From NCBI GenBank assembly GCA_021792555.1, contig JAJYUL010000001.1, positions 1-64,000 of the forward strand: a stretch of DNA of 64,000 bases, written 5' to 3'. Below the pieces are notes generated by a model. It made no database searches, was not told the origin of the DNA, and worked only from the letters and a program-made list of their open reading frames with translations. Positions 1 through 64,000 of the stretch are shown here, one piece after another. Each line of letters opens with the position of its first letter. Within the stretch, counting starts at the first letter, position 1. The translations under genes and the position numbers were made by a program. The DNA is from Pseudomonadota bacterium (GTDB taxonomy: Bacteria; Pseudomonadota; Gammaproteobacteria; Steroidobacterales; Steroidobacteraceae).

Positions 1-432
1 ATCTCCGCCAACGGCATCATCGGCAGCGGTGCTGCCGCCAACGGCATCATCGGCAGCGGTGCTGCCGCCAACGGCATCATCGGCAGTGGCGCCGCCGCGA
101 ACGGCATCATCGGCAGCGGTGCTGCCGCCAACGGCATCATCGGCAGCGGTGCTGCCACCGCCAACGGCATCATCGGCAGCGGTGCTGCCGCCAACGGCAT
201 CATCGGCAGCGGTGCCACCGCCAACGGCATCATCGGCAGCGGTGCTGCCACCGCCAACGGCATCATCGGCAGCGGTGCCGCCGCCAACGGCATCATCGGC
301 AGCGGTGCTGCCGCCAACGGCATCATCGGCAGCGGTGCTGCCGCCAACGGCATCATCGGCAGTGGTGCTGCCACCAACGGCATCATCGGCAGTGGTGCTG
401 CCACCAACGGCATCATCGGCAGTGGCAGTTAG
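1..432 (+). CDS. C-terminal part of a decapeptide-repeat protein (start outside window)
   Basis: Frame 1 is open from the window edge to a TAG at 430-432. It encodes 14 copies of an Ala/Gly-rich unit, AAANGIIGSG, with two 11-residue variants. Spacing between units is 30 or 33 bp, so length changes keep frame. Most base differences between copies (AGC/AGT, GGT/GGC, GCT/GCC, GCC/GCG) are silent in this frame; the others are Ala/Thr swaps. A two-way terminator lies 82 bases after the stop. I do not recognise the family; the GxxxG-like, hydrophobic units could pack as a surface or membrane-associated repeat. One minus-strand frame (LPMMPLAAAP units) is also open and shares the wobble phase, so strand is not proven; the stop plus terminator favours plus. 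Confidence 0.55.
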   Translation: MSANGIIGSGAAANGIIGSGAAANGIIGSGAAANGIIGSGAAANGIIGSGAATANGIIGSGAAANGIIGSGATANGIIGSGAATANGIIGSGAAANGIIGSGAAANGIIGSGAAANGIIGSGAATNGIIGSGAATNGIIGSGS

Positions 433-513
433 TGGGTGAGCAGGTGCGGCTGAAGCGATTGAAGCCGCCATTGCGCTTTCTCAGGCCCTAAGGCGACTCG
501 ACACCACCAAGCG

Positions 514-554
514 AACGCCGGCATTTCCTGAGGAAATGCCGGCGTTTTGCTTTT
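514..554. terminator. Bidirectional intrinsic terminator
   Basis: A perfect 15-bp stem (514-528 with 532-546, loop TGA) is flanked by AA on the left and TTTTGCTTTT on the right. It sits between the plus-strand repeat gene ending at 432 and the minus-strand fadD-like gene ending at 564, so it can serve both. Confidence 0.85.
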
Positions 555-563
555 CAGCTGAAA

Positions 564-2228
564 TCAGCCTGCAAGTTCGGCCCGCAGTTCCTTCCGAAGG
601 ATCTTGCCCACATTGCTCTTCGGCAGTTCATTGCGGAAGTAGACATGCCTGGGCACCTTGTAGCCAGCGAGCGATTTGCGGCAATGTTCGATGATGTCCT
701 GCGCGCTCACCTTGGGGTCTTTCAGCACCACGAACAGCGCGACCACCTCGCCGGAGTGCTCATCGGGTTGCGCGATGGCAGCGGCCTCCAATACTCCGGG
801 ATGCGTGACCGCGATCTCCTCCACTTCGTTGGGATAGACATTGAATCCTGACACCAGGATCATGTCCTTCTTGCGGTCCTGCAGGTATACAAACCCCCGC
901 TGGTCGATGTAGCCGACATCGCCGGTGCGCAGCCATCCGTCCGGTGAGAGCACCTTGGCAGTCTCATCCGGCCGGTTCCAATAGCCGCGCATCACCTGCG
1001 GGCCACGCACGCAGACCTCGCCGGATTCGCCGATCGGCAGATCGTTGCCCGCCTCGTCCTTGACGGCAACATCAGTCGAGGGAATCGGCAGACCGACCGA
1101 GCCGTTGAAATCGTCGTCGATGGGATTGATGGCCACCGCGGGGGACGTTTCGGTAAGACCCCATGCCTGGCTCAGGATCTTGCCGGTCACTTCCTTCCAG
1201 CGCTGGGCAACGGCGGCCTGCACCGCCATGCCGCCGCCGAGGGTGATCTTCAAGTGGCTGAAATCGACCTCGGAAAACCCAGGGGTGTGCAGCAATGCAT
1301 TGAACAGCGTGTTGACGCCGCTGAAGAACTCGAAGGGATGACGCTTCATCTCCGCGACCAGCGAGGGAAAATCGCGCGCGTTGATGATCAGGACGTTCTT
1401 CCAGCCCAAATAAGCGAACAACAGGCAGTTCGCCGTCAGGGCGAACACGTGATACAGCGGAATGGCCGTGATCAAAGTGCCGGGCTCGCCCGAGAAGTGG
1501 CCGTCGATCCAGGCGAGCGCTTGCAGGATGTTGGCGCAGAGATTGCCGTGGGTGAGCATGGCGCCCTTGGAGACACCGGTCGTGCCGCCGGTGTACTGCA
1601 GAAAGGCCAGATCATCGCCGCCGAGCGGCTCCGGGCGCCAGCGCATTGCGCGGCCGGCGCGCACCGCCGCACGCAGCGAGATCGCCTGCGGAATGTTCCA
1701 CGGAGGAACCTGCTTGCGCCGGTGCCGCACCACGTAGTTGACGATCCAGGACTTCGGCGCCGGCAGAAAATCCCCGACGGCGGTCACCAGGATGTGCCTC
1801 AACTGGCTGTGCGCCGCCGCCTCCTGCAGGACGTGCGCGAAGTTCTCCAGCACCACGATGGCCAGAGCGCCGGAGTCCTCGAGCTGATGCGTGAGCTCCC
1901 GCGCCGTGTAAAGGGGATTGGTGTTGACCACCACGAGGCCTGCCCTGAGAGCGCCGAACAGCGCCACCGGATATTGCATGCAGTTCGGCAGCATGATGGC
2001 GATGCGATCGCCCTTCGTCAGACCCACGGACTGCAGCCAGGCGGCGAACGCGCGGGTGAGCTCATCGAGCTCGCCGTAGCTCATCGTGGTACCGAACTGC
2101 TCGTAGGCGGGCAGATCGCGGTAGGCCGTGCAGGCATGGTCCACGAGCTCCCCCAGCGAACTCAGCCGTTTCAGATCGATCTCGGCCGGAACGCCCGGAG
2201 GATAGGACTGGAGCCAAATTCGATTCAT
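564..2228 (-). CDS. fadD: Long-chain fatty-acid--CoA ligase (FadD-like)
   Basis: A 554-residue ANL-family adenylating enzyme, predicted to activate long-chain fatty acids to acyl-CoA via acyl-AMP for beta-oxidation or lipid synthesis. The AMP/P-loop motif YTGGTTGVSKGAM is at residues 212-224. The FACS signature region GWLRTGDVG...DRKKDMILVSGFNVYP is near 427-455, and the catalytic lysine motif LPKSNVGKILRKEL is near the C-terminus. Length is typical of FadD (about 560). The ATG is preceded by AAGGGGC at a good distance. The gene is divergent from the cupin gene and ends at a shared terminator. An acyl-CoA dehydrogenase lies 3.5 kb away. Exact chain-length preference cannot be read. Confidence 0.9.
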   Translation of the reverse strand: MNRIWLQSYPPGVPAEIDLKRLSSLGELVDHACTAYRDLPAYEQFGTTMSYGELDELTRAFAAWLQSVGLTKGDRIAIMLPNCMQYPVALFGALRAGLVVVNTNPLYTARELTHQLEDSGALAIVVLENFAHVLQEAAAHSQLRHILVTAVGDFLPAPKSWIVNYVVRHRRKQVPPWNIPQAISLRAAVRAGRAMRWRPEPLGGDDLAFLQYTGGTTGVSKGAMLTHGNLCANILQALAWIDGHFSGEPGTLITAIPLYHVFALTANCLLFAYLGWKNVLIINARDFPSLVAEMKRHPFEFFSGVNTLFNALLHTPGFSEVDFSHLKITLGGGMAVQAAVAQRWKEVTGKILSQAWGLTETSPAVAINPIDDDFNGSVGLPIPSTDVAVKDEAGNDLPIGESGEVCVRGPQVMRGYWNRPDETAKVLSPDGWLRTGDVGYIDQRGFVYLQDRKKDMILVSGFNVYPNEVEEIAVTHPGVLEAAAIAQPDEHSGEVVALFVVLKDPKVSAQDIIEHCRKSLAGYKVPRHVYFRNELPKSNVGKILRKELRAELAG

Positions 2229-2504
2229 CGCGACGCCCCTTCACAATCGGTCTTCGGCAGTGCAACCGCCTGCGCAGGGCGGTTGCACGCCCGCACACGA
2301 GGCAGTGTAGCGTGCGCCACAGGACTGCGGAATCCGCACCGAGGCCCTCCCCCTCCCGGCAATCCCCTGTGCGGCAACTCACGGAATACCGGCCCTGCGA
2401 ACCGTATGCTGCGCTCGATGATCGGTCCGCCCGCCCTTGCGCGGAGCGAACCGGCGCTGCAGGGGCGGGCCACCGCCAGTTCGCGCCGTCGTGGAGAACC
2501 TCTT

Positions 2505-3014
2505 TTGGCAAAGCCGCCACAACCTGCCTCATCCGCTCCGCCGGGCACGACGCCGCCCGAGCTCGATCTGCTCGAGCAAACCGTCTCGCTCGAGGGTCCG
2601 GTTGCGGGACCGAGGGAGGCGTACGGTCTCGAGCCGGCGCCCATCCCGTCCGCATGGATCCTCGACGGCGATCCGCTCGCCCGCGAGAAGGCGCTCGCGC
2701 ACAGCACCGATGGCACCGCGGCGGCATACATGTGGGACTGCACCGGCGGACGCTTCCAATGGGAATACCCCACGGAAGAGATCGTTCACGTGCTGCAGGG
2801 TTGCGCGATCGTCGAGATCGCGGGCGTGAGCCGGCGCCTGCACAGCGGTGACACGCACGTATTCCCGGCCGGCTCGCGCTTCCGCTGGACGGTTCCCGAC
2901 TACGTGCGCACGGTGACGTTCCGGCTGCGCTCGCCCCGCAGCGGCCCGCTCAGCCGCCGTCTCCAGGCAGCGCTCGGCCCGCCCTGGCGGGCGCGGCGCT
3001 CGCGCGGAACTTGA
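2505..3014 (+). CDS. Cupin-domain protein, DUF861/cupin_3 type
   Basis: About 169 residues with one small beta-barrel cupin domain in the C-terminal half. Marks are a Trp/Glu-rich strand (GRFQWEYPTEEIVHVLQG), then GDTHVFPAGSRFRWTVPDYVRTVTF, as in the cupin_3 family related to ureidoglycine aminohydrolase. The usual metal-binding histidines are mostly missing, so it may bind a small molecule or be non-enzymatic. A TTG start at 2505 is chosen because GGAGA lies 9 bases upstream. In-frame ATGs at 2406 and 2418 would add an Arg/Pro-rich stretch without a clear ribosome site. It diverges from fadD, with 276 bases between the coding starts. Function unknown. Confidence 0.65.
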   Translation: MAKPPQPASSAPPGTTPPELDLLEQTVSLEGPVAGPREAYGLEPAPIPSAWILDGDPLAREKALAHSTDGTAAAYMWDCTGGRFQWEYPTEEIVHVLQGCAIVEIAGVSRRLHSGDTHVFPAGSRFRWTVPDYVRTVTFRLRSPRSGPLSRRLQAALGPPWRARRSRGT

Positions 3015-3030
3015 GCGCAGTACGGCGGCG

Positions 3031-3870
3031 CTAGTCGGCCGCGCTGCGCTGCAGCGGGCTGTTGCCGAGGAAAATCTCGATCTTGTCGCGATAGGTGCGC
3101 GAGAGCTTCAGTTCCTGCCCGCCCTCGAGGGTGAGGAAATACTCCCCGTTCATGTGCGCGCGCAGACTCTTCACGTAGCGCAGATTGACGATCGTGGAGC
3201 GGTGCACGCGCTGGAACATCCGCGGATCGAGGACCCCCTCGAGCTCCTTCATCGTGCCGCGCAGGATGTGCGTATCGCCTTCCGCGTGCACGCACATGTA
3301 ATCACCCGCCGCATCGATCCACTGGATCGAGGCCACCGGCACGCGCGCGGTGTGCCGGCCCTGGCGGATCGGCAGGATGTGTGGGTGGCTGGATTCGATC
3401 GCGTTGCTGCCGTGCTCGAGAATCGTCTCGAGCTCGAGCTCGCCCGAACCGGTGATCTCGGCCACGACCTCCATCAGCTTGTCGCGCTGATCGACGGCGT
3501 GGCGCGCCTGGAGATTCTGCCGGACCCGCTCCAGGGTCATCTCGACCCGGCGTTCATCGAGCGGCTTCAGCAGATAGTCCACCGCGCGCGCCTCGAAGGC
3601 GCGCAGCGCGTACTGATCGAAGGCGGTGACGAACACCACCAGGGGCACGCTCTCCTGCGGCAGTCGCGCGAGCACTTCGAATCCGGACAGCATGGGCATC
3701 TGGATGTCCAGAAACACCACATCCGGGTGCTCCTGCTGAATCAAGCCGATCGCATCGCGGCCATTGCCGCATTCGGCGATGACCTCGAAGTCCGGCGTCT
3801 TGCGCAGCAACCGTTCGATGCCGCGTCTCGAGAGCGCCTCGTCGTCGACGATGACGGTCCTGATCTTCAT
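3031..3870 (-). CDS. LytTR-family response regulator (orphan)
   Basis: A 279-residue cytoplasmic transcription regulator with an N-terminal receiver domain (acidic VDDE at 8-11, phospho-acceptor D55 in FLDIQMP, lysine in YLLKPLDERR) and a C-terminal LytTR DNA-binding domain (about 170-275; motifs DYMCVHAEGDTHILRGTMKELE and FQRVHRSTIVN). This is the LytR/AlgR/YehT class. Unlike the AlgR-like copy at 51.4 kb, no sensor kinase lies next to it. It follows and is co-directional with the EAL protein gene. The ATG at 3870 begins the receiver domain directly; a GTG six codons upstream (3888) is the alternative. Target genes cannot be inferred. Confidence 0.85.
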   Translation of the reverse strand: MKIRTVIVDDEALSRRGIERLLRKTPDFEVIAECGNGRDAIGLIQQEHPDVVFLDIQMPMLSGFEVLARLPQESVPLVVFVTAFDQYALRAFEARAVDYLLKPLDERRVEMTLERVRQNLQARHAVDQRDKLMEVVAEITGSGELELETILEHGSNAIESSHPHILPIRQGRHTARVPVASIQWIDAAGDYMCVHAEGDTHILRGTMKELEGVLDPRMFQRVHRSTIVNLRYVKSLRAHMNGEYFLTLEGGQELKLSRTYRDKIEIFLGNSPLQRSAAD

Positions 3871-3951
3871 GGTTTTCGCGCCGCACACCGCGTCTCGGGC
3901 TGCGGCAGGTGCGCAAGCTTACCCTATCTCGGCGCCTCGATGCGCAGCGCG

Positions 3952-5448
3952 TCACGCCACGGCCGGCGCCTGCAGCCGCGCGATCGGCAGCGGCCGCGCC
4001 AGAATCGATCCTTGTCCGAAATCACATCCGACGGCCGTGAGCCAGCGCAGCGCCTGCTGCGATTCGATCTGCTGCGCGGCGCAGTGAATGCCGAGCACCT
4101 TGACCGCCTGGACAATCGCCACGACCAGCGCCTGCGCGAGCTTGTCCTTCAGTGCGGCCGTGCTCAGCCGTGCATCGATCTTGACGAGGCGCACCGCCTT
4201 GGAGCGCAGCAGCGGGACCACCGCGGACTCGAACGAGAATCCGTCGATCACCACGAAGCAGCCCAGGCGCTCGCAGCCGCCGATGAATCGCTCCACCTGG
4301 GCGCGCCGCTGCGTGCACAGCGGCTCGGCGATCTCGAAGCCCACGCTCTCGGGGGAAATGCCGCTGCGGCTGAAGCTGCCCGCCACCTGCCGCAGAAAGC
4401 GCTCGTCCTCGAGCGTGGCGATCGAAAGATTGAGCGTGAAGCAGGTGGGCTCGAGGGTCCAGTCCGGCCGGTGAGCGGCCATCCACGCCAGCAGCGCCTC
4501 GACGGCGAGGGCATCGAGCGCAGCCGGATCGCGATTCTGCCGGGGGGTGCCGCGAGGGAGCACCTCGAAGCGGCGCATCCGCCCGCCGGTGCGCAGCTTG
4601 ACGAAGGGCAGCACCTCGAGCGCGACGTGTTCGGCGGGCCCGGCGGGGGGCGCCGCGGCGGACGGCGCGGGTGCCGCCGGCGGGGGCTGCAGCACCGGTG
4701 GCTGCGGCGCCGGCGGAGCGGGCGGGGGCGTGCTCGCGGCCGGGGCCACTGCGGGCACCTCCGGCTCGAGCTCGAGCGCCAACTCGCCGCGCTCGAGAAT
4801 CTGCTCGACCGCCGCCGGCGCGAGCTCGCGGTCCGCCCCGCGGCGCGGCGGCGCACTCACCGCCTCGGGCGGCGGCGTATCGTCGGCGAGGGACAGCAGC
4901 AGTCCGGTGGGATCGTGATCGACGCGGCGCGGCGCGGCGGGCGGGATCAGCGCCGCGAGCTCGCGTATCAACGCGTACACGGACGCGGTCGCGATCCGCC
5001 CCAGCAGACCCTCGCCCGTGGCCTTGGTGTCCGCCAACACCATGACCATGCCTGTGACGGCGGCCCGGGACGCACGCACCGGCAGGAAGACCGCGACTCG
5101 CCCGTCCTCCACACGCTGCTCGAACCCTTCACTGCCGTCACCGGCGCCGAGCTGCTCCAGAGCATCCGTCACCAGCGCGTGCTCATCCGGGCCGAGCGCA
5201 CCTTCGCTCAACCACAACACATTGCACTGGTTGTCGTAAATCGAGACCGAGTGCAGGCGCAGCGGCGGCAGCGCCGTGCACAGCTGCCGGCCGATCGACT
5301 CGACGCTCTGCGGATCGGCCGCATCGGCGGAGCTGTGGTTCCCGGAGCGGGCGGTGTGCAGCGCCGCCGAATGCACGAGTTTTCCCATGGCAGAGCGAGA
5401 GCGAGACTTGGTGTGTAAGGGCTTGCTGTAGGCAAAGAGTGACAGCAT
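3952..5448 (-). CDS. EAL-domain protein with degenerate active site
   Basis: 498 residues. The N-terminal ~170 residues look like a GAF-type sensory fold, followed by a Pro/Ala-rich linker (about 225-265) and a C-terminal EAL-like domain (about 265-495). Cyclic-di-GMP phosphodiesterase residues are partly lost: EAL reads EVL, DDFG reads DGFS, and AEGVE reads AAQQIE. The NLS asparagine, FEIAE glutamate, VKID lysine and terminal GQGSILARP-type motif remain. It is therefore more likely a c-di-GMP sensor or catalytically dead regulator than a hydrolase. No convincing ribosome site is seen; an ATG at 5388 (MGKLV) is an alternative start. It lies 82 bases upstream of the LytTR regulator in the same direction. 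Confidence 0.75.
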   Translation of the reverse strand: MLSLFAYSKPLHTKSRSRSAMGKLVHSAALHTARSGNHSSADAADPQSVESIGRQLCTALPPLRLHSVSIYDNQCNVLWLSEGALGPDEHALVTDALEQLGAGDGSEGFEQRVEDGRVAVFLPVRASRAAVTGMVMVLADTKATGEGLLGRIATASVYALIRELAALIPPAAPRRVDHDPTGLLLSLADDTPPPEAVSAPPRRGADRELAPAAVEQILERGELALELEPEVPAVAPAASTPPPAPPAPQPPVLQPPPAAPAPSAAAPPAGPAEHVALEVLPFVKLRTGGRMRRFEVLPRGTPRQNRDPAALDALAVEALLAWMAAHRPDWTLEPTCFTLNLSIATLEDERFLRQVAGSFSRSGISPESVGFEIAEPLCTQRRAQVERFIGGCERLGCFVVIDGFSFESAVVPLLRSKAVRLVKIDARLSTAALKDKLAQALVVAIVQAVKVLGIHCAAQQIESQQALRWLTAVGCDFGQGSILARPLPIARLQAPAVA

Positions 5449-5789
5449 GCGGCGCGCGCCGCCGTGAACTCCCTCGCGTTTGGCCGGCGCGTTTCGGTTT
5501 GACGAAAGCCGGACGGCTGATGTTTGTCATAACGGCTTGTCATATTCACGGCCGTTGCGGCGGTGCGCGCTCCGGGGTTTGACATATGCGTCGCGGCGCG
5601 CGGACCGCCTTGCCCGATCGGCTCGCCCCTGCCAGGCGAGCCCCATCGGCCGGTCCCGGGGGCGGAGGCGCCGCCTTAGCCTCCCGGAGGACCGTAACCT
5701 ACCGGCGGGAAGGAATATTACTCGGGAGTAGGATATGGCTCAAAAACGGTTAAACTAAGCGCAATAATCCCCGTCCGCGGAGATCGACC
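5449..5789. other. 341-base divergent intergenic region
   Basis: This region separates the minus-strand EAL gene from the plus-strand acyl-CoA dehydrogenase gene and must hold promoters for both. It has repeated TTGTCAT half-sites (about 5522-5545), a strong 8-bp hairpin GGCTCGCC/GGCGAGCC around 5620-5642 inside a longer imperfect stem, and an A/T-rich stretch just before the dehydrogenase start (about 5712-5768). I could not match a known riboswitch, RNA gene or convincing -35/-10 pair. Confidence 0.4.
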
Positions 5790-7568
5790 ATGTATCGCGC
5801 GCCGCTGAGAGAGCTGCGTTTCGTGCTCGAGGAACTGCTGGGCACCGGCGCCCTGGCCGGCTGTCCGGCTTATGCCGACTATTCGGATGAGCTCGGCGCC
5901 TCGATCCTCGAGGAAGCCGCCCGTTTTGCCGAATCGGTGCTCGATCCGCTGAATCGCCCGGGGGACCGCGAAGGGGCGCACTGGAGCCCCGACGGGGTGC
6001 GCACCGCCGAAGGGTTCCGGGACGCGTACCGGCAGTTCGCGGCGGGCGGCTGGCCGCAGCTCGGCGCCGATCCGCGCTTCGGCGGACAGCATGTGCCGCA
6101 GGCACTCAGCAATGCGGTCCAGGAGATCCTGGCGTCGGCAAACCTTGCGTTCAAGCTCTGTCCCATGCTCACGCACGGCGCGGTGCACGCGCTGGCGCAG
6201 TGCGCCTCCGAGGCGCAGCAGCAGCTGTACCTGCCCAAGATGGTCAGCGGCGAGTGGACCGGCACGATGGTGCTGACGGAGCCGCAGGCGGGCTCGGACC
6301 TGGCGCAGATCCGTACCCGCGCGGTCCCCGAGGGCGATCATTACCGCCTGTTCGGCCAGAAGATCTTCATCACCTGGGGAGAGCACGACTTCACCGAGAA
6401 CACCATCCACATGGTGCTCGCGCGCATCGATGGGGCGCCGCCGGGCGTCAAGGGCATCTCGCTGTTCATCGTGCCGAAAGTGCTGGTCGGCCCCGACGGG
6501 TCCCTTGGAGAGCGCAACGAGGTGCGCTGCCTGTCCATCGAGCACAAGCTCGGCATTCATGCGAGCCCGACCTGCGTCATGGAGTACGGGCGCGGCAAGG
6601 GAGCGATCGGCTACCTGGTCGGCGAGCCGAATCATGGCCTGGAATACATGTTCGTCATGATGAACACCGCGCGGCTGGCGGTGGGCGTCGAGGGTTACGC
6701 CGTGGGCGAGCGTGCGTTCCAGCAGGCAGCCGAATACGCACGCACTCGGCTGCAGGGCAAATCCCCGCTCGCCACGGGCCATGCGCCGTCGCCGATCGTC
6801 GAGCACCCCGACGTCAGGCGCATGCTGCTCACCATGAAATCCTGCACCGAGGCCTCGCGCGCACTGGCGCTCTATGCCGGCTCCCAGCTCGATCTCGGCG
6901 CGCATCATCCCGACGAGGCGGTCCGCCGCGCCGCGCTCGAGCGCGGCGAGCTGCTGATCCCCATCGTCAAGGGCTGGTGCACCGAGACAGGCAACGAGAC
7001 CGCCGCGATCGGCGTGCAGGTGCACGGTGGCATGGGCTTCGTCGAGGAGACCGGCGCGGCGCAGTACGTGCGCGACGTGCGCATCACGACCATCTACGAA
7101 GGCACGACGGGCATCCAGTCGAACGACCTGTTCGGCCGAAAGCTCGCCCGTGACCGAGGAGCCGCGATGGCCGCCCTGCTGGCGGACATGCGCCGGGAGC
7201 TGCAGGCGATCAGCACGACGGAGGCTGCCGTGGTTCAGACACGCGATGCAGCGGCCCGGGCGGTGACGCTGCTCGAGCAGGCGACCGGCTCGTTGCTCCA
7301 GAGCATGGCTGCCAACCCCGCGCGCGGGTTCGCCGTGTCCGTCCCGTACCTGAAGCTCTGCGGCGTGGTGATCGGCGGGTGGCTGCTGGCGAAGTCCGCT
7401 GCGCTGGCGGCCGCCGGACTCGGCGGAGCGGACCGCGCCTTCTATCAAGCGAAGATCCGCACTGCGCATTTCTACGCCAAGCAGGTACTGCCCCGTGCGC
7501 TGGGGCTGGCGCAGGTCGTCGAGGAAGGCGCGGACAGCGTGCTGGAGACCAGCGCGGAGTTGCTCTGA
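5790..7568 (+). CDS. Acyl-CoA dehydrogenase with extended C-terminus
   Basis: A 592-residue FAD enzyme that oxidises acyl-CoA to enoyl-CoA. The middle domain has MVLTEPQAGSDL and the F-I-T-W-G-E-H strand. The catalytic base is E437 in YEGTTGIQSNDL. The extra C-terminal alpha-helical domain (about 470-592) is that of the longer AcdA/DmdC-like subfamily, in which some members oxidise methylmercaptopropionyl-CoA. Its chromosomal neighbourhood (fadD at 0.5 kb, lipase-like hydrolase next door) suits fatty-acid use. It ends 30 bases from the convergent hydrolase gene. Substrate cannot be assigned from sequence alone. Confidence 0.88.
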   Translation: MYRAPLRELRFVLEELLGTGALAGCPAYADYSDELGASILEEAARFAESVLDPLNRPGDREGAHWSPDGVRTAEGFRDAYRQFAAGGWPQLGADPRFGGQHVPQALSNAVQEILASANLAFKLCPMLTHGAVHALAQCASEAQQQLYLPKMVSGEWTGTMVLTEPQAGSDLAQIRTRAVPEGDHYRLFGQKIFITWGEHDFTENTIHMVLARIDGAPPGVKGISLFIVPKVLVGPDGSLGERNEVRCLSIEHKLGIHASPTCVMEYGRGKGAIGYLVGEPNHGLEYMFVMMNTARLAVGVEGYAVGERAFQQAAEYARTRLQGKSPLATGHAPSPIVEHPDVRRMLLTMKSCTEASRALALYAGSQLDLGAHHPDEAVRRAALERGELLIPIVKGWCTETGNETAAIGVQVHGGMGFVEETGAAQYVRDVRITTIYEGTTGIQSNDLFGRKLARDRGAAMAALLADMRRELQAISTTEAAVVQTRDAAARAVTLLEQATGSLLQSMAANPARGFAVSVPYLKLCGVVIGGWLLAKSAALAAAGLGGADRAFYQAKIRTAHFYAKQVLPRALGLAQVVEEGADSVLETSAELL

Positions 7569-7598
7569 GGGGCGCGCCGGGCAGAGCCGGCTCACTCG

Positions 7599-8924
7599 TC
7601 ATCTCGGGCGGTGCACGCGCAGTTGCAGCGGAGGCGGCTCGTTGAGTCTGTCGAGGAATGTCTGACGCTGCCGCGGCGTCAGGCGCGCCCAGTCGAGCTT
7701 GCCGGCAGGCAGGGCCTCGAGCTCACGATCACTGATCGTCGCGGATGCCCGCGCACGGCTCACCCAGCGCGACGGCAGGCGTGCGGTGGTTCCTGACCTC
7801 AGGACGTCGATGATCGCCGCGGCCACCTGCGCGTCACACGTCAGGTCACTGTGCGCCGCGCGTGTGTAGTACGCCTGCATGCCAGGCGGCGCGGCACTCG
7901 AGGCGGGAACGGTCCCATCGCCCCGGCCTGTCACCGTATAGACAAATCCGTCGTGCCCGCCGGCCGCCGCCGTGACGGTCTTGCGACCCACACCGGCAAT
8001 CGCCGTGAAGCGCGCATCGGGTGCGGGCAGTGCCTCACGAAAACGCCGCGCTCGGTGCAGCAGCGCCGGGCGCGGCATCGGGCCCCATGCCGGCCAGTGC
8101 TGCGGCTCGGTGAGGTCGCGACCGTCGCAGAGGGAGGCCGGCAGCATCTGATAGAGACTCGGGAAGCCGCCGAACACCTGTTCGGCCAACTCTGCGGCCG
8201 AGCGGCCGAGATCCAGCCGTGCGATGTTCCGTACCACCGCGTAGGTGCCGCGCAGCGCCTGCAGAGGCGCGAAGGCACCGTGATTGGGCGTGCCCAGCAG
8301 CACGATGCGCCCGACATGTGAAGTGCCGGGCAGGCCGAGCGCGATGCGGCTCACCAGGCCACCCATGCTGTGCGCGACGACGGCGAGCGGCCCGGGCCCG
8401 GCCGCGCGCAGCCGCGCCGCCAGAGCCTCGCCGAGCGCGTCGATGTCGAGCCGCCAGTCGTAATCGTGCAGGGTGACGTGAAAGCCCGCCGCGCGCAGCC
8501 GGAGTTTGAGTTTCAGGTGCGAGTAGAGCACGACGCCGAGCGGCACGATGGGCGCGCCCGCCTCAGGATCGAGCAGCGCGAGCCGCCCTCCCTGGATGTC
8601 GAGCGGATCGAGCCACAGCACGTCATCCGGCAGCGGCGCGCGCCGGCGCACCCCAAGCTGCGATCCGAGAATGCCCGGCACGATGAACACGTGCGGCAGC
8701 GGCTCCTCGACGGGGCGGCGCGCCGCGGCGCCGGCCAGCTGCGCGAGCTCGCCGTACTCGCTCGCGCCGAAATACGCCTCGAGCGCCTGACGCTGTTCGC
8801 CCGAGAGCAGCAGCCGCTCGACTTCGGCGTCGCTGCGGCAGAAGCGGTCATACGGCGTTACGTGGTCGGTGACTGCGGAATGTCGGCTCACGGCAGGAGT
8901 GATTATGCCACCCCGGGGCGGCAC
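7599..8924 (-). CDS. Alpha/beta hydrolase, lecithin:cholesterol acyltransferase/lipase-like
   Basis: 441 residues of LCAT/PGAP1-like alpha/beta hydrolase fold. An oxyanion region (VFIVPGILGSQLG, 79-91) is followed by the nucleophile elbow AHSMGG with S186, then D336 in GDGTVP and H358 in RAAHSDL, giving a complete Ser-Asp-His triad. No obvious signal peptide is seen, so it is probably cytoplasmic or membrane-associated. A GTG start at 8924 overlaps the oxyR end (TGA at 8925-8927 is immediately upstream), suggesting translational coupling. A second GTG at 8891 is possible. Likely acts on lipid esters; substrate unknown. Confidence 0.75.
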   Translation of the reverse strand: MPPRGGIITPAVSRHSAVTDHVTPYDRFCRSDAEVERLLLSGEQRQALEAYFGASEYGELAQLAGAAARRPVEEPLPHVFIVPGILGSQLGVRRRAPLPDDVLWLDPLDIQGGRLALLDPEAGAPIVPLGVVLYSHLKLKLRLRAAGFHVTLHDYDWRLDIDALGEALAARLRAAGPGPLAVVAHSMGGLVSRIALGLPGTSHVGRIVLLGTPNHGAFAPLQALRGTYAVVRNIARLDLGRSAAELAEQVFGGFPSLYQMLPASLCDGRDLTEPQHWPAWGPMPRPALLHRARRFREALPAPDARFTAIAGVGRKTVTAAAGGHDGFVYTVTGRGDGTVPASSAAPPGMQAYYTRAAHSDLTCDAQVAAAIIDVLRSGTTARLPSRWVSRARASATISDRELEALPAGKLDWARLTPRQRQTFLDRLNEPPPLQLRVHRPR

Positions 8925-9845
8925 TCAGGGCGCGCCCAGCCGCCCGGTGCGCGCGATGCGCTCGGCGATGACATCGCAGACCGCCTCGATCGCGGGGCGG
9001 CGCGCGGTCGTCTTGCGCCACACCGCCCCAACACGGCGGCTCGGCACGGGCTTGGCAAACGGCAGCACGGTCACGCCCCGCGCGTTGCCGTACGCGCCTT
9101 CGGTGGCGAACTGGGGCAACAGCGTGACGCCTGCGCCAGTGGCCACCATCTGACGGAGCGTCTCGAGGCTGGTGGCTCTGAAGTCCTGGCGCTCGCCGAG
9201 GCCGGCCCGGCTGCACACCGCCAGCGCCTGGTCGCGCAGGCAGTGGCCCTCCTCGAGCAGCAGCAGCGACTCGCCCTCCAGATCGCTCATCTGCACCCGC
9301 TCGCGGCCGGCGAGCGGGTGACGCTCGGGCACCAGCACCTTGAACGGCTCGCTGTACAGCTCGCGCGCCTCGAGCCCATCGAGGTCCACCGGCAGAGCGA
9401 GGATCCCGAGCTCCAACTCGCCCGCCCTGATCTTCGCCAGCATCGGCGCGGTCTGATACTCGTGCAGATGCAGCTCCAGCCGGCGCAGCGTCCGCTGGAT
9501 CGGCCGCGCGATGTGCGGCAGCAGATACGGACCGATGGTGGGCAGCAGCGCCACACGCAGCGTCCCGGCGAGCGGGTCGCGGTGCGAGCGCGCGAGCGTC
9601 GTGACTTCCTCGCAGGCCTCCAGAATGCGCCGCGCGCGCCCGACGATCTGCTCGCCGGCCGCGGTGAGCGCGACGTTGTTCGGCTGACGCTCGATGAGCT
9701 GCACGCCGAGGGACTGCTCGAGCTTCTTCAGCTGCGCCGAGAGGGTCGGCTGACTGACGAAGCAGCGCTCGGCGGCCCGTCCGAAATGCCGGGTGTCGGC
9801 CACCGCCACCAGGTAGCGCAGGTCTTTCAGTTTGATGTCCGGCAC
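8925..9845 (-). CDS. oxyR: Hydrogen peroxide-sensing LysR-family regulator OxyR
   Basis: 306 residues, the usual OxyR length. The N-terminal winged helix-turn-helix (RYLVAVADTRHFGRAAERCFVSQPTLSAQ) is followed by a LysR effector domain. The two redox cysteines are present in EGHCLRDQALAVC, nine residues apart as in E. coli C199/C208, so it should form the peroxide-induced disulfide. A GTG start at 9845 is chosen because GAGGAG lies 7 bases upstream and the protein then begins at the canonical MPDIKLKDLRYL. It is divergent from ahpC, with an OxyR-type operator between them overlapping its own TATAAT at 9892-9897, which suggests autorepression. Confidence 0.95.
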   Translation of the reverse strand: MPDIKLKDLRYLVAVADTRHFGRAAERCFVSQPTLSAQLKKLEQSLGVQLIERQPNNVALTAAGEQIVGRARRILEACEEVTTLARSHRDPLAGTLRVALLPTIGPYLLPHIARPIQRTLRRLELHLHEYQTAPMLAKIRAGELELGILALPVDLDGLEARELYSEPFKVLVPERHPLAGRERVQMSDLEGESLLLLEEGHCLRDQALAVCSRAGLGERQDFRATSLETLRQMVATGAGVTLLPQFATEGAYGNARGVTVLPFAKPVPSRRVGAVWRKTTARRPAIEAVCDVIAERIARTGRLGAP

Positions 9846-9872
9846 GGCGTCGCTCCTCGCTGGGGCAGGCTG

Positions 9873-9909
9873 ATATACAGCGTCTATCGAGATTATACGA
9901 TCAATCGAT
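9873..9909. promoter_or_regulatory. OxyR operator between oxyR and ahpC
   Basis: Four tetranucleotides spaced by exactly 7 bases (ATAT at 9873, CTAT at 9884, ATAC at 9895, CGAT at 9906) match the OxyR tetrad consensus ATAG-N7-CTAT-N7-ATAG-N7-CTAT at 13 of 16 positions. It covers the minus-strand TATAAT of oxyR and lies about 85 bases upstream of the ahpC ATG. Confidence 0.75.
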
Positions 9910-9993
9910 TGGATCAATGAAGCGGCGGACCGCATCATGCCGCCATCCCCGCCGGGGAATCCGTCCACACGCACTCTTCGAGGAGCCCGCGAC

Positions 9994-10533
9994 ATGTTAG
10001 CGATCGGTCAGCGTTTTCCGGAATTCGCCCTCACCGGCGTCGTGACCCACGAGGTCACGAGCGCCTTTCAGCCCTTCACCGAGAAGAGCTTCCCGGGCAA
10101 ATGGCTCGTGGTGTTCTTCTGGCCGAAGGACTTCACCTTCGTCTGCCCGACCGAGATCGCCGCCTTCGGCCGTCTCGAGCGGCAGTTCAAGGAGCGCGAC
10201 GCGCAGGTGCTCGGCGTCAGCATCGACAGCGAGTTCGTGCACCTCGCTTGGCGCAACGCGAAGGAGGAGCTGCGCGACCTGCCCTTCCCCATGCTCTCGG
10301 ACATCAAGCGTCAGCTGTCGATGCGGCTCGGCATCCTCGACGCCGAGGCGGGCGTCGCGCAGCGCGCGACGTTCATCGTCGATCCGCAGGGCGTCATCCG
10401 CTTCGTCTACGTCACCGACCTGAACGTCGGGCGCAGCCCCGAGGAAGTACTGCGCGTGCTCGATGCGCTGCAGACCGATGAGCTCTGCCCGTGCAACTGG
10501 AAGCAGGGCGAAGCGACGATCAAGGTGGCCTGA
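9994..10533 (+). CDS. ahpC: Alkyl hydroperoxide reductase / AhpC-class peroxiredoxin
   Basis: 179 residues of 2-Cys peroxiredoxin. The peroxidatic cysteine is C51 in FTFVCPTE. C-terminal cysteines C165 and C167 lie in ELCPCNW, as in the AhpC group paired with AhpD. It reduces H2O2, organic peroxides and possibly peroxynitrite in the cytoplasm. The ATG at 9994 is preceded by GAGGAG. It is the first gene of an ahpC-ahpD operon (20-base gap) divergent from oxyR and should be induced by OxyR. No AhpF flavoprotein is present here, consistent with an AhpD-linked electron supply. Confidence 0.95.
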   Translation: MLAIGQRFPEFALTGVVTHEVTSAFQPFTEKSFPGKWLVVFFWPKDFTFVCPTEIAAFGRLERQFKERDAQVLGVSIDSEFVHLAWRNAKEELRDLPFPMLSDIKRQLSMRLGILDAEAGVAQRATFIVDPQGVIRFVYVTDLNVGRSPEEVLRVLDALQTDELCPCNWKQGEATIKVA

Positions 10534-10553
10534 GTGGCCCGAAGGAGAGTGCG

Positions 10554-11120
10554 ATGAACACACTCGATGCGATCGGCGATGCGCTGCCCCAGTATGCCCG
10601 CGACCTGAAGCTCAATCTCTCCAGCGTGCTGAGCGCGCCCGGAGCGCCGGGACTCACCGACAGGCAGATCTGGGCGGTGGCGCTCGCCGCCGCGGCCGCC
10701 TCGCGCAATCCGGCATTCACCGCCGAGATCGAGGCGCTCGCCGCGGCGCACCTGGACGCCCCTCACCGCCAGGCGGCGCACGCGGCGGCCGCGATCATGG
10801 GCATGAACAACGTCTACTACCGGTTCGTGCACCTGGTCGGGGACGCCGAATACGCCAGCCTGCCGGCGCGGCTGCGCATGAACGTGATCGGCAATCCCGG
10901 CATTGCCAAGGTGGACTTCGAGCTGCTCTCGCTGGCCGTGTCGGCGATCAACGGTTGCGGCAGCTGCATCGCCGCACACGAGCGGCAGGTGCGCGGGCAA
11001 GGAATGGGCCGTGAAGCGGTGCAGAGCGCCGTACGCATCGCCGCAACAGTGCACGCGGTGGCGCGCGTGCTCGAGGCCACGCGGTTCGCTGACACCGAGC
11101 CGGCAGCCGAGGCCGCGTAA
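10554..11120 (+). CDS. ahpD: AhpD-like alkylhydroperoxidase
   Basis: 188-residue all-helical carboxymuconolactone-decarboxylase-fold protein with the AhpD redox motif CGSC (C135, C138) followed by H142 (NGCGSCIAAHE). In known systems AhpD passes electrons from lipoylated dihydrolipoamide acyltransferase to AhpC. Start ATG at 10554 follows GGAGAG. It directly follows ahpC. A 15-bp hairpin just after its stop probably ends the unit. Confidence 0.92.
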   Translation: MNTLDAIGDALPQYARDLKLNLSSVLSAPGAPGLTDRQIWAVALAAAAASRNPAFTAEIEALAAAHLDAPHRQAAHAAAAIMGMNNVYYRFVHLVGDAEYASLPARLRMNVIGNPGIAKVDFELLSLAVSAINGCGSCIAAHERQVRGQGMGREAVQSAVRIAATVHAVARVLEATRFADTEPAAEAA

Positions 11121-11124
11121 GACC

Positions 11125-11158
11125 GGCCTCCACCCGCAGTCCGCTGCGGGTGGAGGCC
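11125..11158. terminator. Strong GC-rich hairpin between convergent genes
   Basis: A perfect 15-bp stem (11125-11139 with 11144-11158, loop TCCG) lies 5 bases after ahpD and 10 bases before the end of the convergent methyltransferase-like gene. It lacks a T-run, so it may be a weak intrinsic terminator or 3'-end stabiliser. Confidence 0.5.
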
Positions 11159-11168
11159 AGCGATGCGC

Positions 11169-11741
11169 TCAGAAGATGAACGGGATCAGCATCCGCGAGC
11201 GCGCCTTGTAGGCGGCATACGCTTCGGGAAACTGCTCGCTCATCATGCGCTCCTCGGTGAATGCGCTGTAGAGGAAGTACACGAAGAACAGCGCGAGCGC
11301 CCACAGCCACGCGAGCGCCACCGCCAGCGCCGATCCGAGCATCGCCAGCAGGATGCCGGTGTAGATCGGATGCCTGACATAGGCGTAGGGGCCCGTCGTG
11401 ACCAGCTCGTGGCCCTCGCGCAGCGACATCGGCATGCCCCAGTTGCGTCCCAGGTGAATGCGCGCCCAGACGGCAAATCCCAGGCCCAGCGCGCACAGCA
11501 GCGCGCCCGCCCACTGCCAGGAGCGCGGCGGCGCGGCGAGCGCCTGCCCGCCGGGCCCGAAGCGCAGGTTGGCCGCGACGAGCACCGCGATGATGGCCAG
11601 ACGCGCCACCCAGGTCTTCCACGGCGCGCGCCTGCGGGTGCGCTTGGTGAACAGCGCCGAGGCGAACCAGATCGCGGCGAACGCGACCCACAGGCCCGCG
11701 ATCAGCCGGGACGCGCCGATCACGCGCGCACTCTCAATCAC
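11169..11741 (-). CDS. Isoprenylcysteine carboxyl methyltransferase family membrane protein
   Basis: 190 residues with about five hydrophobic segments. The C-terminal half has the ICMT/phospholipid methyltransferase signature GPYAYVRHPIYTG followed by SEQFPEAYAAYKARSRMLIP, which forms the S-adenosylmethionine-binding site in this family. The bacterial members' substrates are mostly unknown. The GTG start at 11741 overlaps the end of yajQ (TGA at 11734-11736), so the two are translationally coupled. Confidence 0.75.
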   Translation of the reverse strand: MIESARVIGASRLIAGLWVAFAAIWFASALFTKRTRRRAPWKTWVARLAIIAVLVAANLRFGPGGQALAAPPRSWQWAGALLCALGLGFAVWARIHLGRNWGMPMSLREGHELVTTGPYAYVRHPIYTGILLAMLGSALAVALAWLWALALFFVYFLYSAFTEERMMSEQFPEAYAAYKARSRMLIPFIF

Positions 11742-12216
11742 GGAAGTTGTTGAACTGCAGCGGCACGGCCACTTTGGCGGTGCGCAGCAGCTGGATGGCC
11801 GCCTGCAGATCGTCGCGCTGCTTGCCGGTGACGCGCACCTTCTCGCCCTGGATGCTGCCCTGCACCTTGAGCTTGGAGTCCTTCAGCACCCGCATGATCT
11901 GCTTGCCGGTGTCCGCATCGATGCCGTGCTTCAGCCGCACCTCCTGACGCGCCGAGGACAGGGTGGTCTGCGGCTCCTGGACATCGAGGCAGGCCAGATC
12001 GATGCCGCGCTTGCCGAGGCGCAGCTTGAGGATCTCCAGCATCTGCTTGAGCTGGAAATCCACCTGCGCGCTGAGCGTCACGGTCAGCTCCTCGAGCTCG
12101 TAGTGCGCGCCGGTGTCCTTGAAGTCGAAGCGCTGCGAGAGCTCGCGGTTGGCCTGGTCGACGGCATTGGCGAGCTCGTGGGCATTGAGTTCGGAGACCA
12201 CATCGAAGGACGGCAT
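11734..12216 (-). CDS. yajQ: YajQ-family nucleotide-binding protein
   Basis: 160 residues, matching the YajQ/UPF0234 family length and its opening MPSFDVVSELNAHELANAVDQA. Other family blocks are SQRFDFKDTGA and RVTGKQRDDLQAAI. Family members have two RRM-like folds; in Xanthomonas a YajQ protein binds cyclic di-GMP and modulates a LysR regulator. The ATG at 12216 is the family start; an upstream in-frame GTG would add residues unlike any YajQ. It diverges from the trp leader and overlaps the downstream methyltransferase gene. Confidence 0.9.
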   Translation of the reverse strand: MPSFDVVSELNAHELANAVDQANRELSQRFDFKDTGAHYELEELTVTLSAQVDFQLKQMLEILKLRLGKRGIDLACLDVQEPQTTLSSARQEVRLKHGIDADTGKQIMRVLKDSKLKVQGSIQGEKVRVTGKQRDDLQAAIQLLRTAKVAVPLQFNNFRD

Positions 12217-12286
12217 GGCGAAGCACCCGCGCGGGGGAACGGGCGGGTATTGTATCGCGTGCGGCGGTGGTGATAGGCTCGTGCCC

Positions 12287-12361
12287 ATGCTTCAGCCTCA
12301 TCCGACCAACCGTCATTGGTGGTGGCGCGCTCCCCCTCCGGAGTGGGCCTCGGGCTGCTGA
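12287..12361 (+). CDS. trpL: trp operon leader peptide
   Basis: A 24-codon reading frame ATG...TGA with three tandem Trp codons (12317-12325: RHWWWRAP) and a fourth before the end (PEWASGC). It lies immediately upstream of a terminator/antiterminator pair and trpE. Ribosome stalling at the Trp codons when Trp-tRNA is scarce is the expected sensor. Few other short frames would carry WWW by chance at this place. Confidence 0.92.
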   Translation: MLQPHPTNRHWWWRAPPPEWASGC

Positions 12362-12429
12362 GTTTTCCGCGCAAGACAGCCGCAGAACAGACAAAACCCA
12401 TTCCGGACGCACGCCGGGATGGGTTTTTT
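12337..12429 (+). promoter_or_regulatory. trp attenuator (antiterminator and terminator)
   Basis: Segment 2, TCCGGAGTGGG (12337-12347), can pair over 11 bp (one G-U) with segment 3, CCCATTCCGGA (12397-12407). Segment 3 alternatively pairs with segment 4, CCGGGATGGG (12414-12423), forming an intrinsic terminator (arms 12394-12406 and 12414-12426) that ends in TTTTTT at 12424-12429. Segment 2 begins 11 bases after the last of the tandem Trp codons, the arrangement needed for ribosome-stalling control of trpE. Confidence 0.9.
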
Positions 12430-12455
12430 AATGCCCGAATGTTTTGGAGAACGCG

Positions 12456-13841
12456 TTGAAGCAGCCATTCGACATACCAGGGGATCTCGACACGCCGGTC
12501 TCGGCGTTCATGAAGCTCGGCGCCTTCGCGCCGCACTTTCTGCTCGAGAGCGTGGAGGGCGGCGAGCGCGTCGGCCGCTACTCCTTCATCGGCTTCGGCG
12601 AAGCGCTCACCGTGCGTCTGGACCGCGACGGCTTCGCGATCGGCGCCGAGCGCCGCCCCGTTCCGCGCACCGCCGCGCAGCTGCTCGACGGGTTGCGCGC
12701 GGCGCTCTCGCGCACCCCCTCGCCCGGGCCGCAGATCCCCGGCGTGCCGCTCGCCGGCGGGCTGGTCGGCTACGCCGCCTACGACGTCGTACGCTTCTTC
12801 GAGCGCCTGCCTGCGCCGGCCGGCAAGGAGCCCCAGGTGCCCGCGCTGCACTACGTCGCGCCGCGCTCGCTGCTCGTGTTCGACCACCTCACACGCGGCA
12901 TCGCCCTGCTGCATGCCGGCACCGAGCAGGAGCGCCGCGAGCTGCGCACGGAAATCATCCAGGCGCTGCGCGGGGCGCTGCCCGCCGGCGGCCGCCGCGG
13001 CCGCTGCAGCGCCGCGGGCGCCTCGAGCAGCCGCGCGCAATACATCGCAGGGGTCAGGCGGGTCAAGGAATACATCGCCGCGGGCGACGTCTACCAACTG
13101 GTGCTCTCCTCGCGCTTCTCCGGCCGTCACGACCTCGAGCCCTTCCAGGCCTATCGCGCGCTGCGTCTGATCAATCCCTCGCCCTACATGTACTACTGCG
13201 CGCTCGGCGAGGTGACCGTGGTCGGCTCCTCGCCCGAAGCGCTGGTGCGCCTGAAGGACGGCACGGCGCAGTTGCGGCCCATCGCCGGCACGCGCCCGCG
13301 CTCGGATGATCCGGCGCTCGATGCGGCGCGCGAGGCGGAGCTGCGCGCCGATCCGAAGGAGAATGCCGAGCACGTCATGTTGGTCGACCTGGCGCGCAAC
13401 GACCTTGGGCGCGTAGCGCGCGCCGGCAGCGTGACGGTCGAGCCGTACCGCTCGATCGAGCGCTACAGCCACGTGATGCACATGGTCAGCGGCGTCAACG
13501 GTCGGCTGGCGGATGCAAGCGACGCCTTCGATCTGTTCGCCGCGGCATTTCCGGCCGGGACACTGGTCGGCGCGCCGAAGGTGCGCGCCATGCAGATCAT
13601 CGACGAGCTCGAGCCGGTCAGCCGCGGCCTCTACGGCGGCACCGTCGGGTATTTCGGCGCGCGCGGCGACATGGATCACGCGATCACCATCCGCACGCTG
13701 GTGTTCCGCGGCGATGAGTACAGTTACCAGGCGGGAGCCGGCATCGTCGCCGACAGCATCCCGGAGGCCGAACACGACGAGGTGCTCGCCAAGAGCGGCG
13801 CGATGGCGCGGGCGCTCGAGATGGCCGAGGAGGGTTTCTGA
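12456..13841 (+). CDS. trpE: Anthranilate synthase component I
   Basis: 461 residues. It makes anthranilate from chorismate using ammonia supplied by TrpG. The N-terminal feedback site keeps LLES ([20 protein letters not shown]), so tryptophan inhibition is likely. The C-terminal chorismate-binding domain has [26 protein letters not shown] and [15 protein letters not shown]. The only suitable start is a TTG at 12456 with GGAGA 5 bases upstream (TTG at 12444 is an alternative). ATGs at 12431 and 12439 are out of frame. It overlaps trpG by one base (TGATG). Confidence 0.95.
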
Positions 13842-14455
13842 TGCCGCGGCTGCTGCTCATCGACAACTACGACTCCTTCACCTACAACCTGGTGCAGGCG
13901 TTTCTCGTGCTCGGCGCGGAAGTGCGCGTGTTGCGCAACGATGCGCTCGACGTGGCCGAAGCCGAGGGGCTCGCTCCGACGCACCTGTGCATCTCCCCCG
14001 GACCGGGCGCGCCGCGCGATGCGGGCGTCTCGATGCAGATGATCCGCGCATTCGCCGGGCGCATCCCGGTGCTCGGAGTCTGTCTCGGACACCAGTCGAT
14101 CGTGGAGGCGTTCGGCGGCAAGGTGGTGCGGGCCGGGCGGCTCATGCACGGCAAGACCTCGTGGATCCGCCACGACGGGCTCGGACTGTTCGCCGGGCTT
14201 CCCGCGCCGTGCGAGGTGGGGCGCTACCACTCGTTGATCGCGGCGCCCGAGGCGCTGCCGCGGGAACTCACCGTCAGCGCGCGCACCGAGGAAGGGGAGA
14301 TCATGGGCGTGCGCCACGCGACGCTGCAGGTGGAGGGCGTACAGTTTCACCCCGAGAGCATCCTCACGCCCGAAGGGCCGCGGCTGCTCGGCAACTTTCT
14401 GCAGCAGACCGCCGGTGTGCGCGCCGTTGGAGAGGCGGATGGCCGCCGTGCGTGA
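13841..14455 (+). CDS. trpG: Anthranilate synthase component II (glutamine amidotransferase)
   Basis: 204-residue class I glutaminase that feeds ammonia to TrpE. Catalytic C81 is in GVCLGHQ, and the His-Glu pair is in VQFHPESIL near residue 170. The oxyanion block [11 protein letters not shown] is present. The gene stands alone rather than being fused to trpD as in enterics. It may also serve p-aminobenzoate synthesis, as is common. Its start overlaps the trpE stop and its end overlaps trpD by 17 bases. Confidence 0.95.
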
Positions 14456-15464
14456 TCTGCTCGAGCGGCTGCTCGAGGGCGTCGACCTGACCCAGTCCGA
14501 GGCCGAGGAGCTGCTCGGGCTGTTGACCGACGGGGCGACTGCCCCGGCCGTGATCGGCGCGGTGCTCGCGGCGCTGCGCGCCAAGGGTGCCGTCGCCGAC
14601 GAGGTGCGCGGCTTCGCCGAGGCGATGCGCCGCCTGGCGCGACAGCCTGCGCTGCCCGCGGGCCTGCGCGCCATCGACATCGTCGGCACGGGCGGTGACC
14701 GCTCGGGCAGCCTGAACATCTCCACCGGCACGGCGCTGCTCACCGCCGCCTGCGGTCTGCCGGTGATCAAACACGGCAACCGCTCCGTCTCGAGCCGCGC
14801 CGGCAGCGCCGATGTGCTCGAGGCGCTCGGCCTGCCGATGCCCCTCGATGAGCGCGCGGCGGGCGAGTGCCTCGCCGAATGCGGCTTCACGTTCCTGTTC
14901 GCGCCGCACTACCACGCGGCCACGCAGGCGGTCGCCGCCGCGCGCCGTGCGCTCGGGGTGCACACCGTGTTCAACATCCTCGGGCCGCTCACCAATCCGG
15001 CCCAGCCGCCGCTGCGCCTGATCGGGGCGTTCAGCCTGCCGGTCGCGCAGCTGATGGCCGACAGCCTCGCCGGGATGCGCATCGAGCGGGCCTTCGTGAT
15101 CCACGGCGCGGAAGGCTGGGACGAGCCCACGCCGGTCGGCCCGTTCACGCTGTTCGACGTGCGGCCCGGTCAGGTGCGGCGCGAAGAGCGCCGGCCGGAG
15201 GATTACGGGCTCGCGCGCTGCCCGTCGGCCGCGCTCGCCGGCGGCGATGCACGGCACAACGCCGAGGCTCTGCGCGCGGTGCTCTGCGGACAGGCGCACG
15301 GGGCGCACCGGGACTGCCTGCTGCTCGGGGCAGCGCTGGCGCTGGAGGTCGCCGGGGAGGTCGGCGGACCGCGCGAGGGCATCGAGCGGGCTGCGCATGC
15401 GATCGATGAGGGCGCGGCGGCGCGGGTGCTGCAGAGTCTCGAGCGTGTCGGAGTCGGCGCATGA
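14439..15464 (+). CDS. trpD: Anthranilate phosphoribosyltransferase
   Basis: 341 residues. It transfers phosphoribosyl from PRPP to anthranilate. The PRPP/Mg site [17 protein letters not shown] and [21 protein letters not shown] are intact, as are later blocks ([21 protein letters not shown]-like region). The ATG at 14439 follows TTGGAGAGG. It overlaps both neighbours (17 bases with trpG, ATGA with trpC), indicating a tightly coupled operon. Confidence 0.95.
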
Positions 15465-16291
15465 GCCGTGACTTTCTGGCCGACATGGCCGCCTCGAGCC
15501 GCGCGCGCGCTGAAGCGGCACGTGCCGCCTGCCCGGAACCGCGCATGCTGGCGCTCGCCCGCGCGCAGGCGAGCGCTCCGGCCTTGCGCCTGAGCCCTGG
15601 GGGGTTCGGCCTCATCGCCGAGCTGAAGCTGCGCTCACCGGCCGCCGGCCCCCTCGGCGGGGCCGACACCGACGTGGCCGCGCGGGTACGCGGCTACGCC
15701 GCCGCGGGCGCCGCGGCCGTCTCGGTGCTGACCGAGCCCGAGCGCTTCGACGGCGACCTGGAGCATCTGCGCCGCGCCGCCGCCGCGCTTGCGCCGCTCG
15801 GCGTGCCGGTCATGCGCAAGGACTTCCTGGTCGACCCCTATCAGGTCGCCGAAGCGCGCGCGGCCGGCGCCGGCGGCGTGCTGCTCATCGTGCGCATGCT
15901 GGCGCAGGAGCGGCTCGAGGCGATGATCGGGCGGGCCCGTGAGCTGGGCCTGTTCGCGCTGCTCGAGGCGTTCGATGCCGAGGACATCGAGCGGCTGCGG
16001 ACGGTCGCGGCACGGCTGGGCCCGGCAGGGCTGCTCGCCGGAGTCAATTGCCGCGACCTGGCCACGCTCGAAGTGGTGCCGAGCCGGCTCGAGGCGCTCG
16101 CGCCGTTGCTGCCGCGAGCACTGCCCCGCGTAGCCGAAAGCGGCGTGACGAGCGCCGAGGATGCGCTGCGCATGGGCAGGGCCGGCTACGATCTGGCGCT
16201 GGTTGGCAGCGCGCTGATGCGCGCCGCGGATCCCGCGGCGTTGGCTGCGGCGATGGTCGCGGCGGGCTGCGCGGGCCGGGCGGGCGGCTGA
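15461..16291 (+). CDS. trpC: Indole-3-glycerol phosphate synthase
   Basis: 276-residue TIM barrel that closes the indole ring from CdRP. Family blocks include LIAELKLRSPAAGPL (catalytic Lys region), VMRKDFLVDPYQVAEARAAGAGGVLLIVRML, GVNCRDLATLEV and ESGVTSAEDALR. It is separate from trpF, unlike the fused E. coli enzyme. It overlaps trpD by ATGA and ends one base before trpF. Confidence 0.95.
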   Translation: MSRDFLADMAASSRARAEAARAACPEPRMLALARAQASAPALRLSPGGFGLIAELKLRSPAAGPLGGADTDVAARVRGYAAAGAAAVSVLTEPERFDGDLEHLRRAAAALAPLGVPVMRKDFLVDPYQVAEARAAGAGGVLLIVRMLAQERLEAMIGRARELGLFALLEAFDAEDIERLRTVAARLGPAGLLAGVNCRDLATLEVVPSRLEALAPLLPRALPRVAESGVTSAEDALRMGRAGYDLALVGSALMRAADPAALAAAMVAAGCAGRAGG

Positions 16292-16292
16292 C

Positions 16293-16892
16293 ATGTGGAT
16301 CAAGATCTGCGGCATGACCACTCCCGAGGCGGTCGAGGCGGCGCTGGCGGCAGGCGCCGACGCCATCGGCTTCGTGTTCGCCGAGTCGCCGCGCCGCGTG
16401 ACGGTCGAACTCGCCTGCCGGCTCGCCGAGTGCGCCCGCGGCAAGGTGCGCTGCGTGGCGGTGACCCGCCACCCCGCGCAACCGCTGGTCGATGAGATCC
16501 TCTGCGGGTTCCGACCCGACGTGCTGCAGAGCGACGCGGAGGATCTGGAGCGCCTTCGCCTGCCGGATGCGCTCGAGCGCCTGCCGGTCGTACGCGGGTG
16601 GCGCGCCGGACAGCCCCTGCCCGCGCGGCTGCTGTTCGAAGGGGCGGCGAGCGGCTCGGGCCGCACCTGCGACTGGAACAGCGCCGCCGGGGCGGCGCGC
16701 CGCGCGCAGCTGGTGCTCGCCGGAGGACTCACCGCCGGGAACGTCGCCGCCGCGATCGCGGCGGTCGGCCCGTTCGGTGTCGATGTGTCAAGCGGCGTGG
16801 AAGCGCGCCCCGGCGTGAAGAGCCCGGAGCAGATCAACCGATTCGTATCCGCGGCGCGCGCTGCGCTCGCGGCTTTGCAGGAGCCGATATGA
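16293..16892 (+). CDS. trpF: Phosphoribosylanthranilate isomerase
   Basis: 199-residue TIM barrel for the Amadori rearrangement of PRA to CdRP. The catalytic cysteine lies in MWIKICGMT (C6) and the general acid in VDVSSGVEARPGVK. Other blocks are ADAIGFVFAESPRRV and LAGGLTAGNV. It overlaps trpB by ATGA. Confidence 0.95.
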   Translation: MWIKICGMTTPEAVEAALAAGADAIGFVFAESPRRVTVELACRLAECARGKVRCVAVTRHPAQPLVDEILCGFRPDVLQSDAEDLERLRLPDALERLPVVRGWRAGQPLPARLLFEGAASGSGRTCDWNSAAGAARRAQLVLAGGLTAGNVAAAIAAVGPFGVDVSSGVEARPGVKSPEQINRFVSAARAALAALQEPI

Positions 16893-18118
16893 GTGTGAAT
16901 CCAACCGATGCCCTGGCCGATCTGGTGGCAGGGCGATTTCCCGATGCGCACGGGCGCTTCGGCCCCTTCGGCGGGCGCTACGTACCCGAGACGCTGATCC
17001 CGACGCTCGAGCGACTGAGCGCCGGCGTGCGGGAGCATCTGCACGCCCCATCCTTCCAGCAGGAATTCGCCGGGGAGCTCGCCAGCTGGGTGGGCCGGCC
17101 CACGGCGCTGACCTTCGCGGCGCGCCTCTCGGCCGAATGGGGCGCCGAGATCTGGCTGAAGCGGGAGGATCTGGCGCACACCGGCGCGCACAAGATCAAC
17201 AACGCGCTCGGCCAGGCGCTGCTTGCCCGCCGGCTCGGCGCCCGGCGCATCGTCGCCGAGACCGGCGCCGGTCAGCACGGCGTGGCGAGCGCCGCGGCCT
17301 GCGCGCGCCTCGGTCTGCCCTGCACGGTCTACATGGGCTCGATCGACATGGAGCGCCAGGCCCCGAACGTCGGGCGCATGCGGCTGCTCGGCGCCACGGT
17401 GGTGCCCGTCACCAGCGGCGACCGCACACTGCGCGCGGCCATCGACGAGGCGCTGCGGGACTGGGTGTCCGATCCGCTCGGCACGTACTACCTGCTCGGC
17501 TCGGCCGTGGGGCCGCACCCCTACCCGTACCTGGTCCGCGAGCTGCAGGCGGTGATCGGGCGGGAAGCGCGCTCGCAGTTCCAGCAGGCCGCCGGCCGTC
17601 TGCCCGATGCCGTGATGGCCTGTGTCGGCGGCGGCTCGAATGCGATCGGGATGTTCCACGCTTTCGTGCCCGATCCGGACGTCGAGATCATCGGCGTGGA
17701 GGCCGGCGGGCGCGGCAGCGCGCTCGGTGGCAACGCCGCGACGCTCTCCTTCGGGCGGCCGGGCGTGCTGCATGGCAGCTACTCGATGCTGCTGCAGAAC
17801 GAGGACGGCCAGATCCAGGAGACCCACTCAGTGTCCGCCGGCCTCGACTACCCCGGGGTCGGCCCCGAGCACGCACTGCTCGCGCGCATCGGACGGGTGC
17901 GCTACGAGAGCGCGGGCGACGAGGAGGCCCTCGAGTCGGTGCGCGCGCTGTGCCAATACGAAGGCATCCTGCCGGCCCTCGAGAGCGCGCACGCGCTCGC
18001 CGGCGCCAAACGCTGGGCGCGCAGCCATCCCGGCGGCACCCTCGTGGTGTGCCTGTCCGGACGCGGCGACAAGGACATGCCGACGCTGCAGCAGACGCTC
18101 CTGGCGCAGACCGTATGA
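16889..18118 (+). CDS. trpB: Tryptophan synthase beta chain
   Basis: 409-residue PLP enzyme that joins indole and serine. The cofactor lysine is K102 in HTGAHKINNALGQ; the phosphate loop is GGGSNAIGMF. The N-terminal FGGRYVPETLIPTL block fixes the start at 16889. It partners TrpA, whose gene overlaps by ATGA. Confidence 0.96.
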   Translation: MSVNPTDALADLVAGRFPDAHGRFGPFGGRYVPETLIPTLERLSAGVREHLHAPSFQQEFAGELASWVGRPTALTFAARLSAEWGAEIWLKREDLAHTGAHKINNALGQALLARRLGARRIVAETGAGQHGVASAAACARLGLPCTVYMGSIDMERQAPNVGRMRLLGATVVPVTSGDRTLRAAIDEALRDWVSDPLGTYYLLGSAVGPHPYPYLVRELQAVIGREARSQFQQAAGRLPDAVMACVGGGSNAIGMFHAFVPDPDVEIIGVEAGGRGSALGGNAATLSFGRPGVLHGSYSMLLQNEDGQIQETHSVSAGLDYPGVGPEHALLARIGRVRYESAGDEEALESVRALCQYEGILPALESAHALAGAKRWARSHPGGTLVVCLSGRGDKDMPTLQQTLLAQTV

Positions 18119-18897
18119 ACGCTCACGAACGCATCGGCGCGGCCATCGGCGCCGCCAACGAGCGCGGCGAGCCGGCCCTGGTGGCCTACCTCACCGCGGG
18201 TTTTCCGCAACGCGAACGGTTTCAGGCCGATCTGCGCCGCCTCGCGGCGGCGGCCGACGTGATCGAGATCGGCGTGCCGTTCACCGACCCCATGGCCGAC
18301 GGAGTCACCATCCAGCGCTCCAGCCGCATCGCGCTCGAGCAGGGCGTGAGTCTGCGCTGGATCCTCGAGGAGCTCGAGGCGATGGACCCGCCGCTCGAAA
18401 CGCCGCTGGTCCTGATGAGCTACCTCAACCCGCTGCTCGCCTTCGGCCTCGAGCCGCTCGCGCGCGCGGCCGAAAGCGCGGCCGTCGCGGGGCTGATCGT
18501 GCCCGATCTGCCGTTCGATGAAGGCGATGCGCTGCACGAGGCGCTCGCGGGCCGTGGCCTCGCGCTGGTGCAGATGGTCACCCCGGTGACCCCGGAGGAG
18601 CGCCTCGAGCGCATCTGCGCGCGCAGCCAGGGTTTTCTCTACGCGGTCACGGCGACCGGCACGACGGGCCGTACGGTGAGCGTGCCGGCGGAAGTGACCG
18701 GGTACCTGGATCGGGTGCGCCGCCACGCGCGGGTCCCGGTGTGCGCCGGTTTCGGGATCCGGGGGCGCGAGCAGCTCGAGCGCCTGCGCGGACACGTCGA
18801 TGGGGTGATCATCGGCTCGGCGCTGGTGGAAGTGCTCGAGCGGGGAGGCGATCCGGCCGAATGGCTGCGCACGCTGCGCGGCCGCGCGGGCGTGTAG
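18115..18897 (+). CDS. trpA: Tryptophan synthase alpha chain
   Basis: 260-residue TIM barrel that releases indole from indole-glycerol phosphate. The catalytic Glu is in IEIGVPFTDPMADG and the Asp follows AYLTAGFP-type block; GTTGRTVSVP is also present. It is the last gene of the seven-gene trp operon. The next gene, 37 bases on, has an unrelated function and may be read through. Confidence 0.95.
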   Translation: MNAHERIGAAIGAANERGEPALVAYLTAGFPQRERFQADLRRLAAAADVIEIGVPFTDPMADGVTIQRSSRIALEQGVSLRWILEELEAMDPPLETPLVLMSYLNPLLAFGLEPLARAAESAAVAGLIVPDLPFDEGDALHEALAGRGLALVQMVTPVTPEERLERICARSQGFLYAVTATGTTGRTVSVPAEVTGYLDRVRRHARVPVCAGFGIRGREQLERLRGHVDGVIIGSALVEVLERGGDPAEWLRTLRGRAGV

Positions 18898-18934
18898 CGC
18901 ACGCGGGGCCGCCTGGTGGTAATGTGAGCCCCGC

Positions 18935-19636
18935 ATGGCCACGCTCACCATCGCCCGGCGCTTCCGCGGGCCGGCGCAGTCCGCCAACGGCGGGTACTTC
19001 GCCGGCTGCGTCGCGGCGCACCTGGCGCAGACCGTCACGGTGCGGCTGCTGCGGCCACCCCCGCTCGATACGCCGCTCGAGGTGCAGACGCTGCCGGACG
19101 GGACGCTCGCCATTGTCCTCGGCGAGCAGCAGATCGGCTCGGCGAGGCCGGCCACGCTGACCCTCACCCCGCCCCCGGCGCCGGCGTACTTCGAAGCCGT
19201 GGAAGCCTCCCGCCACTACGCCGGGTTCCGCCATCACCGCTTCCCCACCTGCTTCGTCTGCGGCACCGAGCGGCCGCGGGGCGACGGCCTGCGCATCTTC
19301 GCCGGAGCGCTGCCGGAGCGCGGTCTCGTGGCTGCGCCTTGGGTCCCGGACGCCTCGCTCGAGGCGGGCGACGGCAAGGTCCGTCCCGAGTTCATGTCGG
19401 CCGCGCTCGACTGTCCGGGCTTCTACGCCGTCAGTCCGGACGATCGCATGATGCTGCTCGGGGAGTTCACCGCGCACCTGAACCGCCGGGTGCACATCGG
19501 AGAGCGCTGCACCGTGATCGGCTGGCGGCTCGAGTCCGAGGGCCGCAAGCACGGCGCGGGCACGGCCGTCTTCAGCGAGGACGGCGAGCTCTGCGGCAGT
19601 GCGCAGGCGCTGTGGATCGAGCCGCGGGACGAGTGA
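18935..19636 (+). CDS. Hot-dog fold thioesterase-like protein
   Basis: 233 residues. The N-terminal half (GPAQSANGGYFAGCVAAHLAQ) and the C-terminal half (LLGEFTAHLNRRVHIGERCTVIGW) resemble the two hot-dog units of acyl-CoA thioesterase-like proteins. Between them, CFVCGTERPRGDGLRIF contains a CxxC pair that is common in hypothetical members. Substrate unknown. It follows trpA by 37 bases in the same direction and ends one base from the convergent pyrophosphatase gene. Confidence 0.55.
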   Translation: MATLTIARRFRGPAQSANGGYFAGCVAAHLAQTVTVRLLRPPPLDTPLEVQTLPDGTLAIVLGEQQIGSARPATLTLTPPPAPAYFEAVEASRHYAGFRHHRFPTCFVCGTERPRGDGLRIFAGALPERGLVAAPWVPDASLEAGDGKVRPEFMSAALDCPGFYAVSPDDRMMLLGEFTAHLNRRVHIGERCTVIGWRLESEGRKHGAGTAVFSEDGELCGSAQALWIEPRDE

Positions 19637-19637
19637 C

Positions 19638-20282
19638 TCAGCGGCGCCGGACGGCGCTGCCCGCGGCGGGAATCTCGACGTCGCCGTAGGCTTCCTGGTA
19701 GTCCTCGATGGCCGCGCGAATCACCTCCGCGGCGGCGGCGTGCCCGTATCGGCCGGTGATCCGGATGTGCGGCGGCTCGCCCGGCACCAGCTTGTACGTG
19801 GAGAAGTAATGCTCCAGGCGCTCGATGAGGGTGCGCGGCAGCTCGTCGAGCTCGCGCGCATCGCCCCAGACGTAGTCCCCTTCCAGCACCGCGACGATCT
19901 TGTCGTCAGCCTCGCCGCGGTCGACGATCTTCAGCCCGCCGAGGATGCGCGCGCGCAGCAGCACTTCCGAGTGGGCAATCGGCCGCTCGCTGATCACGCA
20001 GATGTCGAGCGGATCGCCGTCGCCGCGGTCGCAGCCCGGCGCGAGGCGCTTGACGCGCTCCCCGCACAGGGTCTGGGGAATGAATCCATAGAGCGCGGGC
20101 GGTTGCGACGAGGTGCGCTGCGGCCGGTCCACCCGCAGGTAGCCGGTCACCTTGTCGACCTCGTACTTGACGAGATCGAAGGGGGTGATTTCGATGTAGG
20201 CGGTGACCACTTCCGGACAGTCCGGACCGGGCGCAAGCCCGTGCCAGGGGTGGGGGCGCCAATGGAAATGGGAGGCTGTCAT
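19638..20282 (-). CDS. ppa: Inorganic pyrophosphatase
   Basis: 214-residue soluble family I pyrophosphatase. The metal-binding signature is [15 protein letters not shown], with later [22 protein letters not shown]. It hydrolyses PPi and so drives biosynthetic reactions. The ATG at 20282 ([16 protein letters not shown]) has GGAA about 9 bases upstream. It lies downstream of the THX gene on the same strand. Confidence 0.92.
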
Positions 20283-20356
20283 AGGGAATCGTTCCGGCTT
20301 CCTGGCCGGCCGCGGCCTGAAGGCCGCGGGCGCGCCAATTCGAGATCGAGCGTCGG

Positions 20357-20470
20357 CTATTTCTTGACAGCCCGCTTGGCCTTCCTGGCGCCTGGGTTTT
20401 TCGTGCGGGTCTTGCCGAAGGAGCCACGGTAGATCTTGCCGCGGCGGGTTCTGATGTCGCCCTTGCCCAT
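20357..20470 (-). CDS. 30S ribosomal protein THX (37 residues)
   Basis: A short minus-strand frame beginning [20 protein letters not shown] and ending RKAKRAVKK. It is extremely basic and matches the bacterial THX family that binds the head of the 30S subunit. GAGGAG lies 9-10 bases before the ATG. It is 74 bases upstream of ppa and follows the terminator of the RRM gene. Its size makes it easy to miss in automated gene calls. Confidence 0.9.
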
Positions 20471-20538
20471 CGAATCGTCTCCTCAGACGGTGAGAAAGCG
20501 GGGCGCGAAGTGTAGCAGAGCGCCTGACCGAAGCGCCC

Positions 20539-20591
20539 CAAAAACCCAATAAAGCCGGCCGGCCCCGATCAGCGGACTGTCGGGGCCGGCC
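20539..20591 (-). terminator. Intrinsic terminator of the RRM protein gene
   Basis: On the minus strand a 12-bp GC-rich stem (20580-20591 with 20557-20568) is followed by TTTATTGGGTTTTT. It begins 16 bases after the RRM gene stop. Confidence 0.8.
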
Positions 20592-20606
20592 GCCTATCGG
20601 CAGGGA

Positions 20607-20888
20607 TTACCAGCGCCGGGGGGCGCCGCCGCGGCCGCCGCCGGCGCCGCGCTCCTGAGCCTCATTGACCCGCAGCGGACGGCCGCCGAGGTCCTTGCCG
20701 TTCAGGTTCTGGATCGCGCGGGTGGCATCCGCACGCGACATTTCCACGAATCCGAAGCCGCGCGGCCGGCCGGTTTCCCGGTCGGAAATCAGGCTTACGG
20801 ACTCAACGGTCCCGTGCTGCGCGAACAGCTCGCGGACTTCGCTCTCAGTGGCCGAAAACGGGAGGTTTCCGACGTAGATCTTCGTCAT
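20607..20888 (-). CDS. Glycine-rich RRM RNA-binding protein
   Basis: 93 residues with one RNA-recognition motif: RNP2 IYVGNLPF at 3-10 and RNP1 RGFGFVEM at about 45-52. A Gly/Arg tail (GAGGGRGGAPRRW) follows. Such proteins act as RNA chaperones and are often cold-induced. The ATG at 20888 has GGAG about 10 bases upstream. A promoter-like pair 190 bases upstream implies a long 5' leader, as is common for cold-shock mRNAs. Confidence 0.9.
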   Translation of the reverse strand: MTKIYVGNLPFSATESEVRELFAQHGTVESVSLISDRETGRPRGFGFVEMSRADATRAIQNLNGKDLGGRPLRVNEAQERGAGGGRGGAPRRW

Positions 20889-21084
20889 GCAATCAAACTC
20901 CACAAACGGAATGCGCCGCCCCCGTGCGCTCTGTTGATGTTTTGCGGACGAGGCGGCTTCCGAACAACTACCGGCAGGATCACTGCCACCTGGTCGGGAA
21001 CGATTCTGCTTTTCTCCGTAAGCCGGCTCGGTAACCGAGCGGCCAGCAGGCGGCAGGAAAGTGAATAGTCACAGACCCAAGCCT

Positions 21085-21114
21085 AGGATACCCTGGATCC
21101 GCTCGGGGATACAA
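21085..21114 (-). promoter_or_regulatory. Candidate sigma-70 promoter of the RRM gene
   Basis: On the minus strand TTGTAT (21114-21109) and TATCCT (21090-21085) are 18 bases apart. Transcription would start near 21078, giving a leader of about 190 bases before the RRM gene. No gene intervenes in 20889-21136. Confidence 0.5.
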
Positions 21115-21136
21115 GCGCCGGGCAACACCGGCGCGC

Positions 21137-22198
21137 TTAGCGGTAGCGCGAGAGGATCTTGCGCAGGCCCTGGGAGCCGGGCGAGAGCTGCTCGTACGGC
21201 AGGGCGTTCAGCGGCTCATCGGGGGTGGCGTTCACCTGGTGGAACTCGGCGCGGGCCTCGCTCGGATCGAGGTAGATCAGACCCGTCAGGTACTCCCCGC
21301 AGCTCATCCTCGACTGCACCGCGGCGCCCGCGGCGGCGCGGTCGGTCGGATCGTAATCCGAGCCGGTCTTGCGCAGCACGATCCGGCTGCCGTCGTGCAG
21401 GGCGACCTCGCGCGCCTCCCCGGGGGCGTAATCGACCAGGATGGGCGCCTCGCGCGGCACGAAATCGGCGAACACCGCCGGCTCGTAGTGCTCCCGCGTG
21501 TACGCGTAGCTCTTGGTCGAACCCTCGTGATCGTTGAACGTCACGCACGGGGAGAGCACGTCGATGAGCGCGAAGCCGCGGTGCTTCAGACCCGCCTCGA
21601 TCAGCGGCACCAGCTGGCGCTTGTCGCCGGAGAAACCGCGCGCGACGAACGTGGCGCCGAGGTCGAGCGCGAGCAGCACCGGATCGATCGGCGGCTGCAG
21701 GTTGGTCTCGCCCTTCTTGGCGCGGGTACCGACGTCCGCCGAGGCGGAGAACTGCCCCTTGGTGAGCCCGTACACGCCGTTGTTCTCGATCAGATAGAGC
21801 ATGTCGAGGTTGCGGCGGACGGCATGACAGAACTGTCCGAGCCCGATCGACAGCGTGTCCCCGTCCCCGGAGACGCCGAGGTAGGTGAGGCGCCGGTTGG
21901 CGGCGTTCGCGCCCGTCGCGATCGAGGGCATTCGGCCGTGCACGGCGTTGAAGCCGTGCGCACCGCTGACGAAGTAGGCGGTGGTCTTCGACGAGCAGCC
22001 GATCCCGGAGAGCTTGACCAGGTTCTGCGGCTCGAGCGACAGGCGCCAGCACGCCTCGACGATCGCGGCGGTGATCGAGTCGTGGCCGCAGCCGGCGCAC
22101 AGCGTCGAGAGCGCCCCCTCGTAGGCGCGGCGCGTCAGCCCGAGCGCATTCTGCGGCAGGGACGGGTGGGTGACTTTGGGTTTGGCAATGAAGGTCAT
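21137..22198 (-). CDS. korB: 2-oxoacid:ferredoxin oxidoreductase beta subunit
   Basis: 353 residues. This is the thiamine-pyrophosphate subunit of a 2-oxoglutarate/2-oxoacid:ferredoxin oxidoreductase. The TPP site is GVSGDGDTLSIG...NNGVYGLTKGQ. Cysteines for one [4Fe-4S] cluster are in LCAGCGHD (near 34-37) and LSPCVTF. Length and domain form match KorB of the two-subunit KorAB type. It follows the alpha/gamma gene by 9 bases. Substrate (2-oxoglutarate versus pyruvate) is inferred from family form only. Confidence 0.88.
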   Translation of the reverse strand: MTFIAKPKVTHPSLPQNALGLTRRAYEGALSTLCAGCGHDSITAAIVEACWRLSLEPQNLVKLSGIGCSSKTTAYFVSGAHGFNAVHGRMPSIATGANAANRRLTYLGVSGDGDTLSIGLGQFCHAVRRNLDMLYLIENNGVYGLTKGQFSASADVGTRAKKGETNLQPPIDPVLLALDLGATFVARGFSGDKRQLVPLIEAGLKHRGFALIDVLSPCVTFNDHEGSTKSYAYTREHYEPAVFADFVPREAPILVDYAPGEAREVALHDGSRIVLRKTGSDYDPTDRAAAGAAVQSRMSCGEYLTGLIYLDPSEARAEFHQVNATPDEPLNALPYEQLSPGSQGLRKILSRYR

Positions 22199-22207
22199 GT
22201 CCGATCC

Positions 22208-24046
22208 TCAGGCGCCGACCGCGTTCGGCTGCGCGGCGCTCGAACGGCCGCGCAGTTCGGCCAGCACGCCCTCGACGATGAAACGCGAGCTCACCGGCAG
22301 GCCGCTGTAATGCAGCAGCGAGCGCAGCTTCGCCTTCTCGACCGCCGTCTCGAGCGTCAGCAGCGAGCGCAGCTGCGCGTCGCGGTTCTGCTCGAGGACG
22401 AACACGAGGGCGTGCTCGGCGAGAAACCGCTCCACCTCTTCCCCGAAGGGGAACGCACGCACGCGCATGTAATCGGCCGCAACGCCTTCGGCCGCGAGCA
22501 GCGCGAGCGCTTCGCGCACCGCGCTGTCGGTGCTGCCGACGGAGACGATGCCGATCTGTCTGCCGGCACTCTCGATGAGCGCGCGCGGCACGCGTGTCTT
22601 GGCGGTCTGCCACTTCTTCATCAGCCGGTCGAGCACCACCTGGTAGTCGTGCGCATCCTCGGTGTAGGCGCCGAACTGCGTGTGGCCGGAGCCGCGCGTG
22701 AAGTACGCGCCCTTCGGGTGCACGCCGGGCAGCGTCCGCCAGGGAATGCCGTCGCCGTCGGGGTCCAGATAGCGGTGGAATTTATCGAGCTTCTCGATCT
22801 GCTCGCGGCTGAGCACCTTGCCCCGGTCCGGCCGGTACGCGTCGTCCCAGTGGAACTCCGGGCACATCCAGTCGTTCATGCCGATGTCGAGGTCCGAGAG
22901 CACCAGCACCGGTGTCTGCAGGCGCTCGGCCAGATCGAACGCCTCGGCCGCCATCGTGAAGCACTCGGCGGGATCGGCCGGATAGAGGCACACGTGCCGC
23001 GTGTCGCCGTGCGAGGCGTAGGCGCAGGCCATCAAGTCGCCCTGCTGGGTACGCGTCGGCATGCCGGTGGACGGTCCCACGCGCTGCACGTCGAACACCA
23101 CCGCGGGCACCTCGGCATAGTAGGCAAGGCCGAGGAATTCGTTCATCAGCGAGATGCCGGGCCCGGAGGTGGCGGTGAACGCGCGCGCGCCGTTCCAGCT
23201 CGCCCCGAGCACCATGCCGATCGCGGCGAGCTCGTCCTCCGCCTGGATGAAGGCGAAGCGCTTGCGCCCACTCTGCGGGTCGACGCGCAAGCGCTCGCAG
23301 AATCCCTTGAACGCATCCATCAGCGAGGTCGACGGGGTGATCGGATACCAGGCGGCGACCGTGGCGCCGGCGAACACGCACCCGAGCGCCGCCGCGGTGT
23401 TGCCGTCGATCATGATGTGCCCGGCAGTGCGGTCCATCGGCTCGATGGCGAGCGGCAAAGGACAGGGGAAGTGCTCGCGGGCGTAATCGAAGCCCAGCTG
23501 CAGCGCCTTCATGTTGCTCTCGATCAGCTGCGGCTTTTTCGCATAGGTCTCCTCGAGCAGCCCGCGCATGCGCGCCGGATCGAGGTTCAGCAGCGCCGCG
23601 AGCACGCCGGCGTAGCAGATATTCTTCATCAGGATGCGCGTGCGCACCCCGTTGAAGTTCTCGTTGCACATCCGCGCGAGCGGCACCCCGAGCACCGTGA
23701 CGTCCGCGCGCGACAGCAGCACCGGGCGCGGCCAGGTCGAGTCGTACACCAGGTAGCCGCCCGGAGCGAGCTCGCGCACGTCGCGCGCGTAGGTCTCGGG
23801 GTTGAGCGCCACCATCAGCTCCACTGAGCCGGAGCGCGCCAGGTGCCCCTCGCGCGAGACGCGGATCTCGTACCAGGTGGGCAGGCCCTGGATGTTGGAG
23901 GGAAAGAAGTTCTTGCCCATCACCGGCACGCCGCTTCTGAAGATGGACTTCATCAGCAGCGTGTTGGCGCTCGCCGAACCGGTGCCGTTGACGGTGGCGA
24001 TCTTGAGCGTGAAATCGTTGATGCGGCTCGATGCGGATGTGGCCAT
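22208..24046 (-). CDS. korA: 2-oxoacid:ferredoxin oxidoreductase fused gamma-alpha subunit
   Basis: 612 residues. The N-terminal gamma domain (about 1-190; NGTGSASANTLLMKSIF) is fused to the alpha domain, whose family blocks are AAWYPITPSTSLMDAF, QAEDELAAIGMVLGASWNGARAFTATSGPGISLM and RVGPSTGMPTRTQQGDL. This fused form pairs with a short KorB in aerobic KorAB enzymes, which decarboxylate 2-oxoglutarate to succinyl-CoA with ferredoxin as acceptor. The ATG at 24046 gives MATSASSRINDFTLKI. It lies between the FAD/4Fe-4S oxidoreductase (upstream) and korB in one operon. Confidence 0.9.
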   Translation of the reverse strand: MATSASSRINDFTLKIATVNGTGSASANTLLMKSIFRSGVPVMGKNFFPSNIQGLPTWYEIRVSREGHLARSGSVELMVALNPETYARDVRELAPGGYLVYDSTWPRPVLLSRADVTVLGVPLARMCNENFNGVRTRILMKNICYAGVLAALLNLDPARMRGLLEETYAKKPQLIESNMKALQLGFDYAREHFPCPLPLAIEPMDRTAGHIMIDGNTAAALGCVFAGATVAAWYPITPSTSLMDAFKGFCERLRVDPQSGRKRFAFIQAEDELAAIGMVLGASWNGARAFTATSGPGISLMNEFLGLAYYAEVPAVVFDVQRVGPSTGMPTRTQQGDLMACAYASHGDTRHVCLYPADPAECFTMAAEAFDLAERLQTPVLVLSDLDIGMNDWMCPEFHWDDAYRPDRGKVLSREQIEKLDKFHRYLDPDGDGIPWRTLPGVHPKGAYFTRGSGHTQFGAYTEDAHDYQVVLDRLMKKWQTAKTRVPRALIESAGRQIGIVSVGSTDSAVREALALLAAEGVAADYMRVRAFPFGEEVERFLAEHALVFVLEQNRDAQLRSLLTLETAVEKAKLRSLLHYSGLPVSSRFIVEGVLAELRGRSSAAQPNAVGA

Positions 24047-24090
24047 GGCTGTCCGTGGGCGTGGGGCGCGAAGGCGGTTCGCGGGGCTGT

Positions 24091-25935
24091 TCAGGCGATC
24101 TTGGGCTTGCGCGCCTCGAGGGCATGAGCCTCCTCGGCGGCGTGCGGCCAATGGATGTGGGATTTCTGCATGTCCCACGCAGCCGTCGGGCAGCGCTCGG
24201 CGCACAGCCCGCAGTGCACGCACAGATCCTCGTCCTTGACCATCACCCGTCCGGTCTGCGGCAGCGCGCCCGACACGTACAGCGGCTGCGCGGCGTTCGC
24301 CGCCGGCGCCTTCAGCCGTGCGCGCAGCTCGGCCTCCGGTCCGTTCGCGGCGATGGTCAGGCAGTCGACGGGACAGATGTCGATGCACGCATCGCACTCG
24401 ATGCACAGCTTCGCGGCGAACACGGTCTGCACGTCGCAGTTCAGGCAGCGCTGCGCCTCCTCGGCGGCCTGCTGGGCGCTGAAGCCGAGCTCGACTTCGA
24501 TGTTGAGCTTCTTGAAGCGCTCCTTGAGCGAGACGTGCGGCATCAGCCGCCGCTCGAGCGGCGCGTACTCGTTGGCGTACGACCACTCGTGCATGCCCAT
24601 CTTGCGGCTGTGCAGACTGACTGCCGGGGCGAGCCGCTCGGCGAGTGGCTCGCCCTGGCAGTGGCGGTGAATCGAGATCGCCGCCTGGTGGCCGTGCTCG
24701 ACGGCCCAGATGATGTTCTTCGGTCCGAATGCCGCATCCCCGCCGAAGAACACGCCCGGGCGGGTGGACTGGAAGGTCCTGGCATCGACCACCGGCACGT
24801 CCCATTTGTCGAACGCGATGCCGAGGTCGCGCTCGATCCAGGGGAAGGCGTTCTCCTGGCCGATCGCGAGGATGACATCGTCGGCGGGCAGGAACTGCTC
24901 GCCGGTGACCCGCTCGGTGACGATGCGGCCGCGCTCGTCGAGCTCGTACTCCATGCAGTCGAACAGCATGCCGGCGAGCCGGCCGTGCTCGAGCACGAAC
25001 GCCTTGGGCGCGCGGTTGACCATGATCTCGACGCGCTCTTCCTCCGCGTCCTCGAGCTCCCAGGGGGAGGCCTTGAAGAACCCGCGCGGCTTGCGCGCCA
25101 TCACTTTGACTTCCCGCGCCCCCAGCCGCAGGCTGGTGCGGCAGCAGTCCATGGCGGTGTTGCCGACGCCGATGATCAGGACGCGCTCGCCGATGTGCCC
25201 GATGTGCCCGAACGCAACCGACTCGAGCCAGCTGATGCCGATGTGCACGTTGGCGGCGGCCTCATCGCGCCCGGGCAGGCGCAGCTCCTTGCCCTTCGGC
25301 GCGCCCGAGCCGACGAACACCGCATCGAAGCGCCCCTGCTCGAGCAACGCGCGCAGGCTCTCGACGGGGGTGCCGAGGCGCAGGTCCACCCCCATGCCGA
25401 GGATCATGCCGATCTCCTCATCGAGCACGCTCTCGGGCAGGCGGAACGCCGGGATGTTGCTGCGCATCAGCCCGCCGGGCTTCTCGTAGCGCTCGAACAT
25501 CGTGACTTCGTAGCCGAGCGGCAGCAGGTCGTTCGCCACGGTGAGCGAGGCGCAGCCCGCGCCGATGCACGCGATGCGCTTGCCGTTTTTGACCTGCGGA
25601 ATCTTCGGCAGCCGGGCGCTCACCTCCTCGCGGTGATCGGCCGCCACGCGCTTGAGGCGGCAGATGGCCACCGGCTTGTCCTCCACCCGGCCGCGCCGGC
25701 ATGCCGGCTCGCAGGGGCGGTCGCACACCCGGCCGAGGATGCCGGGGAACACGTTGGACTGGCGATTGACGAGGTACGCGTCGGTGAAACGCCCCTGGGC
25801 GATGAGCCGGATGTACTCCGGCACGTCGGTGTGGGCCGGGCAGGCCCACTGGCAGTCAACCACTCGATGGTAATAGTCGGGATTCGAGGTATCGGTGGGG
25901 TCCACGATATTCGAGGGCTGGATGAGGATGCACAA
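24091..25935 (-). CDS. FAD- and NAD(P)-linked oxidoreductase with two C-terminal 4Fe-4S clusters
   Basis: About 614 residues of glutamate-synthase-small-chain type. The N-terminal cysteine cluster domain has CQWACPAH and CDRPCEPACRRG. The FAD site is CIGAGCASLTVANDL and the NAD(P) site IIGVGNTAMDCC. Two ferredoxin-like motifs lie at the C-terminus (CIECDACIDICPVDC, CVHCGLCAERCP). It probably moves electrons between NAD(P)H and the ferredoxin used by KorAB, encoded next to it. No ATG is in place; TTG at 25935 gives the family-like start MCILIQPSNIVDPTDTS, and a GTG ten codons further in is possible. Confidence 0.8.
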   Translation of the reverse strand: MCILIQPSNIVDPTDTSNPDYYHRVVDCQWACPAHTDVPEYIRLIAQGRFTDAYLVNRQSNVFPGILGRVCDRPCEPACRRGRVEDKPVAICRLKRVAADHREEVSARLPKIPQVKNGKRIACIGAGCASLTVANDLLPLGYEVTMFERYEKPGGLMRSNIPAFRLPESVLDEEIGMILGMGVDLRLGTPVESLRALLEQGRFDAVFVGSGAPKGKELRLPGRDEAAANVHIGISWLESVAFGHIGHIGERVLIIGVGNTAMDCCRTSLRLGAREVKVMARKPRGFFKASPWELEDAEEERVEIMVNRAPKAFVLEHGRLAGMLFDCMEYELDERGRIVTERVTGEQFLPADDVILAIGQENAFPWIERDLGIAFDKWDVPVVDARTFQSTRPGVFFGGDAAFGPKNIIWAVEHGHQAAISIHRHCQGEPLAERLAPAVSLHSRKMGMHEWSYANEYAPLERRLMPHVSLKERFKKLNIEVELGFSAQQAAEEAQRCLNCDVQTVFAAKLCIECDACIDICPVDCLTIAANGPEAELRARLKAPAANAAQPLYVSGALPQTGRVMVKDEDLCVHCGLCAERCPTAAWDMQKSHIHWPHAAEEAHALEARKPKIA

Positions 25936-25997
25936 TGATAGTGCAACCGGGGCCCCACCCCCTAGCCATCCGCGCGCCGGTGCGTGACAAGTGCAAT

Positions 25998-26032
25998 AAA
26001 AAAGGCCGGAGGGTGTTCGACACCGTCCGGCC
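25998..26032 (-). terminator. Minus-strand intrinsic terminator in the kor operon leader
   Basis: On the minus strand a 12-bp stem (26032-26021 with 26015-26004, one mismatch, loop of 5) is followed by TTTTTT and TTATT. It lies 60-95 bases upstream of the oxidoreductase start, and no minus-strand gene ends before it. It may be an attenuator or end a very short RNA. Confidence 0.65.
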
Positions 26033-26216
26033 CCGAAGGTTTCAAGACCCCCGTACGCGGGCGCGATTGTGTGCACCGACTGCCTCAAAAAGCAAATCCC
26101 GCCCTCTGTCCGACGGAACTTGACAGCCGGGCCCGGCAGCGGCTAGCGAGCTCGCGGGCACGCCCGCGGCGGCGCCGGGAGATACAATGGCGCCGGTTTC
26201 CGAGGCAGCCGGCAAT

Positions 26217-26966
26217 ATGAGCGAAGAACCCGCAACCGATTTTGGCTACGAGCGCGTGCCCTGGGGGGAGAAGGCCCGCCGCGTGCGCGGCGTCTTCGAC
26301 TCCGTCGCGGACCGCTACGATCTGATGAACGACCTGATGTCCGGCGGCGCGCACCGGCTGTGGAAGCACTTCACGCTCTCGCTCACCGGGCTGCGCCCGG
26401 GGCAGAGCGCCCTCGATGTGGCCGGCGGCACGGGCGACCTGACGGCGGGGCTCGCACGGCAGGTCGGCGAGCGCGGCCGGGTCATCCTGAGCGACATCAA
26501 CGCCGCGATGCTCGAGCGGGGCCGCGACCGCCTCGCCGACCGCGGGGTGCTCGGCAACGTCGAGTTCGTTCAGGCCAACGCCGAGCGGCTGCCGTTCCGC
26601 GACGGCAGCTTCGAGTGCGTCACCATCGGCTTCGGGCTGCGCAACGTCACGGACAAGCCCGCCGCCCTCGCCTCGATGTACCGCGTGCTCAAGCCCGGCG
26701 GGCAGCTGCTGGTGTTGGAATTCTCCCGTCCCGTGGCTCCGGGCCTTGCGCCGCTCTACGACGCGTACTCGTTCCGCATCCTGCCGCTGCTCGGCAAGTG
26801 GATCGCACAGGACGAGGCCAGCTACCGCTATCTGGCCGAGTCGATCCGCATGCACCCGCCGCAGGAGAAGCTGCTCGAGATGATGCGCGCGGCCGGGCTC
26901 GAGGGCTGCCGCTACCACAATCTCTCCGGCGGCATCGTCGCTCTGCACCGCGGCTACAAGTACTGA
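26217..26966 (+). CDS. ubiE: Ubiquinone/menaquinone biosynthesis C-methyltransferase
   Basis: 249-residue SAM methyltransferase. Family signatures are [17 protein letters not shown] and [15 protein letters not shown]; the SAM loop is [10 protein letters not shown]. It methylates the benzoquinol ring in ubiquinone synthesis. The ATG at 26217 ([14 protein letters not shown]) is the family start. A TTGACA at 26120 with a poor -10 suggests the promoter. It heads ubiE-ubiJ-ubiB. Confidence 0.95.
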
Positions 26967-26973
26967 CCCGCCC

Positions 26974-27567
26974 ATGCTCGCCTCAGCGCTCGAGAACCTC
27001 CTCAACCGCGGCCTGCCCCGCTCGGTGCGCGCCCGGCAGCTGTGCGCCGAGCTCGACGGCCGGCGGCTCGCCGTGCAGGCCCCGGCGCTCGCGCGCATCG
27101 TGATCGAGTCCACCGGCGCGACGCTGCGCATCCGGCGCGGCGAGGACAGCGCCGATGCGACCCTCGTCGGCGGTCCGCTCGGCCTGCTCATCGTCGGCGG
27201 CGGCTTCTCGCGCGAGCCGCTCGCGCACGGCGCGGTCGAGATCCGCGGGGATGCCGAGATCGCCGAGAAATTCCAGGACCTGCTGCGCCTGCTCAGCCCG
27301 GACGTCGAGGAGGAACTCTCACTCGTGCTCGGCGATGTACCCGCGCACCGCCTCGGGCAGCTCGCGCGCGGCGCGGCCGATTGGACCCGCAGGGCGGCCG
27401 AGACGCTCTGGCGGGATCTCGGCGAGTACGCAAGCCACGAGCGCGGGGATCTGGTGCCGAGGCCCGAGGGCGAGACGTTCCTGCACGGCGTGGATGCGCT
27501 GCGCGAGGACGTCGACCGTCTCGCCGCCCGCCTGGAGCAGCTCGAGCGTCGAGTGGCGGCATCGTGA
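26974..27567 (+). CDS. ubiJ: Ubiquinone biosynthesis accessory factor UbiJ (SCP2 domain)
   Basis: 197 residues. The N-terminal SCP2-like lipid-binding domain (about 10-105, with GGPLGLLIVG and GAVEIRGDAEIAEKFQDLL) is followed by a helical C-terminus (LEQLERRVAAS). UbiJ binds quinone intermediates in the soluble Ubi complex and partners UbiK, which is also encoded in this window at 34.3 kb. It lies 7 bases after ubiE and 16 before ubiB. Confidence 0.85.
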   Translation: MLASALENLLNRGLPRSVRARQLCAELDGRRLAVQAPALARIVIESTGATLRIRRGEDSADATLVGGPLGLLIVGGGFSREPLAHGAVEIRGDAEIAEKFQDLLRLLSPDVEEELSLVLGDVPAHRLGQLARGAADWTRRAAETLWRDLGEYASHERGDLVPRPEGETFLHGVDALREDVDRLAARLEQLERRVAAS

Positions 27568-27583
27568 CGCCGGCGCGCCGGCC

Positions 27584-29218
27584 ATGAAGCTGCGGGTCCT
27601 GGGAAGGCTCGTGCAGATCCAGCGCGTGCTCCTGAAGCACGGCCTGGACGATTTCGTGCGCGCGACGCACCTGTACCGGCCGCTGCGCTTCCTGTTCTTC
27701 CTCTCGCCGTGGATGTGGCTCGGGCGCGGCCGGGACGCGCCGCGCGGCGAGCGGCTGCGTCTGGCGCTGCAGGAGCTCGGACCGATCTTCGTCAAGTTCG
27801 GCCAGGCGGTCTCCACCCGGCGCGATCTGCTGCCGCCGGACATCGCCGAGGAGCTCGCCAAGCTGCAGGACCGCGTGCCGCCGTTCCCCGCGGCGCTGGC
27901 GCGCGCGAGCATCGAGCGCAGCCTCGGGCGGCCGGTCAAGGAGATCTTCGCCACCTTCGAGGACGAGCCGCTCGCGGCCGCCTCGATCGCGCAGGTGCAC
28001 GGGGCCCGCCTCAAGAGCGGCCACGACGTGGTGGTGAAAGTGGTGCGGCCGGGGATGCGCGAGCGTATCGAGCGGGACCTCGAGGTGCTCTATACGATCG
28101 CGGGCCTGGCGCAGCGCTACTGGCGCGAGGCGCGCCGGCTGCGTCCGAGCGAGCTGGTGAGCGAGTACGAGAAGACCATCCTCGATGAGCTCGACCTGAT
28201 GCGCGAGGCGGCCAACGCCACGCAGCTGAAGCGCAACTTCGCGGGCTCGGATCTGCTGTACGTGCCGGAGGTGTTCTGGGACTTCTGCCGCACCGACGTG
28301 ATGGTGATGGAGCGCATCCACGGCATCCCGATCAGCGACATGGCGCGGCTGCGCGCGCTCGGCACCAACTTCGAGCGGCTTGCCGAGAACGGCGTGCGCA
28401 TCTTCTTCACGCAGGTGTTCCGGCACAACTTCTTCCACGCGGACATGCATCCGGGGAACATCTTCGTGCTCGCGGACGACCCCGAGCGGCCGCGCTACGC
28501 AGCCATCGACTTCGGCATCATGGGCACGCTCGATCCGCGCGATCAGCACTACCTGGCGGAGAACTTCCTCGCGGTGTTCGAGCGCGACTACCGCCGGGTG
28601 GCGGTGCTGCACGTCGAGTCCGGCTGGGTGCCGCCGCAGACCCGCATCGATGAGATGGAATCGGCCATCCGCACCGTGTGCGAGCCGATCTTCGACCGGC
28701 CGCTCGCGGACATCTCCTTCGGCCACCTGCTGCTGCGGCTGTTCGAGATCTCGCGCCGCTTCGACATGCAGATCCAGCCGCAGCTGATGCTGCTGCAGAA
28801 GACGCTGTTCAACGTCGAAGGCCTCGGCCGCGAGCTGTATCCGCAACTGGACATCTGGACCACGGCGACGCCCATCCTGCGCGAGTGGATGCGCGAGCGC
28901 GTCAGTGTGCGCCGGCTGATGAAGAATCTCTGGCGCCAGCTGCCGGATGTGGTCGAGTCGCTGCAGAGCCTGCCGGGACTGCTGAAAGAGGCGGTCCGGC
29001 GGGTGCACGAGCCCGAGACGCACCCGGAGGTGACGAGCGTGAACCAGCTGCGCGAGGCGGTGCGCGCCTCCGCGCGGCGGCGCGACGCGGTCACGGGCGC
29101 CTCGGCCGTGCTGCTCGCGGGGCTGGTGTGGCTGGCGCTGAATCCCGTGGCCTGGCCCGGATGGGGGCTCGCGGCCTGCGGCGCAGGGGCGCTGCTCGCA
29201 GCCTATCGCTGGCTCTAG
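27584..29218 (+). CDS. ubiB: Ubiquinone biosynthesis regulatory protein kinase-like UbiB
   Basis: 544 residues of the ABC1/ADCK/UbiB atypical kinase family. The KxGQ motif is in FVKFGQAVSTRRDLLP. The alanine-rich loop reads PLAAASIAQVHGARL. Catalytic-loop and metal residues are in FFHADMHPGNIFV and AIDFGIMG. Two C-terminal membrane segments (about 500-542) anchor it. It is needed for early quinone ring steps in gammaproteobacteria. Last gene of ubiEJB. Confidence 0.94.
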   Translation: MKLRVLGRLVQIQRVLLKHGLDDFVRATHLYRPLRFLFFLSPWMWLGRGRDAPRGERLRLALQELGPIFVKFGQAVSTRRDLLPPDIAEELAKLQDRVPPFPAALARASIERSLGRPVKEIFATFEDEPLAAASIAQVHGARLKSGHDVVVKVVRPGMRERIERDLEVLYTIAGLAQRYWREARRLRPSELVSEYEKTILDELDLMREAANATQLKRNFAGSDLLYVPEVFWDFCRTDVMVMERIHGIPISDMARLRALGTNFERLAENGVRIFFTQVFRHNFFHADMHPGNIFVLADDPERPRYAAIDFGIMGTLDPRDQHYLAENFLAVFERDYRRVAVLHVESGWVPPQTRIDEMESAIRTVCEPIFDRPLADISFGHLLLRLFEISRRFDMQIQPQLMLLQKTLFNVEGLGRELYPQLDIWTTATPILREWMRERVSVRRLMKNLWRQLPDVVESLQSLPGLLKEAVRRVHEPETHPEVTSVNQLREAVRASARRRDAVTGASAVLLAGLVWLALNPVAWPGWGLAACGAGALLAAYRWL

Positions 29219-29240
29219 CGGCTCCCCCCGCGCGGGCGCC

Positions 29241-29741
29241 TCAGGCACCCTCGAGCGGACGGCCTTCCAGCCACATGGCGCGCGAGAGCGGACGGTTGGC
29301 GTAGGGCGTCTGCAGCACCACGAGCGTGGTCGTGCTGACGCTCGGGTGGACCTTGAGCACCCGATCGAGCACCGCTTCCAGATGACGCACCGACTGGGCG
29401 ATGACGCGCAGCGAGCCGGAGTCCTCCCCGGCGAGGCGCCGGTAATCGAGCACCTCGGGGATCGCCGCGAGCACCTGCCCGAGGCGCGAGCAGATGCCGC
29501 CATCGCAGCGCAGGCGGATCACGGCCTCGATGGCGTAGCCGACTTTCGCCGGATCGATCTCGGCGCGATACCCGCGGATCACTCCCGCGTCCTCCAGGCG
29601 CTTGACCCGCTCGGCGACCGCCGGCGCCGACAGCCCGATCTGCCGGCCGAGCTCGGCATAGCCGAGGCGCGCATCCGCCTGCAGCCGCTCGAGCAGCTGC
29701 CAGTCCTTCGGGTCCAGTTCGAGCTTCGATTCGTAAGTCAT
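29241..29741 (-). CDS. Lrp/AsnC-family transcription regulator
   Basis: 166 residues: an N-terminal helix-turn-helix (DWQLLERLQADARLGYAELGRQIGLSAPAVAERVKRLED) and a C-terminal RAM ligand domain (about 75-150). The ATG at 29741 (MTYESKLELDPKD) is chosen. It is convergent with ubiB. It is separated by about 190 bases from the divergent EamA transporter gene, which it may regulate by analogy with other Lrp-transporter pairs. Confidence 0.88.
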   Translation of the reverse strand: MTYESKLELDPKDWQLLERLQADARLGYAELGRQIGLSAPAVAERVKRLEDAGVIRGYRAEIDPAKVGYAIEAVIRLRCDGGICSRLGQVLAAIPEVLDYRRLAGEDSGSLRVIAQSVRHLEAVLDRVLKVHPSVSTTTLVVLQTPYANRPLSRAMWLEGRPLEGA

Positions 29742-29935
29742 GGCGCGCTGAGACGTGCCCGATCGACGGCGTGGACGCGCAATATAGCCATGATCGGTAT
29801 TCAGCGCCACCAGCCCCGCCACTAGCATAGCGGCCGCGATGCCTCCTCCGTGGCGAGCGGGAATGGCGCGAACCGCCGCCCGATCGCGCTTAGGATGCGC
29901 CCCGTCCCCGTGACCTGAATGTCCCAGGAAGCTCG

Positions 29936-30850
29936 ATGCACCCGTCCGGCCACCTCGACGCCCGCGCTCTGTCCTACGTTGCCATTGCCGTCCTCACCTG
30001 GTCGTCCGCTTACGCGTCGATCGCCTATGCCCTCGCCGCATTCACGCCGGGTGAGCTGGCATTCGGGCGCCTGCTGCTCGCGGGGAGTCTGTTCCTCGTG
30101 TACTTGAGGGTCCGGCGCATTGCGCTGCCGCCGCGCGCCGCCTGGCCGCCGCTGCTCGCACTCGGGGTGGTCGGTCTGGCCGCGTATCACCTGTGTCTGA
30201 ACCTCGCCGAGACGCGTGTCGCCAGCGGCACCGCCGCGATTCTCATCGCGCTGATCCCGGGCGCGACGGCGGCCGCCTCGGCGCTGTGGCTGCGCGAGCG
30301 GCTCACGGCACGCACCCTCGGCGGGCTCGCCCTCGCGCTGGCTGGAGTCGTTCTGGTGGTCTGGACCCGCGGGCGGAGCATGCATTTTCAGCCGCGCGCG
30401 CTGCTGGTGCTGGTGAGCGTGCTCGCCGCCGCCGTGTATTTCACCGTGCAGAAATCCTGGACACAGCGCTACGGCGCCGAGGCGGTCACGGCGGTGACGA
30501 TCCTTGGCGGTGCCCTGGGCGCAGCGCCGTTCGGTCTCGATCTGCCGCATGCGCTCGCGGCCGCGCCGCTGCCGCGGCTGGCTGCGCTTGTGTGGCTGGC
30601 CGTCGCGCCGACTTTCCTCGGCTACCTCACGTGGAATCTCGCGATCCACCGCGCGAGCGCGACCAAGGTCTCGAGCTTCATCTACTGCTCCTCGCCGCTC
30701 GCGGTGCTGATCGGCTGGCTGTGGCTCGGCGAACGCCCCGGCGCGCTCGAGCTCATCGGCGGCGCCGTGGTGATCGGCGGGGTCATCCTCGCCAACACCC
30801 GCCCACGCCCGCGGCTCGAGCAGGCAGCCGAGCCGGGCCTGGATTGCTGA
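29936..30850 (+). CDS. EamA/DMT-family transporter
   Basis: 304 residues with ten predicted membrane helices formed by two EamA repeats (about 10-140 and 155-292). The repeat ends read LWLRERLTARTLGGLALALAGV and LWLGERPGALELIGGAVVIGGV. Members export amino acids or other metabolites; the substrate is not readable. AGGAAG precedes the ATG. It is followed 17 bases later by a GST-like gene. Confidence 0.85.
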   Translation: MHPSGHLDARALSYVAIAVLTWSSAYASIAYALAAFTPGELAFGRLLLAGSLFLVYLRVRRIALPPRAAWPPLLALGVVGLAAYHLCLNLAETRVASGTAAILIALIPGATAAASALWLRERLTARTLGGLALALAGVVLVVWTRGRSMHFQPRALLVLVSVLAAAVYFTVQKSWTQRYGAEAVTAVTILGGALGAAPFGLDLPHALAAAPLPRLAALVWLAVAPTFLGYLTWNLAIHRASATKVSSFIYCSSPLAVLIGWLWLGERPGALELIGGAVVIGGVILANTRPRPRLEQAAEPGLDC

Positions 30851-30867
30851 TACGGAGACACCCTCGC

Positions 30868-31560
30868 ATGTACACGCTCTACATCGCCAACAAGAACTAC
30901 TCCTCCTGGTCGCTGCGCCCCTGGGTCCTGATGCAGACGCTCGGCATCCCGTTCGAGGAACGGCTGGTACCCTTCGGCGAGGGCGGCAGGCCGCACGACT
31001 TCCTGAAATTCTCCCCCAGCGGCAAGGTGCCCTGCCTGCACGACGGGACGACGGTCGTATGGGACTCCCTCGCCATCGCCGAGTATCTGGCCGAGCGCCA
31101 TCCCGCGGTGTGGCCAGACAATCCGCCCGCGCGCGCCTTCGCGCGCTCGGCGGCCGCGGAGATGCATTCGGGCTTCGGCGCGCTGCGCCAGGTGTGCAGC
31201 ATGAACTGCGGCCTGCGGGTGAGGCTGCACCGCATCGATCCACCGCTGCGGGGCGACCTGGCGCGCCTCGAGCAGCTCTGGCAGGAAGGCTTTGCGCGCT
31301 TCGGCGGGCCGTATCTCGCCGGCGCGCAATTCAGCGCGGCGGACGCGTTCTATGCGCCCGTGGCATTTCGCATTCAGACCTACAGGCCGCCGCTCGCGCC
31401 GGCCGCCCTGGCGTACGCCGAGTGCCTGCTCGCCCTGCCGGCGATGAAGAGCTGGTACGCCGCGGCGCTCGAGGAGACGTGGCGCGACGAGGCGCACGAG
31501 CGCGAAACGCTCGCCGTCGGCACGGTGAGCGAGGATTTGCGCCGCCCGGCCGCGCGTTAG
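30868..31560 (+). CDS. Glutathione S-transferase family protein
   Basis: 230 residues with an N-terminal thioredoxin-like GSH domain (NKNYSSWSLRPWVLMQTLGIPFEE; SPSGKVPCLHDG; WDSLAIAEYLAERHP) and a helical C-terminal domain (about 90-215). The N-x-N-Y-S-S-W-S start is typical of a distinct bacterial GST group that often lacks a defined substrate. GGAGA precedes the ATG at 30868. Probably co-transcribed with the transporter gene. Confidence 0.88.
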   Translation: MYTLYIANKNYSSWSLRPWVLMQTLGIPFEERLVPFGEGGRPHDFLKFSPSGKVPCLHDGTTVVWDSLAIAEYLAERHPAVWPDNPPARAFARSAAAEMHSGFGALRQVCSMNCGLRVRLHRIDPPLRGDLARLEQLWQEGFARFGGPYLAGAQFSAADAFYAPVAFRIQTYRPPLAPAALAYAECLLALPAMKSWYAAALEETWRDEAHERETLAVGTVSEDLRRPAAR

Positions 31561-31570
31561 CGCGGCGCGC

Positions 31571-32350
31571 TCAGAACGCGTAGACGAGATTGACCGTCTC
31601 GGTGGAATCCAGGTGCTTGATGGCGCCCGGCGGGTGCGTGTTGTCCTGGATGTCGTAGGCGAGGCTCATGGCGAGCCGCGTCGAGACCTTCACGACGAGC
31701 GCCAGGCTGTTGGTGACCAGCGTGTTGACCGAGCCGGCATTGACCAGCATCTTGTCGCTGAGCGTGGTGGTGCTGGTGAGGGTCTGCTCGTAATCGACGC
31801 CCAGCGTGCCGATGGCGTAGCGCTGGCTCGGGAGCGTCGTGCGCTCGACGAAGATGCGCGTCGGGTTGAGCAGCGCAATGTCGGTCAGCGTCTCCGGCCT
31901 CTGCACGGTGTAGCCCGCGCCGACCTGGGTGCTGAGCGTCGTGGACTTGCTGTGGATCACCGTGTAGCCGATACCGGCCGCCGCGCTCGCCTGGTATTGA
32001 AAGCCGTCGAACATGTCGTGCTCGTAGCGCAGCGCGCCGAAGGCGAACGCATCGGAGCTGATCTTGCGGTTGGACTGCCACAGCGCGCTCCAGCGCTCGG
32101 CCGACACGACGCCCTGGCTCTGCCCGTAGAGCATGGCGAGGTTCAGCGTGTGCTTCCACGGCCCGGAGACGTAGGCGAGATTCAGCGCCGCGTTGGCCGA
32201 TTTACCCTGCGCATTGCCCTGGGAGGCGACGAAGCCCAGCTGGCCTTTGCCGGAGAAGCGCCGGGTGGATTTGCCGTGCGGCGCGGTGGCCGCGGCTGCG
32301 GCGAGCGGCATCAGCACGAGGGCGGCCAGGGCGATGCGCAATGATTTCAT
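31571..32350 (-). CDS. DUF481 outer-membrane beta-barrel protein
   Basis: 259 residues with an N-terminal signal peptide (about 1-21, LALVLMPLAAAAA type). The mature part has alternating strands with the DUF481 opening FSGKGQLGFVASQGNAQGKSANAALNLAY. It ends in an outer-membrane aromatic terminus, NLVYAF. Family members of this kind are predicted outer-membrane barrels of unknown role, sometimes salt-induced. It is convergent with the GST gene. Confidence 0.85.
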   Translation of the reverse strand: MKSLRIALAALVLMPLAAAAATAPHGKSTRRFSGKGQLGFVASQGNAQGKSANAALNLAYVSGPWKHTLNLAMLYGQSQGVVSAERWSALWQSNRKISSDAFAFGALRYEHDMFDGFQYQASAAAGIGYTVIHSKSTTLSTQVGAGYTVQRPETLTDIALLNPTRIFVERTTLPSQRYAIGTLGVDYEQTLTSTTTLSDKMLVNAGSVNTLVTNSLALVVKVSTRLAMSLAYDIQDNTHPPGAIKHLDSTETVNLVYAF

Positions 32351-32481
32351 CGTCTCGCAGTCCTCACGTGTTGGTCAGAATCGGATTGTAGGGCGTGTGT
32401 CCGGGCAGGGCACACGCTCCCGCGGCGCGCGGCGGAACTCGGGCCGGGTTGCTCTCAAGTCCGCCCCGCGCGCTGGCGCGG

Positions 32482-33111
32482 TCAGCGGAATCTGTAGCCG
32501 AAGCCGACAGTCGTCTCGGCAGTGTTCAGGCCCTGAGCCTCGTGCGCGACGAGGCGGCTGAGATACTGGTAGCGCGCGCCGAGATCGACGAACAGATGCC
32601 GCGTCACGTCGTACTCGAGGCCGAGGCCGATGTTGGCGCTGTAGCCGCCGCTCGCGGCGAGGCTCGCCTGCCCAGCGCCGGGGTTGCCGGGGAGGGGATG
32701 ATTCAGGCTCGCCCACCCGTAGCCGACGCCCAACTCCGTGTACGGCTGCAGAGCGTGCCCGTCGACGGTAAACCCGGGAGTCACGTTGTAAACGACATCC
32801 AGGTCGGCGGTGGTCAGCCCCAGAGACGCGCTGCCCCCGGGGACGTGCGCGGCGCGGGCCGGGCTGTAGGCGCCCGACAGCCGCAGCGCAAAGAACCTGG
32901 AGAGCCCGTAGGTGTAGCGCAGGGCGAACACTGCGGCATCGTCGAGCACCGGCGTGGCCGCGCCGACCGGCGCGCTCGTCAGACGGTCCCCGAACAGCTC
33001 GCCCGCATCGAGCTGCACGGCCTGCCGGGCGGCGAGCGCTGGAGCGGGGCGGCCCAGCATGACGGCGGCGGCCGCGAAAATCAGCGCAGAAAAGGCAACT
33101 TTCGAACGCAC
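32482..33111 (-). CDS. OmpW/OmpA-like outer-membrane beta-barrel protein
   Basis: 209 residues with a signal peptide (AFSALIFAAAAVMLGRPAPALA). The mature part is an eight-strand barrel pattern with AAVFALRYTYGLSRFFALRLSG, LQPYTELGVGYGW and GLGLEYDVTRHLFVDLGARY, ending in the outer-membrane signal GFGYRFR. A GTG start at 33111 is chosen because AAGGAG lies 7 bases upstream. Longer upstream frames would be Arg-rich and precede the signal peptide. Function unknown; resembles small porin/adhesion barrels. Confidence 0.78.
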   Translation of the reverse strand: MRSKVAFSALIFAAAAVMLGRPAPALAARQAVQLDAGELFGDRLTSAPVGAATPVLDDAAVFALRYTYGLSRFFALRLSGAYSPARAAHVPGGSASLGLTTADLDVVYNVTPGFTVDGHALQPYTELGVGYGWASLNHPLPGNPGAGQASLAASGGYSANIGLGLEYDVTRHLFVDLGARYQYLSRLVAHEAQGLNTAETTVGFGYRFR

Positions 33112-33289
33112 GATGTATCTCCTTGTGTGGGCGCCGCGCGGGCCGCAGGCGCGGCCGAAGGGACGCCGAGGCTCTGACCGCATCCCCGCAGGGCGGTTCA
33201 CTCTCGCACCGCCCGCCCGGCGGGCGCGCACGCCCCCGCGGGGCGGCGGTCCGGCTCACAACCGCGGGCCGGAACGGACAGGGCTGAAT

Positions 33290-33366
33290 TGGCGCGCCCG
33301 ACTGGATTCGAACCAGCGACCTGCAGCTTCGGAGGCTGCCACTCTATCCAACTGAGCTACGGGCGC
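33290..33366 (-). tRNA. tRNA-Arg (anticodon CCG)
   Basis: 77 nt including an encoded CCA. Acceptor arms GCGCCCG and CGGGCGC pair fully. The anticodon stem is GCAGC/GCTGC with loop CTCCGAA, so the anticodon is CCG, reading Arg codon CGG. The T arm is CTGGTTCGAATCCAG. Confidence 0.96.
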
Positions 33367-33613
33367 GCCGTGTGGCGGCGCGCGACTGACCGGGAAGGGT
33401 CCGGTCGGGGGGCCACCCAGGATCTGTCCTGCCCGGCCCCCTGCGCCAAGGCCGGGCGATGATACGCGGGTCACCGCCGGGATGCCACGTGCCCACCCCG
33501 CCCCCGGCCGGCCGGCCGGGCAGCCCGGATGAGAACGGCCGGGGCGTAGGCCAAGCGGCCCGCGAGCGGTTATACTGCGACTTCCGCGTTCACGGATTCC
33601 GCAGAGAGGTCTC

Positions 33614-34177
33614 GTGAGCAAGCAGGACTCGCATTTCATCAATGTGTTCAGCATGGTGATCGGCCTCCTGGTGATGGTCGCCATCCTGATCTTTGCCTTC
33701 GCCCGCTACGTCGGTAGCCGCACGCAGGAAAAGGAGATCCTGTCGGATACCGAATACATCCACCGTGTCGAGCACCGCGTCGCCCCGTTCCAGCGCGAGG
33801 CGCTCGTCGGACAGAACAATGCCGCGCTCGCCATCGCCCCGGCACCGGGCTCCGCCGCCACCGCGGGGAGCTCGGGCGGCGGCGGCATGGGCGTCCCGAC
33901 CACCGGCAAAGAGCTGTTCGAGCAGACCTGCAGCGCCTGTCACGGGCCCGGCGTGGCCGGAGCGCCCAAGGCCGGCGACAAGGCGGCCTGGGCGCGCCAC
34001 CTCGCCAAGGGCCTCGCGACGCTCTACGAGCACGCGCTGCACGGCTTTCACGGCTCGAGCGGCATCATGCCGGCCAAGGGCGGCCGGCCCGGCGTTCCGG
34101 ATGCGGTCGTGAAGCGCGCGGTCAACTACATGGTGTCGCTGGTCGACCCGCAGATGGTCAAGGGAAAGCCGAAGTAG
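33614..34177 (+). CDS. Membrane-anchored cytochrome c5-type protein
   Basis: 187 residues. One N-terminal membrane helix (10-30) anchors a periplasmic domain. A Gly/Ala linker (about 75-95) leads to a single c-type heme domain with CSACH (C106, C109, H110) and the axial Met in SSGIMPAKGG. It probably passes electrons among periplasmic respiratory partners. The start is GTG with AGAGAGG upstream. A TATACT (33571) could be its -10. It is divergent from the tRNA gene. Confidence 0.88.
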   Translation: MSKQDSHFINVFSMVIGLLVMVAILIFAFARYVGSRTQEKEILSDTEYIHRVEHRVAPFQREALVGQNNAALAIAPAPGSAATAGSSGGGGMGVPTTGKELFEQTCSACHGPGVAGAPKAGDKAAWARHLAKGLATLYEHALHGFHGSSGIMPAKGGRPGVPDAVVKRAVNYMVSLVDPQMVKGKPK

Positions 34178-34270
34178 ACCGCTGCGCTCAGGCGCGCGCA
34201 CCGACGCTGCCGCGGCGGGGCGGGCGAGGGCCCGAGGGAGCCGGACGGCGCTGAGGCGGCCGGCGGACGC

Positions 34271-34525
34271 TCAGCGCTGCCCCGGCGGGGCGGCGCTCTC
34301 GAGCGCCTGCAGGCGCGCTTCGAGCTCGGCGAGCCGCTCGCGGGTGCGCTGCAGGACCCGCGCCTGGGTATCGAACTCCTCGCGGCTGACCAGATCGAGC
34401 TTGCTCAGGCTGGCGCGCAGCACCGCCCTGAAGTTGTTCTCCAGGTCCTTCTGGACCGTGCGCAGCCCCGGCGGCACGCTCTCGGCCAGCCGGCGGGCGA
34501 TCGCATCGATACCGAAAATTTCCAT
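34271..34525 (-). CDS. ubiK: Ubiquinone biosynthesis accessory factor UbiK
   Basis: 84 residues. The BMFP-family amphipathic N-terminal helix (MEIFGIDAIARRLAESVPPG) is followed by a C-terminal coiled coil (FDTQARVLQRTRERLAELEARLQALES). UbiK forms a complex with UbiJ (gene at 27.0 kb) that carries quinone intermediates. The ATG at 34525 has GAGG upstream. In related bacteria ubiK lies beside glnK-amtB; here amtB follows directly, with glnK missing. Confidence 0.88.
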   Translation of the reverse strand: MEIFGIDAIARRLAESVPPGLRTVQKDLENNFRAVLRASLSKLDLVSREEFDTQARVLQRTRERLAELEARLQALESAAPPGQR

Positions 34526-34646
34526 CGTCACTGACCTCACTGACATGCCCCGCTTTGGGGCGAAGCGCCGTGCGGGCGGCACCATCGCAGTGCGGCCGCC
34601 GCAGGGGCGCGGACACAACCGCTGGAAACACCGCGGAAAACCGCAG

Positions 34647-34662
34647 TGGCACGGATTCTGCA
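34647..34662 (+). promoter_or_regulatory. Sigma-54 promoter of amtB
   Basis: TGGCACGGATTCTGCA has the invariant GG (34648-34649) and GC (34660-34661) separated by 10 bases, and matches the TGGCACG-N4-TTGCA consensus except for one base. It lies 111 bases upstream of the amtB ATG. Nitrogen (NtrC) control is the expected logic. Confidence 0.8.
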
Positions 34663-34772
34663 CCAGCGCCCGCGACATCAGCTTACGCGTGTCCCGGCCG
34701 CTCGTGCAGCCCCTGCTGCGGCGCTGGCGGCTGAAGACGCGCGATCCTCTGCGAACCGCCCCGGGAGAACAC

Positions 34773-36152
34773 ATGCGCAGCGCTGCGAAAACGCTCAAAG
34801 GCCGCCTGGCGATGCCCGCCATGGCTCTTGCGATCCTCGTCCCCTCGATGGCCTGGGCCGGCCCGGCCGTCCCCGACAAGGGCGACACCGCGTGGATGCT
34901 CACCTCCACGGCCCTGGTGCTGCTGATGTCGGTTCCGGCGCTCGGCCTGTTCTACGGCGGGCTGGTCCGCACCAAGAACATGCTCTCGGTGCTGATGCAG
35001 GTGTTCGTCGGGTTCTCCCTCATCAGCGTGCTGTGGTGCGTGTACGGCTACTCGCTCGCCTTCACCGCCGGCAACGCGTTCATCGGCGGCTTCAGCCGGC
35101 TGTTCCTCGCCGGCACCTTCAACCCGGCGACCGGCGCGTTCTCCACCATCGGCACCTTCGACAAGGGCGTCGTGCTGAACGAGCTGGTCTACGTGGCGTT
35201 CCAGGCCACCTTCGCGGCCATCACCTGCTGCCTGATCCTCGGCGCGCTCGTCGAGCGCGTGAAGTTCTCCGGGATCCTGCTGTTCATGGTGTTCTGGTTC
35301 ACTTTCTGCTACTGCCCGGTGGCGCACATGGTGTGGTACTGGCCCGGACTCGACACCGCGGGCGGCGCCAAGCCGGTCGGCGGACTGCTCTGGCAGTGGG
35401 GAGCGCTGGATTTTGCCGGCGGCACCGTGGTGCACATCAACTCCGGCGTGGCGGGCCTGGTCGGGGCGCGGATCCTCGGCAAGCGCATCGGCCTCGGCAA
35501 GGAGCCGATGCCCCCGCACAGCATCACCATGACCATGATCGGCGCCTCGCTGCTGTGGTTCGGCTGGTTCGGCTTCAACGCCGGCTCGGCCCTGGAAGCG
35601 AACGGCTCGGCCGCCCTCGCGTTCATGAACACCTATCTCGCCACCGCCTGCGCGGTGCTGACCTGGATGGGCACGGAATGGCTCATCAAGGGCAAGCCCT
35701 CGATGCTCGGCGCGGCCTCCGGCGCGGTGGCCGGTCTCGTGGCCATCACGCCCGCGGCGGGCAACGTCGGCATCCCGGGGGCGTTCGTGATCGGGCTGGC
35801 GGTCGGCCCGGTGTGCTTCTGGGGCGTGACGGGGCTGAAGAAGCTGATCCGCACCGACGATGCGCTCGATGTGTTCGGCGTGCACGCCCTCGGGGGCGTC
35901 TTCGGCGCACTCGCCACGGGCATCTTCAACGACCCTGCCCTCGGCGGACCGGGCGGGGCGGCCTACCCCGGCCTCTGGGCGCAGCTGTTCATCCAGGCCA
36001 AGGCGGTGGCCGTGGTGATCGCCTGGACCGCCGTCGTGGCGGCCATCGGCTTCTACCTGGTCAAATGGACCATCGGCCTGAGGGTCTCGGAGGAGGATGA
36101 GCGCGAGGGCCTGGACATCACCGTCCACGGCGAGCGCGCCTACGACATGTAG
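34773..36152 (+). CDS. amtB: Ammonium transporter AmtB
   Basis: 459 residues. A cleavable signal peptide (ending near SMAWA) is followed by 11 membrane helices, as in periplasm-processed Amt proteins. Twin pore histidines are in VAHMVWYWPG and VFGVHALGGVFG; the family motif DFAGGTVVHINSGVAGLVGA is intact. It conducts NH4+/NH3 across the inner membrane. GGGAGA precedes the ATG. It is driven by a sigma-54 promoter and ends at a clear terminator. No adjacent PII gene. Confidence 0.95.
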   Translation: MRSAAKTLKGRLAMPAMALAILVPSMAWAGPAVPDKGDTAWMLTSTALVLLMSVPALGLFYGGLVRTKNMLSVLMQVFVGFSLISVLWCVYGYSLAFTAGNAFIGGFSRLFLAGTFNPATGAFSTIGTFDKGVVLNELVYVAFQATFAAITCCLILGALVERVKFSGILLFMVFWFTFCYCPVAHMVWYWPGLDTAGGAKPVGGLLWQWGALDFAGGTVVHINSGVAGLVGARILGKRIGLGKEPMPPHSITMTMIGASLLWFGWFGFNAGSALEANGSAALAFMNTYLATACAVLTWMGTEWLIKGKPSMLGAASGAVAGLVAITPAAGNVGIPGAFVIGLAVGPVCFWGVTGLKKLIRTDDALDVFGVHALGGVFGALATGIFNDPALGGPGGAAYPGLWAQLFIQAKAVAVVIAWTAVVAAIGFYLVKWTIGLRVSEEDEREGLDITVHGERAYDM

Positions 36153-36167
36153 CCCCGCCGCCCACCG

Positions 36168-36203
36168 CCCCCCGGCTGCCCCACGGCAGCCGGGGGGTTT
36201 TTT
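36168..36203 (+). terminator. Intrinsic terminator of amtB
   Basis: A perfect 13-bp GC stem (36168-36180 with 36185-36197, loop CCAC) followed by six Ts, 15 bases after the amtB stop. Confidence 0.95.
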
Positions 36204-36302
36204 CGTAATGAGAGCCAGCCCCTGGTCTGGCGGGCCCGCCTGTGCGAAATTCGGCGGGCGACGCTGCGGGGAACAAGAGACCTGCGGCGCCGGGAGGCGC
36301 AC

Positions 36303-36776
36303 ATGGCACGCACCACGATCTATTTCAGTCTGCTGACGGCAGTCCTGCTCGCCGGGGCGTTCGCCTCGGCGCACGCCGACGTCTACCGCTGGGTCGACAA
36401 GCACGGCGTCGTCCACTACAGCGATGAGTGGCGCCCTGGCGCGACGCGCATCATCACCGCCACCGGCACTGCGCGCGGCTCGAGCGGCGCGGCCTCGGCG
36501 CCCGCACCCAGCGTCGCCTCGGAGGACCAGGAGGCGAACCGGCAGATCCAGCGGGCCGCCGACGAGCGGGCCGTCCAGGCGGCCGAGGCGAAACTGCGCG
36601 CCAAGCGGTGCAAGCAGGCCAAGTCCGTGTATCAGCGGCTGATCTTCGCCCGCCGGCTGTTCACCACCGGCAAGAACGGCCAGCGCCACTACATGAGCGA
36701 CGCCGAAGCGAACGCGGCGCGCGTCAAGGCGCGCGCCATCATGAATCAGTTCTGCGGCACGCACAGCGGCGCCTGA
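36303..36776 (+). CDS. DUF4124 periplasmic protein
   Basis: 157 residues. A signal peptide (about 1-25, ending ASAHA) is followed by the DUF4124 domain (DVYRWVDKHGVVHYSDEWRPGA, 26-47). A Ser/Ala linker and a basic helical tail with two cysteines (RCKQAK, QFCGTH) follow. The domain is widespread in proteobacteria with unknown role in the envelope. Confidence 0.8.
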   Translation: MARTTIYFSLLTAVLLAGAFASAHADVYRWVDKHGVVHYSDEWRPGATRIITATGTARGSSGAASAPAPSVASEDQEANRQIQRAADERAVQAAEAKLRAKRCKQAKSVYQRLIFARRLFTTGKNGQRHYMSDAEANAARVKARAIMNQFCGTHSGA

Positions 36777-36859
36777 GGGGCGGTTCCGCTTCCGATCCGA
36801 TGGCCCTATAGTGAGACGCCTCGGCCAGCCGGCCGGGACCACAAGGGGCAGCCACTGCG

Positions 36860-37747
36860 ATGCGCGTAGGATTCGTCGGACTCGGCGCCATGGGCGAGCA
36901 CATGGCCCGCAATCTTCACAAGGCAGGCCTGCTGAGCGCGGTCTGGAACCGCACCCCGGGGAAGGCCCAGAGCCTCTCGGCCGAGCTCGGCGTCCCCGCG
37001 ACCGCCACGCTCGCGGAGCTGGCCGCGCGGGTCGATGCGGTGGTGAGCTGCGTCTCGGCCGATGCCGACGTGCTGGAAGTCACGAATGCGCTGGCGCCGG
37101 GGCTCGCCGCAGGCGCCGTGGTGATCGACTGCTCCACCGTCGCGGCGGACACCGCGCGCCGCGCCGCCGATGTGCTGCGGCCGGCGGGCGCGGTCTTCCT
37201 CGACTGCCCGGTGAGCGGCGGCGTGGAGGGCGCACGCGACGGCACGCTCGCGGTCATGTGCGGAGGCGACCCCGAGGCCTTCGAGCGGGCCCGCCCCGTC
37301 CTCCAGGCCATGGGCCGCACGGTGACGCTGTTCGGGCCGGTCGGCAGCGGGCAGGCGGCCAAGGCCACCAATCAGATCATGTGCGCGGGCATCATCGAGG
37401 CGGTCGCCGAGGCGATGGCCTTCGCGCGCGCCCAGGGGCTGCCGCTCGAGAAGCTCATCGACACCCTCGGCAAGGGCGCCGGCTCGAGCTGGTATTTCGT
37501 GCATCGCGCGCCGAACATGGTGCGCGGCGCGTATCCCGCGGGGTTCCGGGTGCGCCTGCACGCGAAGGATCTGACCATCTGCCGCGACATGGCGGCGCGC
37601 TTCGGCGTGTCGCTGCCGGTGGTCGAGCGCATGCTCGGGGAGTACGCCGAGCTCATCGCCCGCGGCCACGGCGATGAGGACATCTCGGCCACCTTCCGCC
37701 TCAAGGCCGAGCTGTTCGAGCCGGCCGACGGCAAGCCGCGCAGCTGA
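36860..37747 (+). CDS. NAD(P)-dependent beta-hydroxyacid dehydrogenase family protein
   Basis: 295 residues of the 3-hydroxyisobutyrate dehydrogenase class. The Rossmann motif is GFVGLGAMGEHMARNL. The substrate block DCPVSGGVEGARDGTL and the catalytic lysine in GQAAKATNQIM (about 171) are intact. Candidate substrates are 3-hydroxyisobutyrate, tartronate semialdehyde or succinic semialdehyde; not resolvable here. AAGGGG precedes the ATG. Convergent with maiA. Confidence 0.85.
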   Translation: MRVGFVGLGAMGEHMARNLHKAGLLSAVWNRTPGKAQSLSAELGVPATATLAELAARVDAVVSCVSADADVLEVTNALAPGLAAGAVVIDCSTVAADTARRAADVLRPAGAVFLDCPVSGGVEGARDGTLAVMCGGDPEAFERARPVLQAMGRTVTLFGPVGSGQAAKATNQIMCAGIIEAVAEAMAFARAQGLPLEKLIDTLGKGAGSSWYFVHRAPNMVRGAYPAGFRVRLHAKDLTICRDMAARFGVSLPVVERMLGEYAELIARGHGDEDISATFRLKAELFEPADGKPRS

Positions 37748-37756
37748 GGCCTGCCC

Positions 37757-38398
37757 TCAGGGCGCATCCGGCTGCGCGGCGGGCGCCGCGCGCGCGAAGG
37801 CCGGCTGCGATTCGAGGTGCGCCCCCACGGCCGTCAGCGTCGGATACGGCGCGAGGTCGCACTCGAAGCGCCGCGCGTTGAACAGCTGCGGCACGAGGCA
37901 CACGTCGGCGAGCGTGACCCGCCCGCCGAACAGGTAGCGTCCGTCACTGCTCTGGCGGGCCTGCGCCTCCAGGCCCGTGAAGACTTGCGCGACCCAGTGC
38001 CGATACCAGGCGTTGACGGCCTGCTCGTCGTGGCCGAGCGGTGCGCGCAGATAATTCAACACCCGCAGGTTGTTGATCGGGTGCAGATCGCAGGCGATGG
38101 CGAGCGCGAACGAGCGCACCCGGGCGCGCTCGAGCGCGCTGCCGGGCAGCAGCGGCGGCTCGGGATGCGTTTCCTCAAGATACTCGATGATGGCGAGGGA
38201 CTGCCCGAGCAGCGCCGTCCCGTCGGCGAGCGCCGGCACCAGACCCTGGGGATTGACCGCGAGATATTCCGGCTGGCGGTGCGCGGCCGGCTTGAGGTCC
38301 ACCGGCACCGACTCGTAGGCGATGCCCTTGAGATTGAGCGCGATCCGCACGCGGTAGGCGGCGGAGCTGCGGTAGTAGGTATACAGCTTCATCGGCAT
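37757..38398 (-). CDS. maiA: Maleylacetoacetate isomerase (zeta-class GST)
   Basis: 213 residues. The zeta-GST active-site motif SSAAYRVRIALNLKG (near 11-25) and ALLGQSLAIIEYLEETHP are intact. It isomerises maleylacetoacetate in tyrosine/homogentisate breakdown using glutathione. No fumarylacetoacetase or homogentisate dioxygenase gene lies in the window. An ATG two codons downstream (38392) is an equally good start. Confidence 0.88.
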   Translation of the reverse strand: MPMKLYTYYRSSAAYRVRIALNLKGIAYESVPVDLKPAAHRQPEYLAVNPQGLVPALADGTALLGQSLAIIEYLEETHPEPPLLPGSALERARVRSFALAIACDLHPINNLRVLNYLRAPLGHDEQAVNAWYRHWVAQVFTGLEAQARQSSDGRYLFGGRVTLADVCLVPQLFNARRFECDLAPYPTLTAVGAHLESQPAFARAAPAAQPDAP

Positions 38399-38505
38399 TC
38401 GATCCGTCCGGCTGAGAGCGCACCGGGCGCCAAGAGTGCCACGGGCGGCGCGCGGGCGGAATGGCGCGAGGCGCCCCGGCGCCCGACCCGCTAGAATCGC
38501 ACCGC

Positions 38506-38943
38506 ATGAGCATCTGGTTCGCCGACCTCACGCCCGCCTCCCTCGGGCACCTCACCCGCGGCGGCTTCGCCGAGCGCATCGGCATCCAGCTGACGGACAT
38601 CGGCCCGGATTATCTGCGCGCGTCGCTCGAAGTCACGCCCGAGGTTCATCAGCCCTACGGCGTGCTGCACGGCGGAGTGTCCGCGGCTCTTGCCGAAACC
38701 GTCGGCAGCGTCGCGGCGAACCTCTGCGTCGATCCGGAGCGCTTTCTGTGCCTCGGCCAGGAGCTCAACGCCAATCACCTGCGCCCGGTGAGCAGCGGCC
38801 GGGTCACGGCCACGGCCCGCCCGTTCCACATCGGGCATCGCAGTCAGGTGTGGGGCATCGAGATCCGCGACGAGCGCGAGCGGCTCACGTGCGTCTCGCG
38901 CCTGACGATGGCGGTGGTGCCGCGCCGCGCCTCGGCGCCGTGA
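38506..38943 (+). CDS. PaaI/YdiI-like hot-dog thioesterase
   Basis: 145 residues of hot-dog fold. The motif HQPYGVLHGGVSAALAETVGS holds the HGG turn and catalytic Glu of the PaaI/MenI-type acyl-CoA thioesterases, and GQELNANHLRPVSSGRVTA is also typical. Substrate may be an aromatic or DHNA-type CoA. It lies 7 bases before lptM. Confidence 0.85.
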   Translation: MSIWFADLTPASLGHLTRGGFAERIGIQLTDIGPDYLRASLEVTPEVHQPYGVLHGGVSAALAETVGSVAANLCVDPERFLCLGQELNANHLRPVSSGRVTATARPFHIGHRSQVWGIEIRDERERLTCVSRLTMAVVPRRASAP

Positions 38944-38950
38944 GCCGCGC

Positions 38951-39178
38951 ATGAGTGCGCGCACGCTCATCGCCGCCGCCGCCGTGCTGTTCGGCTGCAC
39001 GGCCTGCGGTTTCAAGGGACCGCTGTACCTGCCGCAGCAAGGCGGCACCGTCGTCACCGGCCCGGGCAGCGCGACTGCGGCCGCGCCTACGGCGGCGCAG
39101 CCGCCCGCCGCAGCGCGCAAGTCCGAGCAGAAGTCCGCGCAGAAAAAGACCGGCGGCAGCGGCGCCGCACCGCCGTAG
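38951..39178 (+). CDS. lptM: LPS translocon maturation chaperone LptM-like lipoprotein
   Basis: 75 residues. A lipoprotein signal leads to ACGFKGPLYLPQ, matching the LptM (YifL) core around the lipidated cysteine; the rest is a low-complexity Ala/Lys/Pro tail. In E. coli LptM assists LptD disulfide maturation in the outer membrane. In many relatives it neighbours lysA-dapF; here dapF is 12 kb away. Confidence 0.75.
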   Translation: MSARTLIAAAAVLFGCTACGFKGPLYLPQQGGTVVTGPGSATAAAPTAAQPPAAARKSEQKSAQKKTGGSGAAPP

Positions 39179-39231
39179 GCGCGGCGGCGGCCGGCGGGAG
39201 GAGCGCGGGGCGCCATTGGCTATACTGGGGC

Positions 39232-41967
39232 ATGAGCGAATCCGCGGATCTGGCCCTCGTCGACGGCTCTTCCTACCTCTACCGCGCATTCCACGCGCTG
39301 CCACCCCTGACCAACTCGCGCGGCGAGCCGACCGGGGCGCTGCTCGGGGTGCTCAACATGATCGCCAAGCTCGTGAAGGAGCATGGCCCGCAGCGCATCG
39401 CGGTGGTGTTCGATGCGCCGGGCAAGACCTTCCGCGACGAGCTGTTCGCGGCCTACAAGGCGCACCGGCCGTCGATGCCGCCGGAACTGCGCGCGCAGAT
39501 CGCGCCGCTCCTTGAGATCATCGCCGCGCAGGGCCTGCCGCTGCTGCGCATCGAGGGAGTCGAGGCCGACGACGTCATCGGCACCCTGGCCCGGCGCGCC
39601 GCGCAGCAGGGATGGCGGGTGCTGATCTCGACGCTCGACAAGGACATGGCCCAGCTGGTCGACGGCTCGATCACGCTGATCAACACCATGAACAATACGG
39701 TGCTCGACCCGGCCGGCGTCAAGGCGAAGTTCGACGTCACGCCCGCGCAGATCATCGACTACCTGGCGCTCGCCGGCGACAGCTCGGACAACATTCCGGG
39801 CATCGAGAAGGTCGGGCCGAAGACGGCCGCGAAGCTGCTCGGTGAGTACGGTTCGCTCGAGCAGCTCATCGCGCACGCGGCCGAGGTCGGCGGCAAGGTG
39901 GGCGAGAACCTGCGCGCCGGTCTTGAGACGCTCGAGCTGTCGCGCAAGCTCGCCACCATCCGCACCGACCTCGACCTGCCGCTCGCCCCCGAGGGCCTCG
40001 TGCCGGGCCCGGCCGACACCGCCCGGCTGCGCGAGCTGTACTCGCGCTACGAGCTGCGCTCCCTGCTGCGCCAGCTCGATGCCCCGGATGAGCCGCCCTC
40101 ACAGAGCGCACCGGCGCCCGCGGCCGCCGCCGCGCAGCCGGCGCATCCGCCGCGCGTGCCGCGGCGCTACGACACCGTGCTCACCCGCGAGGCGCTCGAG
40201 CGGTGGCTCGAGCGGCTGCGCGCGGCGGAGCTGTTCGCCTTCGACACCGAGACCACGAGCCTGAACTACATGCAGGCCGAGATCGTCGGGGTGTCGTTCT
40301 GCGTCGAGCCGGGGGAGGCGGCCTACGTGCCGCTGCGGCACGACTACGCGGGCGCGCCGCAGCAACTCGATCGCGGCGAGACCCTCGCGGCGCTGCAGCC
40401 GCTGCTGGAGGATCCGAACCGCGCCAAGCTCGGCCACCACCTGAAATACGACGCGCACGTGCTCGAGAACCACGGGATCCATTTGGCGGGCATGCGTTAC
40501 GACACCATGCTCGAGTCGTACGTCTGGGACAGCGTCGCGACCCGGCACGACATGGATTCGGCGGCGCGCAAGTACCTCGGCGTCGAGACCATCCACTACG
40601 AGGACGTTGCCGGCAAGGGCGCGAAGGCCATCCCCTTCGCGCAGGTGCCGATCGAGCGTGCCGGCGAATACGCCGCCGAGGACGCCGACGTGACCATGCA
40701 GCTGCATCGGAGCCTCTGGCCGAGGATCGCGGGCGTGCCGGCGCTCGAGCGGCTCTACGAGGACATCGAGCAGCCGCTGGTGCCGGTGCTGCTGCGCATG
40801 GAGCGGCACGGCGTGCTCATCGACCGCGAGCGTCTGCGCGCCCAGAGCGGCGAGCTCGGCGCGCGCCTCGAGGAGCTCACGCAGCAGGCCCATGCCGAGG
40901 CCGGCGCGCCGTTCAACATCGACTCGCCCAAGCAGCTGCAGCAGGTGCTGTTCGAGAAGCTCGGCCTGCCGGTGGTGCGCAAGACCCCGAAGGGCCAGCC
41001 GTCCACCGCCGAGGACGTGCTGGAGGAGCTCTCCGGCACCTATCCGCTGCCGCGCACCGTGCTCGAATACCGCGCGCTCGCGAAGCTCAAATCGACCTAC
41101 ACGGAGAAGCTGCCGGAGCTGATCGACCCCGGCACCGGGCGGATCCACACCTCCTACCACCAGGCGGTCGCGCAGACCGGGCGGCTCTCCTCGACCGACC
41201 CGAACCTGCAGAACATCCCGATCCGCACGCCCGAGGGGCGGCGCATCCGCCAGGCGTTCATCGCGCCCCCGGGGCACGTGCTGCTCGCGGCGGACTACTC
41301 GCAGATCGAGCTGCGCATCATGGCGCACCTCTCGGGCGATGCAGGCCTGCTCGCGGCGTTCGCCGATGAGCGCGACGTGCACCAGGCGACTGCGGCGGAG
41401 GTGTTCGCCCAGACGCTCGAGGCGGTCACGCCCGAGCAGCGCCGGCTTGCCAAGACGATCAACTTCGGTCTGATCTACGGCATGTCGGCCTTTGGCCTCG
41501 CCCGAGAGCTCGGCATCGAGCGGGCCGCCGCTCAGCGCTACGTCGAGCGCTACTTCGAGCGCTATCCGGGAGTGAAGCGCTTCATGGATGAGACGCGCGA
41601 GCGGGCCCGGGAGCAGGGCTACGTGGAGACGGTGTTCGGGCGGCGGCTGTATCTGCCGGACATCCGCTCCGGCAATCAGCAGATCCGCCAGTACGCCGAG
41701 CGCAGCGCCATCAATGCGCCCATGCAGGGCACCGCGGCGGACATCATCAAGCGGGCCATGATTTCGCTCGACGCCTGGTGCGGCCAGCATCGGGGGCGCG
41801 CGCGGCTGATCATGCAGGTGCACGATGAGCTGGTTCTCGAAGTGCCGCACGAGCACCTCGAGGAGGTGCGCGAGCAGGTGCGCACGCGCATGAGCGAAGC
41901 GGCGGCGCTGCGGGTGCCGCTGCGCGTCGAGATCGGCGCCGGCGCGAACTGGGACGAGGCGCACTGA
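39232..41967 (+). CDS. polA: DNA polymerase I
   Basis: 911 residues with three domains: 5'-3' nuclease (1 to about 290; LALVDGSSYLYRAFHALPPL), proofreading 3'-5' exonuclease (about 320-510, with acidic LFAFDTETTSLNYM intact, so proofreading is likely active) and polymerase (about 520-911). Polymerase motifs A, B and C are DYSQIELRIMAHLS, RRLAKTINFGLIYG and QVHDELVLEVP. An acidic/Pro linker (about 285-310) separates the first two. It is convergent with the aldehyde dehydrogenase gene. Confidence 0.97.
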   Translation: MSESADLALVDGSSYLYRAFHALPPLTNSRGEPTGALLGVLNMIAKLVKEHGPQRIAVVFDAPGKTFRDELFAAYKAHRPSMPPELRAQIAPLLEIIAAQGLPLLRIEGVEADDVIGTLARRAAQQGWRVLISTLDKDMAQLVDGSITLINTMNNTVLDPAGVKAKFDVTPAQIIDYLALAGDSSDNIPGIEKVGPKTAAKLLGEYGSLEQLIAHAAEVGGKVGENLRAGLETLELSRKLATIRTDLDLPLAPEGLVPGPADTARLRELYSRYELRSLLRQLDAPDEPPSQSAPAPAAAAAQPAHPPRVPRRYDTVLTREALERWLERLRAAELFAFDTETTSLNYMQAEIVGVSFCVEPGEAAYVPLRHDYAGAPQQLDRGETLAALQPLLEDPNRAKLGHHLKYDAHVLENHGIHLAGMRYDTMLESYVWDSVATRHDMDSAARKYLGVETIHYEDVAGKGAKAIPFAQVPIERAGEYAAEDADVTMQLHRSLWPRIAGVPALERLYEDIEQPLVPVLLRMERHGVLIDRERLRAQSGELGARLEELTQQAHAEAGAPFNIDSPKQLQQVLFEKLGLPVVRKTPKGQPSTAEDVLEELSGTYPLPRTVLEYRALAKLKSTYTEKLPELIDPGTGRIHTSYHQAVAQTGRLSSTDPNLQNIPIRTPEGRRIRQAFIAPPGHVLLAADYSQIELRIMAHLSGDAGLLAAFADERDVHQATAAEVFAQTLEAVTPEQRRLAKTINFGLIYGMSAFGLARELGIERAAAQRYVERYFERYPGVKRFMDETRERAREQGYVETVFGRRLYLPDIRSGNQQIRQYAERSAINAPMQGTAADIIKRAMISLDAWCGQHRGRARLIMQVHDELVLEVPHEHLEEVREQVRTRMSEAAALRVPLRVEIGAGANWDEAH

Positions 41968-41986
41968 GCGGGCGCGCCGCGGCGGC

Positions 41987-43447
41987 TCAGCCGCCCTGCA
42001 GCGCGATGCACAGGTACTTCAGCTCGGTGTACTCGAGGATGCCGTGCCGCGAGCCCTCCCGGCCGATGCCCGACTCCTTCACGCCGCCGAACGGCGCGAC
42101 TTCGGTCGAGATCAGCCCGGTGTTCAGTCCCACCATGCCGTACTCGAGCGCTTCGGCGACGCGCCACGAGCGCGACAGGTCGCGGGTATAGACGTACGCG
42201 GCGAGCCCGAACTCGGTGTCGTTCGCCATGCGGATCGCCTCCTGCTCGCTCTGGAAGCGGAACAGGGGCGCCACCGGCCCGAAGGTCTCCTCCCGGGCCA
42301 TGAGCATCTGCGCGGTGACGCCGGTCAGCACCGTCGGCTCGAAGAAATTGCCGCCGAGCGCATGGCGCTTGCCGCCGAGCACGATGTGCGCGCCCTGGTC
42401 CACGGCATCGGCCAGAAGGCGCTCAACCTTGGCGAGGGCGCGCGCGTCGATCAGCGGGCCTTGATCGGTCGGGCCGGCGAGGCCGTCGCCGACGCGCAGC
42501 CGGGCGGCTGCGGCGGTGAGCCTGCGCGCGAACTCGTCGTAGACGCCGCTTTGCACGAGCAGCCGGTTCGCGCACACGCAGGTCTGACCGCTGTTGCGGT
42601 ACTTGCTGGTGATCGCGCCGCTCACGGCCGCATCGAGGTCGGCATCGTCGAACACGATGAACGGCGCGTTGCCGCCGAGCTCGAGGGAGATCTTCTTCAC
42701 CGTGCCCGCGCATTGCGCCATCAGCTGCTTGCCGACCGCGGTCGAGCCGGTGAAAGACAGCTTGCGCACCCGCGGATCAGTCGTGAGCTGCGCGCCGATC
42801 GCCGGCGCGTCACTGCCGGTGACGATGTTGAACACACCGGGCGGGATGCCGGCGCGGGCGGCGAGCTCGGCGAGCGCCAGCGCCGAGAAGGGCGTCTGGA
42901 TCGCCGGCTTGCACACGAACGTGCAGCCGGCCGCGAGCGCCGGGGCGGCCTTGCGCGTGATCATGGCTGCGGGGAAGTTCCACGGCGTGATGGCGGCGGC
43001 GACCCCGACCGGCTGGCGCAGCACCACCAGGCGCTTGTCCGCCTGGTGCGGCGGGATGACTTCCCCGTAGAGGCGCTTGCCCTCCTCGGCGAACCACTCG
43101 ATGAACGATGCCGCATAGGCGATCTCCCCACGCGCCTCGGCGAGCGGCTTGCCCTGCTCGGCCGTCATGAGCGTGGCCAGATCCTCCTGGTGCTCGATCA
43201 TCAGGGCATGCCAGCGGCGCAGCAGCGCCGCGCGCTCGTGCGCGGTCCGGGCCGCCCAGCCGGGGAAAGCCCCGTGCGCCGCCTCGATGGCCCGGCGCGT
43301 CTCGGCCGCACCGAGCTCCGGGACCGTGCCGAGCGCCGCGCCGGTGGCCGGATTGCGCACCGGCGCGGCGCGGCCCCCGTCGGCATCGACCCAGCGCCCG
43401 CCGATGTAGGCCTGCGTGCGCAGCAGATTCTGATCGCGCAGCTTCAT
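41987..43447 (-). CDS. gabD: NAD(P)-dependent succinate-semialdehyde dehydrogenase family
   Basis: 486-residue aldehyde dehydrogenase. The general base is E256 in SLELGGNAPFIVFDDADLD and the nucleophile C290 in NSGQTCVCANR; PWNFPAAMITRKAAPALAAGCTFVCKPA is the cofactor region. The C-terminal GLISTEVAPFGGVKESGIGREGS is typical of GabD-type SSADH. A second Cys (C292) beside the catalytic one occurs in redox-sensitive members. The ATG at 43447 has a strong GGAGGAGGG site. Substrate is inferred from family. Confidence 0.85.
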   Translation of the reverse strand: MKLRDQNLLRTQAYIGGRWVDADGGRAAPVRNPATGAALGTVPELGAAETRRAIEAAHGAFPGWAARTAHERAALLRRWHALMIEHQEDLATLMTAEQGKPLAEARGEIAYAASFIEWFAEEGKRLYGEVIPPHQADKRLVVLRQPVGVAAAITPWNFPAAMITRKAAPALAAGCTFVCKPAIQTPFSALALAELAARAGIPPGVFNIVTGSDAPAIGAQLTTDPRVRKLSFTGSTAVGKQLMAQCAGTVKKISLELGGNAPFIVFDDADLDAAVSGAITSKYRNSGQTCVCANRLLVQSGVYDEFARRLTAAAARLRVGDGLAGPTDQGPLIDARALAKVERLLADAVDQGAHIVLGGKRHALGGNFFEPTVLTGVTAQMLMAREETFGPVAPLFRFQSEQEAIRMANDTEFGLAAYVYTRDLSRSWRVAEALEYGMVGLNTGLISTEVAPFGGVKESGIGREGSRHGILEYTELKYLCIALQGG

Positions 43448-43608
43448 CAATCCCTCCTCCTCCCGCATGCCGATGCAGTCTCCCATGGCGGTGCGGGAGC
43501 GGCCAGCGCGGCCCGTCCCGGCACGGAGCGAACCTTGAGCGTGGCGGTATCCGAGCCGCCGCCCCCGGACGGCGGATAAGCCCCGCGACGATTCGTGCCC
43601 CGGCGCGG

Positions 43609-43635
43609 GAACTTTGCGACGCGGAGTGACTCCAA
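43609..43635 (+). promoter_or_regulatory. Sigma-E/AlgU-type promoter
   Basis: GGAACTT (43608-43614; core GAACTT from 43609) followed after 16 bases by TCCAA (43631-43635) fits the ECF sigma-E/AlgU consensus GAACTT-N16/17-TCnnA. It points at the structured RNA ending at the 43720-43752 terminator. Confidence 0.6.
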
Positions 43636-43641
43636 TCCCCT

Positions 43642-43752
43642 GAGTGCTACGGCACTCCCCGCTTCCCTCCCTGAGCGGGTCAAGCCCGGTTCACACGAGA
43701 CCTGTGCCGGGTTGGTCTGCCCCGGTGGCCCGCACGGCCATCGGGGTCTTTT
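43642..43752 (+). ncRNA. Candidate small RNA beside engB (Spot 42/ErsA position)
   Basis: About 110 nt with no coding frame but consecutive hairpins: GAGTGC-TACG-GCACTC (43642-43657), CCCGCT/AGCGGG (43658-43663 with 43674-43679) enclosing a pyrimidine loop TCCCTCCCTG, CCCGG..CACA/TGTG..CCGGG (43685-43711), then a terminator stem (43720-43730 with 43736-43746) and TCTTTT. A sigma-E-like promoter sits at the right distance. Spot 42 in E. coli and sigma-22-dependent ErsA in Pseudomonas lie between polA and engB; here engB is convergent and polA lies upstream with one gene between. The C-rich loop could pair with Shine-Dalgarno sequences. Confidence 0.6.
43720..43752 (+). terminator. Intrinsic terminator of the candidate sRNA
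   Basis: An 11-bp stem with one mismatch, loop CGCAC, followed by TCTTTT. It overlaps the last codon of the convergent engB gene. Confidence 0.75.
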
Positions 43753-44353
43753 AATCCATCCCCCCCGCCGTATCGCGCGACTCGAGCCAGGATGCGAGCA
43801 TGTGCTGCGCCTGCTCGACGCCTGCGCCGCTGTGCGCCGAGAACAGCTGCACCGTGACCCCCTCGCCGAGCGCGCCGGCTGCGGCCGAGAGCGCCTGGCG
43901 CGCCTCGTTGCGGCTCAGCTTGTCGCTCTTGGTCAGCAGCACATGCACGCGCTGACGTTCGGTGGCCCACTCGATGAGCGCCAGGTCCCCCTCGCCGATG
44001 CCCCGCCGCGCATCCACGATCAGGAAGACGCCGCGCAACGAGGCGCGCCGCCGCAGCGCCTCGATGAGCGCCGGCCAGGTGCGCCGCTCCCGCTCCGGGG
44101 CGCTCGCGTAGCCGTAGCCCGGCAGATCGACCAGGCGCGCCTGCTCCGAGAGGGCGAAAAAGTTCAGCAGCCGGGTGCGCCCCGGCGTCTTGCTCGCGCG
44201 CGCCAGAGCGCGCCGCGCCACGATCGCGTTGATGGCGCTCGACTTGCCGGCATTCGAGCGGCCGGCAAACGCCACCTCGACGCCCTGGTCGGCGGGGAAC
44301 TGCGCGGGCGCGGCCGCACTGAGGAGAAAGCGCGCCTGGGGAAATCGGAGCAT
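43751..44353 (-). CDS. engB: Ribosome biogenesis GTPase EngB (YihA/YsxC)
   Basis: 200-residue TRAFAC GTPase. G1 is GRSNAGKSSAIN, G3 is DLPGYGYA and G4 is TKSDKLSRNEA. It is an essential factor for large-subunit assembly. The ATG at 44353 gives MLRFPQARFLLSA. It is divergent from the cytochrome c4 gene. Confidence 0.94.
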   Translation of the reverse strand: MLRFPQARFLLSAAAPAQFPADQGVEVAFAGRSNAGKSSAINAIVARRALARASKTPGRTRLLNFFALSEQARLVDLPGYGYASAPERERRTWPALIEALRRRASLRGVFLIVDARRGIGEGDLALIEWATERQRVHVLLTKSDKLSRNEARQALSAAAGALGEGVTVQLFSAHSGAGVEQAQHMLASWLESRDTAGGMD

Positions 44354-44413
44354 GCGCGTAGTGTACAATCCCGGGCTTTCGCACCATCGGTCGGAACCCC
44401 AAGAGAGCGCACC

Positions 44414-45190
44414 ATGGCGAAAAGACTCCGGCTCCTGATCGTCCCCGCCCTCGTGGCACTGGCTGCGGCCGGCATGGCCGCGGCAGCGGCCCACGCCGCC
44501 GCGCCCCCCGCCGGGACTGCTGCGGCGCCGCCCGCCGGCACCGCCGCGGCCCCACCCCCGGCGAGCGCTGCCGCGCCGAGCACCTCGAGCGGACCGCCGG
44601 CGGTGACGCCCGATCCGTACGTCGATGGCTCGGTGCAGGCCGGCGCGGCCAAGGCCACCATGTGTTTCGCCTGCCACGGCCCCAACGGCAACAGCGTCAG
44701 TCCCGTCTTTCCGCGTCTCGCGGGACAGAACGCGGTCTACATCGTCGAGCAGCTGCACCTGTTCCGCGCCGGCATCCGCCAGAATCCCATGATGTCGGCC
44801 ATGGCCTCCGGGCTCACGGACCAGGACATCGACAATCTGGCGGTGTATTTCGCCGCCCAGACCCCGACGGGTCTCGAAGCCGATCCGGCGCTGTGGAAGG
44901 CGGGCGAGGCGCTGTACCTCTCCGGCGATCCGCAGCACGACGTCCCGGCATGCGTGGCCTGCCACGGCCCGACCGGTCAGGGCAACCCGGCCGCCGGCTA
45001 TCCGGCGCTGCGCGCGCAGCAGTCCGCCTATGTCGTCGCCCAGCTGCAAAGTTACGCCAATGGCACCCGCTACAGCGGACCGCACGCCGAGACGGCGACC
45101 CCCAACAGCATCATGATGTTCACGATCGCCAAACGCCTGAGCCCTGCGCAGATGCAGGCGGTGGCATCGTACGTGCAAGGCCTGCGTTGA
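44414..45190 (+). CDS. Di-heme cytochrome c4-type protein
   Basis: 258 residues. A signal peptide (about 1-29) leads to a low-complexity linker with tandem PPAGTAAA units (31-46). Two class I cytochrome c domains follow, with CFACH (C84, C87, H88) and CVACH (C180, C183, H184); Met ligands are probably in MMSAM and SIMMF. Cytochrome c4 passes electrons to terminal oxidases in the periplasm. A TACAAT at 44364 may be its -10 in the short gap to divergent engB. Two DsbA-like genes follow, useful for folding such cysteine-rich proteins. Confidence 0.9.
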   Translation: MAKRLRLLIVPALVALAAAGMAAAAAHAAAPPAGTAAAPPAGTAAAPPPASAAAPSTSSGPPAVTPDPYVDGSVQAGAAKATMCFACHGPNGNSVSPVFPRLAGQNAVYIVEQLHLFRAGIRQNPMMSAMASGLTDQDIDNLAVYFAAQTPTGLEADPALWKAGEALYLSGDPQHDVPACVACHGPTGQGNPAAGYPALRAQQSAYVVAQLQSYANGTRYSGPHAETATPNSIMMFTIAKRLSPAQMQAVASYVQGLR

Positions 45191-45224
45191 ACCGTATTCG
45201 AGGACTTCAGGAGTCGTTCGCCCC

Positions 45225-46049
45225 ATGATCCGCCAGCTCACAGTGTCCGCCGCGCTCGCTCTTCTGCTGTGCGCGTGCAGTTCCCACCCGCCGCCGCCGG
45301 CGCAGAACAGCGCTTCCTCCTCCAGCAGCGCACCGGCCACCGGCGCCTCCGGCAGCGCATCGCAGGGCGCCGGCTCGGGCACGGGCGCGTCGGCCTCGAG
45401 CACGGCGGCGGCGAACACCCCGCTCGCCCTGCCGACCAGCAGCGAGTGGCAGCCCGGTGTGAACTACACGGTCATCTCCCCGGCGCAGCCGACCAATGCC
45501 CCGCCGGGCAAGGTACAGGTCATGGAGGTGTTCTGGCTCGCCTGTCCGCACTGCTATGCGCTCGAGCCGTACATCCAGGCCTGGCGCAAGACCAAGCCCT
45601 CGTACGTGCAGTTCGTGCGCGTGCCGGTGATGTGGGGCCCGGTGCAGCGCGCGCATGCCCGGCTCTATTACACCCTCGAGGCGCTCGGCCGGCGCGACCT
45701 GATCGACAAGACCTTCCACTACATCCACGATCTGGAGCTGCAGACCCGCAGCGAGTCGATCATGGTCGGCAGCAGCAAGGCGAACACGCTGCGCATGCAG
45801 CAGGCGTTCGTGGCGAAGTACGGCGTCTCGCCCGCCGCGTTCGCGAACGCGTACAACTCGTTCGACGTGAACACGCGCCTGCAGCAGGCCGAGGAGATCA
45901 ACCAGGTCTACGAGATCGAAAGCGTCCCGACGATCATCGTCGACGGCCGCTACCGCACCAACGTGGTCAAGGCCGGCAGCGAGAACAAGCTGATCGCGCT
46001 CATCAACTTCCTCGCGAAGTGGGATCACGACCACCAGAGCGCCGGGTGA
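45225..46049 (+). CDS. DsbA-like thiol:disulfide interchange lipoprotein
   Basis: 274 residues. A signal peptide ends in LLLCACSS with a plausible lipidation cysteine (C18). A long Ser/Ala/Gly linker (20-65) is followed by a DsbA thioredoxin fold with active site CPHC (C107, C110) and the cis-Pro loop VPTIIVDGRY. It would introduce disulfides into periplasmic proteins while tethered to a membrane. It precedes a soluble paralogue by 4 bases. Confidence 0.88.
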   Translation: MIRQLTVSAALALLLCACSSHPPPPAQNSASSSSSAPATGASGSASQGAGSGTGASASSTAAANTPLALPTSSEWQPGVNYTVISPAQPTNAPPGKVQVMEVFWLACPHCYALEPYIQAWRKTKPSYVQFVRVPVMWGPVQRAHARLYYTLEALGRRDLIDKTFHYIHDLELQTRSESIMVGSSKANTLRMQQAFVAKYGVSPAAFANAYNSFDVNTRLQQAEEINQVYEIESVPTIIVDGRYRTNVVKAGSENKLIALINFLAKWDHDHQSAG

Positions 46050-46053
46050 GCCG

Positions 46054-46806
46054 ATGAAGCGCACGCACGCCGGACGGGCGCTGCTCGCCTGCGCCGCACT
46101 GCTGCTGGGGGTTTGGGCCGGCGGCGCTCGCACCCGCGCCGCCGCGTCCGAGCTGCCCTCGAGCGCCCGTTGGAAGGCGGGCGTCAATTACAAGCTGCTC
46201 TCCCCGGCGCAGCCGACCAACGCGCCGCCGGGCAAGGTGCAGGTGCTGGAGTTCTTCTACCTCGCCTGCCCGTACTGTCATGCGCTCGAGCCCTACATCC
46301 AGGCCTGGCGCAAGAGCAAGCCGGCCTACGTGCAGTTCGAGCGCGTGCCGGTGATGTGGGCGCCGCTGCATGTGGCCGATGCCCGGCTCTACTACACCCT
46401 GCGCGCGCTTGGACGGCATGACCTGATCGAGACGGCGTTCAACACGCTGCACCGGCTGGAGCAGGCCTCGGGAGGCGACGAGGACGTCATGGTCGGCAGC
46501 ACGCCGGCCAAGACGCTCGCGCTGCAGGAGGCGTTTGCCGAGCGGCACGGCGTCGCCCCGGCCGCCTTCCTCAGCGCCTACCGCTCTTTCGACGTGCACC
46601 TGGAGCTCGCCCGGGCGCGCGAGCTCGGCAAGGTCTTCCAGGTCATGCACACCCCGACGATCATCGTCGCCGGACGCTTCGTGACCGGGCCGTCGAACTT
46701 CCATTTCCGGGCGGGCCGGCCGCCGTACGTGAGCGGCGATAAGCGCACGATCGAGCTGATCAATTTCCTCACCCGGTGGGTGCACGATCATCCGCACGCC
46801 GGCTGA
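46054..46806 (+). CDS. dsbA: DsbA-like periplasmic thiol:disulfide oxidoreductase
   Basis: 250 residues with a signal peptide (about 1-31) and DsbA fold. The active site is CPYC (C72, C75), versus CPHC in its lipoprotein neighbour; the cis-Pro loop is TPTIIVAGRF. The two share NAPPGKVQVxE and EPYIQAWRK blocks and clearly arose by tandem duplication. Different dipeptides between the cysteines imply different redox potentials. It is convergent with hslU. Confidence 0.9.
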   Translation: MKRTHAGRALLACAALLLGVWAGGARTRAAASELPSSARWKAGVNYKLLSPAQPTNAPPGKVQVLEFFYLACPYCHALEPYIQAWRKSKPAYVQFERVPVMWAPLHVADARLYYTLRALGRHDLIETAFNTLHRLEQASGGDEDVMVGSTPAKTLALQEAFAERHGVAPAAFLSAYRSFDVHLELARARELGKVFQVMHTPTIIVAGRFVTGPSNFHFRAGRPPYVSGDKRTIELINFLTRWVHDHPHAG

Positions 46807-46842
46807 GCCGGCGCGGATGATCCGCGGCGCCGCGGCAGCCGC

Positions 46843-48180
46843 TCAGAGGATGTAGCGGCTGAGATCCTCGTCCTTGGCCAGGCCGCCGAGGTGCTCATCG
46901 ACGTACTTCGCGTCGATGGTCATCTGCGCACCGGAGCGCTCCGAGGCATCGTACGACACCGACTCGAGCAGCCGCTCCATGACGGTATGCAGGCGGCGCG
47001 CGCCGATGTTCTCGGTGCGCTCGTTCACCTGGAAGGCGATCTCCGCGATGCGCTGCACCCCGTCGGCGGTGAACTGCACCGCCACGCCCTCGGTGCTCAT
47101 CAACGCCTGGTACTGCGCGGTGAGCGAGGCATCCGGCTCGGTCAGGATACGCACGAAATCGCCGACCTTGAGCGAGTCGAGCTCCACCCGGATCGGGAGC
47201 CTGCCCTGCAGCTCGGGGATCAGGTCGGAGGGCTTGGAGAGGCTGAACGCCCCCGAGGCGATGAACAGCACGTGATCGGTCTTCACCGGACCGTACTTGG
47301 TGGTCACCGTCGAGCCTTCCACGAGCGGCAGCAGGTCGCGCTGCACGCCCTCGCGCGACACGTCGGCGCCCGCGGTCTCCTGGCGGCGCGTGACCTTGTC
47401 GATCTCGTCGATGAACACGATGCCGTTCTGCTCGGCATTGGCGAGCGCCTGGATCTTCAGCTCCTCCTCGTTGATGAGCTTGCCGGCCTCATCCTCGGTG
47501 AGCAGCTTCATCGCCTCGCTCACCCTGACCTTGCGGCTGCGGGTGCGGTTGCCGCCGAGGTTCTGGAACATCGACTGCAGCTGCTGCTGCATCTCCTCCA
47601 TGCCCGGCGGCGCCATGATCTCCACGCCCATCGGCGCGGCGCGCAGCTCGATCTCGATCTCCCGCTCGGCGAGCTCCCCGGCGCGCAGCATGCGGCGGAA
47701 CTTCTCGCGCGTCTCCGCATCGCGCGGCTGCGCCGGCTCGTCCGTCGAGAACCCGAGCATGCGCGGCTTGGGCAGGAGCGCATCGAGCACCCGCTCCTCG
47801 GCCGCCTCCGCGGCCCGCTGGCGCACCTTGTCCATTTCCTGCTCGCGCGTCATCTTGACCGCAACGTCGACGAGCTCCTTCACGATGGAGTCGACGTCGC
47901 GGCCGACGTAGCCGACCTCGGTGAATTTGGTGGCCTCGACCTTGACGAACGGCGCGTTCGCGAGCCGCGCCAGGCGCCGCGCGATCTCGGTCTTGCCGAC
48001 GCCGGTCGGGCCGATCATCAGGATGTTCTTCGGCGTGATCTCCTGGCGCAGCGGCTCGGCGACCTGCATGCGCCGCCAGCGGTTGCGCAGCGCGATGGCG
48101 ACCGCGCGCTTGGCGGCATCCTGCCCGACGATGTGCTTGTCGAGCTCCTGAACGATTTCGTGGGGAGTGAGCGATGACAT
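46843..48180 (-). CDS. hslU: ATP-dependent protease ATPase subunit HslU
   Basis: 445-residue AAA+ unfoldase. Walker A is GPTGVGKT (57-64), Walker B IVFIDEID; the I-domain spans about 110-240. C-terminal residues (SRYIL) insert into HslV to activate it. It lies 23 bases downstream of hslV. Confidence 0.96.
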
Positions 48181-48203
48181 GGCGATAGAGTTTCCGGGCG
48201 CGC

Positions 48204-48764
48204 TCAGGACGCGTCCTGCTTCAGTTCCTCGATGGTCAGATTGCGGTTCGTGTAGATGCAGATGTCGGCGGCGATCTCGAGCGAGCGCTGCACGATGTCG
48301 CGGGCGCCGAGCCCGGAGGAATCGAGCAGGGCCCGCGCGGCCGAGAGCGCGAACTGCCCGCCCGAGCCGATGGCCGCGGCCTCGTGCTCCGGCTCGATGA
48401 CGTCCCCGTTGCCGGAAATGACGAGCAGCTTGCCCGGATCGCCGACCAGCAGCAGCGCCTCGAGGCGCCTGAGGTAACGGTCGGCGCGCCAGTCCTTGGC
48501 CAGCTCGATGGCCGCGCGAGTGAGGTTGCCGTATTTCTCCAGCTTGCCCTCGAAGCGCTCGAACAGCGTGAACGCATCCGCGGTGCCGCCGGCGAATCCG
48601 GCCAGCACCTTGTCGTTGTAGAGCCTGCGGACCTTGCGGGCATTGCCCTTCATGACCGTATTGCCCAGGGTGACCTGCCCGTCGCCGCCCAGCGCGACGA
48701 CGCCGTTGCGGCGCACGCCGAGGATGGTCGTGCCATGGGGATTGAACGTCGTGGAATCTGTCAT
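48204..48764 (-). CDS. hslV: ATP-dependent protease proteolytic subunit HslV
   Basis: 186 residues of proteasome-type Thr protease. An 11-residue propeptide ends in HG before T12, the expected catalytic N-terminal threonine ([12 protein letters not shown]). [22 protein letters not shown] is intact. It forms the double-hexamer chamber with HslU. Confidence 0.95.
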
Positions 48765-48803
48765 GAGTGAGCCGGTATCGCCAACTGAGCGAGGCGGTGC
48801 GCC

Positions 48804-49757
48804 TCAGGATTTGCGGCGCGCCCGCGGGTGCGCCGCATCGTAGATGCGGGCGAGGTGCTGAAAATCAAGGTGAGTGTAAATCTGCGTCGTGGCGATGTCC
48901 GCGTGGCCGAGCAGCTCCTGCACGCCGCGCAGCTCCGCGCCGGATTCGAGCAGGTGCGAGGCGAAGGAATGGCGGAACAGATGCGGGTGCACGTGCTGCG
49001 GCAGGCCCTGGCGGCGCGCCCAGTAGGCAACGCGCTTCTGGATCTCGCGGCGTCCGAGCCGCCGCCCGCCGCGGCCGAGGAACAGCGCCCGCTCGCCGCT
49101 GCCCGCCCACGCCGCGCGCTGCTTCAGCCAGCGCTCGAGCGCCTCGGCGGCCAGGCGTCCGACGGGCACGGCCCGCTCCTTGCGCCCCTTGCCGAGCACC
49201 CGGACGATGCGGTCCGCCAGATCGAGGTGCTCGAGGTCGAGCGTCGTGAGCTCCGCCAGGCGCAGCCCGCAGGAATAGAGCAGCTCCATGATGGCGCGGT
49301 CGCGGATCGCCACCGGAGTCCTCTCCGTGATGGCCAGCAGCCGGCCCATCTGGTCCGCATCGAGCGTCACCGGCAGACGGCGTGCGGCCTTCGGGGCGCG
49401 CACGTCGCTGGCCGGGTTGCGCCGCAGAGCGCGGATGTCGGCGCCGTCGGGCGGTGCGGCGCTGCGCTCGCGCTGGACCTGCGCCTCGCGCAGCAGGAAG
49501 TCATAGAAGCTGCGCACCGCGGAGAGGCGCCGCTGGATGCTGCGCGGGGCGAGTCCGCCGGCGTGCAGCCGGGCGGCGAACGCGCGCACGTGGGCCGTCT
49601 CGAGTGCCGTCCAGTCGGCCAGCCGCTCGCGGTCGCAGTACGCGGCCAGCGCGCCGAGGTCGCGCAGATAGTTCGAGACCGTGTGCGGCGAGCCGCGCCG
49701 CTCGGTCTCGAGGTAGCGCCGGAAGCGCTCGACCCAGTCGTTCGCGGCGGGCGTCAT
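48804..49757 (-). CDS. xerC: Tyrosine recombinase XerC
   Basis: 317 residues with an N-terminal SAM-like core-binding domain and C-terminal catalytic domain. Catalytic residues are in [11 protein letters not shown] (Arg), [11 protein letters not shown] (Lys), [13 protein letters not shown] (His-x-x-Arg), [12 protein letters not shown] (His) and nucleophile Y294. It resolves chromosome dimers at dif with XerD. It lies between DUF484 and hslV, conserved gammaproteobacterial order. Confidence 0.94.
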
Positions 49758-49782
49758 GGGCGCGCGGGCGGCGGGCCGCGCC

Positions 49783-50493
49783 TCAGGCGCCCCGGCGCAT
49801 CGTCAGCGCGTCGGTGATCAGGTCGGCCATGCGGCCGAGGAACTCGGTGCTCATGCCGGGATGGAAGCGGTCGCGGTCGGGGCTGCCGAGCGCGAGCACG
49901 CCGAGCGGCGTGCCCTTCTCGGTGAGCGGCACGAGCGCCATCGAGCCGATCTGCGCCGAGTCCGGGCCGAACAGCAGCTCGCGCTGCGAGTCGCGCGCCT
50001 GACCGCAGCGCGGCTTGCCGGCGCTGAAGAGCGAGTCGAAGGATTTCAGTCCAGGGTTGTCGCCCGCGACGCTGCGCACGAAGCGCTGCGGAGTCAGATC
50101 CGGATAATCCCCGATCAGGAGCAGGACGCTGTGGAAGGCGTCGAAGTCCTCACGCAGACTCGCCTCGATGCGCCCGACCGCATCGGCGCGGCTGTCCGAC
50201 TGCAGCAGCCGCCGCGTAAAGCGGTGCAGTTTCTCCGCGATGGCGTCGTTGGCGCGCGCCACGGCCACGAGCTCCGCCAGCTTGCTCTCCAGGGCGGCGT
50301 GTTTCTCGCGCATCACCTCGATCTGCCGCTCGACGAGCGATATCGTCGAGCCGCCGCGCGCGTGCGGCAGCCGCAGGCGCAGCAGCACCGACTGGTGCCG
50401 CTCGAAGAAATCCGGGTTGTGCTGCAGGAAGGTGGCGATGGACTCCTCGTCCATCTCGCTGGCGGCGATGCCGCGCGCTTCACGTGTTGTCAT
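49783..50493 (-). CDS. DUF484 (GAF-like) protein
   Basis: 236 residues. The N-terminal helical segment (SEMDEESIATFLQHNPDFFERHQSVLLRLRLPH) is diagnostic for DUF484; a GAF-like domain follows (about 85-225). Always found with dapF and xerC in gammaproteobacteria; function unknown. Confidence 0.9.
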   Translation of the reverse strand: MTTREARGIAASEMDEESIATFLQHNPDFFERHQSVLLRLRLPHARGGSTISLVERQIEVMREKHAALESKLAELVAVARANDAIAEKLHRFTRRLLQSDSRADAVGRIEASLREDFDAFHSVLLLIGDYPDLTPQRFVRSVAGDNPGLKSFDSLFSAGKPRCGQARDSQRELLFGPDSAQIGSMALVPLTEKGTPLGVLALGSPDRDRFHPGMSTEFLGRMADLITDALTMRRGA

Positions 50494-50508
50494 GGTGTGT
50501 GACGGCTC

Positions 50509-51339
50509 CTAAAGATCGATGTGGCCCTCAAAGGCGGTGTGTGCGGGCCCGGTCAGCCAGATGGACTCCCCGGGCCCGCCCCAGTGCACGCCGAGCTCAC
50601 CGCCGCGCGCACGGACGATGACTTCGGCATCGAGCAGGCCCCAGCGGCGCCCGACCGCCACGGCGGCGCACGCGCCCGTACCGCAGGCGAGCGTCTCGCC
50701 GACGCCCCGTTCGTAGACCCGCAGCCGGATGTGCGCACGGTCCACGATCTGCATGAACCCGACGTTGACCCGCTTGGCAAAGCGCGGATGCGACTCGATT
50801 GCCGGCCCCAGGCGCGCCACCGGGGCCGTCTCGAGCGACTCGACGAGGAGCACGGCGTGGGGATTGCCGAGCGACACCGCGCCGATCTCGACGCTCTGGC
50901 CGTCGAGCTCGAGACGGTAACGATCGGCTTGCTCCGGCGCCTGAAACGGCAGCGCGGCCGGCTCGAACCGCACCGGCCCGATGTTCACCGAAACCGCTCC
51001 GCCGGGCTGCACGCGCGCCTGGATGAGACCGGCCGGGCTGTCGAGCGTCAGCGCGCCATCGCGCGCCGCGCCGCGCGCCGCCAGCAGCGCCGCGATGCAG
51101 CGTGCCCCGTTGCCGCACTGCTCGACTTCCTGCCCGTCGGCATTGAAGATGCGGTAGAAGACGGCCGTTGCCGACCGGCGGGGCGGCTCGAGCACGAGCG
51201 CCTGATCGAAGCCGATGCCGGTATGGCGGTCGGCGAGGCGCGCGAGCTGCGCGGCCGTGAACGGCAGCTCGCCGGCGGGCACATCGAACACCGCGAAGTC
51301 GTTGCCCAGGGCGTGCATCTTGGTGAACTCGACGCGCAT
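50509..51339 (-). CDS. dapF: Diaminopimelate epimerase
   Basis: 276 residues. The catalytic cysteine pair is C75 (EQCGNGARC) and C219 (LACGTGACA). It makes meso-diaminopimelate for lysine and peptidoglycan. The ATG at 51339 gives the family start MRVEFTKMHALGNDF. Followed by DUF484 and xerC. Confidence 0.96.
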   Translation of the reverse strand: MRVEFTKMHALGNDFAVFDVPAGELPFTAAQLARLADRHTGIGFDQALVLEPPRRSATAVFYRIFNADGQEVEQCGNGARCIAALLAARGAARDGALTLDSPAGLIQARVQPGGAVSVNIGPVRFEPAALPFQAPEQADRYRLELDGQSVEIGAVSLGNPHAVLLVESLETAPVARLGPAIESHPRFAKRVNVGFMQIVDRAHIRLRVYERGVGETLACGTGACAAVAVGRRWGLLDAEVIVRARGGELGVHWGGPGESIWLTGPAHTAFEGHIDL

Positions 51340-51371
51340 GGCGCGAGGATACCCCAACTGCCTGACGGCGG

Positions 51372-52103
51372 TCAGATCCGGAAGCGCTCGAGCAGCTCCC
51401 CGAGCAGCCGGCGGCTGACGGGCAGCATCGCCGTGCAACCGCGCAGCACGACGCTGTAGCGGCCGTCGCCGCCGCGCTCGATGCCCTGCAGGTGACCGGC
51501 GTTGATCAGCGTATTGCGGTGGATGCGCACGAAGGACTCGCCGAGCTCCTCCTCCAGCGCACGCAGCGATTCCTCGATCAGGTCCTCGCCCTGCGTGTGC
51601 CGCACCGTGGTGTATTTCTGGTCGGCCTGGAAGTACAGGATCTCCCCCAGGGGAATCAGGCGCACCAGCTCCCGGCGGCGCACCGCGATGTGCGTGCGGC
51701 GCGGAGCGTGCGCGGCTGCGGCCAGCCGCTGCAGCTGCGGGCGTGTCAGACGGCCGGCCTGCGCGAGTGCGGCGGTGAGCTTGTCCTTGCGCACCGGCTT
51801 GAGGAGGTAACCCACCGCACGCGTCTCGAATGCGTTGACGGCGTACTGATCGTACGCCGTGGTGAAGATGACCGCCGGCGGCTCCTCGAGCACGCCGAGG
51901 TGGCGGGCCGTTTCGATACCGTCCACCCCGGGCATGCGCACATCGAGCAGCACCACGTCCGGCGTCAGGCGCGCGGCCTGCTCGAGCGCCTCGAGGCCCG
52001 TGGCGGCCTCGCCGACCACTTCCGCGCCGCCGATCTCGGCGAGCAGCTGGCCGAGCCGCTCGCGGGCCGGCGGTTCGTCATCGACGATCAGCACGCGCAG
52101 CAC
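51372..52103 (-). CDS. AlgR-like LytTR response regulator
   Basis: 243 residues: a receiver domain with D54 (VLLDVRMPG) and lysine in YLLKPVRKDK, and a LytTR DNA-binding domain (about 135-240; IPLGEILYFQADQKYTTVRHTQGEDLIEESLRALEEE, VRIHRNTLINAGHLQGIE). It lies 11 bases after its cognate LytS-type kinase. The pair next to argH matches the P. aeruginosa fimS/algZ-algR locus, which controls alginate and twitching motility there; targets here are unknown. Confidence 0.9.
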   Translation of the reverse strand: MLRVLIVDDEPPARERLGQLLAEIGGAEVVGEAATGLEALEQAARLTPDVVLLDVRMPGVDGIETARHLGVLEEPPAVIFTTAYDQYAVNAFETRAVGYLLKPVRKDKLTAALAQAGRLTRPQLQRLAAAAHAPRRTHIAVRRRELVRLIPLGEILYFQADQKYTTVRHTQGEDLIEESLRALEEELGESFVRIHRNTLINAGHLQGIERGGDGRYSVVLRGCTAMLPVSRRLLGELLERFRI

Positions 52104-52114
52104 GCCGCGAGCCC

Positions 52115-53212
52115 TCAGGCGGCTCCCGCGGCCGGATGCGCCGCGGCGATGTACGGAAAGCGCAGCGTCACGATGTACTCGTCCCCGAAGCGCCCGGCCT
52201 TCACCAGGGCGCGCTCGCCGTAGAGCAGCACCAGGCGCTCGCGGATGTTCTCGAGCGCCAGATGATGGCCCTCGCGCGCCCCGTGCGGCGGGCCGAGCGG
52301 ATTGCGCATCACCACGGAAATCAGCTCCCCCGCCCGCTCGCCGCGGATCTCGACCGTGCCGCCGGCGGTGCGCGGCTCGATGCCGTGATAGATCGCGTTC
52401 TCGAGCAGCGGCTGCAGCAGCAGGCCCGGGACGCGCGCGTCGGTCGGCAGCGATTCGACCTCCCAGCTCACGCGCAGCCGCTCCCCCAGACGCAGCTGCT
52501 CGATGCGCTGATAGGTGCGCGCGATTTCCAACTCATCGGCCAGCGTGATGGTCTGGTGTGGATCGGCCAGGGAGGCGCGGAACAGGTCGGCGAGGTCCTG
52601 CACCGCCTGCTCGGCCTGAGACGGCGCGGTGCGGGTCAGCGCGGCGATCGTGTTCATGCTGTTGAACAGGAAGTGCGGGCGGATCCGCGCCTGCAGGGCG
52701 TGCACGCGGGCCGCGGCGCGCATCTCGATGTTGCGCCGCCATTGATGGGTCACGTAGAAGTAGCGCAGCGTCACGGCCGCGATCACGAAGCCGATCGCCG
52801 TGTTGCGCAGCACGAACGGTCCGAGGCGCCGGGGAAACAGCATCGGCGCGGCGGCCGCGAACGCACCGCTCGCGCCGAGCAGGAACACCCCGATGGAGAC
52901 TGCGGCCACCACAGCAGTCAACAGCACCAGCGCCGCCGTGGACCCGCGCCCCACGCCGAGGCGCGCGAGCGACGGACGCAGCACGCACAGAAGCGCCGCG
53001 CACACCAGGCCGATCCACAGCAGAAACAGCGAGCTGCGCGCGAGCTCCGACCAGAAGTTCACCGTGCCGCTGCGGGCGATCGACAACACGATGGCGGTGA
53101 GCTCCACGATCACCACGATGGCGACCGCGGCGCGCGAGGCGCAGAAGTTCGGCAGATAGAATGGGTCGCCCTCGCCGCGGAACGTCCCGTCCGAGAGCGC
53201 CTGGCGCGTCAT
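52115..53212 (-). CDS. LytS/AlgZ-type sensor histidine kinase
   Basis: 365 residues. Four membrane helices (about 28-48, 60-78, 92-112, 138-155) precede a His_kinase domain with phospho-acceptor H180 in IRPHFLFNSMNTIAALTR and an HATPase region (LLLQPLLENAIYHGIEP; GLRLALENIRERL-type block). The ATG at 53212 is chosen. It phosphorylates the adjacent LytTR regulator, presumably. Confidence 0.88.
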   Translation of the reverse strand: MTRQALSDGTFRGEGDPFYLPNFCASRAAVAIVVIVELTAIVLSIARSGTVNFWSELARSSLFLLWIGLVCAALLCVLRPSLARLGVGRGSTAALVLLTAVVAAVSIGVFLLGASGAFAAAAPMLFPRRLGPFVLRNTAIGFVIAAVTLRYFYVTHQWRRNIEMRAAARVHALQARIRPHFLFNSMNTIAALTRTAPSQAEQAVQDLADLFRASLADPHQTITLADELEIARTYQRIEQLRLGERLRVSWEVESLPTDARVPGLLLQPLLENAIYHGIEPRTAGGTVEIRGERAGELISVVMRNPLGPPHGAREGHHLALENIRERLVLLYGERALVKAGRFGDEYIVTLRFPYIAAAHPAAGAA

Positions 53213-53373
53213 GCTGTCGGATCGAACCTGGCCGGCCACGCGCGCATTATGCCTCAGCGCGCGGCCGGCAGATCGAACTTGCGCCGCGCCGCCCGCACGC
53301 CTGCAGCAGCCGACACCGCTCGCGAGCCGCTGCGCATCGGTCCGGAGGCGGCCGCGCGCTCCGGCCGTACGGG

Positions 53374-54564
53374 TCAGCCGGATCGTTTCAATTGCGCCGC
53401 CACGCGCCGGTAGGCCTCGCGGAACGGGATGCCCTCGCGCACCACCAGGCGATTGGCCTCCTCGGCGGCATGGATGGCCGGATCGAGCCGGATGCGCTCG
53501 GGGCGGAAGCGCACCGCCTCGAGCGCCGCCGGAAGGATGTCGAGCGTCTCTTCGGCTACGTCGATGGCGCGGAACAGCGGAAACTTCAGCAGCTGCAGGT
53601 CGCGCTGGTACCCCGAGGGCAGCTTCGCGCAGATCGAGAGCGCCTCGGTGAGAGAGGCCTGGGCCGTGGCCGAGCGGCCGCGGATCAGCTCGAAGACATC
53701 CGGGTTGCGCTTCTGCGGCATGATGGACGAGCCGGTGGTGAAGGCCTCCGGCAGCTCGATGAAGGCGAACTCCTGCGTATAGAAGAGGAGCACGTCGGCG
53801 GCGAGACGCCCGAGGTCCTGCAGCAGCAGTGATATGTGAAAGAGCAGCTCCGCCTCGGCCTTGCCGCGCGAGAGCTGCACGGCCGTCACCGGCTCGTGCA
53901 CCTGCGCGAAACCGAGCTTGGCGCGCGTCGCCTCCCGGTCGAGCGGCAGCCCGGGCGTGCCGTAGCCGGCCGCCGAGCCGAGCGGGCTCTTGCCCAGGCG
54001 GCGGTGCACGTGACGCAGCGCCTCGGCGTCGTCGCGGATTTCGGTGGCGAAGCCGCCCGCCCACAGCGCGACCGAGCTCGGCATCGCCTGCTGCATGTGC
54101 GTGTAGCCGGGCAGCGCGGTCGAGCGCTCGCGCGCGCCGAGGCGCTCGAGGGATTCGGCGAGCGCCACGGCGCCGGCGCTGAGGCTCTCCACGACATCGC
54201 GCAGATACAGCCGCAGCGCCGTCAATACCTGATCGTTGCGCGAGCGCCCGAGGTGCACGCGCCCGCCGGCCGGACCGATCCGCTCGGTGAGCCGCCGCTC
54301 GAGCGCCGTCTGCCCGTCCTCGTCCGCGAGCTCGATGTGCCACAGCCCGCGGGCGTGCTCCTCGGCGAGCGCGGCGAGCCCCGTGCGGATGGCCTCGAGG
54401 TCGGCGGCCGCCAGCAGCCCCTGCGCGGCGAGCATTTCGGCGTGCGCGATCGATGCGCGCACGTCGTAGGCCACGAGGCGCTCATCGAGCGCGAAGTCCT
54501 CCCCGGCCGTGTAGCGCAGCACGCGCTCATCGAGCGGCGCGCCCTTGTCCCACAGCCGGCTCAC
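53374..54564 (-). CDS. argH: Argininosuccinate lyase (short form)
   Basis: 396 residues, about 60 shorter than most ArgH. Catalytic His is in TALPGYTHMQQ (H156) and catalytic Ser in the signature GSSIMPQKRNPD (278-289); HLGRSRNDQVLTALRLY is intact. It splits argininosuccinate to arginine and fumarate. A GTG start at 54564 lies 2 bases after the argB stop. The C-terminal end lacks part of the usual helical tail, yet active-site loops are complete. Confidence 0.9.
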   Translation of the reverse strand: MSRLWDKGAPLDERVLRYTAGEDFALDERLVAYDVRASIAHAEMLAAQGLLAAADLEAIRTGLAALAEEHARGLWHIELADEDGQTALERRLTERIGPAGGRVHLGRSRNDQVLTALRLYLRDVVESLSAGAVALAESLERLGARERSTALPGYTHMQQAMPSSVALWAGGFATEIRDDAEALRHVHRRLGKSPLGSAAGYGTPGLPLDREATRAKLGFAQVHEPVTAVQLSRGKAEAELLFHISLLLQDLGRLAADVLLFYTQEFAFIELPEAFTTGSSIMPQKRNPDVFELIRGRSATAQASLTEALSICAKLPSGYQRDLQLLKFPLFRAIDVAEETLDILPAALEAVRFRPERIRLDPAIHAAEEANRLVVREGIPFREAYRRVAAQLKRSG

Positions 54565-54566
54565 GC

Positions 54567-55499
54567 TCAGGCCCCGCCGCTTTGCTGCTCGGCCGGCGTC
54601 AGCGCGTCGATGTCCTCGACGATGAGCGTGCCGGTGCCTTCGTTGGTGAACACTTCCCCGAGGATGCCTTCCGGCGCCTGGTACGACACCACGTGCACGC
54701 GCCGCACGCCGCCGCGAATGGCCGACTCGATCGCCCTCGTCTTCGGCAGCATGCCGTCGGCGATCGCACCCTGCTCGCGCAGCCTCGAGAGGCCCTCGAG
54801 GTCGGTGTAAGAGATGAGCGAGCCCGGATCGGCCAGGTCGGCGAGGATGCCGGGCGCGCCGGTGCACAGGATGAGCTTCTCGGCGCCGAGCGCCGCGGCG
54901 ATCGCCGCCGCCACGGTGTCGGCGTTGATGTTGAGCAGCACGCCCTCATCGTCGGCCGACAGCGGGCTCACCACGGGCATCAGGCCGTTGTCGAGCAGCT
55001 TGCACAGCACCGCCGGATCGACCGCGTCGATGTCACCGACGAACCCGTAATCGACCACCTCGCCGCTCGAGGCAAGCGTCACCGGCGGGCGCTTGTGCGC
55101 CTGGATCAGTCCGGCGTCCACGCCGCTGACGCCGACCGCCTCGATGTTCAGCTCGCGGCAGATGGCGAGGATCCCGGTGTTGATGGTGCCGTTCAGCACC
55201 ATCGCGGTCACGTCGATCGCCTCCCGATCGGTCACCCGACGGCCCTCCACCATGCGCGAGCTCACCCCGAGCGCCCGGGCGAGCTCGGTGACCTGCGGCC
55301 CGCCGCCGTGCACGAACACGACGCGCACGCCGAAGTAGTGCAGGATCGCGATCTGCTCGATGAGCACGCGCGTGGAGGCGTCATCGGCGAATACGCCGCC
55401 GCCGGCCTTCACGACGAACGTCTTGCCGCGGTACATGCGGATGTAGGGCGCTGCGCTCTTCAATGCGCGGATGGCCAGTGTCTGGTCGGCGGGTTGCAT
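54567..55499 (-). CDS. argB: N-acylglutamate kinase ArgB
   Basis: About 310 residues of amino-acid kinase fold. Blocks include FVVKAGGGVFADD, VFVHGGGPQVTELARALG, VGVSGVDAGLIQA, NINADTVAAAIAAALGAEKLILCT and the C-terminal GGVRRVHVVSY. No fused acetyltransferase domain is present, so N-acylglutamate synthase must come from elsewhere. ATGs at 55499 and 55505 are both possible. It is downstream of the argF-like gene. Confidence 0.92.
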   Translation of the reverse strand: MQPADQTLAIRALKSAAPYIRMYRGKTFVVKAGGGVFADDASTRVLIEQIAILHYFGVRVVFVHGGGPQVTELARALGVSSRMVEGRRVTDREAIDVTAMVLNGTINTGILAICRELNIEAVGVSGVDAGLIQAHKRPPVTLASSGEVVDYGFVGDIDAVDPAVLCKLLDNGLMPVVSPLSADDEGVLLNINADTVAAAIAAALGAEKLILCTGAPGILADLADPGSLISYTDLEGLSRLREQGAIADGMLPKTRAIESAIRGGVRRVHVVSYQAPEGILGEVFTNEGTGTLIVEDIDALTPAEQQSGGA

Positions 55500-55551
55500 G
55501 ATCATGTCAGTGTTGAGCCCCTGATCTTGAGCGGACGAAAACGCGGCGGGC

Positions 55552-56553
55552 CTACAGCCCCTTCAACAGGCGGTACAACACCGCCATCTGCACCGGCAGG
55601 CGATTGTACGCTTCGTGGCGCACGATGCTGCGCGGACCGTCGAGCACTTCGTCCGCGACGGCGACGTTGCGCCGCACCGGCAGGCAGTGCATCAGGCGGC
55701 ACTCGGGCGCGGCCGGCTCGAACCAGTCATTGCGCACGCACCAGCCGGTCAGCCCGGCGCGCCGGCGCGCCTCCTCGGCGGCATCGCCGTAACAGGCCGT
55801 CGAGCCCCATTCCTTGGCGTAGAGAATATGCGCGCCGGCGAGCGCCTCGCGTCGATCCTCGCTCTCGCGCACCGAGCCGCCGGCGAGCGCCGCGGCGCGG
55901 CGCGCCTTGGCCATGACGGGCTCGGGCAGTGCGAACCCCTCAGGCCTGAGCACCACCACCTCCATGCCGCGCAGCGCCGCCATGTGCAGCACGGCCGCCG
56001 GCACCGCGAGCGGCAACGGGCGCGGATGGTACGCCCACGAAAGCACGAGGCGGCCGCGCTGCGGCACGCCGAAATCATCCATCGTCTTCCAGTCGGCGAG
56101 CGCCTGACAGGGATGGTTGAGCGCCGATTCCAGGTTGATCAGCGGCTTCTCGACGAGCGCCGCGAGCGTGTTGAAGGTCGTCTCGGCCAGATCCGCCGCC
56201 AGATCGCGTCCGTCGGCGAAGGCGCGGATGCCGAGCGCATCGCAGTAGGAGGCCAGCACCGGGATGCCCTCGCGCGCGTGCTCCGCCGCCGCACCGTCCA
56301 TCACAGCGCCGAGCCGCGTCTCGAGCTGCCAGGTTCCCTGGCCGGGGGTGATGACGAACGAGCTGCCGCCGAGCCGCGCCATGCCCGCCTGGAAGGAGGC
56401 CAGCGTGCGCAGCGAGGGGTTCAGGAACAGCAGCCCGAGAATCTTCCCGGCGAGGGCGTGCGGCTCGGGCTGGCGCTGCAGCCGCTCGGCGAGCGCGAGC
56501 AGCGAGAGCACCTCCTCGCGCGTCAGATCGGCCAGGTCGAGGAAGCGCCTCAT
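55552..56553 (-). CDS. N-acylornithine carbamoyltransferase (succinyl/acetyl type)
   Basis: 333 residues of the aspartate/ornithine carbamoyltransferase fold. The carbamoyl-phosphate loop reads NPSLRTLASF (S47-R49-T50), not STRTR; the region TWQLETRLGAVMDG and HCLPVRRN (289-296) mark the N-acetyl/N-succinylornithine class rather than ornithine carbamoyltransferase. The position equal to E92 of Xanthomonas acetylornithine transcarbamylase is A90, and that of carbamylated K302 is A298. Both changes match the succinyl-specific enzymes, so N-succinylornithine is a likely substrate. L51 replaces a usually conserved Arg. It overlaps argD by 4 bases. Confidence 0.88.
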   Translation of the reverse strand: MRRFLDLADLTREEVLSLLALAERLQRQPEPHALAGKILGLLFLNPSLRTLASFQAGMARLGGSSFVITPGQGTWQLETRLGAVMDGAAAEHAREGIPVLASYCDALGIRAFADGRDLAADLAETTFNTLAALVEKPLINLESALNHPCQALADWKTMDDFGVPQRGRLVLSWAYHPRPLPLAVPAAVLHMAALRGMEVVVLRPEGFALPEPVMAKARRAAALAGGSVRESEDRREALAGAHILYAKEWGSTACYGDAAEEARRRAGLTGWCVRNDWFEPAAPECRLMHCLPVRRNVAVADEVLDGPRSIVRHEAYNRLPVQMAVLYRLLKGL

Positions 56554-57725
56554 GCGCCGATGTCCGTGAGCGCCTGGCGCAGCAGATCGACCTGCGCCTC
56601 CTGGAGAATGAACGGCGGCAGCAGCCGCACGACGTCCGGGTCGCTCGCGGTGCCGGCAAGGATGCCGCGACGCAGCAGCTCGGCCTGTACCTGCTTGGCG
56701 GGCCGGCGGGTGCGCAGCCCGAGCAGAAAGCCTTCGCCCTGCATGGCGCTCACCGGCCCGGTGAGGCAGGTGCGCCGGATGTAGGCCGAGACGCGCCGGA
56801 CGTTCTCGAGCAGCCGAGCGGACTCGATCGCCTCGATCGTGGCGAGCAACGCCGCGCACGCCATCGGTCCGCCGCCGTAGGTGGTGCCGAGCAGGCCGAT
56901 CTTCAGCGTGGCGGACACCCGCGCCGAAGTCAGCAGGGCGGCAACCGGAAAGCCGTTGCCGAGCGCCTTGGCGGTGGTGAGCATGTCCGGCATGACGCCG
57001 TAGAGCCCGGCGGCGTAGGGCGCGCCCACCCGGCCGAACCCGCACTGCACCTCGTCGAAGATCAGCTGAGCGCCCACCGCATCGCAGCGCTCGCGCAGCG
57101 CGGCGAGATACGGCGCGCCGAGATCCACCGCCCCGGCCAGCCCCTGCACCGGCTCGACGATGACCGCGGCGGTCCGCTCGGTCACCTGGGCCGCGATGGC
57201 ATCGAGATCTCCGCGCGGCAGGAAGCTCACGTCAAAGGGCGTGCGCGGAAAGCCGTACCAGGACTGCGAGCCCCACGTGACGGCCGATGCCGCGGCGGTA
57301 CGCCCGTGAAATGCCCCCTCGACCGCCGCCACGTGCGGCCGTCCGGTCATGCGCAGCGCGAGCCGCAGGGCGTTCTCGTTGGCTTCCGCGCCGCTGTTGA
57401 CGAGAAACACGCTGGCGAAATCCAGCTGCGAGAAGGCCAGCAGGCGCTGCGCGGCGCGCGTGCGCACGGACATCGGCAGCGCGTTGGTCTGGAATTGACA
57501 GGTGCGCGCCTGCGCGGCGAGCGCTTCGGTCCAACCCGGGTGGCCGTAGCCGAGCGCGGCGACCGCATGGCCACCGTACAGATCGAGCACGCGCTCGCCG
57601 TGCGGCCCGATGAGCCAGACGCCCTCGGCGCGGTCCACCTCGAACGGATACTGGGCGTAGACGGGCGCCAGGGCGTCGCCGTCGGGCGGCGGGGGCGTGG
57701 CGGACACGGGCGGGGATGCGTTCAT
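56550..57725 (-). CDS. argD: Acyl(acetyl/succinyl)ornithine aminotransferase ArgD
   Basis: 391-residue class III PLP aminotransferase. The cofactor lysine is K253 (LTTAKALGNGFP), with D224 in IFDEVQCGFGR and FLVNSGAEANENALRLA. It aminates N-acylglutamate semialdehyde. Members of this class accept acetyl and succinyl substrates. Overlaps the carbamoyltransferase start (ATGA) and follows argC by 11 bases. Confidence 0.93.
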   Translation of the reverse strand: MNASPPVSATPPPPDGDALAPVYAQYPFEVDRAEGVWLIGPHGERVLDLYGGHAVAALGYGHPGWTEALAAQARTCQFQTNALPMSVRTRAAQRLLAFSQLDFASVFLVNSGAEANENALRLALRMTGRPHVAAVEGAFHGRTAAASAVTWGSQSWYGFPRTPFDVSFLPRGDLDAIAAQVTERTAAVIVEPVQGLAGAVDLGAPYLAALRERCDAVGAQLIFDEVQCGFGRVGAPYAAGLYGVMPDMLTTAKALGNGFPVAALLTSARVSATLKIGLLGTTYGGGPMACAALLATIEAIESARLLENVRRVSAYIRRTCLTGPVSAMQGEGFLLGLRTRRPAKQVQAELLRRGILAGTASDPDVVRLLPPFILQEAQVDLLRQALTDIGA

Positions 57726-57736
57726 GAGTTCTCGCT

Positions 57737-58798
57737 TCACGTCCAGCCGGGCGCCGGGGCGGCAAGACCCTCGCTCTCGGGCAGGCCGAACATCCGATTC
57801 ATCCACTGCACGGCGCCGCCGGCGGCACCCTTGGTGAGATTGTCGATGGCGCACATCACCGCGACGGTCCGCCCGTCGCTCACCGCACCGAGGTGCGCAT
57901 AGTTGCTCGCCGTCACGTCCTTGATGCGCGGCGGGCTGTCGAGGACGCGCACGAAACGCGAGCCGGCATAGGACTCGCGCAGCACGCCGAGCAGCTCGGC
58001 CGTCTCGAGCGGGCGGCGCAGCCGCGCCTGCACCGTGACGTGAATGCCGCGGGCGAACGGCCCGGAGTGCGGCACGAAGGCGAACTCGGCGGCCACGCCG
58101 CTCGCGGCGCGGGCGCAGGCGGCGATCTCGGGGGCGTGCCGGTGCGCGAGCGCGCTGTAGGCGTACAGATCGCTGTGCCGCAGCGGGTGGTGCGTGCCGG
58201 AGGTCGGCTTGCGGCCCGAGCCGGTGCTGCCGGTCACGCCCGCGACGAACAGCTGCGGCTCGAGGAGGCCGCGGCCGAGCAGCGGCACGCTCGCCAGCAG
58301 CACCGCGGTGGCGAAGCAGCCCGGATGCGCCACGTGCGCGGTGGTGAGATCGGTCAGATGCTCCGGCACCGCGCAGGTGAACTCCGCCAGACGCCCGGGG
58401 GCGCCGTGCGGATGCCGGTAGACCCGCTCGTAGTCCTCTGCCGAGCGGAAGCGGAAATCCGCGGAGATATCGACCACCCGCGGCGCGGTGCCCGCCTGGG
58501 CCGCAGCGCCGAGCAGCGTGTCGATCAGCTGCGCGGACACCCCGTGCGGGGCGGCCGAAAACACCGCGCAGCGCGGCTCGCGCGTGAGCAGTGCGCGCAC
58601 CGCCTCCTGCGACTGGAAGCACGCATCTCCGTAAACGGACGCGAGGTGCGGGAACGCCCCGGCGAGTGCCTCACCGGGCTGGCTGTCCGACATCACCGCG
58701 CGCACCTGCAGGCGCGGATGACCCGCCAGTAGGCGCAGCAGTTCGCCGGCCACGTAGCCGGTGCCGCCGAGCACGACCGCCGGGATGGGCTCGCTCAT
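57737..58798 (-). CDS. argC: N-acetyl-gamma-glutamyl-phosphate reductase
   Basis: 353 residues. NADPH motif GGTGYVAGEL (11-20) and catalytic C161 in HVAHPGCFATA. It reduces N-acylglutamyl phosphate. It overlaps the upstream P-loop protein gene by 4 bases (ATGA), so they are translated together. Confidence 0.94.
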   Translation of the reverse strand: MSEPIPAVVLGGTGYVAGELLRLLAGHPRLQVRAVMSDSQPGEALAGAFPHLASVYGDACFQSQEAVRALLTREPRCAVFSAAPHGVSAQLIDTLLGAAAQAGTAPRVVDISADFRFRSAEDYERVYRHPHGAPGRLAEFTCAVPEHLTDLTTAHVAHPGCFATAVLLASVPLLGRGLLEPQLFVAGVTGSTGSGRKPTSGTHHPLRHSDLYAYSALAHRHAPEIAACARAASGVAAEFAFVPHSGPFARGIHVTVQARLRRPLETAELLGVLRESYAGSRFVRVLDSPPRIKDVTASNYAHLGAVSDGRTVAVMCAIDNLTKGAAGGAVQWMNRMFGLPESEGLAAPAPGWT

Positions 58799-59871
58799 GC
58801 GCGCGGTCCGGTCAGCAGTCCGACGGCCCGCATGACGTGATCGCCGAGGGACGCACCGTCACTGATGGCGTTGAACGCCGGGACCTTGAGCTGTTCGGTG
58901 ATCAGGTCGATGCCCACCTGGTTGTCGGTGGCCGGCCCCGTGACCACGCACGGCTCGATGCCGAAGCGCTCGCGCAGCAGCTTCACGCCGCCCCAGGCGG
59001 CGACCGGATCGTTGGCCGAGAGCGCCACTGCGGTCAGCGCGGCGCGGATATCGGGGCACTCCAGGATGGCATCCACGCCGTAGGTGCCGAGGATGCCGTC
59101 GCCGAGCTCGAACACGATGACGTCGGGCTTGCCCGCGGACAACTCGGTGAGCATGGTGCGCGTCAGGGCCGGTCCGTTGTGCCGCGTGGTCGTCACCACG
59201 CCGAAATCGGTGAAGATCGCCGAGCGGCGCGCGCCGGCATCCTCCATCGCCATGATGTCGCGGCGCAGCGAGACGCCGGTCGCCTTGAACGCATCGACCG
59301 CGAGGCCGCGGTGGCGCATGCGGCTGATCATGGCGCACGCGGCGGCCGTCTTGCCGGCCTCCATGCACGTGCCGGCGAGGGCCACCACCGGAACCTGGCG
59401 GGTCTCGAGCCGGGCGGCCTGATCGAGCGCCCGCAGGCCGACCCGGGCCGGCACGCCGATGCGCTCGCCGAGATAGGGAAAGCGCAGCACCACGCCGAGC
59501 ACGCGGCAGTCGAAGGGCTGGCCCTTGTCGGGATTGATCGAGTCGCACGCCCCGAGCACCCCGCCGATGTTGAGCATCTGGATGGTGTCGCCCGGCTTGA
59601 CCGACTCCGGGATGTGCCCGGAGTAGCCGAACAGCGCCTTGCGGTGGCCGAGCGCCCCGACCACGATGTCGCCCTTGCGCACCTTGGCCATGCGCCCGCT
59701 GGTGAGCTCGAGCGTGTTGTAGGTCGACTTGTTGGTCAGCACCTCCACGACGATCACCACGCCCTCCTCGGCGGGGATGTCCGCGGCGATGCGCACCTCG
59801 TGCGACAGGCCGCAGGCCTGCGCCACCGAGGCGATCTTGTCCACCACGACGCTGCGCATCCCGTTGCTCAT
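58795..59871 (-). CDS. P-loop protein of unknown function inside the arginine operon
   Basis: 358 residues. The N-terminal ~150 residues (rich in beta-type stretches: KVRKGDIVVGALGHRKALFG) match no fold I know. The C-terminal domain has a Walker A GTCMEAGKT (167-175), then KATGVSLRRD, FTDFGVV (220-226) and FELGDGILGTYGVD (254-267). The pattern distantly recalls DUF1611/DgcN and the dethiobiotin synthetase group of P-loop enzymes. DgcN has been described as an N-acetyltransferase of D-glutamate. It sits between argG (1-base gap) and argC (4-base overlap), where Bacteroidetes-type arg operons carry the N-acyltransferase. GGGGAG precedes the ATG. A role in making N-acylglutamate is inference. 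Confidence 0.7.
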   Translation of the reverse strand: MSNGMRSVVVDKIASVAQACGLSHEVRIAADIPAEEGVVIVVEVLTNKSTYNTLELTSGRMAKVRKGDIVVGALGHRKALFGYSGHIPESVKPGDTIQMLNIGGVLGACDSINPDKGQPFDCRVLGVVLRFPYLGERIGVPARVGLRALDQAARLETRQVPVVALAGTCMEAGKTAAACAMISRMRHRGLAVDAFKATGVSLRRDIMAMEDAGARRSAIFTDFGVVTTTRHNGPALTRTMLTELSAGKPDVIVFELGDGILGTYGVDAILECPDIRAALTAVALSANDPVAAWGGVKLLRERFGIEPCVVTGPATDNQVGIDLITEQLKVPAFNAISDGASLGDHVMRAVGLLTGPRA

Positions 59872-59872
59872 G

Positions 59873-61123
59873 TCACTTGCTCCCCGGCGCCGCGGCGCCG
59901 CCGGCGTGCTCCCCGGCACGGCGGTGGAATGCCCCGGTGAGGGCGACGATCTTGGAAAACCCGAGCGCGTCCTGCGCCGACCACTCGCCGGCCGCCTCGC
60001 CGTACACGCCCTTCGAGACGCTCATCAGCGAGTAGGGGGACTCGAGGCCCTCGATGAACAGATTGCCGGGGCGCAGCGCGAAGCGCACCGTGCCCGTGAC
60101 GCGCGCCTGCGAGGACTCGAGCAGCGCCTCGATGTCCCGGCAGACCGGATCAAGCAGCTGCCCCTCGTGCACCAGGTCGCCGTACGGCTGCGCGACCAGT
60201 TCCTTGATGCGCTGCTGGCGGCCGGTGAGCACGAGCTTCTCGAGCTCGCGATGGGCCGTGAGCAGCACCTCGGCGGCGGGCGCCTCGAAGGCGACGCGGC
60301 CCTTGGTACCGATGATGGTGTCGCCGAGATGGATGCCGCGCCCGATGCCGAACGGGGCGGCGAGCGACTCCAGCGCCTCGATCAGCGCCACCGGCGAGAG
60401 CGCGCGGCCGTCCAGACCCGCCGGCCGACCGCGCTCGAACGCGAGCACGTGGGTTTCCGGCGCGCGTGGACGCGTGAATGCCTCGCGCGTGAGCACCCAG
60501 GCCTCCTCGGGAATGCTGCCGGAGGAGCTGAGCGTCTCCTTGCCGCCGATGGTCACGCCCCACAGCCCGCGGTTGACCGAGTAGGCCGCGCCGAAGGGCG
60601 GCACGGGCAGGCCGCGCTCCTCGAGGAACGCGAGCTCCTCCGGGCGCTTGAACGCCTTGTCGCGCACGGGGGCGAGGACCTCGAGATCCGGCGCGAGCGT
60701 GCGCATGGCGACCTCGAAGCGTACCTGGTCGTTGCCCGCTGCCGTGCAGCCGTGGGCGATCATGTTGGTTCCGAGCTTGCGCGCCATGTGCGCGATGGTC
60801 TGCGCCTGCATGACCCGCTCGGCGCCTACGCACAGCGGATAGAGCTGGCCGCGCTTGACGTTGCCCATGATCAGAAAGCGCAGCACCTGCTCGAAATAAT
60901 CCGCGCGCGCATCGATCTGGTGATGCGCCACGGCGCCGAGCGCGTGTGCGCGCTCAGCGAGCGTGCGCGCCGCCTCGGCGTCGATGCCGCCGGTGTCAAC
61001 GGTGACGGTGATCACCGGCCGGCGGTAGGTCTCCTTCAGCCACGGCACCAGAAAGGAGGTGTCGAGGCCGCCGGAATAGGCAAGAACGATGGGCTCCTCG
61101 CCCGCAGTGGAGGCTGTGGTCAT
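59873..61123 (-). CDS. argG: Argininosuccinate synthase
   Basis: 416 residues. ATP-pyrophosphatase loop AYSGGLDTS (15-23); HGCTAAGNDQVRFEV and YSVNRGLWGVTIGGKETL are intact. Sequence style (TVTVDTGGIDAEAARTLAERAHALGA; KGVYGE end) resembles Bacteroidetes-type ArgG more than E. coli ArgG. It condenses citrulline and aspartate. It is the first biosynthetic gene after argR. Confidence 0.92.
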   Translation of the reverse strand: MTTASTAGEEPIVLAYSGGLDTSFLVPWLKETYRRPVITVTVDTGGIDAEAARTLAERAHALGAVAHHQIDARADYFEQVLRFLIMGNVKRGQLYPLCVGAERVMQAQTIAHMARKLGTNMIAHGCTAAGNDQVRFEVAMRTLAPDLEVLAPVRDKAFKRPEELAFLEERGLPVPPFGAAYSVNRGLWGVTIGGKETLSSSGSIPEEAWVLTREAFTRPRAPETHVLAFERGRPAGLDGRALSPVALIEALESLAAPFGIGRGIHLGDTIIGTKGRVAFEAPAAEVLLTAHRELEKLVLTGRQQRIKELVAQPYGDLVHEGQLLDPVCRDIEALLESSQARVTGTVRFALRPGNLFIEGLESPYSLMSVSKGVYGEAAGEWSAQDALGFSKIVALTGAFHRRAGEHAGGAAAPGSK

Positions 61124-61126
61124 GGC

Positions 61127-61573
61127 TCAGATCCGAAAAAGCGCCTGCAGCCGCCCGATCAGCTGATCCTGGGCGCGCTCCGAGGCAGTGGCAATGAAGA
61201 TGGTGTCGTCGCCGGAGAGGGTGCCGGCCACCTCGGGCCATTCGGCCCGATCGATCGCGACCGCGACGCTCTGGGCCGCCCCGATGGTGGTCCTGAGCAC
61301 CGTGAGCGAGGGCCCGGCGCGCTTCAGCCCCCGCACGAACTGCGCCAGCATGGCGAAATCACCGTGCGTGCGCGAGACCTCGTCCGGCGGCAGGACGTAG
61401 CGGCCGCTCGCCTTGAGCACGCCCAGGTCGCGCAGGTCGCGGCTGATCGAAGACTGCGTGACTTCATAGCCTTCCTCGCGCAGCAGCCGCACCAGGTCCT
61501 CCTGGCGGTGCACCACGCCGCTGCGCAGGATGCGCACGACGGCCTGACGGCGTTCGAGTTGCTGAGCGTCCAC
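61127..61573 (-). CDS. argR: Arginine repressor
   Basis: About 148 residues: a winged helix N-terminal domain (RQEDLVRLLREEGYEVTQSSISRDLRDLGVLKA) and the C-terminal hexamerisation/arginine domain with AAQSVAVAIDRAEWPEVAGTLSGDDTIFIA. GTG at 61573 starts the family-like VDAQQLERRQAVV; an upstream in-frame TTG (61639) would place coding sequence across the operator boxes. It heads the arg operon and probably represses itself and the cluster. Confidence 0.92.
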   Translation of the reverse strand: MDAQQLERRQAVVRILRSGVVHRQEDLVRLLREEGYEVTQSSISRDLRDLGVLKASGRYVLPPDEVSRTHGDFAMLAQFVRGLKRAGPSLTVLRTTIGAAQSVAVAIDRAEWPEVAGTLSGDDTIFIATASERAQDQLIGRLQALFRI

Positions 61574-61597
61574 GGCGAGGTCAGGTGCGAAGGGAGG

Positions 61598-61636
61598 TGT
61601 GCATAAACTTGCGCGTATTGTGCATATTAATTCGCG
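61598..61636. promoter_or_regulatory. Paired ARG-box-like operator upstream of argR
   Basis: Two similar 18-bp elements, TGTGCATAAACTTGCGCG (61598-61615) and TGTGCATATTAATTCGCG (61619-61636), are offset by 21 bp, the centre-to-centre spacing of paired ArgR boxes (18 bp + 3 bp). The site is an AT-rich island in a 70% GC setting, 25-63 bases upstream of the argR start. Confidence 0.65.
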
Positions 61637-61648
61637 CAAGTCAATGGG

Positions 61649-64000
61649 TCATTTGGTCACCGTGAACACCAGATCCGCCCCGCCGAGCTCCCCGCTTTTG
61701 CTCTGCCCGGCGAGCTTGCCCTGTCCGGCCTCGATGCGGATCGTCCAGTGCTCGCCGATGCTGTAGCGCAGCCGCACCGCGCTCAGCTGCTCGGTGAGCC
61801 CCACGCCGTAGCTCACGTACAGCCGCGGTGAGAGGTACTTGCCGAGCACCAGCGAGGTTTCGTTGTTCAGATCCGTCTGCAGGCTGACATCCGGCAGCCC
61901 GATGCGCGAGCCGAGCTGCTGCGCGAGAATCGCGCCGCCCTGGGCGATCAGCTCGCTCGCGGCGGTGCTCTGCTGAGCCTGCGCGCTGGTGGTCTGCAGC
62001 GCCTGCAGCGAGCCGCCGCCGCCGGAGAGGATCAGCGACATGATCTGCGACTGCGACAGCGAGGGATTGGAAAAGAAGGAGACCTGCGGCTGCTTCAGAG
62101 TGCCGCTGACGTTGATCCCCGCCGTGACGTCCGGGTAGCGGCGCACGGCACGGATCTCGATGCCCGGGTTGTCGAGCGGCCCGCCGCGGAAGAACAGCCG
62201 CCCGGATTGGATGGTGAGCGTGCGCGCATAGGCGGAATACTGGCCCTTCTGCACGTACAGCTCGCCGGTGGCGGTCGTGCCCTGACCCGCACCGCTGCGC
62301 ACGGTGAGCCGCCCGGTCAGATTGCCGGTCAACCCCATGGTCTCGATGTTGACGTCGTTGCCGAGCTCGAAGGTGACCGCGCTCGCCACCTGGTAGCGCT
62401 TCGGCGAGCTCGCCGACTCCTCCCCGACGATCACCTGATCGGAGGAGGTGCGCACCGCCCCGGTGAGGTTGCGCGGCGCGATGTGCGCGTGAGTGATATC
62501 GACCGTGCCGGTGACCTCGATGCGGCGGGCCGCCATGTGGAAATCGAGATTCGGGGACGCATCGATGCGCGCCTCGGGCACATCGACGACCCGCAGATCC
62601 GTGCCCTGCAAATGCAGCTCGCCGTAGGGCACCTCGTCCCGCCAGCCCATCCGTCCGGTGGCACGCAGCAGCCCCTTGCCGACCCGCGCCGAGCCCTCGA
62701 CGATCAGGCTGCCGCCGGCCAGGTGCGCCGTGAGGGCGAGATCGCGCATCAGCAGGTTCGTGCGGTACAGGTCGGCCGTGGCGTTGATGACGTGAATGAC
62801 GCCGCTCAGGTGAGGATCGGAAACGGTCCCGCCTACGGCCGCGTTCGCGACCAGCACGCCCGAGACTTCATCGACACCCGGCATGTACAGCGAGACGAGG
62901 TTCAGCCGGGCGGTCTGCACGCGCACGCTGCCCTTGAGCGGCATGTCGTGCCAGTCGGACACCTTGCGCCCGATGTCGAGCGTCGCATCGAGCGTGCCGA
63001 TGGCGCCGGAGCTGAGCGTGGCCTGCGCGTGGATCACGTCCGGTTGCGCGGTGGCGGTGAGCAGGCCCGAGCCGATGGTGGTCCGCTCGATCCGGCCGCT
63101 GACCAGCCGTCGCGACAGCACGCCGTTCGCCAGCGTCATGCGCAGCGTGCCCTGTGCAGGCAGGCCCCCGCCGCCGCTGAGATCGATCCGGGCGCCGATC
63201 GTCCCCTGGTACTGCACCGCCGGCGTCATGCCGGCCGTCAGGGTCGCCAGCGGCAGCGCGCTCGCGGTGACGTAGGCGGACCAGCTCGCGGGCGTCCAAG
63301 TGGCGCCGGTGCACAACGCGCCCGGCTGACCATCCAGGCACAGCGCATCGAGGGTGCTGCGCGTGTGCGACAGGGTCAGCTGCGCTGCGCGGCGCAAATG
63401 CAGCCGCAGCGACTCCGCCCCGGTGACGGTGAACGCAGTGACCTGGCCGCTGAACACGCCGCCCTCGAAGCTGCCGCCTGCCTGCGCCGCGAGGTGCAGC
63501 CCGGGCGCATTCGCCTCCAGCCGGGCCGCCAGCTTCGAGGGCGGGCCGTTCAGGGTGAAATCCAGGCTGCGCAGCCGGCGGTGCCGGGAGCGCAGCTCGC
63601 GCAACTGCACCGTCACGTCCGAAGGACGCGATGAGGTCGGGTCGAAATCGACGTGCGCGGTGATCGAGGCGAGCGAGTTCGGGCCGACGTGCAGATCCGA
63701 GCCGCGCAGCGAGGCCCGCACCTGCGGCGCGGAGAGCGGCCCGTCGATCGAGCCGCTCGCATCGATGCGGCCCCGGTCGGCGGCCGAGATGAGGCGCAGA
63801 TCCCCGGCCACCGAGAAGCGCAGGTTCGCCTGATGATCGAGCCGGCCATCGAGGGCGAGGCGGGTCTGCCCCAGGTTCAGCCGCAGATGCTGGAACGACC
63901 AGGCGCCGTGATCGCGGGCAAGGCGCCCGCCGCCGCTCGCGGCCTGGCCGCGCACCACACCGCTCAGCCGCTCGATGTCGACGCGCAACGGCGCGCCGGC
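61649..64000 (-). CDS. tamB: Translocation and assembly module protein TamB, C-terminal part
   Basis: At least 784 residues, open to the window edge; the start lies outside. The long beta-rich repeats (many LDGRL, SGxLxGPLSAPQV strands) and the terminal DUF490 region (GELYVQKGQYSAYARTLTIQSGRLFFRGGPLDNPGIEIRAVRRYPDVTAGINVSG, about residues 570-625 from the edge) identify TamB/YtfN. It ends in SGELGGADLVFTVTK. TamB forms an inner-membrane-anchored periplasmic groove that moves phospholipid and helps barrel assembly with TamA; TamA would be expected upstream. It ends 76 bases before argR on the same strand. Confidence 0.9.
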   Translation of the reverse strand, partial: AGAPLRVDIERLSGVVRGQAASGGGRLARDHGAWSFQHLRLNLGQTRLALDGRLDHQANLRFSVAGDLRLISAADRGRIDASGSIDGPLSAPQVRASLRGSDLHVGPNSLASITAHVDFDPTSSRPSDVTVQLRELRSRHRRLRSLDFTLNGPPSKLAARLEANAPGLHLAAQAGGSFEGGVFSGQVTAFTVTGAESLRLHLRRAAQLTLSHTRSTLDALCLDGQPGALCTGATWTPASWSAYVTASALPLATLTAGMTPAVQYQGTIGARIDLSGGGGLPAQGTLRMTLANGVLSRRLVSGRIERTTIGSGLLTATAQPDVIHAQATLSSGAIGTLDATLDIGRKVSDWHDMPLKGSVRVQTARLNLVSLYMPGVDEVSGVLVANAAVGGTVSDPHLSGVIHVINATADLYRTNLLMRDLALTAHLAGGSLIVEGSARVGKGLLRATGRMGWRDEVPYGELHLQGTDLRVVDVPEARIDASPNLDFHMAARRIEVTGTVDITHAHIAPRNLTGAVRTSSDQVIVGEESASSPKRYQVASAVTFELGNDVNIETMGLTGNLTGRLTVRSGAGQGTTATGELYVQKGQYSAYARTLTIQSGRLFFRGGPLDNPGIEIRAVRRYPDVTAGINVSGTLKQPQVSFFSNPSLSQSQIMSLILSGGGGSLQALQTTSAQAQQSTAASELIAQGGAILAQQLGSRIGLPDVSLQTDLNNETSLVLGKYLSPRLYVSYGVGLTEQLSAVRLRYSIGEHWTIRIEAGQGKLAGQSKSGELGGADLVFTVTK

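Follow-up and report, generated by a model that had tools for sequence, protein, structure and literature searches.

A P-loop protein encoded between argG and argC as a candidate N-succinyl-L-glutamate-forming enzyme in a gammaproteobacterial order

Gene X and its operon

The window, i.e. the whole stretch of 64,000 nucleotides analysed here, carries an arginine operon on its minus strand. In the direction of transcription this comprises argR (arginine repressor, 61127..61639; both Pfam domains above cut-off, TIGR01529 at 111 bits and so below its cut-off of 130), argG (argininosuccinate synthase, 59873..61123; TIGR00032, 290.6 bits, cut-off 268), the gene termed X here (58795..59871), argC (N-acyl-gamma-glutamyl-phosphate reductase, 57737..58798; TIGR01850, 288 bits, cut-off 234), argD (acylornithine transaminase, 56550..57722; PF00202, 276 bits, cut-off 30.5; TIGR00707, 307 bits, below its cut-off of 410), argF' (N-acylornithine carbamoyltransferase, 55552..56556; NF003384, 340 bits, cut-off 288), argB (N-acylglutamate kinase, 54567..55505; TIGR00761, 215 bits, cut-off 151) and argH (argininosuccinate lyase, 53374..54570; TIGR00838, 312 bits, cut-off 279.5). 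The location of X between argG and argC, proposed in an earlier sequence-only reading, is borne out by the open reading frame coordinates and the HMM identity of the neighbours, and the 312-residue ArgB, as that reading also held, has no acetyltransferase (GNAT) domain by HMM. The operon contains no argE.

Gene X, delineated by its open reading frame, HMM scans and comparative genomics, encodes a 358-residue P-loop protein that is a candidate N-succinyl-L-glutamate-forming enzyme. Its ATG lies at 59871 and its TGA at 58795-58797 (minus strand, 358 codons). Since the argG stop codon (TGA) ends one base before this ATG, and since the X stop shares bases with the argC start (ATG, 58798) in an ATGA overlap (58795..58798, minus strand), X may plausibly be translationally coupled to both neighbours. 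The native start may instead be Met5, because in three homologues (L085, L089, L095) a stop codon immediately precedes the Met aligned with it.

The Walker A motif noted previously, GTCMEAGKT, is indeed present at residues 167-175 (59347..59373, minus strand), as judged by motif reading and conservation. Within it Gly167, Met170, Gly173, Lys174 and Thr175 show no variation among 15 X proteins and persist in at least 90% of 17 paralogues, and the same holds for Lys196 and Glu255. Lys196 (FKATG; codon 59284..59286, minus strand) aligns, weakly (HMMER, E ~1), with the Lys of the dethiobiotin synthetase (BioD) motif YKPVASG, whilst conservation of Glu255 (VFELGDG; codon 59107..59109, minus strand) makes it a candidate Mg-binding residue. 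In profile scans X passes no Pfam or NCBIfam cut-off, and GNAT, ArgJ and PF04768 domains give no match in it at E up to 1 in either collection.

Conservation of the slot and search for known first-step enzymes

X is not a chance open reading frame, since orthologues of 59-97% identity occur in 47 of 60 relatives and occupy the same slot. In 91 of 95 loci X has argG and argC as its nearest arg genes; of the other four, three lie at contig ends and one in a reduced operon. X lies less than 200 bases from argC in every one of the 92 loci having argG, X and argC. The slot is retained in rearranged operons where X is 43-46% identical (L161, L163). A reduced cluster, argR-X-argC-argB, is found in L102 (where the contig ends inside argB) and in L262, which belongs to another class; argF' is gone from both clusters and X remains with argB and argC. 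The wider paralogue family includes M20-linked, ABC-exporter-linked and phosphonate-cluster forms, and a relative of 27% identity has ATP-grasp genes around it in a cluster of phosphonate type.

The sequence-only reading had seen no known first-step enzyme in the arg cluster of the window and had suggested a check on whether genomes with X lack argA and argJ. ArgJ was found in none of the 60 relatives by whole-genome check, and no protein of these relatives exceeded the cut-off of the ArgA model, the sub-threshold matches being argB or weak GNAT pieces; in 19 of the 47 X-bearing relatives argB is the sole match to the ArgA profile at E 1e-3. The Xanthomonas-type fusion of ArgB to an N-acetyltransferase (NAT fusion) was not found in the window's genome.

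Among 247 genomes of the order that are at least 90% complete, 222 carry X only, 13 the fusion only, none both and 12 neither (Fisher p 3.5e-15, a value that ignores the relatedness of the genomes); genome G415 has X and lacks the fusion. Nine of the 12 genomes with neither have no argB above cut-off. In the other three the X-type arg contig breaks at or inside argC, right where X would be expected to follow, and we therefore read these as assembly gaps, X having been found nowhere else in the three assemblies. In the fusion genomes looked at, the arg genes form another operon, of Xanthomonas type and including an argE, so that the exclusion is of operon by operon rather than a one-gene swap, and represents fewer independent events than the genome count suggests. 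From this exclusion, the lack of ArgJ and of above-cut-off ArgA in the 60 relatives, and the fixed slot, X is rather likely to catalyse the first step of arginine synthesis. The earlier suggestion of a new N-acylglutamate synthase is thus supported as to role by comparative genomics, with the acyl group changed, as set out below, to probably succinyl.

Acyl group and deacylation

In Xanthomonas numbering, PMC4581275 gives succinyl-type carbamoyltransferases as those with Ala, Ser, Pro, Val or Gln at Glu92, Pro at Asn185, and Val, Ile or Glu at Lys302. ArgF' of the window has Ala91, Pro182 and Ala299 at these places. Succinyl-type residues at the first two sites are found in ArgF' of all 78 readable X loci as well as the window. 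At the third site most loci depart from the Val, Ile or Glu of the rule: the 78 loci have Ala (64), Val (10) or Glu (3), with one unread and Lys in none. Because the operon's ArgF' has succinyl-type residues, the product of X is probably N-succinylglutamate, and N-acetylglutamate is on the same grounds unlikely; granted the first-step role, we hold the assignment of succinyl with good confidence.

The fusion (ArgB-NAGS, PF04768) resembles X in occupying the position of first enzyme, which it does in sister lineages within the order, but differs in never occurring together with X, in being accompanied by an acetyl-type ArgF' (7/7 fusion loci) and in a gene order that includes argE. X shares its predicted product and a SOTCase-type ArgF' with the Bacteroidetes N-succinylglutamate synthase candidate BT3761, which we take to be of GNAT type, whereas X has a P-loop rather than a GNAT fold and lies in an operon with argR and without argE. 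PMC7311316 provides the Bacteroidetes precedent for a succinylated arginine pathway, with a DapE-related desuccinylase candidate in Bacteroides, and the BT3761 locus tag adjoins BT3760, there called argininosuccinate synthase.

ArgE was sought in 20 genomes (15 with X, five with the fusion). The operon ArgE scored 162-180 bits in all five fusion genomes, whereas 13 of the 15 X genomes gave no match to the ArgE model above 120 bits, the other two (G037, G046) having ArgE above cut-off. When the best ArgE-search matches of three X genomes (the window's genome, G050 and G095) were scanned, each proved to be DapE above cut-off. DapE is a desuccinylase.

Fold and family relationships

In structure comparison the P-loop domain of X matched CTP synthase (Z 16.9), DUF1611 (2g0t, Z 16.5 over 178 residues; 2obn, Z 16.1 over 185 residues) and dethiobiotin synthetase (Z 16.1), all effectively tied, and the DUF1611 match is therefore not specific to that family. 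Foldseek matches also include FtsY, Ffh, HypB and MeaB, i.e. GTPases or ATPases that are not ligases. Searches of solved-structure sequences with X, an X profile and a paralogue profile gave nothing below E 0.05. For the N-terminal part, a profile search against solved structures returned one designed repeat protein (E 0.029) with no domain passing, and prediction of this part alone gave a best-model pLDDT of 64.5 (32-36 for the other four). Its fold could not be assigned from the best values obtained (Foldseek E 0.86, VIA Z 4.6, Pfam EF-G_D2 E 0.047), and a Foldseek row to the arginine enzyme AgrE (E 1.5) is not significant.

A likeness to DUF1611/DgcN had been suggested from the sequence, and DgcN of this family is reportedly a D-glutamate N-acetyltransferase; PMC12363236 calls dgcN a key gene of D-Glu racemization. 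The likeness stands for the fold of the P-loop domain and for an extended G-x5-GK loop, and an amino-acid N-acylation by X would be analogous, but family membership does not. The Pfam match to DUF1611 (PF07755) covers only residues 157-199 and, at 17.5 bits, falls short of the cut-off of 25. In profile-profile comparison with DUF1611, X alone is insignificant (probability 4%, E 0.011) and X with its paralogues gives E 4e-5 at 69% probability (hhalign). In sequence search, CTP synthase and dethiobiotin synthetase, the latter being the other fold that the earlier reading had proposed to compare, gave a best E of 0.97, which is not significant. In all 12 DUF1611 proteins fetched, the residue after GK is Met, Lys or Arg and the position of Lys196 holds no Lys, whereas 10 X proteins have GKT and Lys196; the criterion (GTDxxxGK[MKR], Lys196 absent) is our own reading of the sampled proteins rather than a published definition. 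X further differs in its operon, and DUF1611 proper is encoded by separate genes in genomes that carry X (G074, G042).

X has the same fold as BioD and the CTP synthase amidoligase domain, and it resembles BioD further in its extended Walker A, which closes with GKT, and in a correspondingly placed Lys. What sets X apart from both is its arginine operon context and a stretch of some 150 N-terminal residues. Candidate counterparts of the catalytic residues of such ligases (the Walker A Lys-Thr, the later Lys and an acidic candidate Mg ligand) are conserved in X, a possible equivalence suggested by a weak alignment and motif reading.

Alternative explanations

An ATP-dependent N-acyl ligase had been offered earlier as a second option, and given the near-equal fold matches to DUF1611, CTP synthase and BioD it is no weaker a candidate than the transferase. 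We favour an ATP-dependent succinate-glutamate ligase, with an acyl-CoA-dependent glutamate N-acyltransferase, DgcN-like and using succinyl-CoA or acetyl-CoA, as a close rival; granted the first-step role, whether ATP supplies the energy is about an even call. The transferase would have the same role with other chemistry, and is included in the likelihood given above for that role. It is favoured by the dependence of the known N-acylglutamate synthases on acyl-CoA or an acyl donor, by the equally good superposition on 2g0t and 2obn and by the weak matches to DUF1611 in Pfam and, with paralogues, in hhalign; since X keeps GKT and Lys196 as ATP ligases do, and since X alone has no significant match to DUF1611, we nevertheless consider it somewhat unlikely.

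The remaining alternatives take the first step away from X or alter its nature. The N-acylglutamate could be made by an unlinked GNAT, with X an accessory protein (regulator, chaperone or ATPase), and a search with PF00583 found 13 GNATs in the window's genome, of which 11 pass no NCBIfam cut-off, two do (RimI, ArsN2) and none passes an N-acetylglutamate-synthase model; non-ligase GTPases and ATPases also share the X fold. That no GNAT matches the ArgA profile in the 19 X-bearing relatives mentioned above, that X never accompanies the fusion synthase in the 247 genomes, and that X stays with argB and argC in reduced operons render this explanation improbable. An ArgJ-like transacylase, with N-acylcitrulline as acyl donor and glutamate as acceptor, would fill the ArgA and ArgE gaps together, in keeping with the operon's lack of argE, the ArgE scores of X against fusion genomes and the three DapE matches. 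Yet X has no ArgJ domain, its conserved nucleotide-type P-loop would be superfluous for transacylation, G037 and G046 have both X and ArgE, and the desuccinylase DapE is available, a DapE relative being put forward for the corresponding step in Bacteroides (PMC7311316), all of which leaves a transacylase decidedly improbable. Least probable of all, and very much so, is that X performs the ArgE reaction, as N-acylcitrulline deacylase, instead of the first step. Most X genomes tested leave ArgE unfilled no less than ArgA, but X has a P-loop NTP-binding fold, matches no hydrolase family in Pfam or NCBIfam, and in the clusters that have lost argF' (L102, L262) is still accompanied by argB and argC.

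Proposed mechanism and significance

For the favoured succinate-glutamate ligase, operon membership, the failure to find known first-step enzymes, a succinyl-type ArgF' and the P-loop fold are the parts backed by data. X would commit glutamate to a succinylated arginine pathway by producing its first intermediate, N-succinyl-L-glutamate. A P-loop site of the dethiobiotin synthetase/CTP synthase type would bind MgATP through Lys174, Thr175 and Glu255; succinate would be activated as an acyl phosphate, with Lys196, Asp205 and Arg204 as candidate residues, and attack by the glutamate amine would release ADP and Pi. ArgB, ArgC, ArgD and the SOTCase-like ArgF' of the operon would then carry N-succinyl-L-glutamate to N-succinylcitrulline, from which the succinyl group would be removed by a deacylase encoded outside the operon, DapE being the obvious candidate.

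No paper on the X protein was found in the literature on DUF1611, DgcN, N-succinylornithine, N-succinylglutamate synthase and Steroidobacter, a search with most subscription papers outside it, and no statement on growth of Steroidobacter denitrificans without arginine was found in the literature searched, including the accessible part of PMC5554518.

It is a tentative further proposal, and one we hold with some doubt, that X founds a family of ATP-dependent amino-acid N-acyl ligases, such that arginine synthesis in the order starts with succinate-glutamate ligation rather than acyl transfer from CoA, and paralogues make other acyl-amino-acid or peptide bonds. If the first-step role is correct, the first arginine step would be filled for most of a gammaproteobacterial order (222 of the 247 genomes sampled), where annotation tools are otherwise apt to report a gap or an auxotrophy, and a P-loop protein family without a match above cut-off in Pfam or NCBIfam would gain its first function. 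The succinylated route to arginine, as described for Bacteroidetes, would then extend to Pseudomonadota and, were the reaction driven by ATP, it would represent a new way of making an N-acyl amino acid in primary metabolism.

Genomic context of the P-loop protein gene

The sequence-only reading had pointed to a P-loop protein gene, here termed X, between argG and argC, and X is confirmed as a real gene of an arginine operon. It runs from 59871 to 58795 on the minus strand (358 codons), beginning one base past the end of argG, while its stop codon and the start codon of argC overlap in ATGA; the minus-strand order is argR-argG-X-argC-argD-argF'-argB-argH. The argF' product belongs to the N-acylornithine carbamoyltransferase family (NF003384, 340 bits against a cut-off of 288), and the 312-residue ArgB has no acetyltransferase domain, consistent with the earlier statement that the cluster holds no ArgB fusion. 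No Pfam or NCBIfam model matches X above cut-off; the best from Pfam is DUF1611, whose 17.5 bits fall short of the 25 required, and the suggested likeness to DUF1611 thus does not hold at family level.

In 91 of 95 loci the arg genes nearest to X are argG and argC, the exceptions being three contig ends and locus L102, and the X-argC distance is below 200 bases in all 92 loci that gave a match to each of these three genes at a laxer E-value. L102 (7460-11129) reads argR-X-argC-argB, with a 48-residue argF' remnant between argC and argB, no argG or argD match, and a contig end inside argB. Genome G703 carries the reduced cluster argR-X-argC-argB (L262 6083-9739), with no match to argD, argF', argG or argH within the 18 kb fetched. 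In both reduced clusters, therefore, the genes for the second and third steps are retained together with X, which provides the best positional argument that X may catalyse step 1. In four X-type operons (L087, L094, L109, L127) argF' lies directly behind argC without an argD match, and their transaminase may come from elsewhere.

Distribution of X and of known first-step enzymes

Of 247 genomes of the order with a completeness of 90% or more, X is matched in 227, by orthologs in 222 and by paralogs or short pieces only in five. An ortholog (taken as best E < 1e-40) is present in 47 of 60 relatives, and in two more of this set the sole match is a paralog of about 30% identity. The class sample gave matches in 16 of 232 genomes and orthologs in six, three of these outside the order (G095, G160, G265); the phylum sample (397 genomes, E 1e-30) added a single ortholog, that of G703, which belongs to another class, is 72% identical and was probably acquired by horizontal transfer. 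Of the 80 nearest named loci, which are the top 80 among 442 confirmed stretches, 10 are labelled Steroidobacteraceae and nearly all others Gammaproteobacteria or Proteobacteria only. One metagenome-assembled genome labelled Klebsiella pneumoniae (L085, CAMCBU010000002.1) has a Steroidobacteraceae-type operon, so this label is probably wrong.

The Xanthomonas-type ArgB-NAT fusion (PF04768) occurs in 13 of the 247 genomes of the order, none of which has an X ortholog; the 60 relatives divide into 47 with X, nine with the fusion, four with neither and none with both. The fusion genomes examined have another operon, argF'-argG-argE-argB/NAT-argC-argH (L173, L174, L176-L179; L175 is similar), so whole operons alternate and the exclusion represents few independent events. 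One family (f7) has the fusion in two genera (G450, G456) and X in most of its members, so that some switches occurred inside a family. Twelve genomes of the order have neither, and argB above cut-off is missing in nine of them. In G324, G476 and G484, also with neither, the X-type arg contig has an end at or inside argC, which would place X beyond it; X was searched for on their other contigs and not found, and we read these absences as assembly gaps.

ArgJ is found in none of the 60 relatives, by a model that matches 10 of 14 known control genomes, and the ArgA model exceeds its cut-off in none of the 60 and in one of the 14 controls. The weak ArgA-profile match of the window's genome (L153 1405-1851, G000:C70) is a GNAT protein that passes the ArsN2 arsenic-resistance model (151 bits, cut-off 125). 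Taken as a whole, the genome comparison supports X well as the putative first-step enzyme.

Acyl group and deacylase

According to a review by the structure-solving group (PMC4581275), Glu92, Asn185 and Lys302 mark acetyl-type carbamoyltransferases, and A/S/P/V/Q, P and V/I/E at these positions the succinyl type; the GapMind authors (PMC7311316) apply the first position likewise to Bacteroidetes. The survey covered 97 stretches of X-bearing genomes, two of them (L162 and L217) belonging to a single genome; 80 had an argF' match and 78 were readable at the first two positions. The residues are A/P/A in 64, A/P/V in 10, V/P/E in two, P/P/E in one and A/P with the third unread in one, the window's ArgF' having Ala91, Pro182 and Ala299, whereas the seven fusion loci have E/N/K (six) or E/N/Q (one). 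Because of this difference, the X-type pathway most likely uses succinyl intermediates, although the mostly alanine third position is not listed in the published rule.

A succinylated pathway requires a deacylase, and no argE is present in the X operon. The ArgE model is above cut-off in two of 15 X genomes (G037, G046), and the remaining 13 have no match above 120 bits; five fusion genomes have an ArgE in their operon, which at 162-180 bits likewise falls short of the cut-off of 297.7. The two full-length ArgE genes (G037:C92:37193-38308, G046:C23:283190-284290) lie on contigs other than that of the arg operon. The best ArgE-model matches scanned (the window's genome, G050 and G095) are all DapE above cut-off, and the Bacteroides N-succinylcitrulline desuccinylase candidate is described in PMC7311316 as a distant DapE relative. 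It is a reasonable guess that DapE serves both jobs, including deacylation in the arginine pathway.

Predicted structure and putative chemistry

AlphaFold2 gave a good P-loop domain for residues ~150-350 (ten-residue blocks mostly at pLDDT 77-96, falling to 67 and 52 in places), whereas the N-terminal part is poorly predicted. In structural alignments of this domain CTP synthase (Z 16.9), DUF1611 proteins (16.5 and 16.1) and dethiobiotin synthetase (16.1) tie, and FtsY-type GTPases likewise rank high. The tie leaves acyl-CoA transfer, in place of ATP-dependent ligation, as a near rival for the chemistry of X. Against it, Walker A with Lys174-Thr175, as well as Lys196, Thr198, Gly199, Asp205, Asp222, Thr228 and Glu255, is conserved across the 15 X proteins compared and across 90% or more of 17 paralogs, whereas in all 12 DUF1611 proteins fetched Thr175 is replaced by Met, Lys or Arg and a lysine matching Lys196 is missing. 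This pattern would fit chemical use of ATP better than mere binding of the CoA nucleotide, and we accordingly favour a ligation in which X would join succinate and glutamate using ATP. Residues invariant in X and present in under 30% of paralogs, which include Lys48, Tyr51, Asn52, Asn101, Cys109 and Arg137, and further Arg204, Tyr264, Asp316 and Asn317, are candidates for substrate binding.

The homology between X and its paralogs extends over almost the entire protein (hhalign probability 99.95%, E 1e-37). Some paralogs belong to a conserved gene group in which they follow an M20 peptidase gene and one resembling flavin reductase (L042-L045, L048; neighbours family-scanned in L043 and, for M20 only, L044). 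Others lie before an ABC-exporter-like gene: in L047, and directly before it in Gammaproteobacteria (L164-L168, L171, L172) and on three Rhodobacterales plasmids (L268-L270), the exporter being scanned in L047 and L165, annotated on the plasmids and elsewhere judged by length and sequence start. Two of the plasmid X-like genes carry the annotation DUF1611 and the third that of dethiobiotin synthase. On a Priestia megaterium plasmid (L267 2730-11418, NZ_CP085446.1) an X-like P-loop protein, 27% identical, neighbours two ATP-grasp genes, split TPP enzyme genes, an M20 peptidase, an LLM flavin oxidoreductase, an ornithine carbamoyltransferase and a PEP-mutase-like protein whose EDKVFPKLN matches the PEP mutase signature EDKxxxxxN. 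This looks like a phosphonate peptide cluster, in which the copy of the carbamoyltransferase could serve for self-resistance, and the setting suggests amide-bond chemistry for the X family.

Our search of the open-access literature found no paper on an unrelated first-step protein or on a succinylated pathway in this group. X would be a new, unrelated protein for the first step of arginine synthesis, and its pathway most likely a succinylated arginine pathway outside Bacteroidetes.
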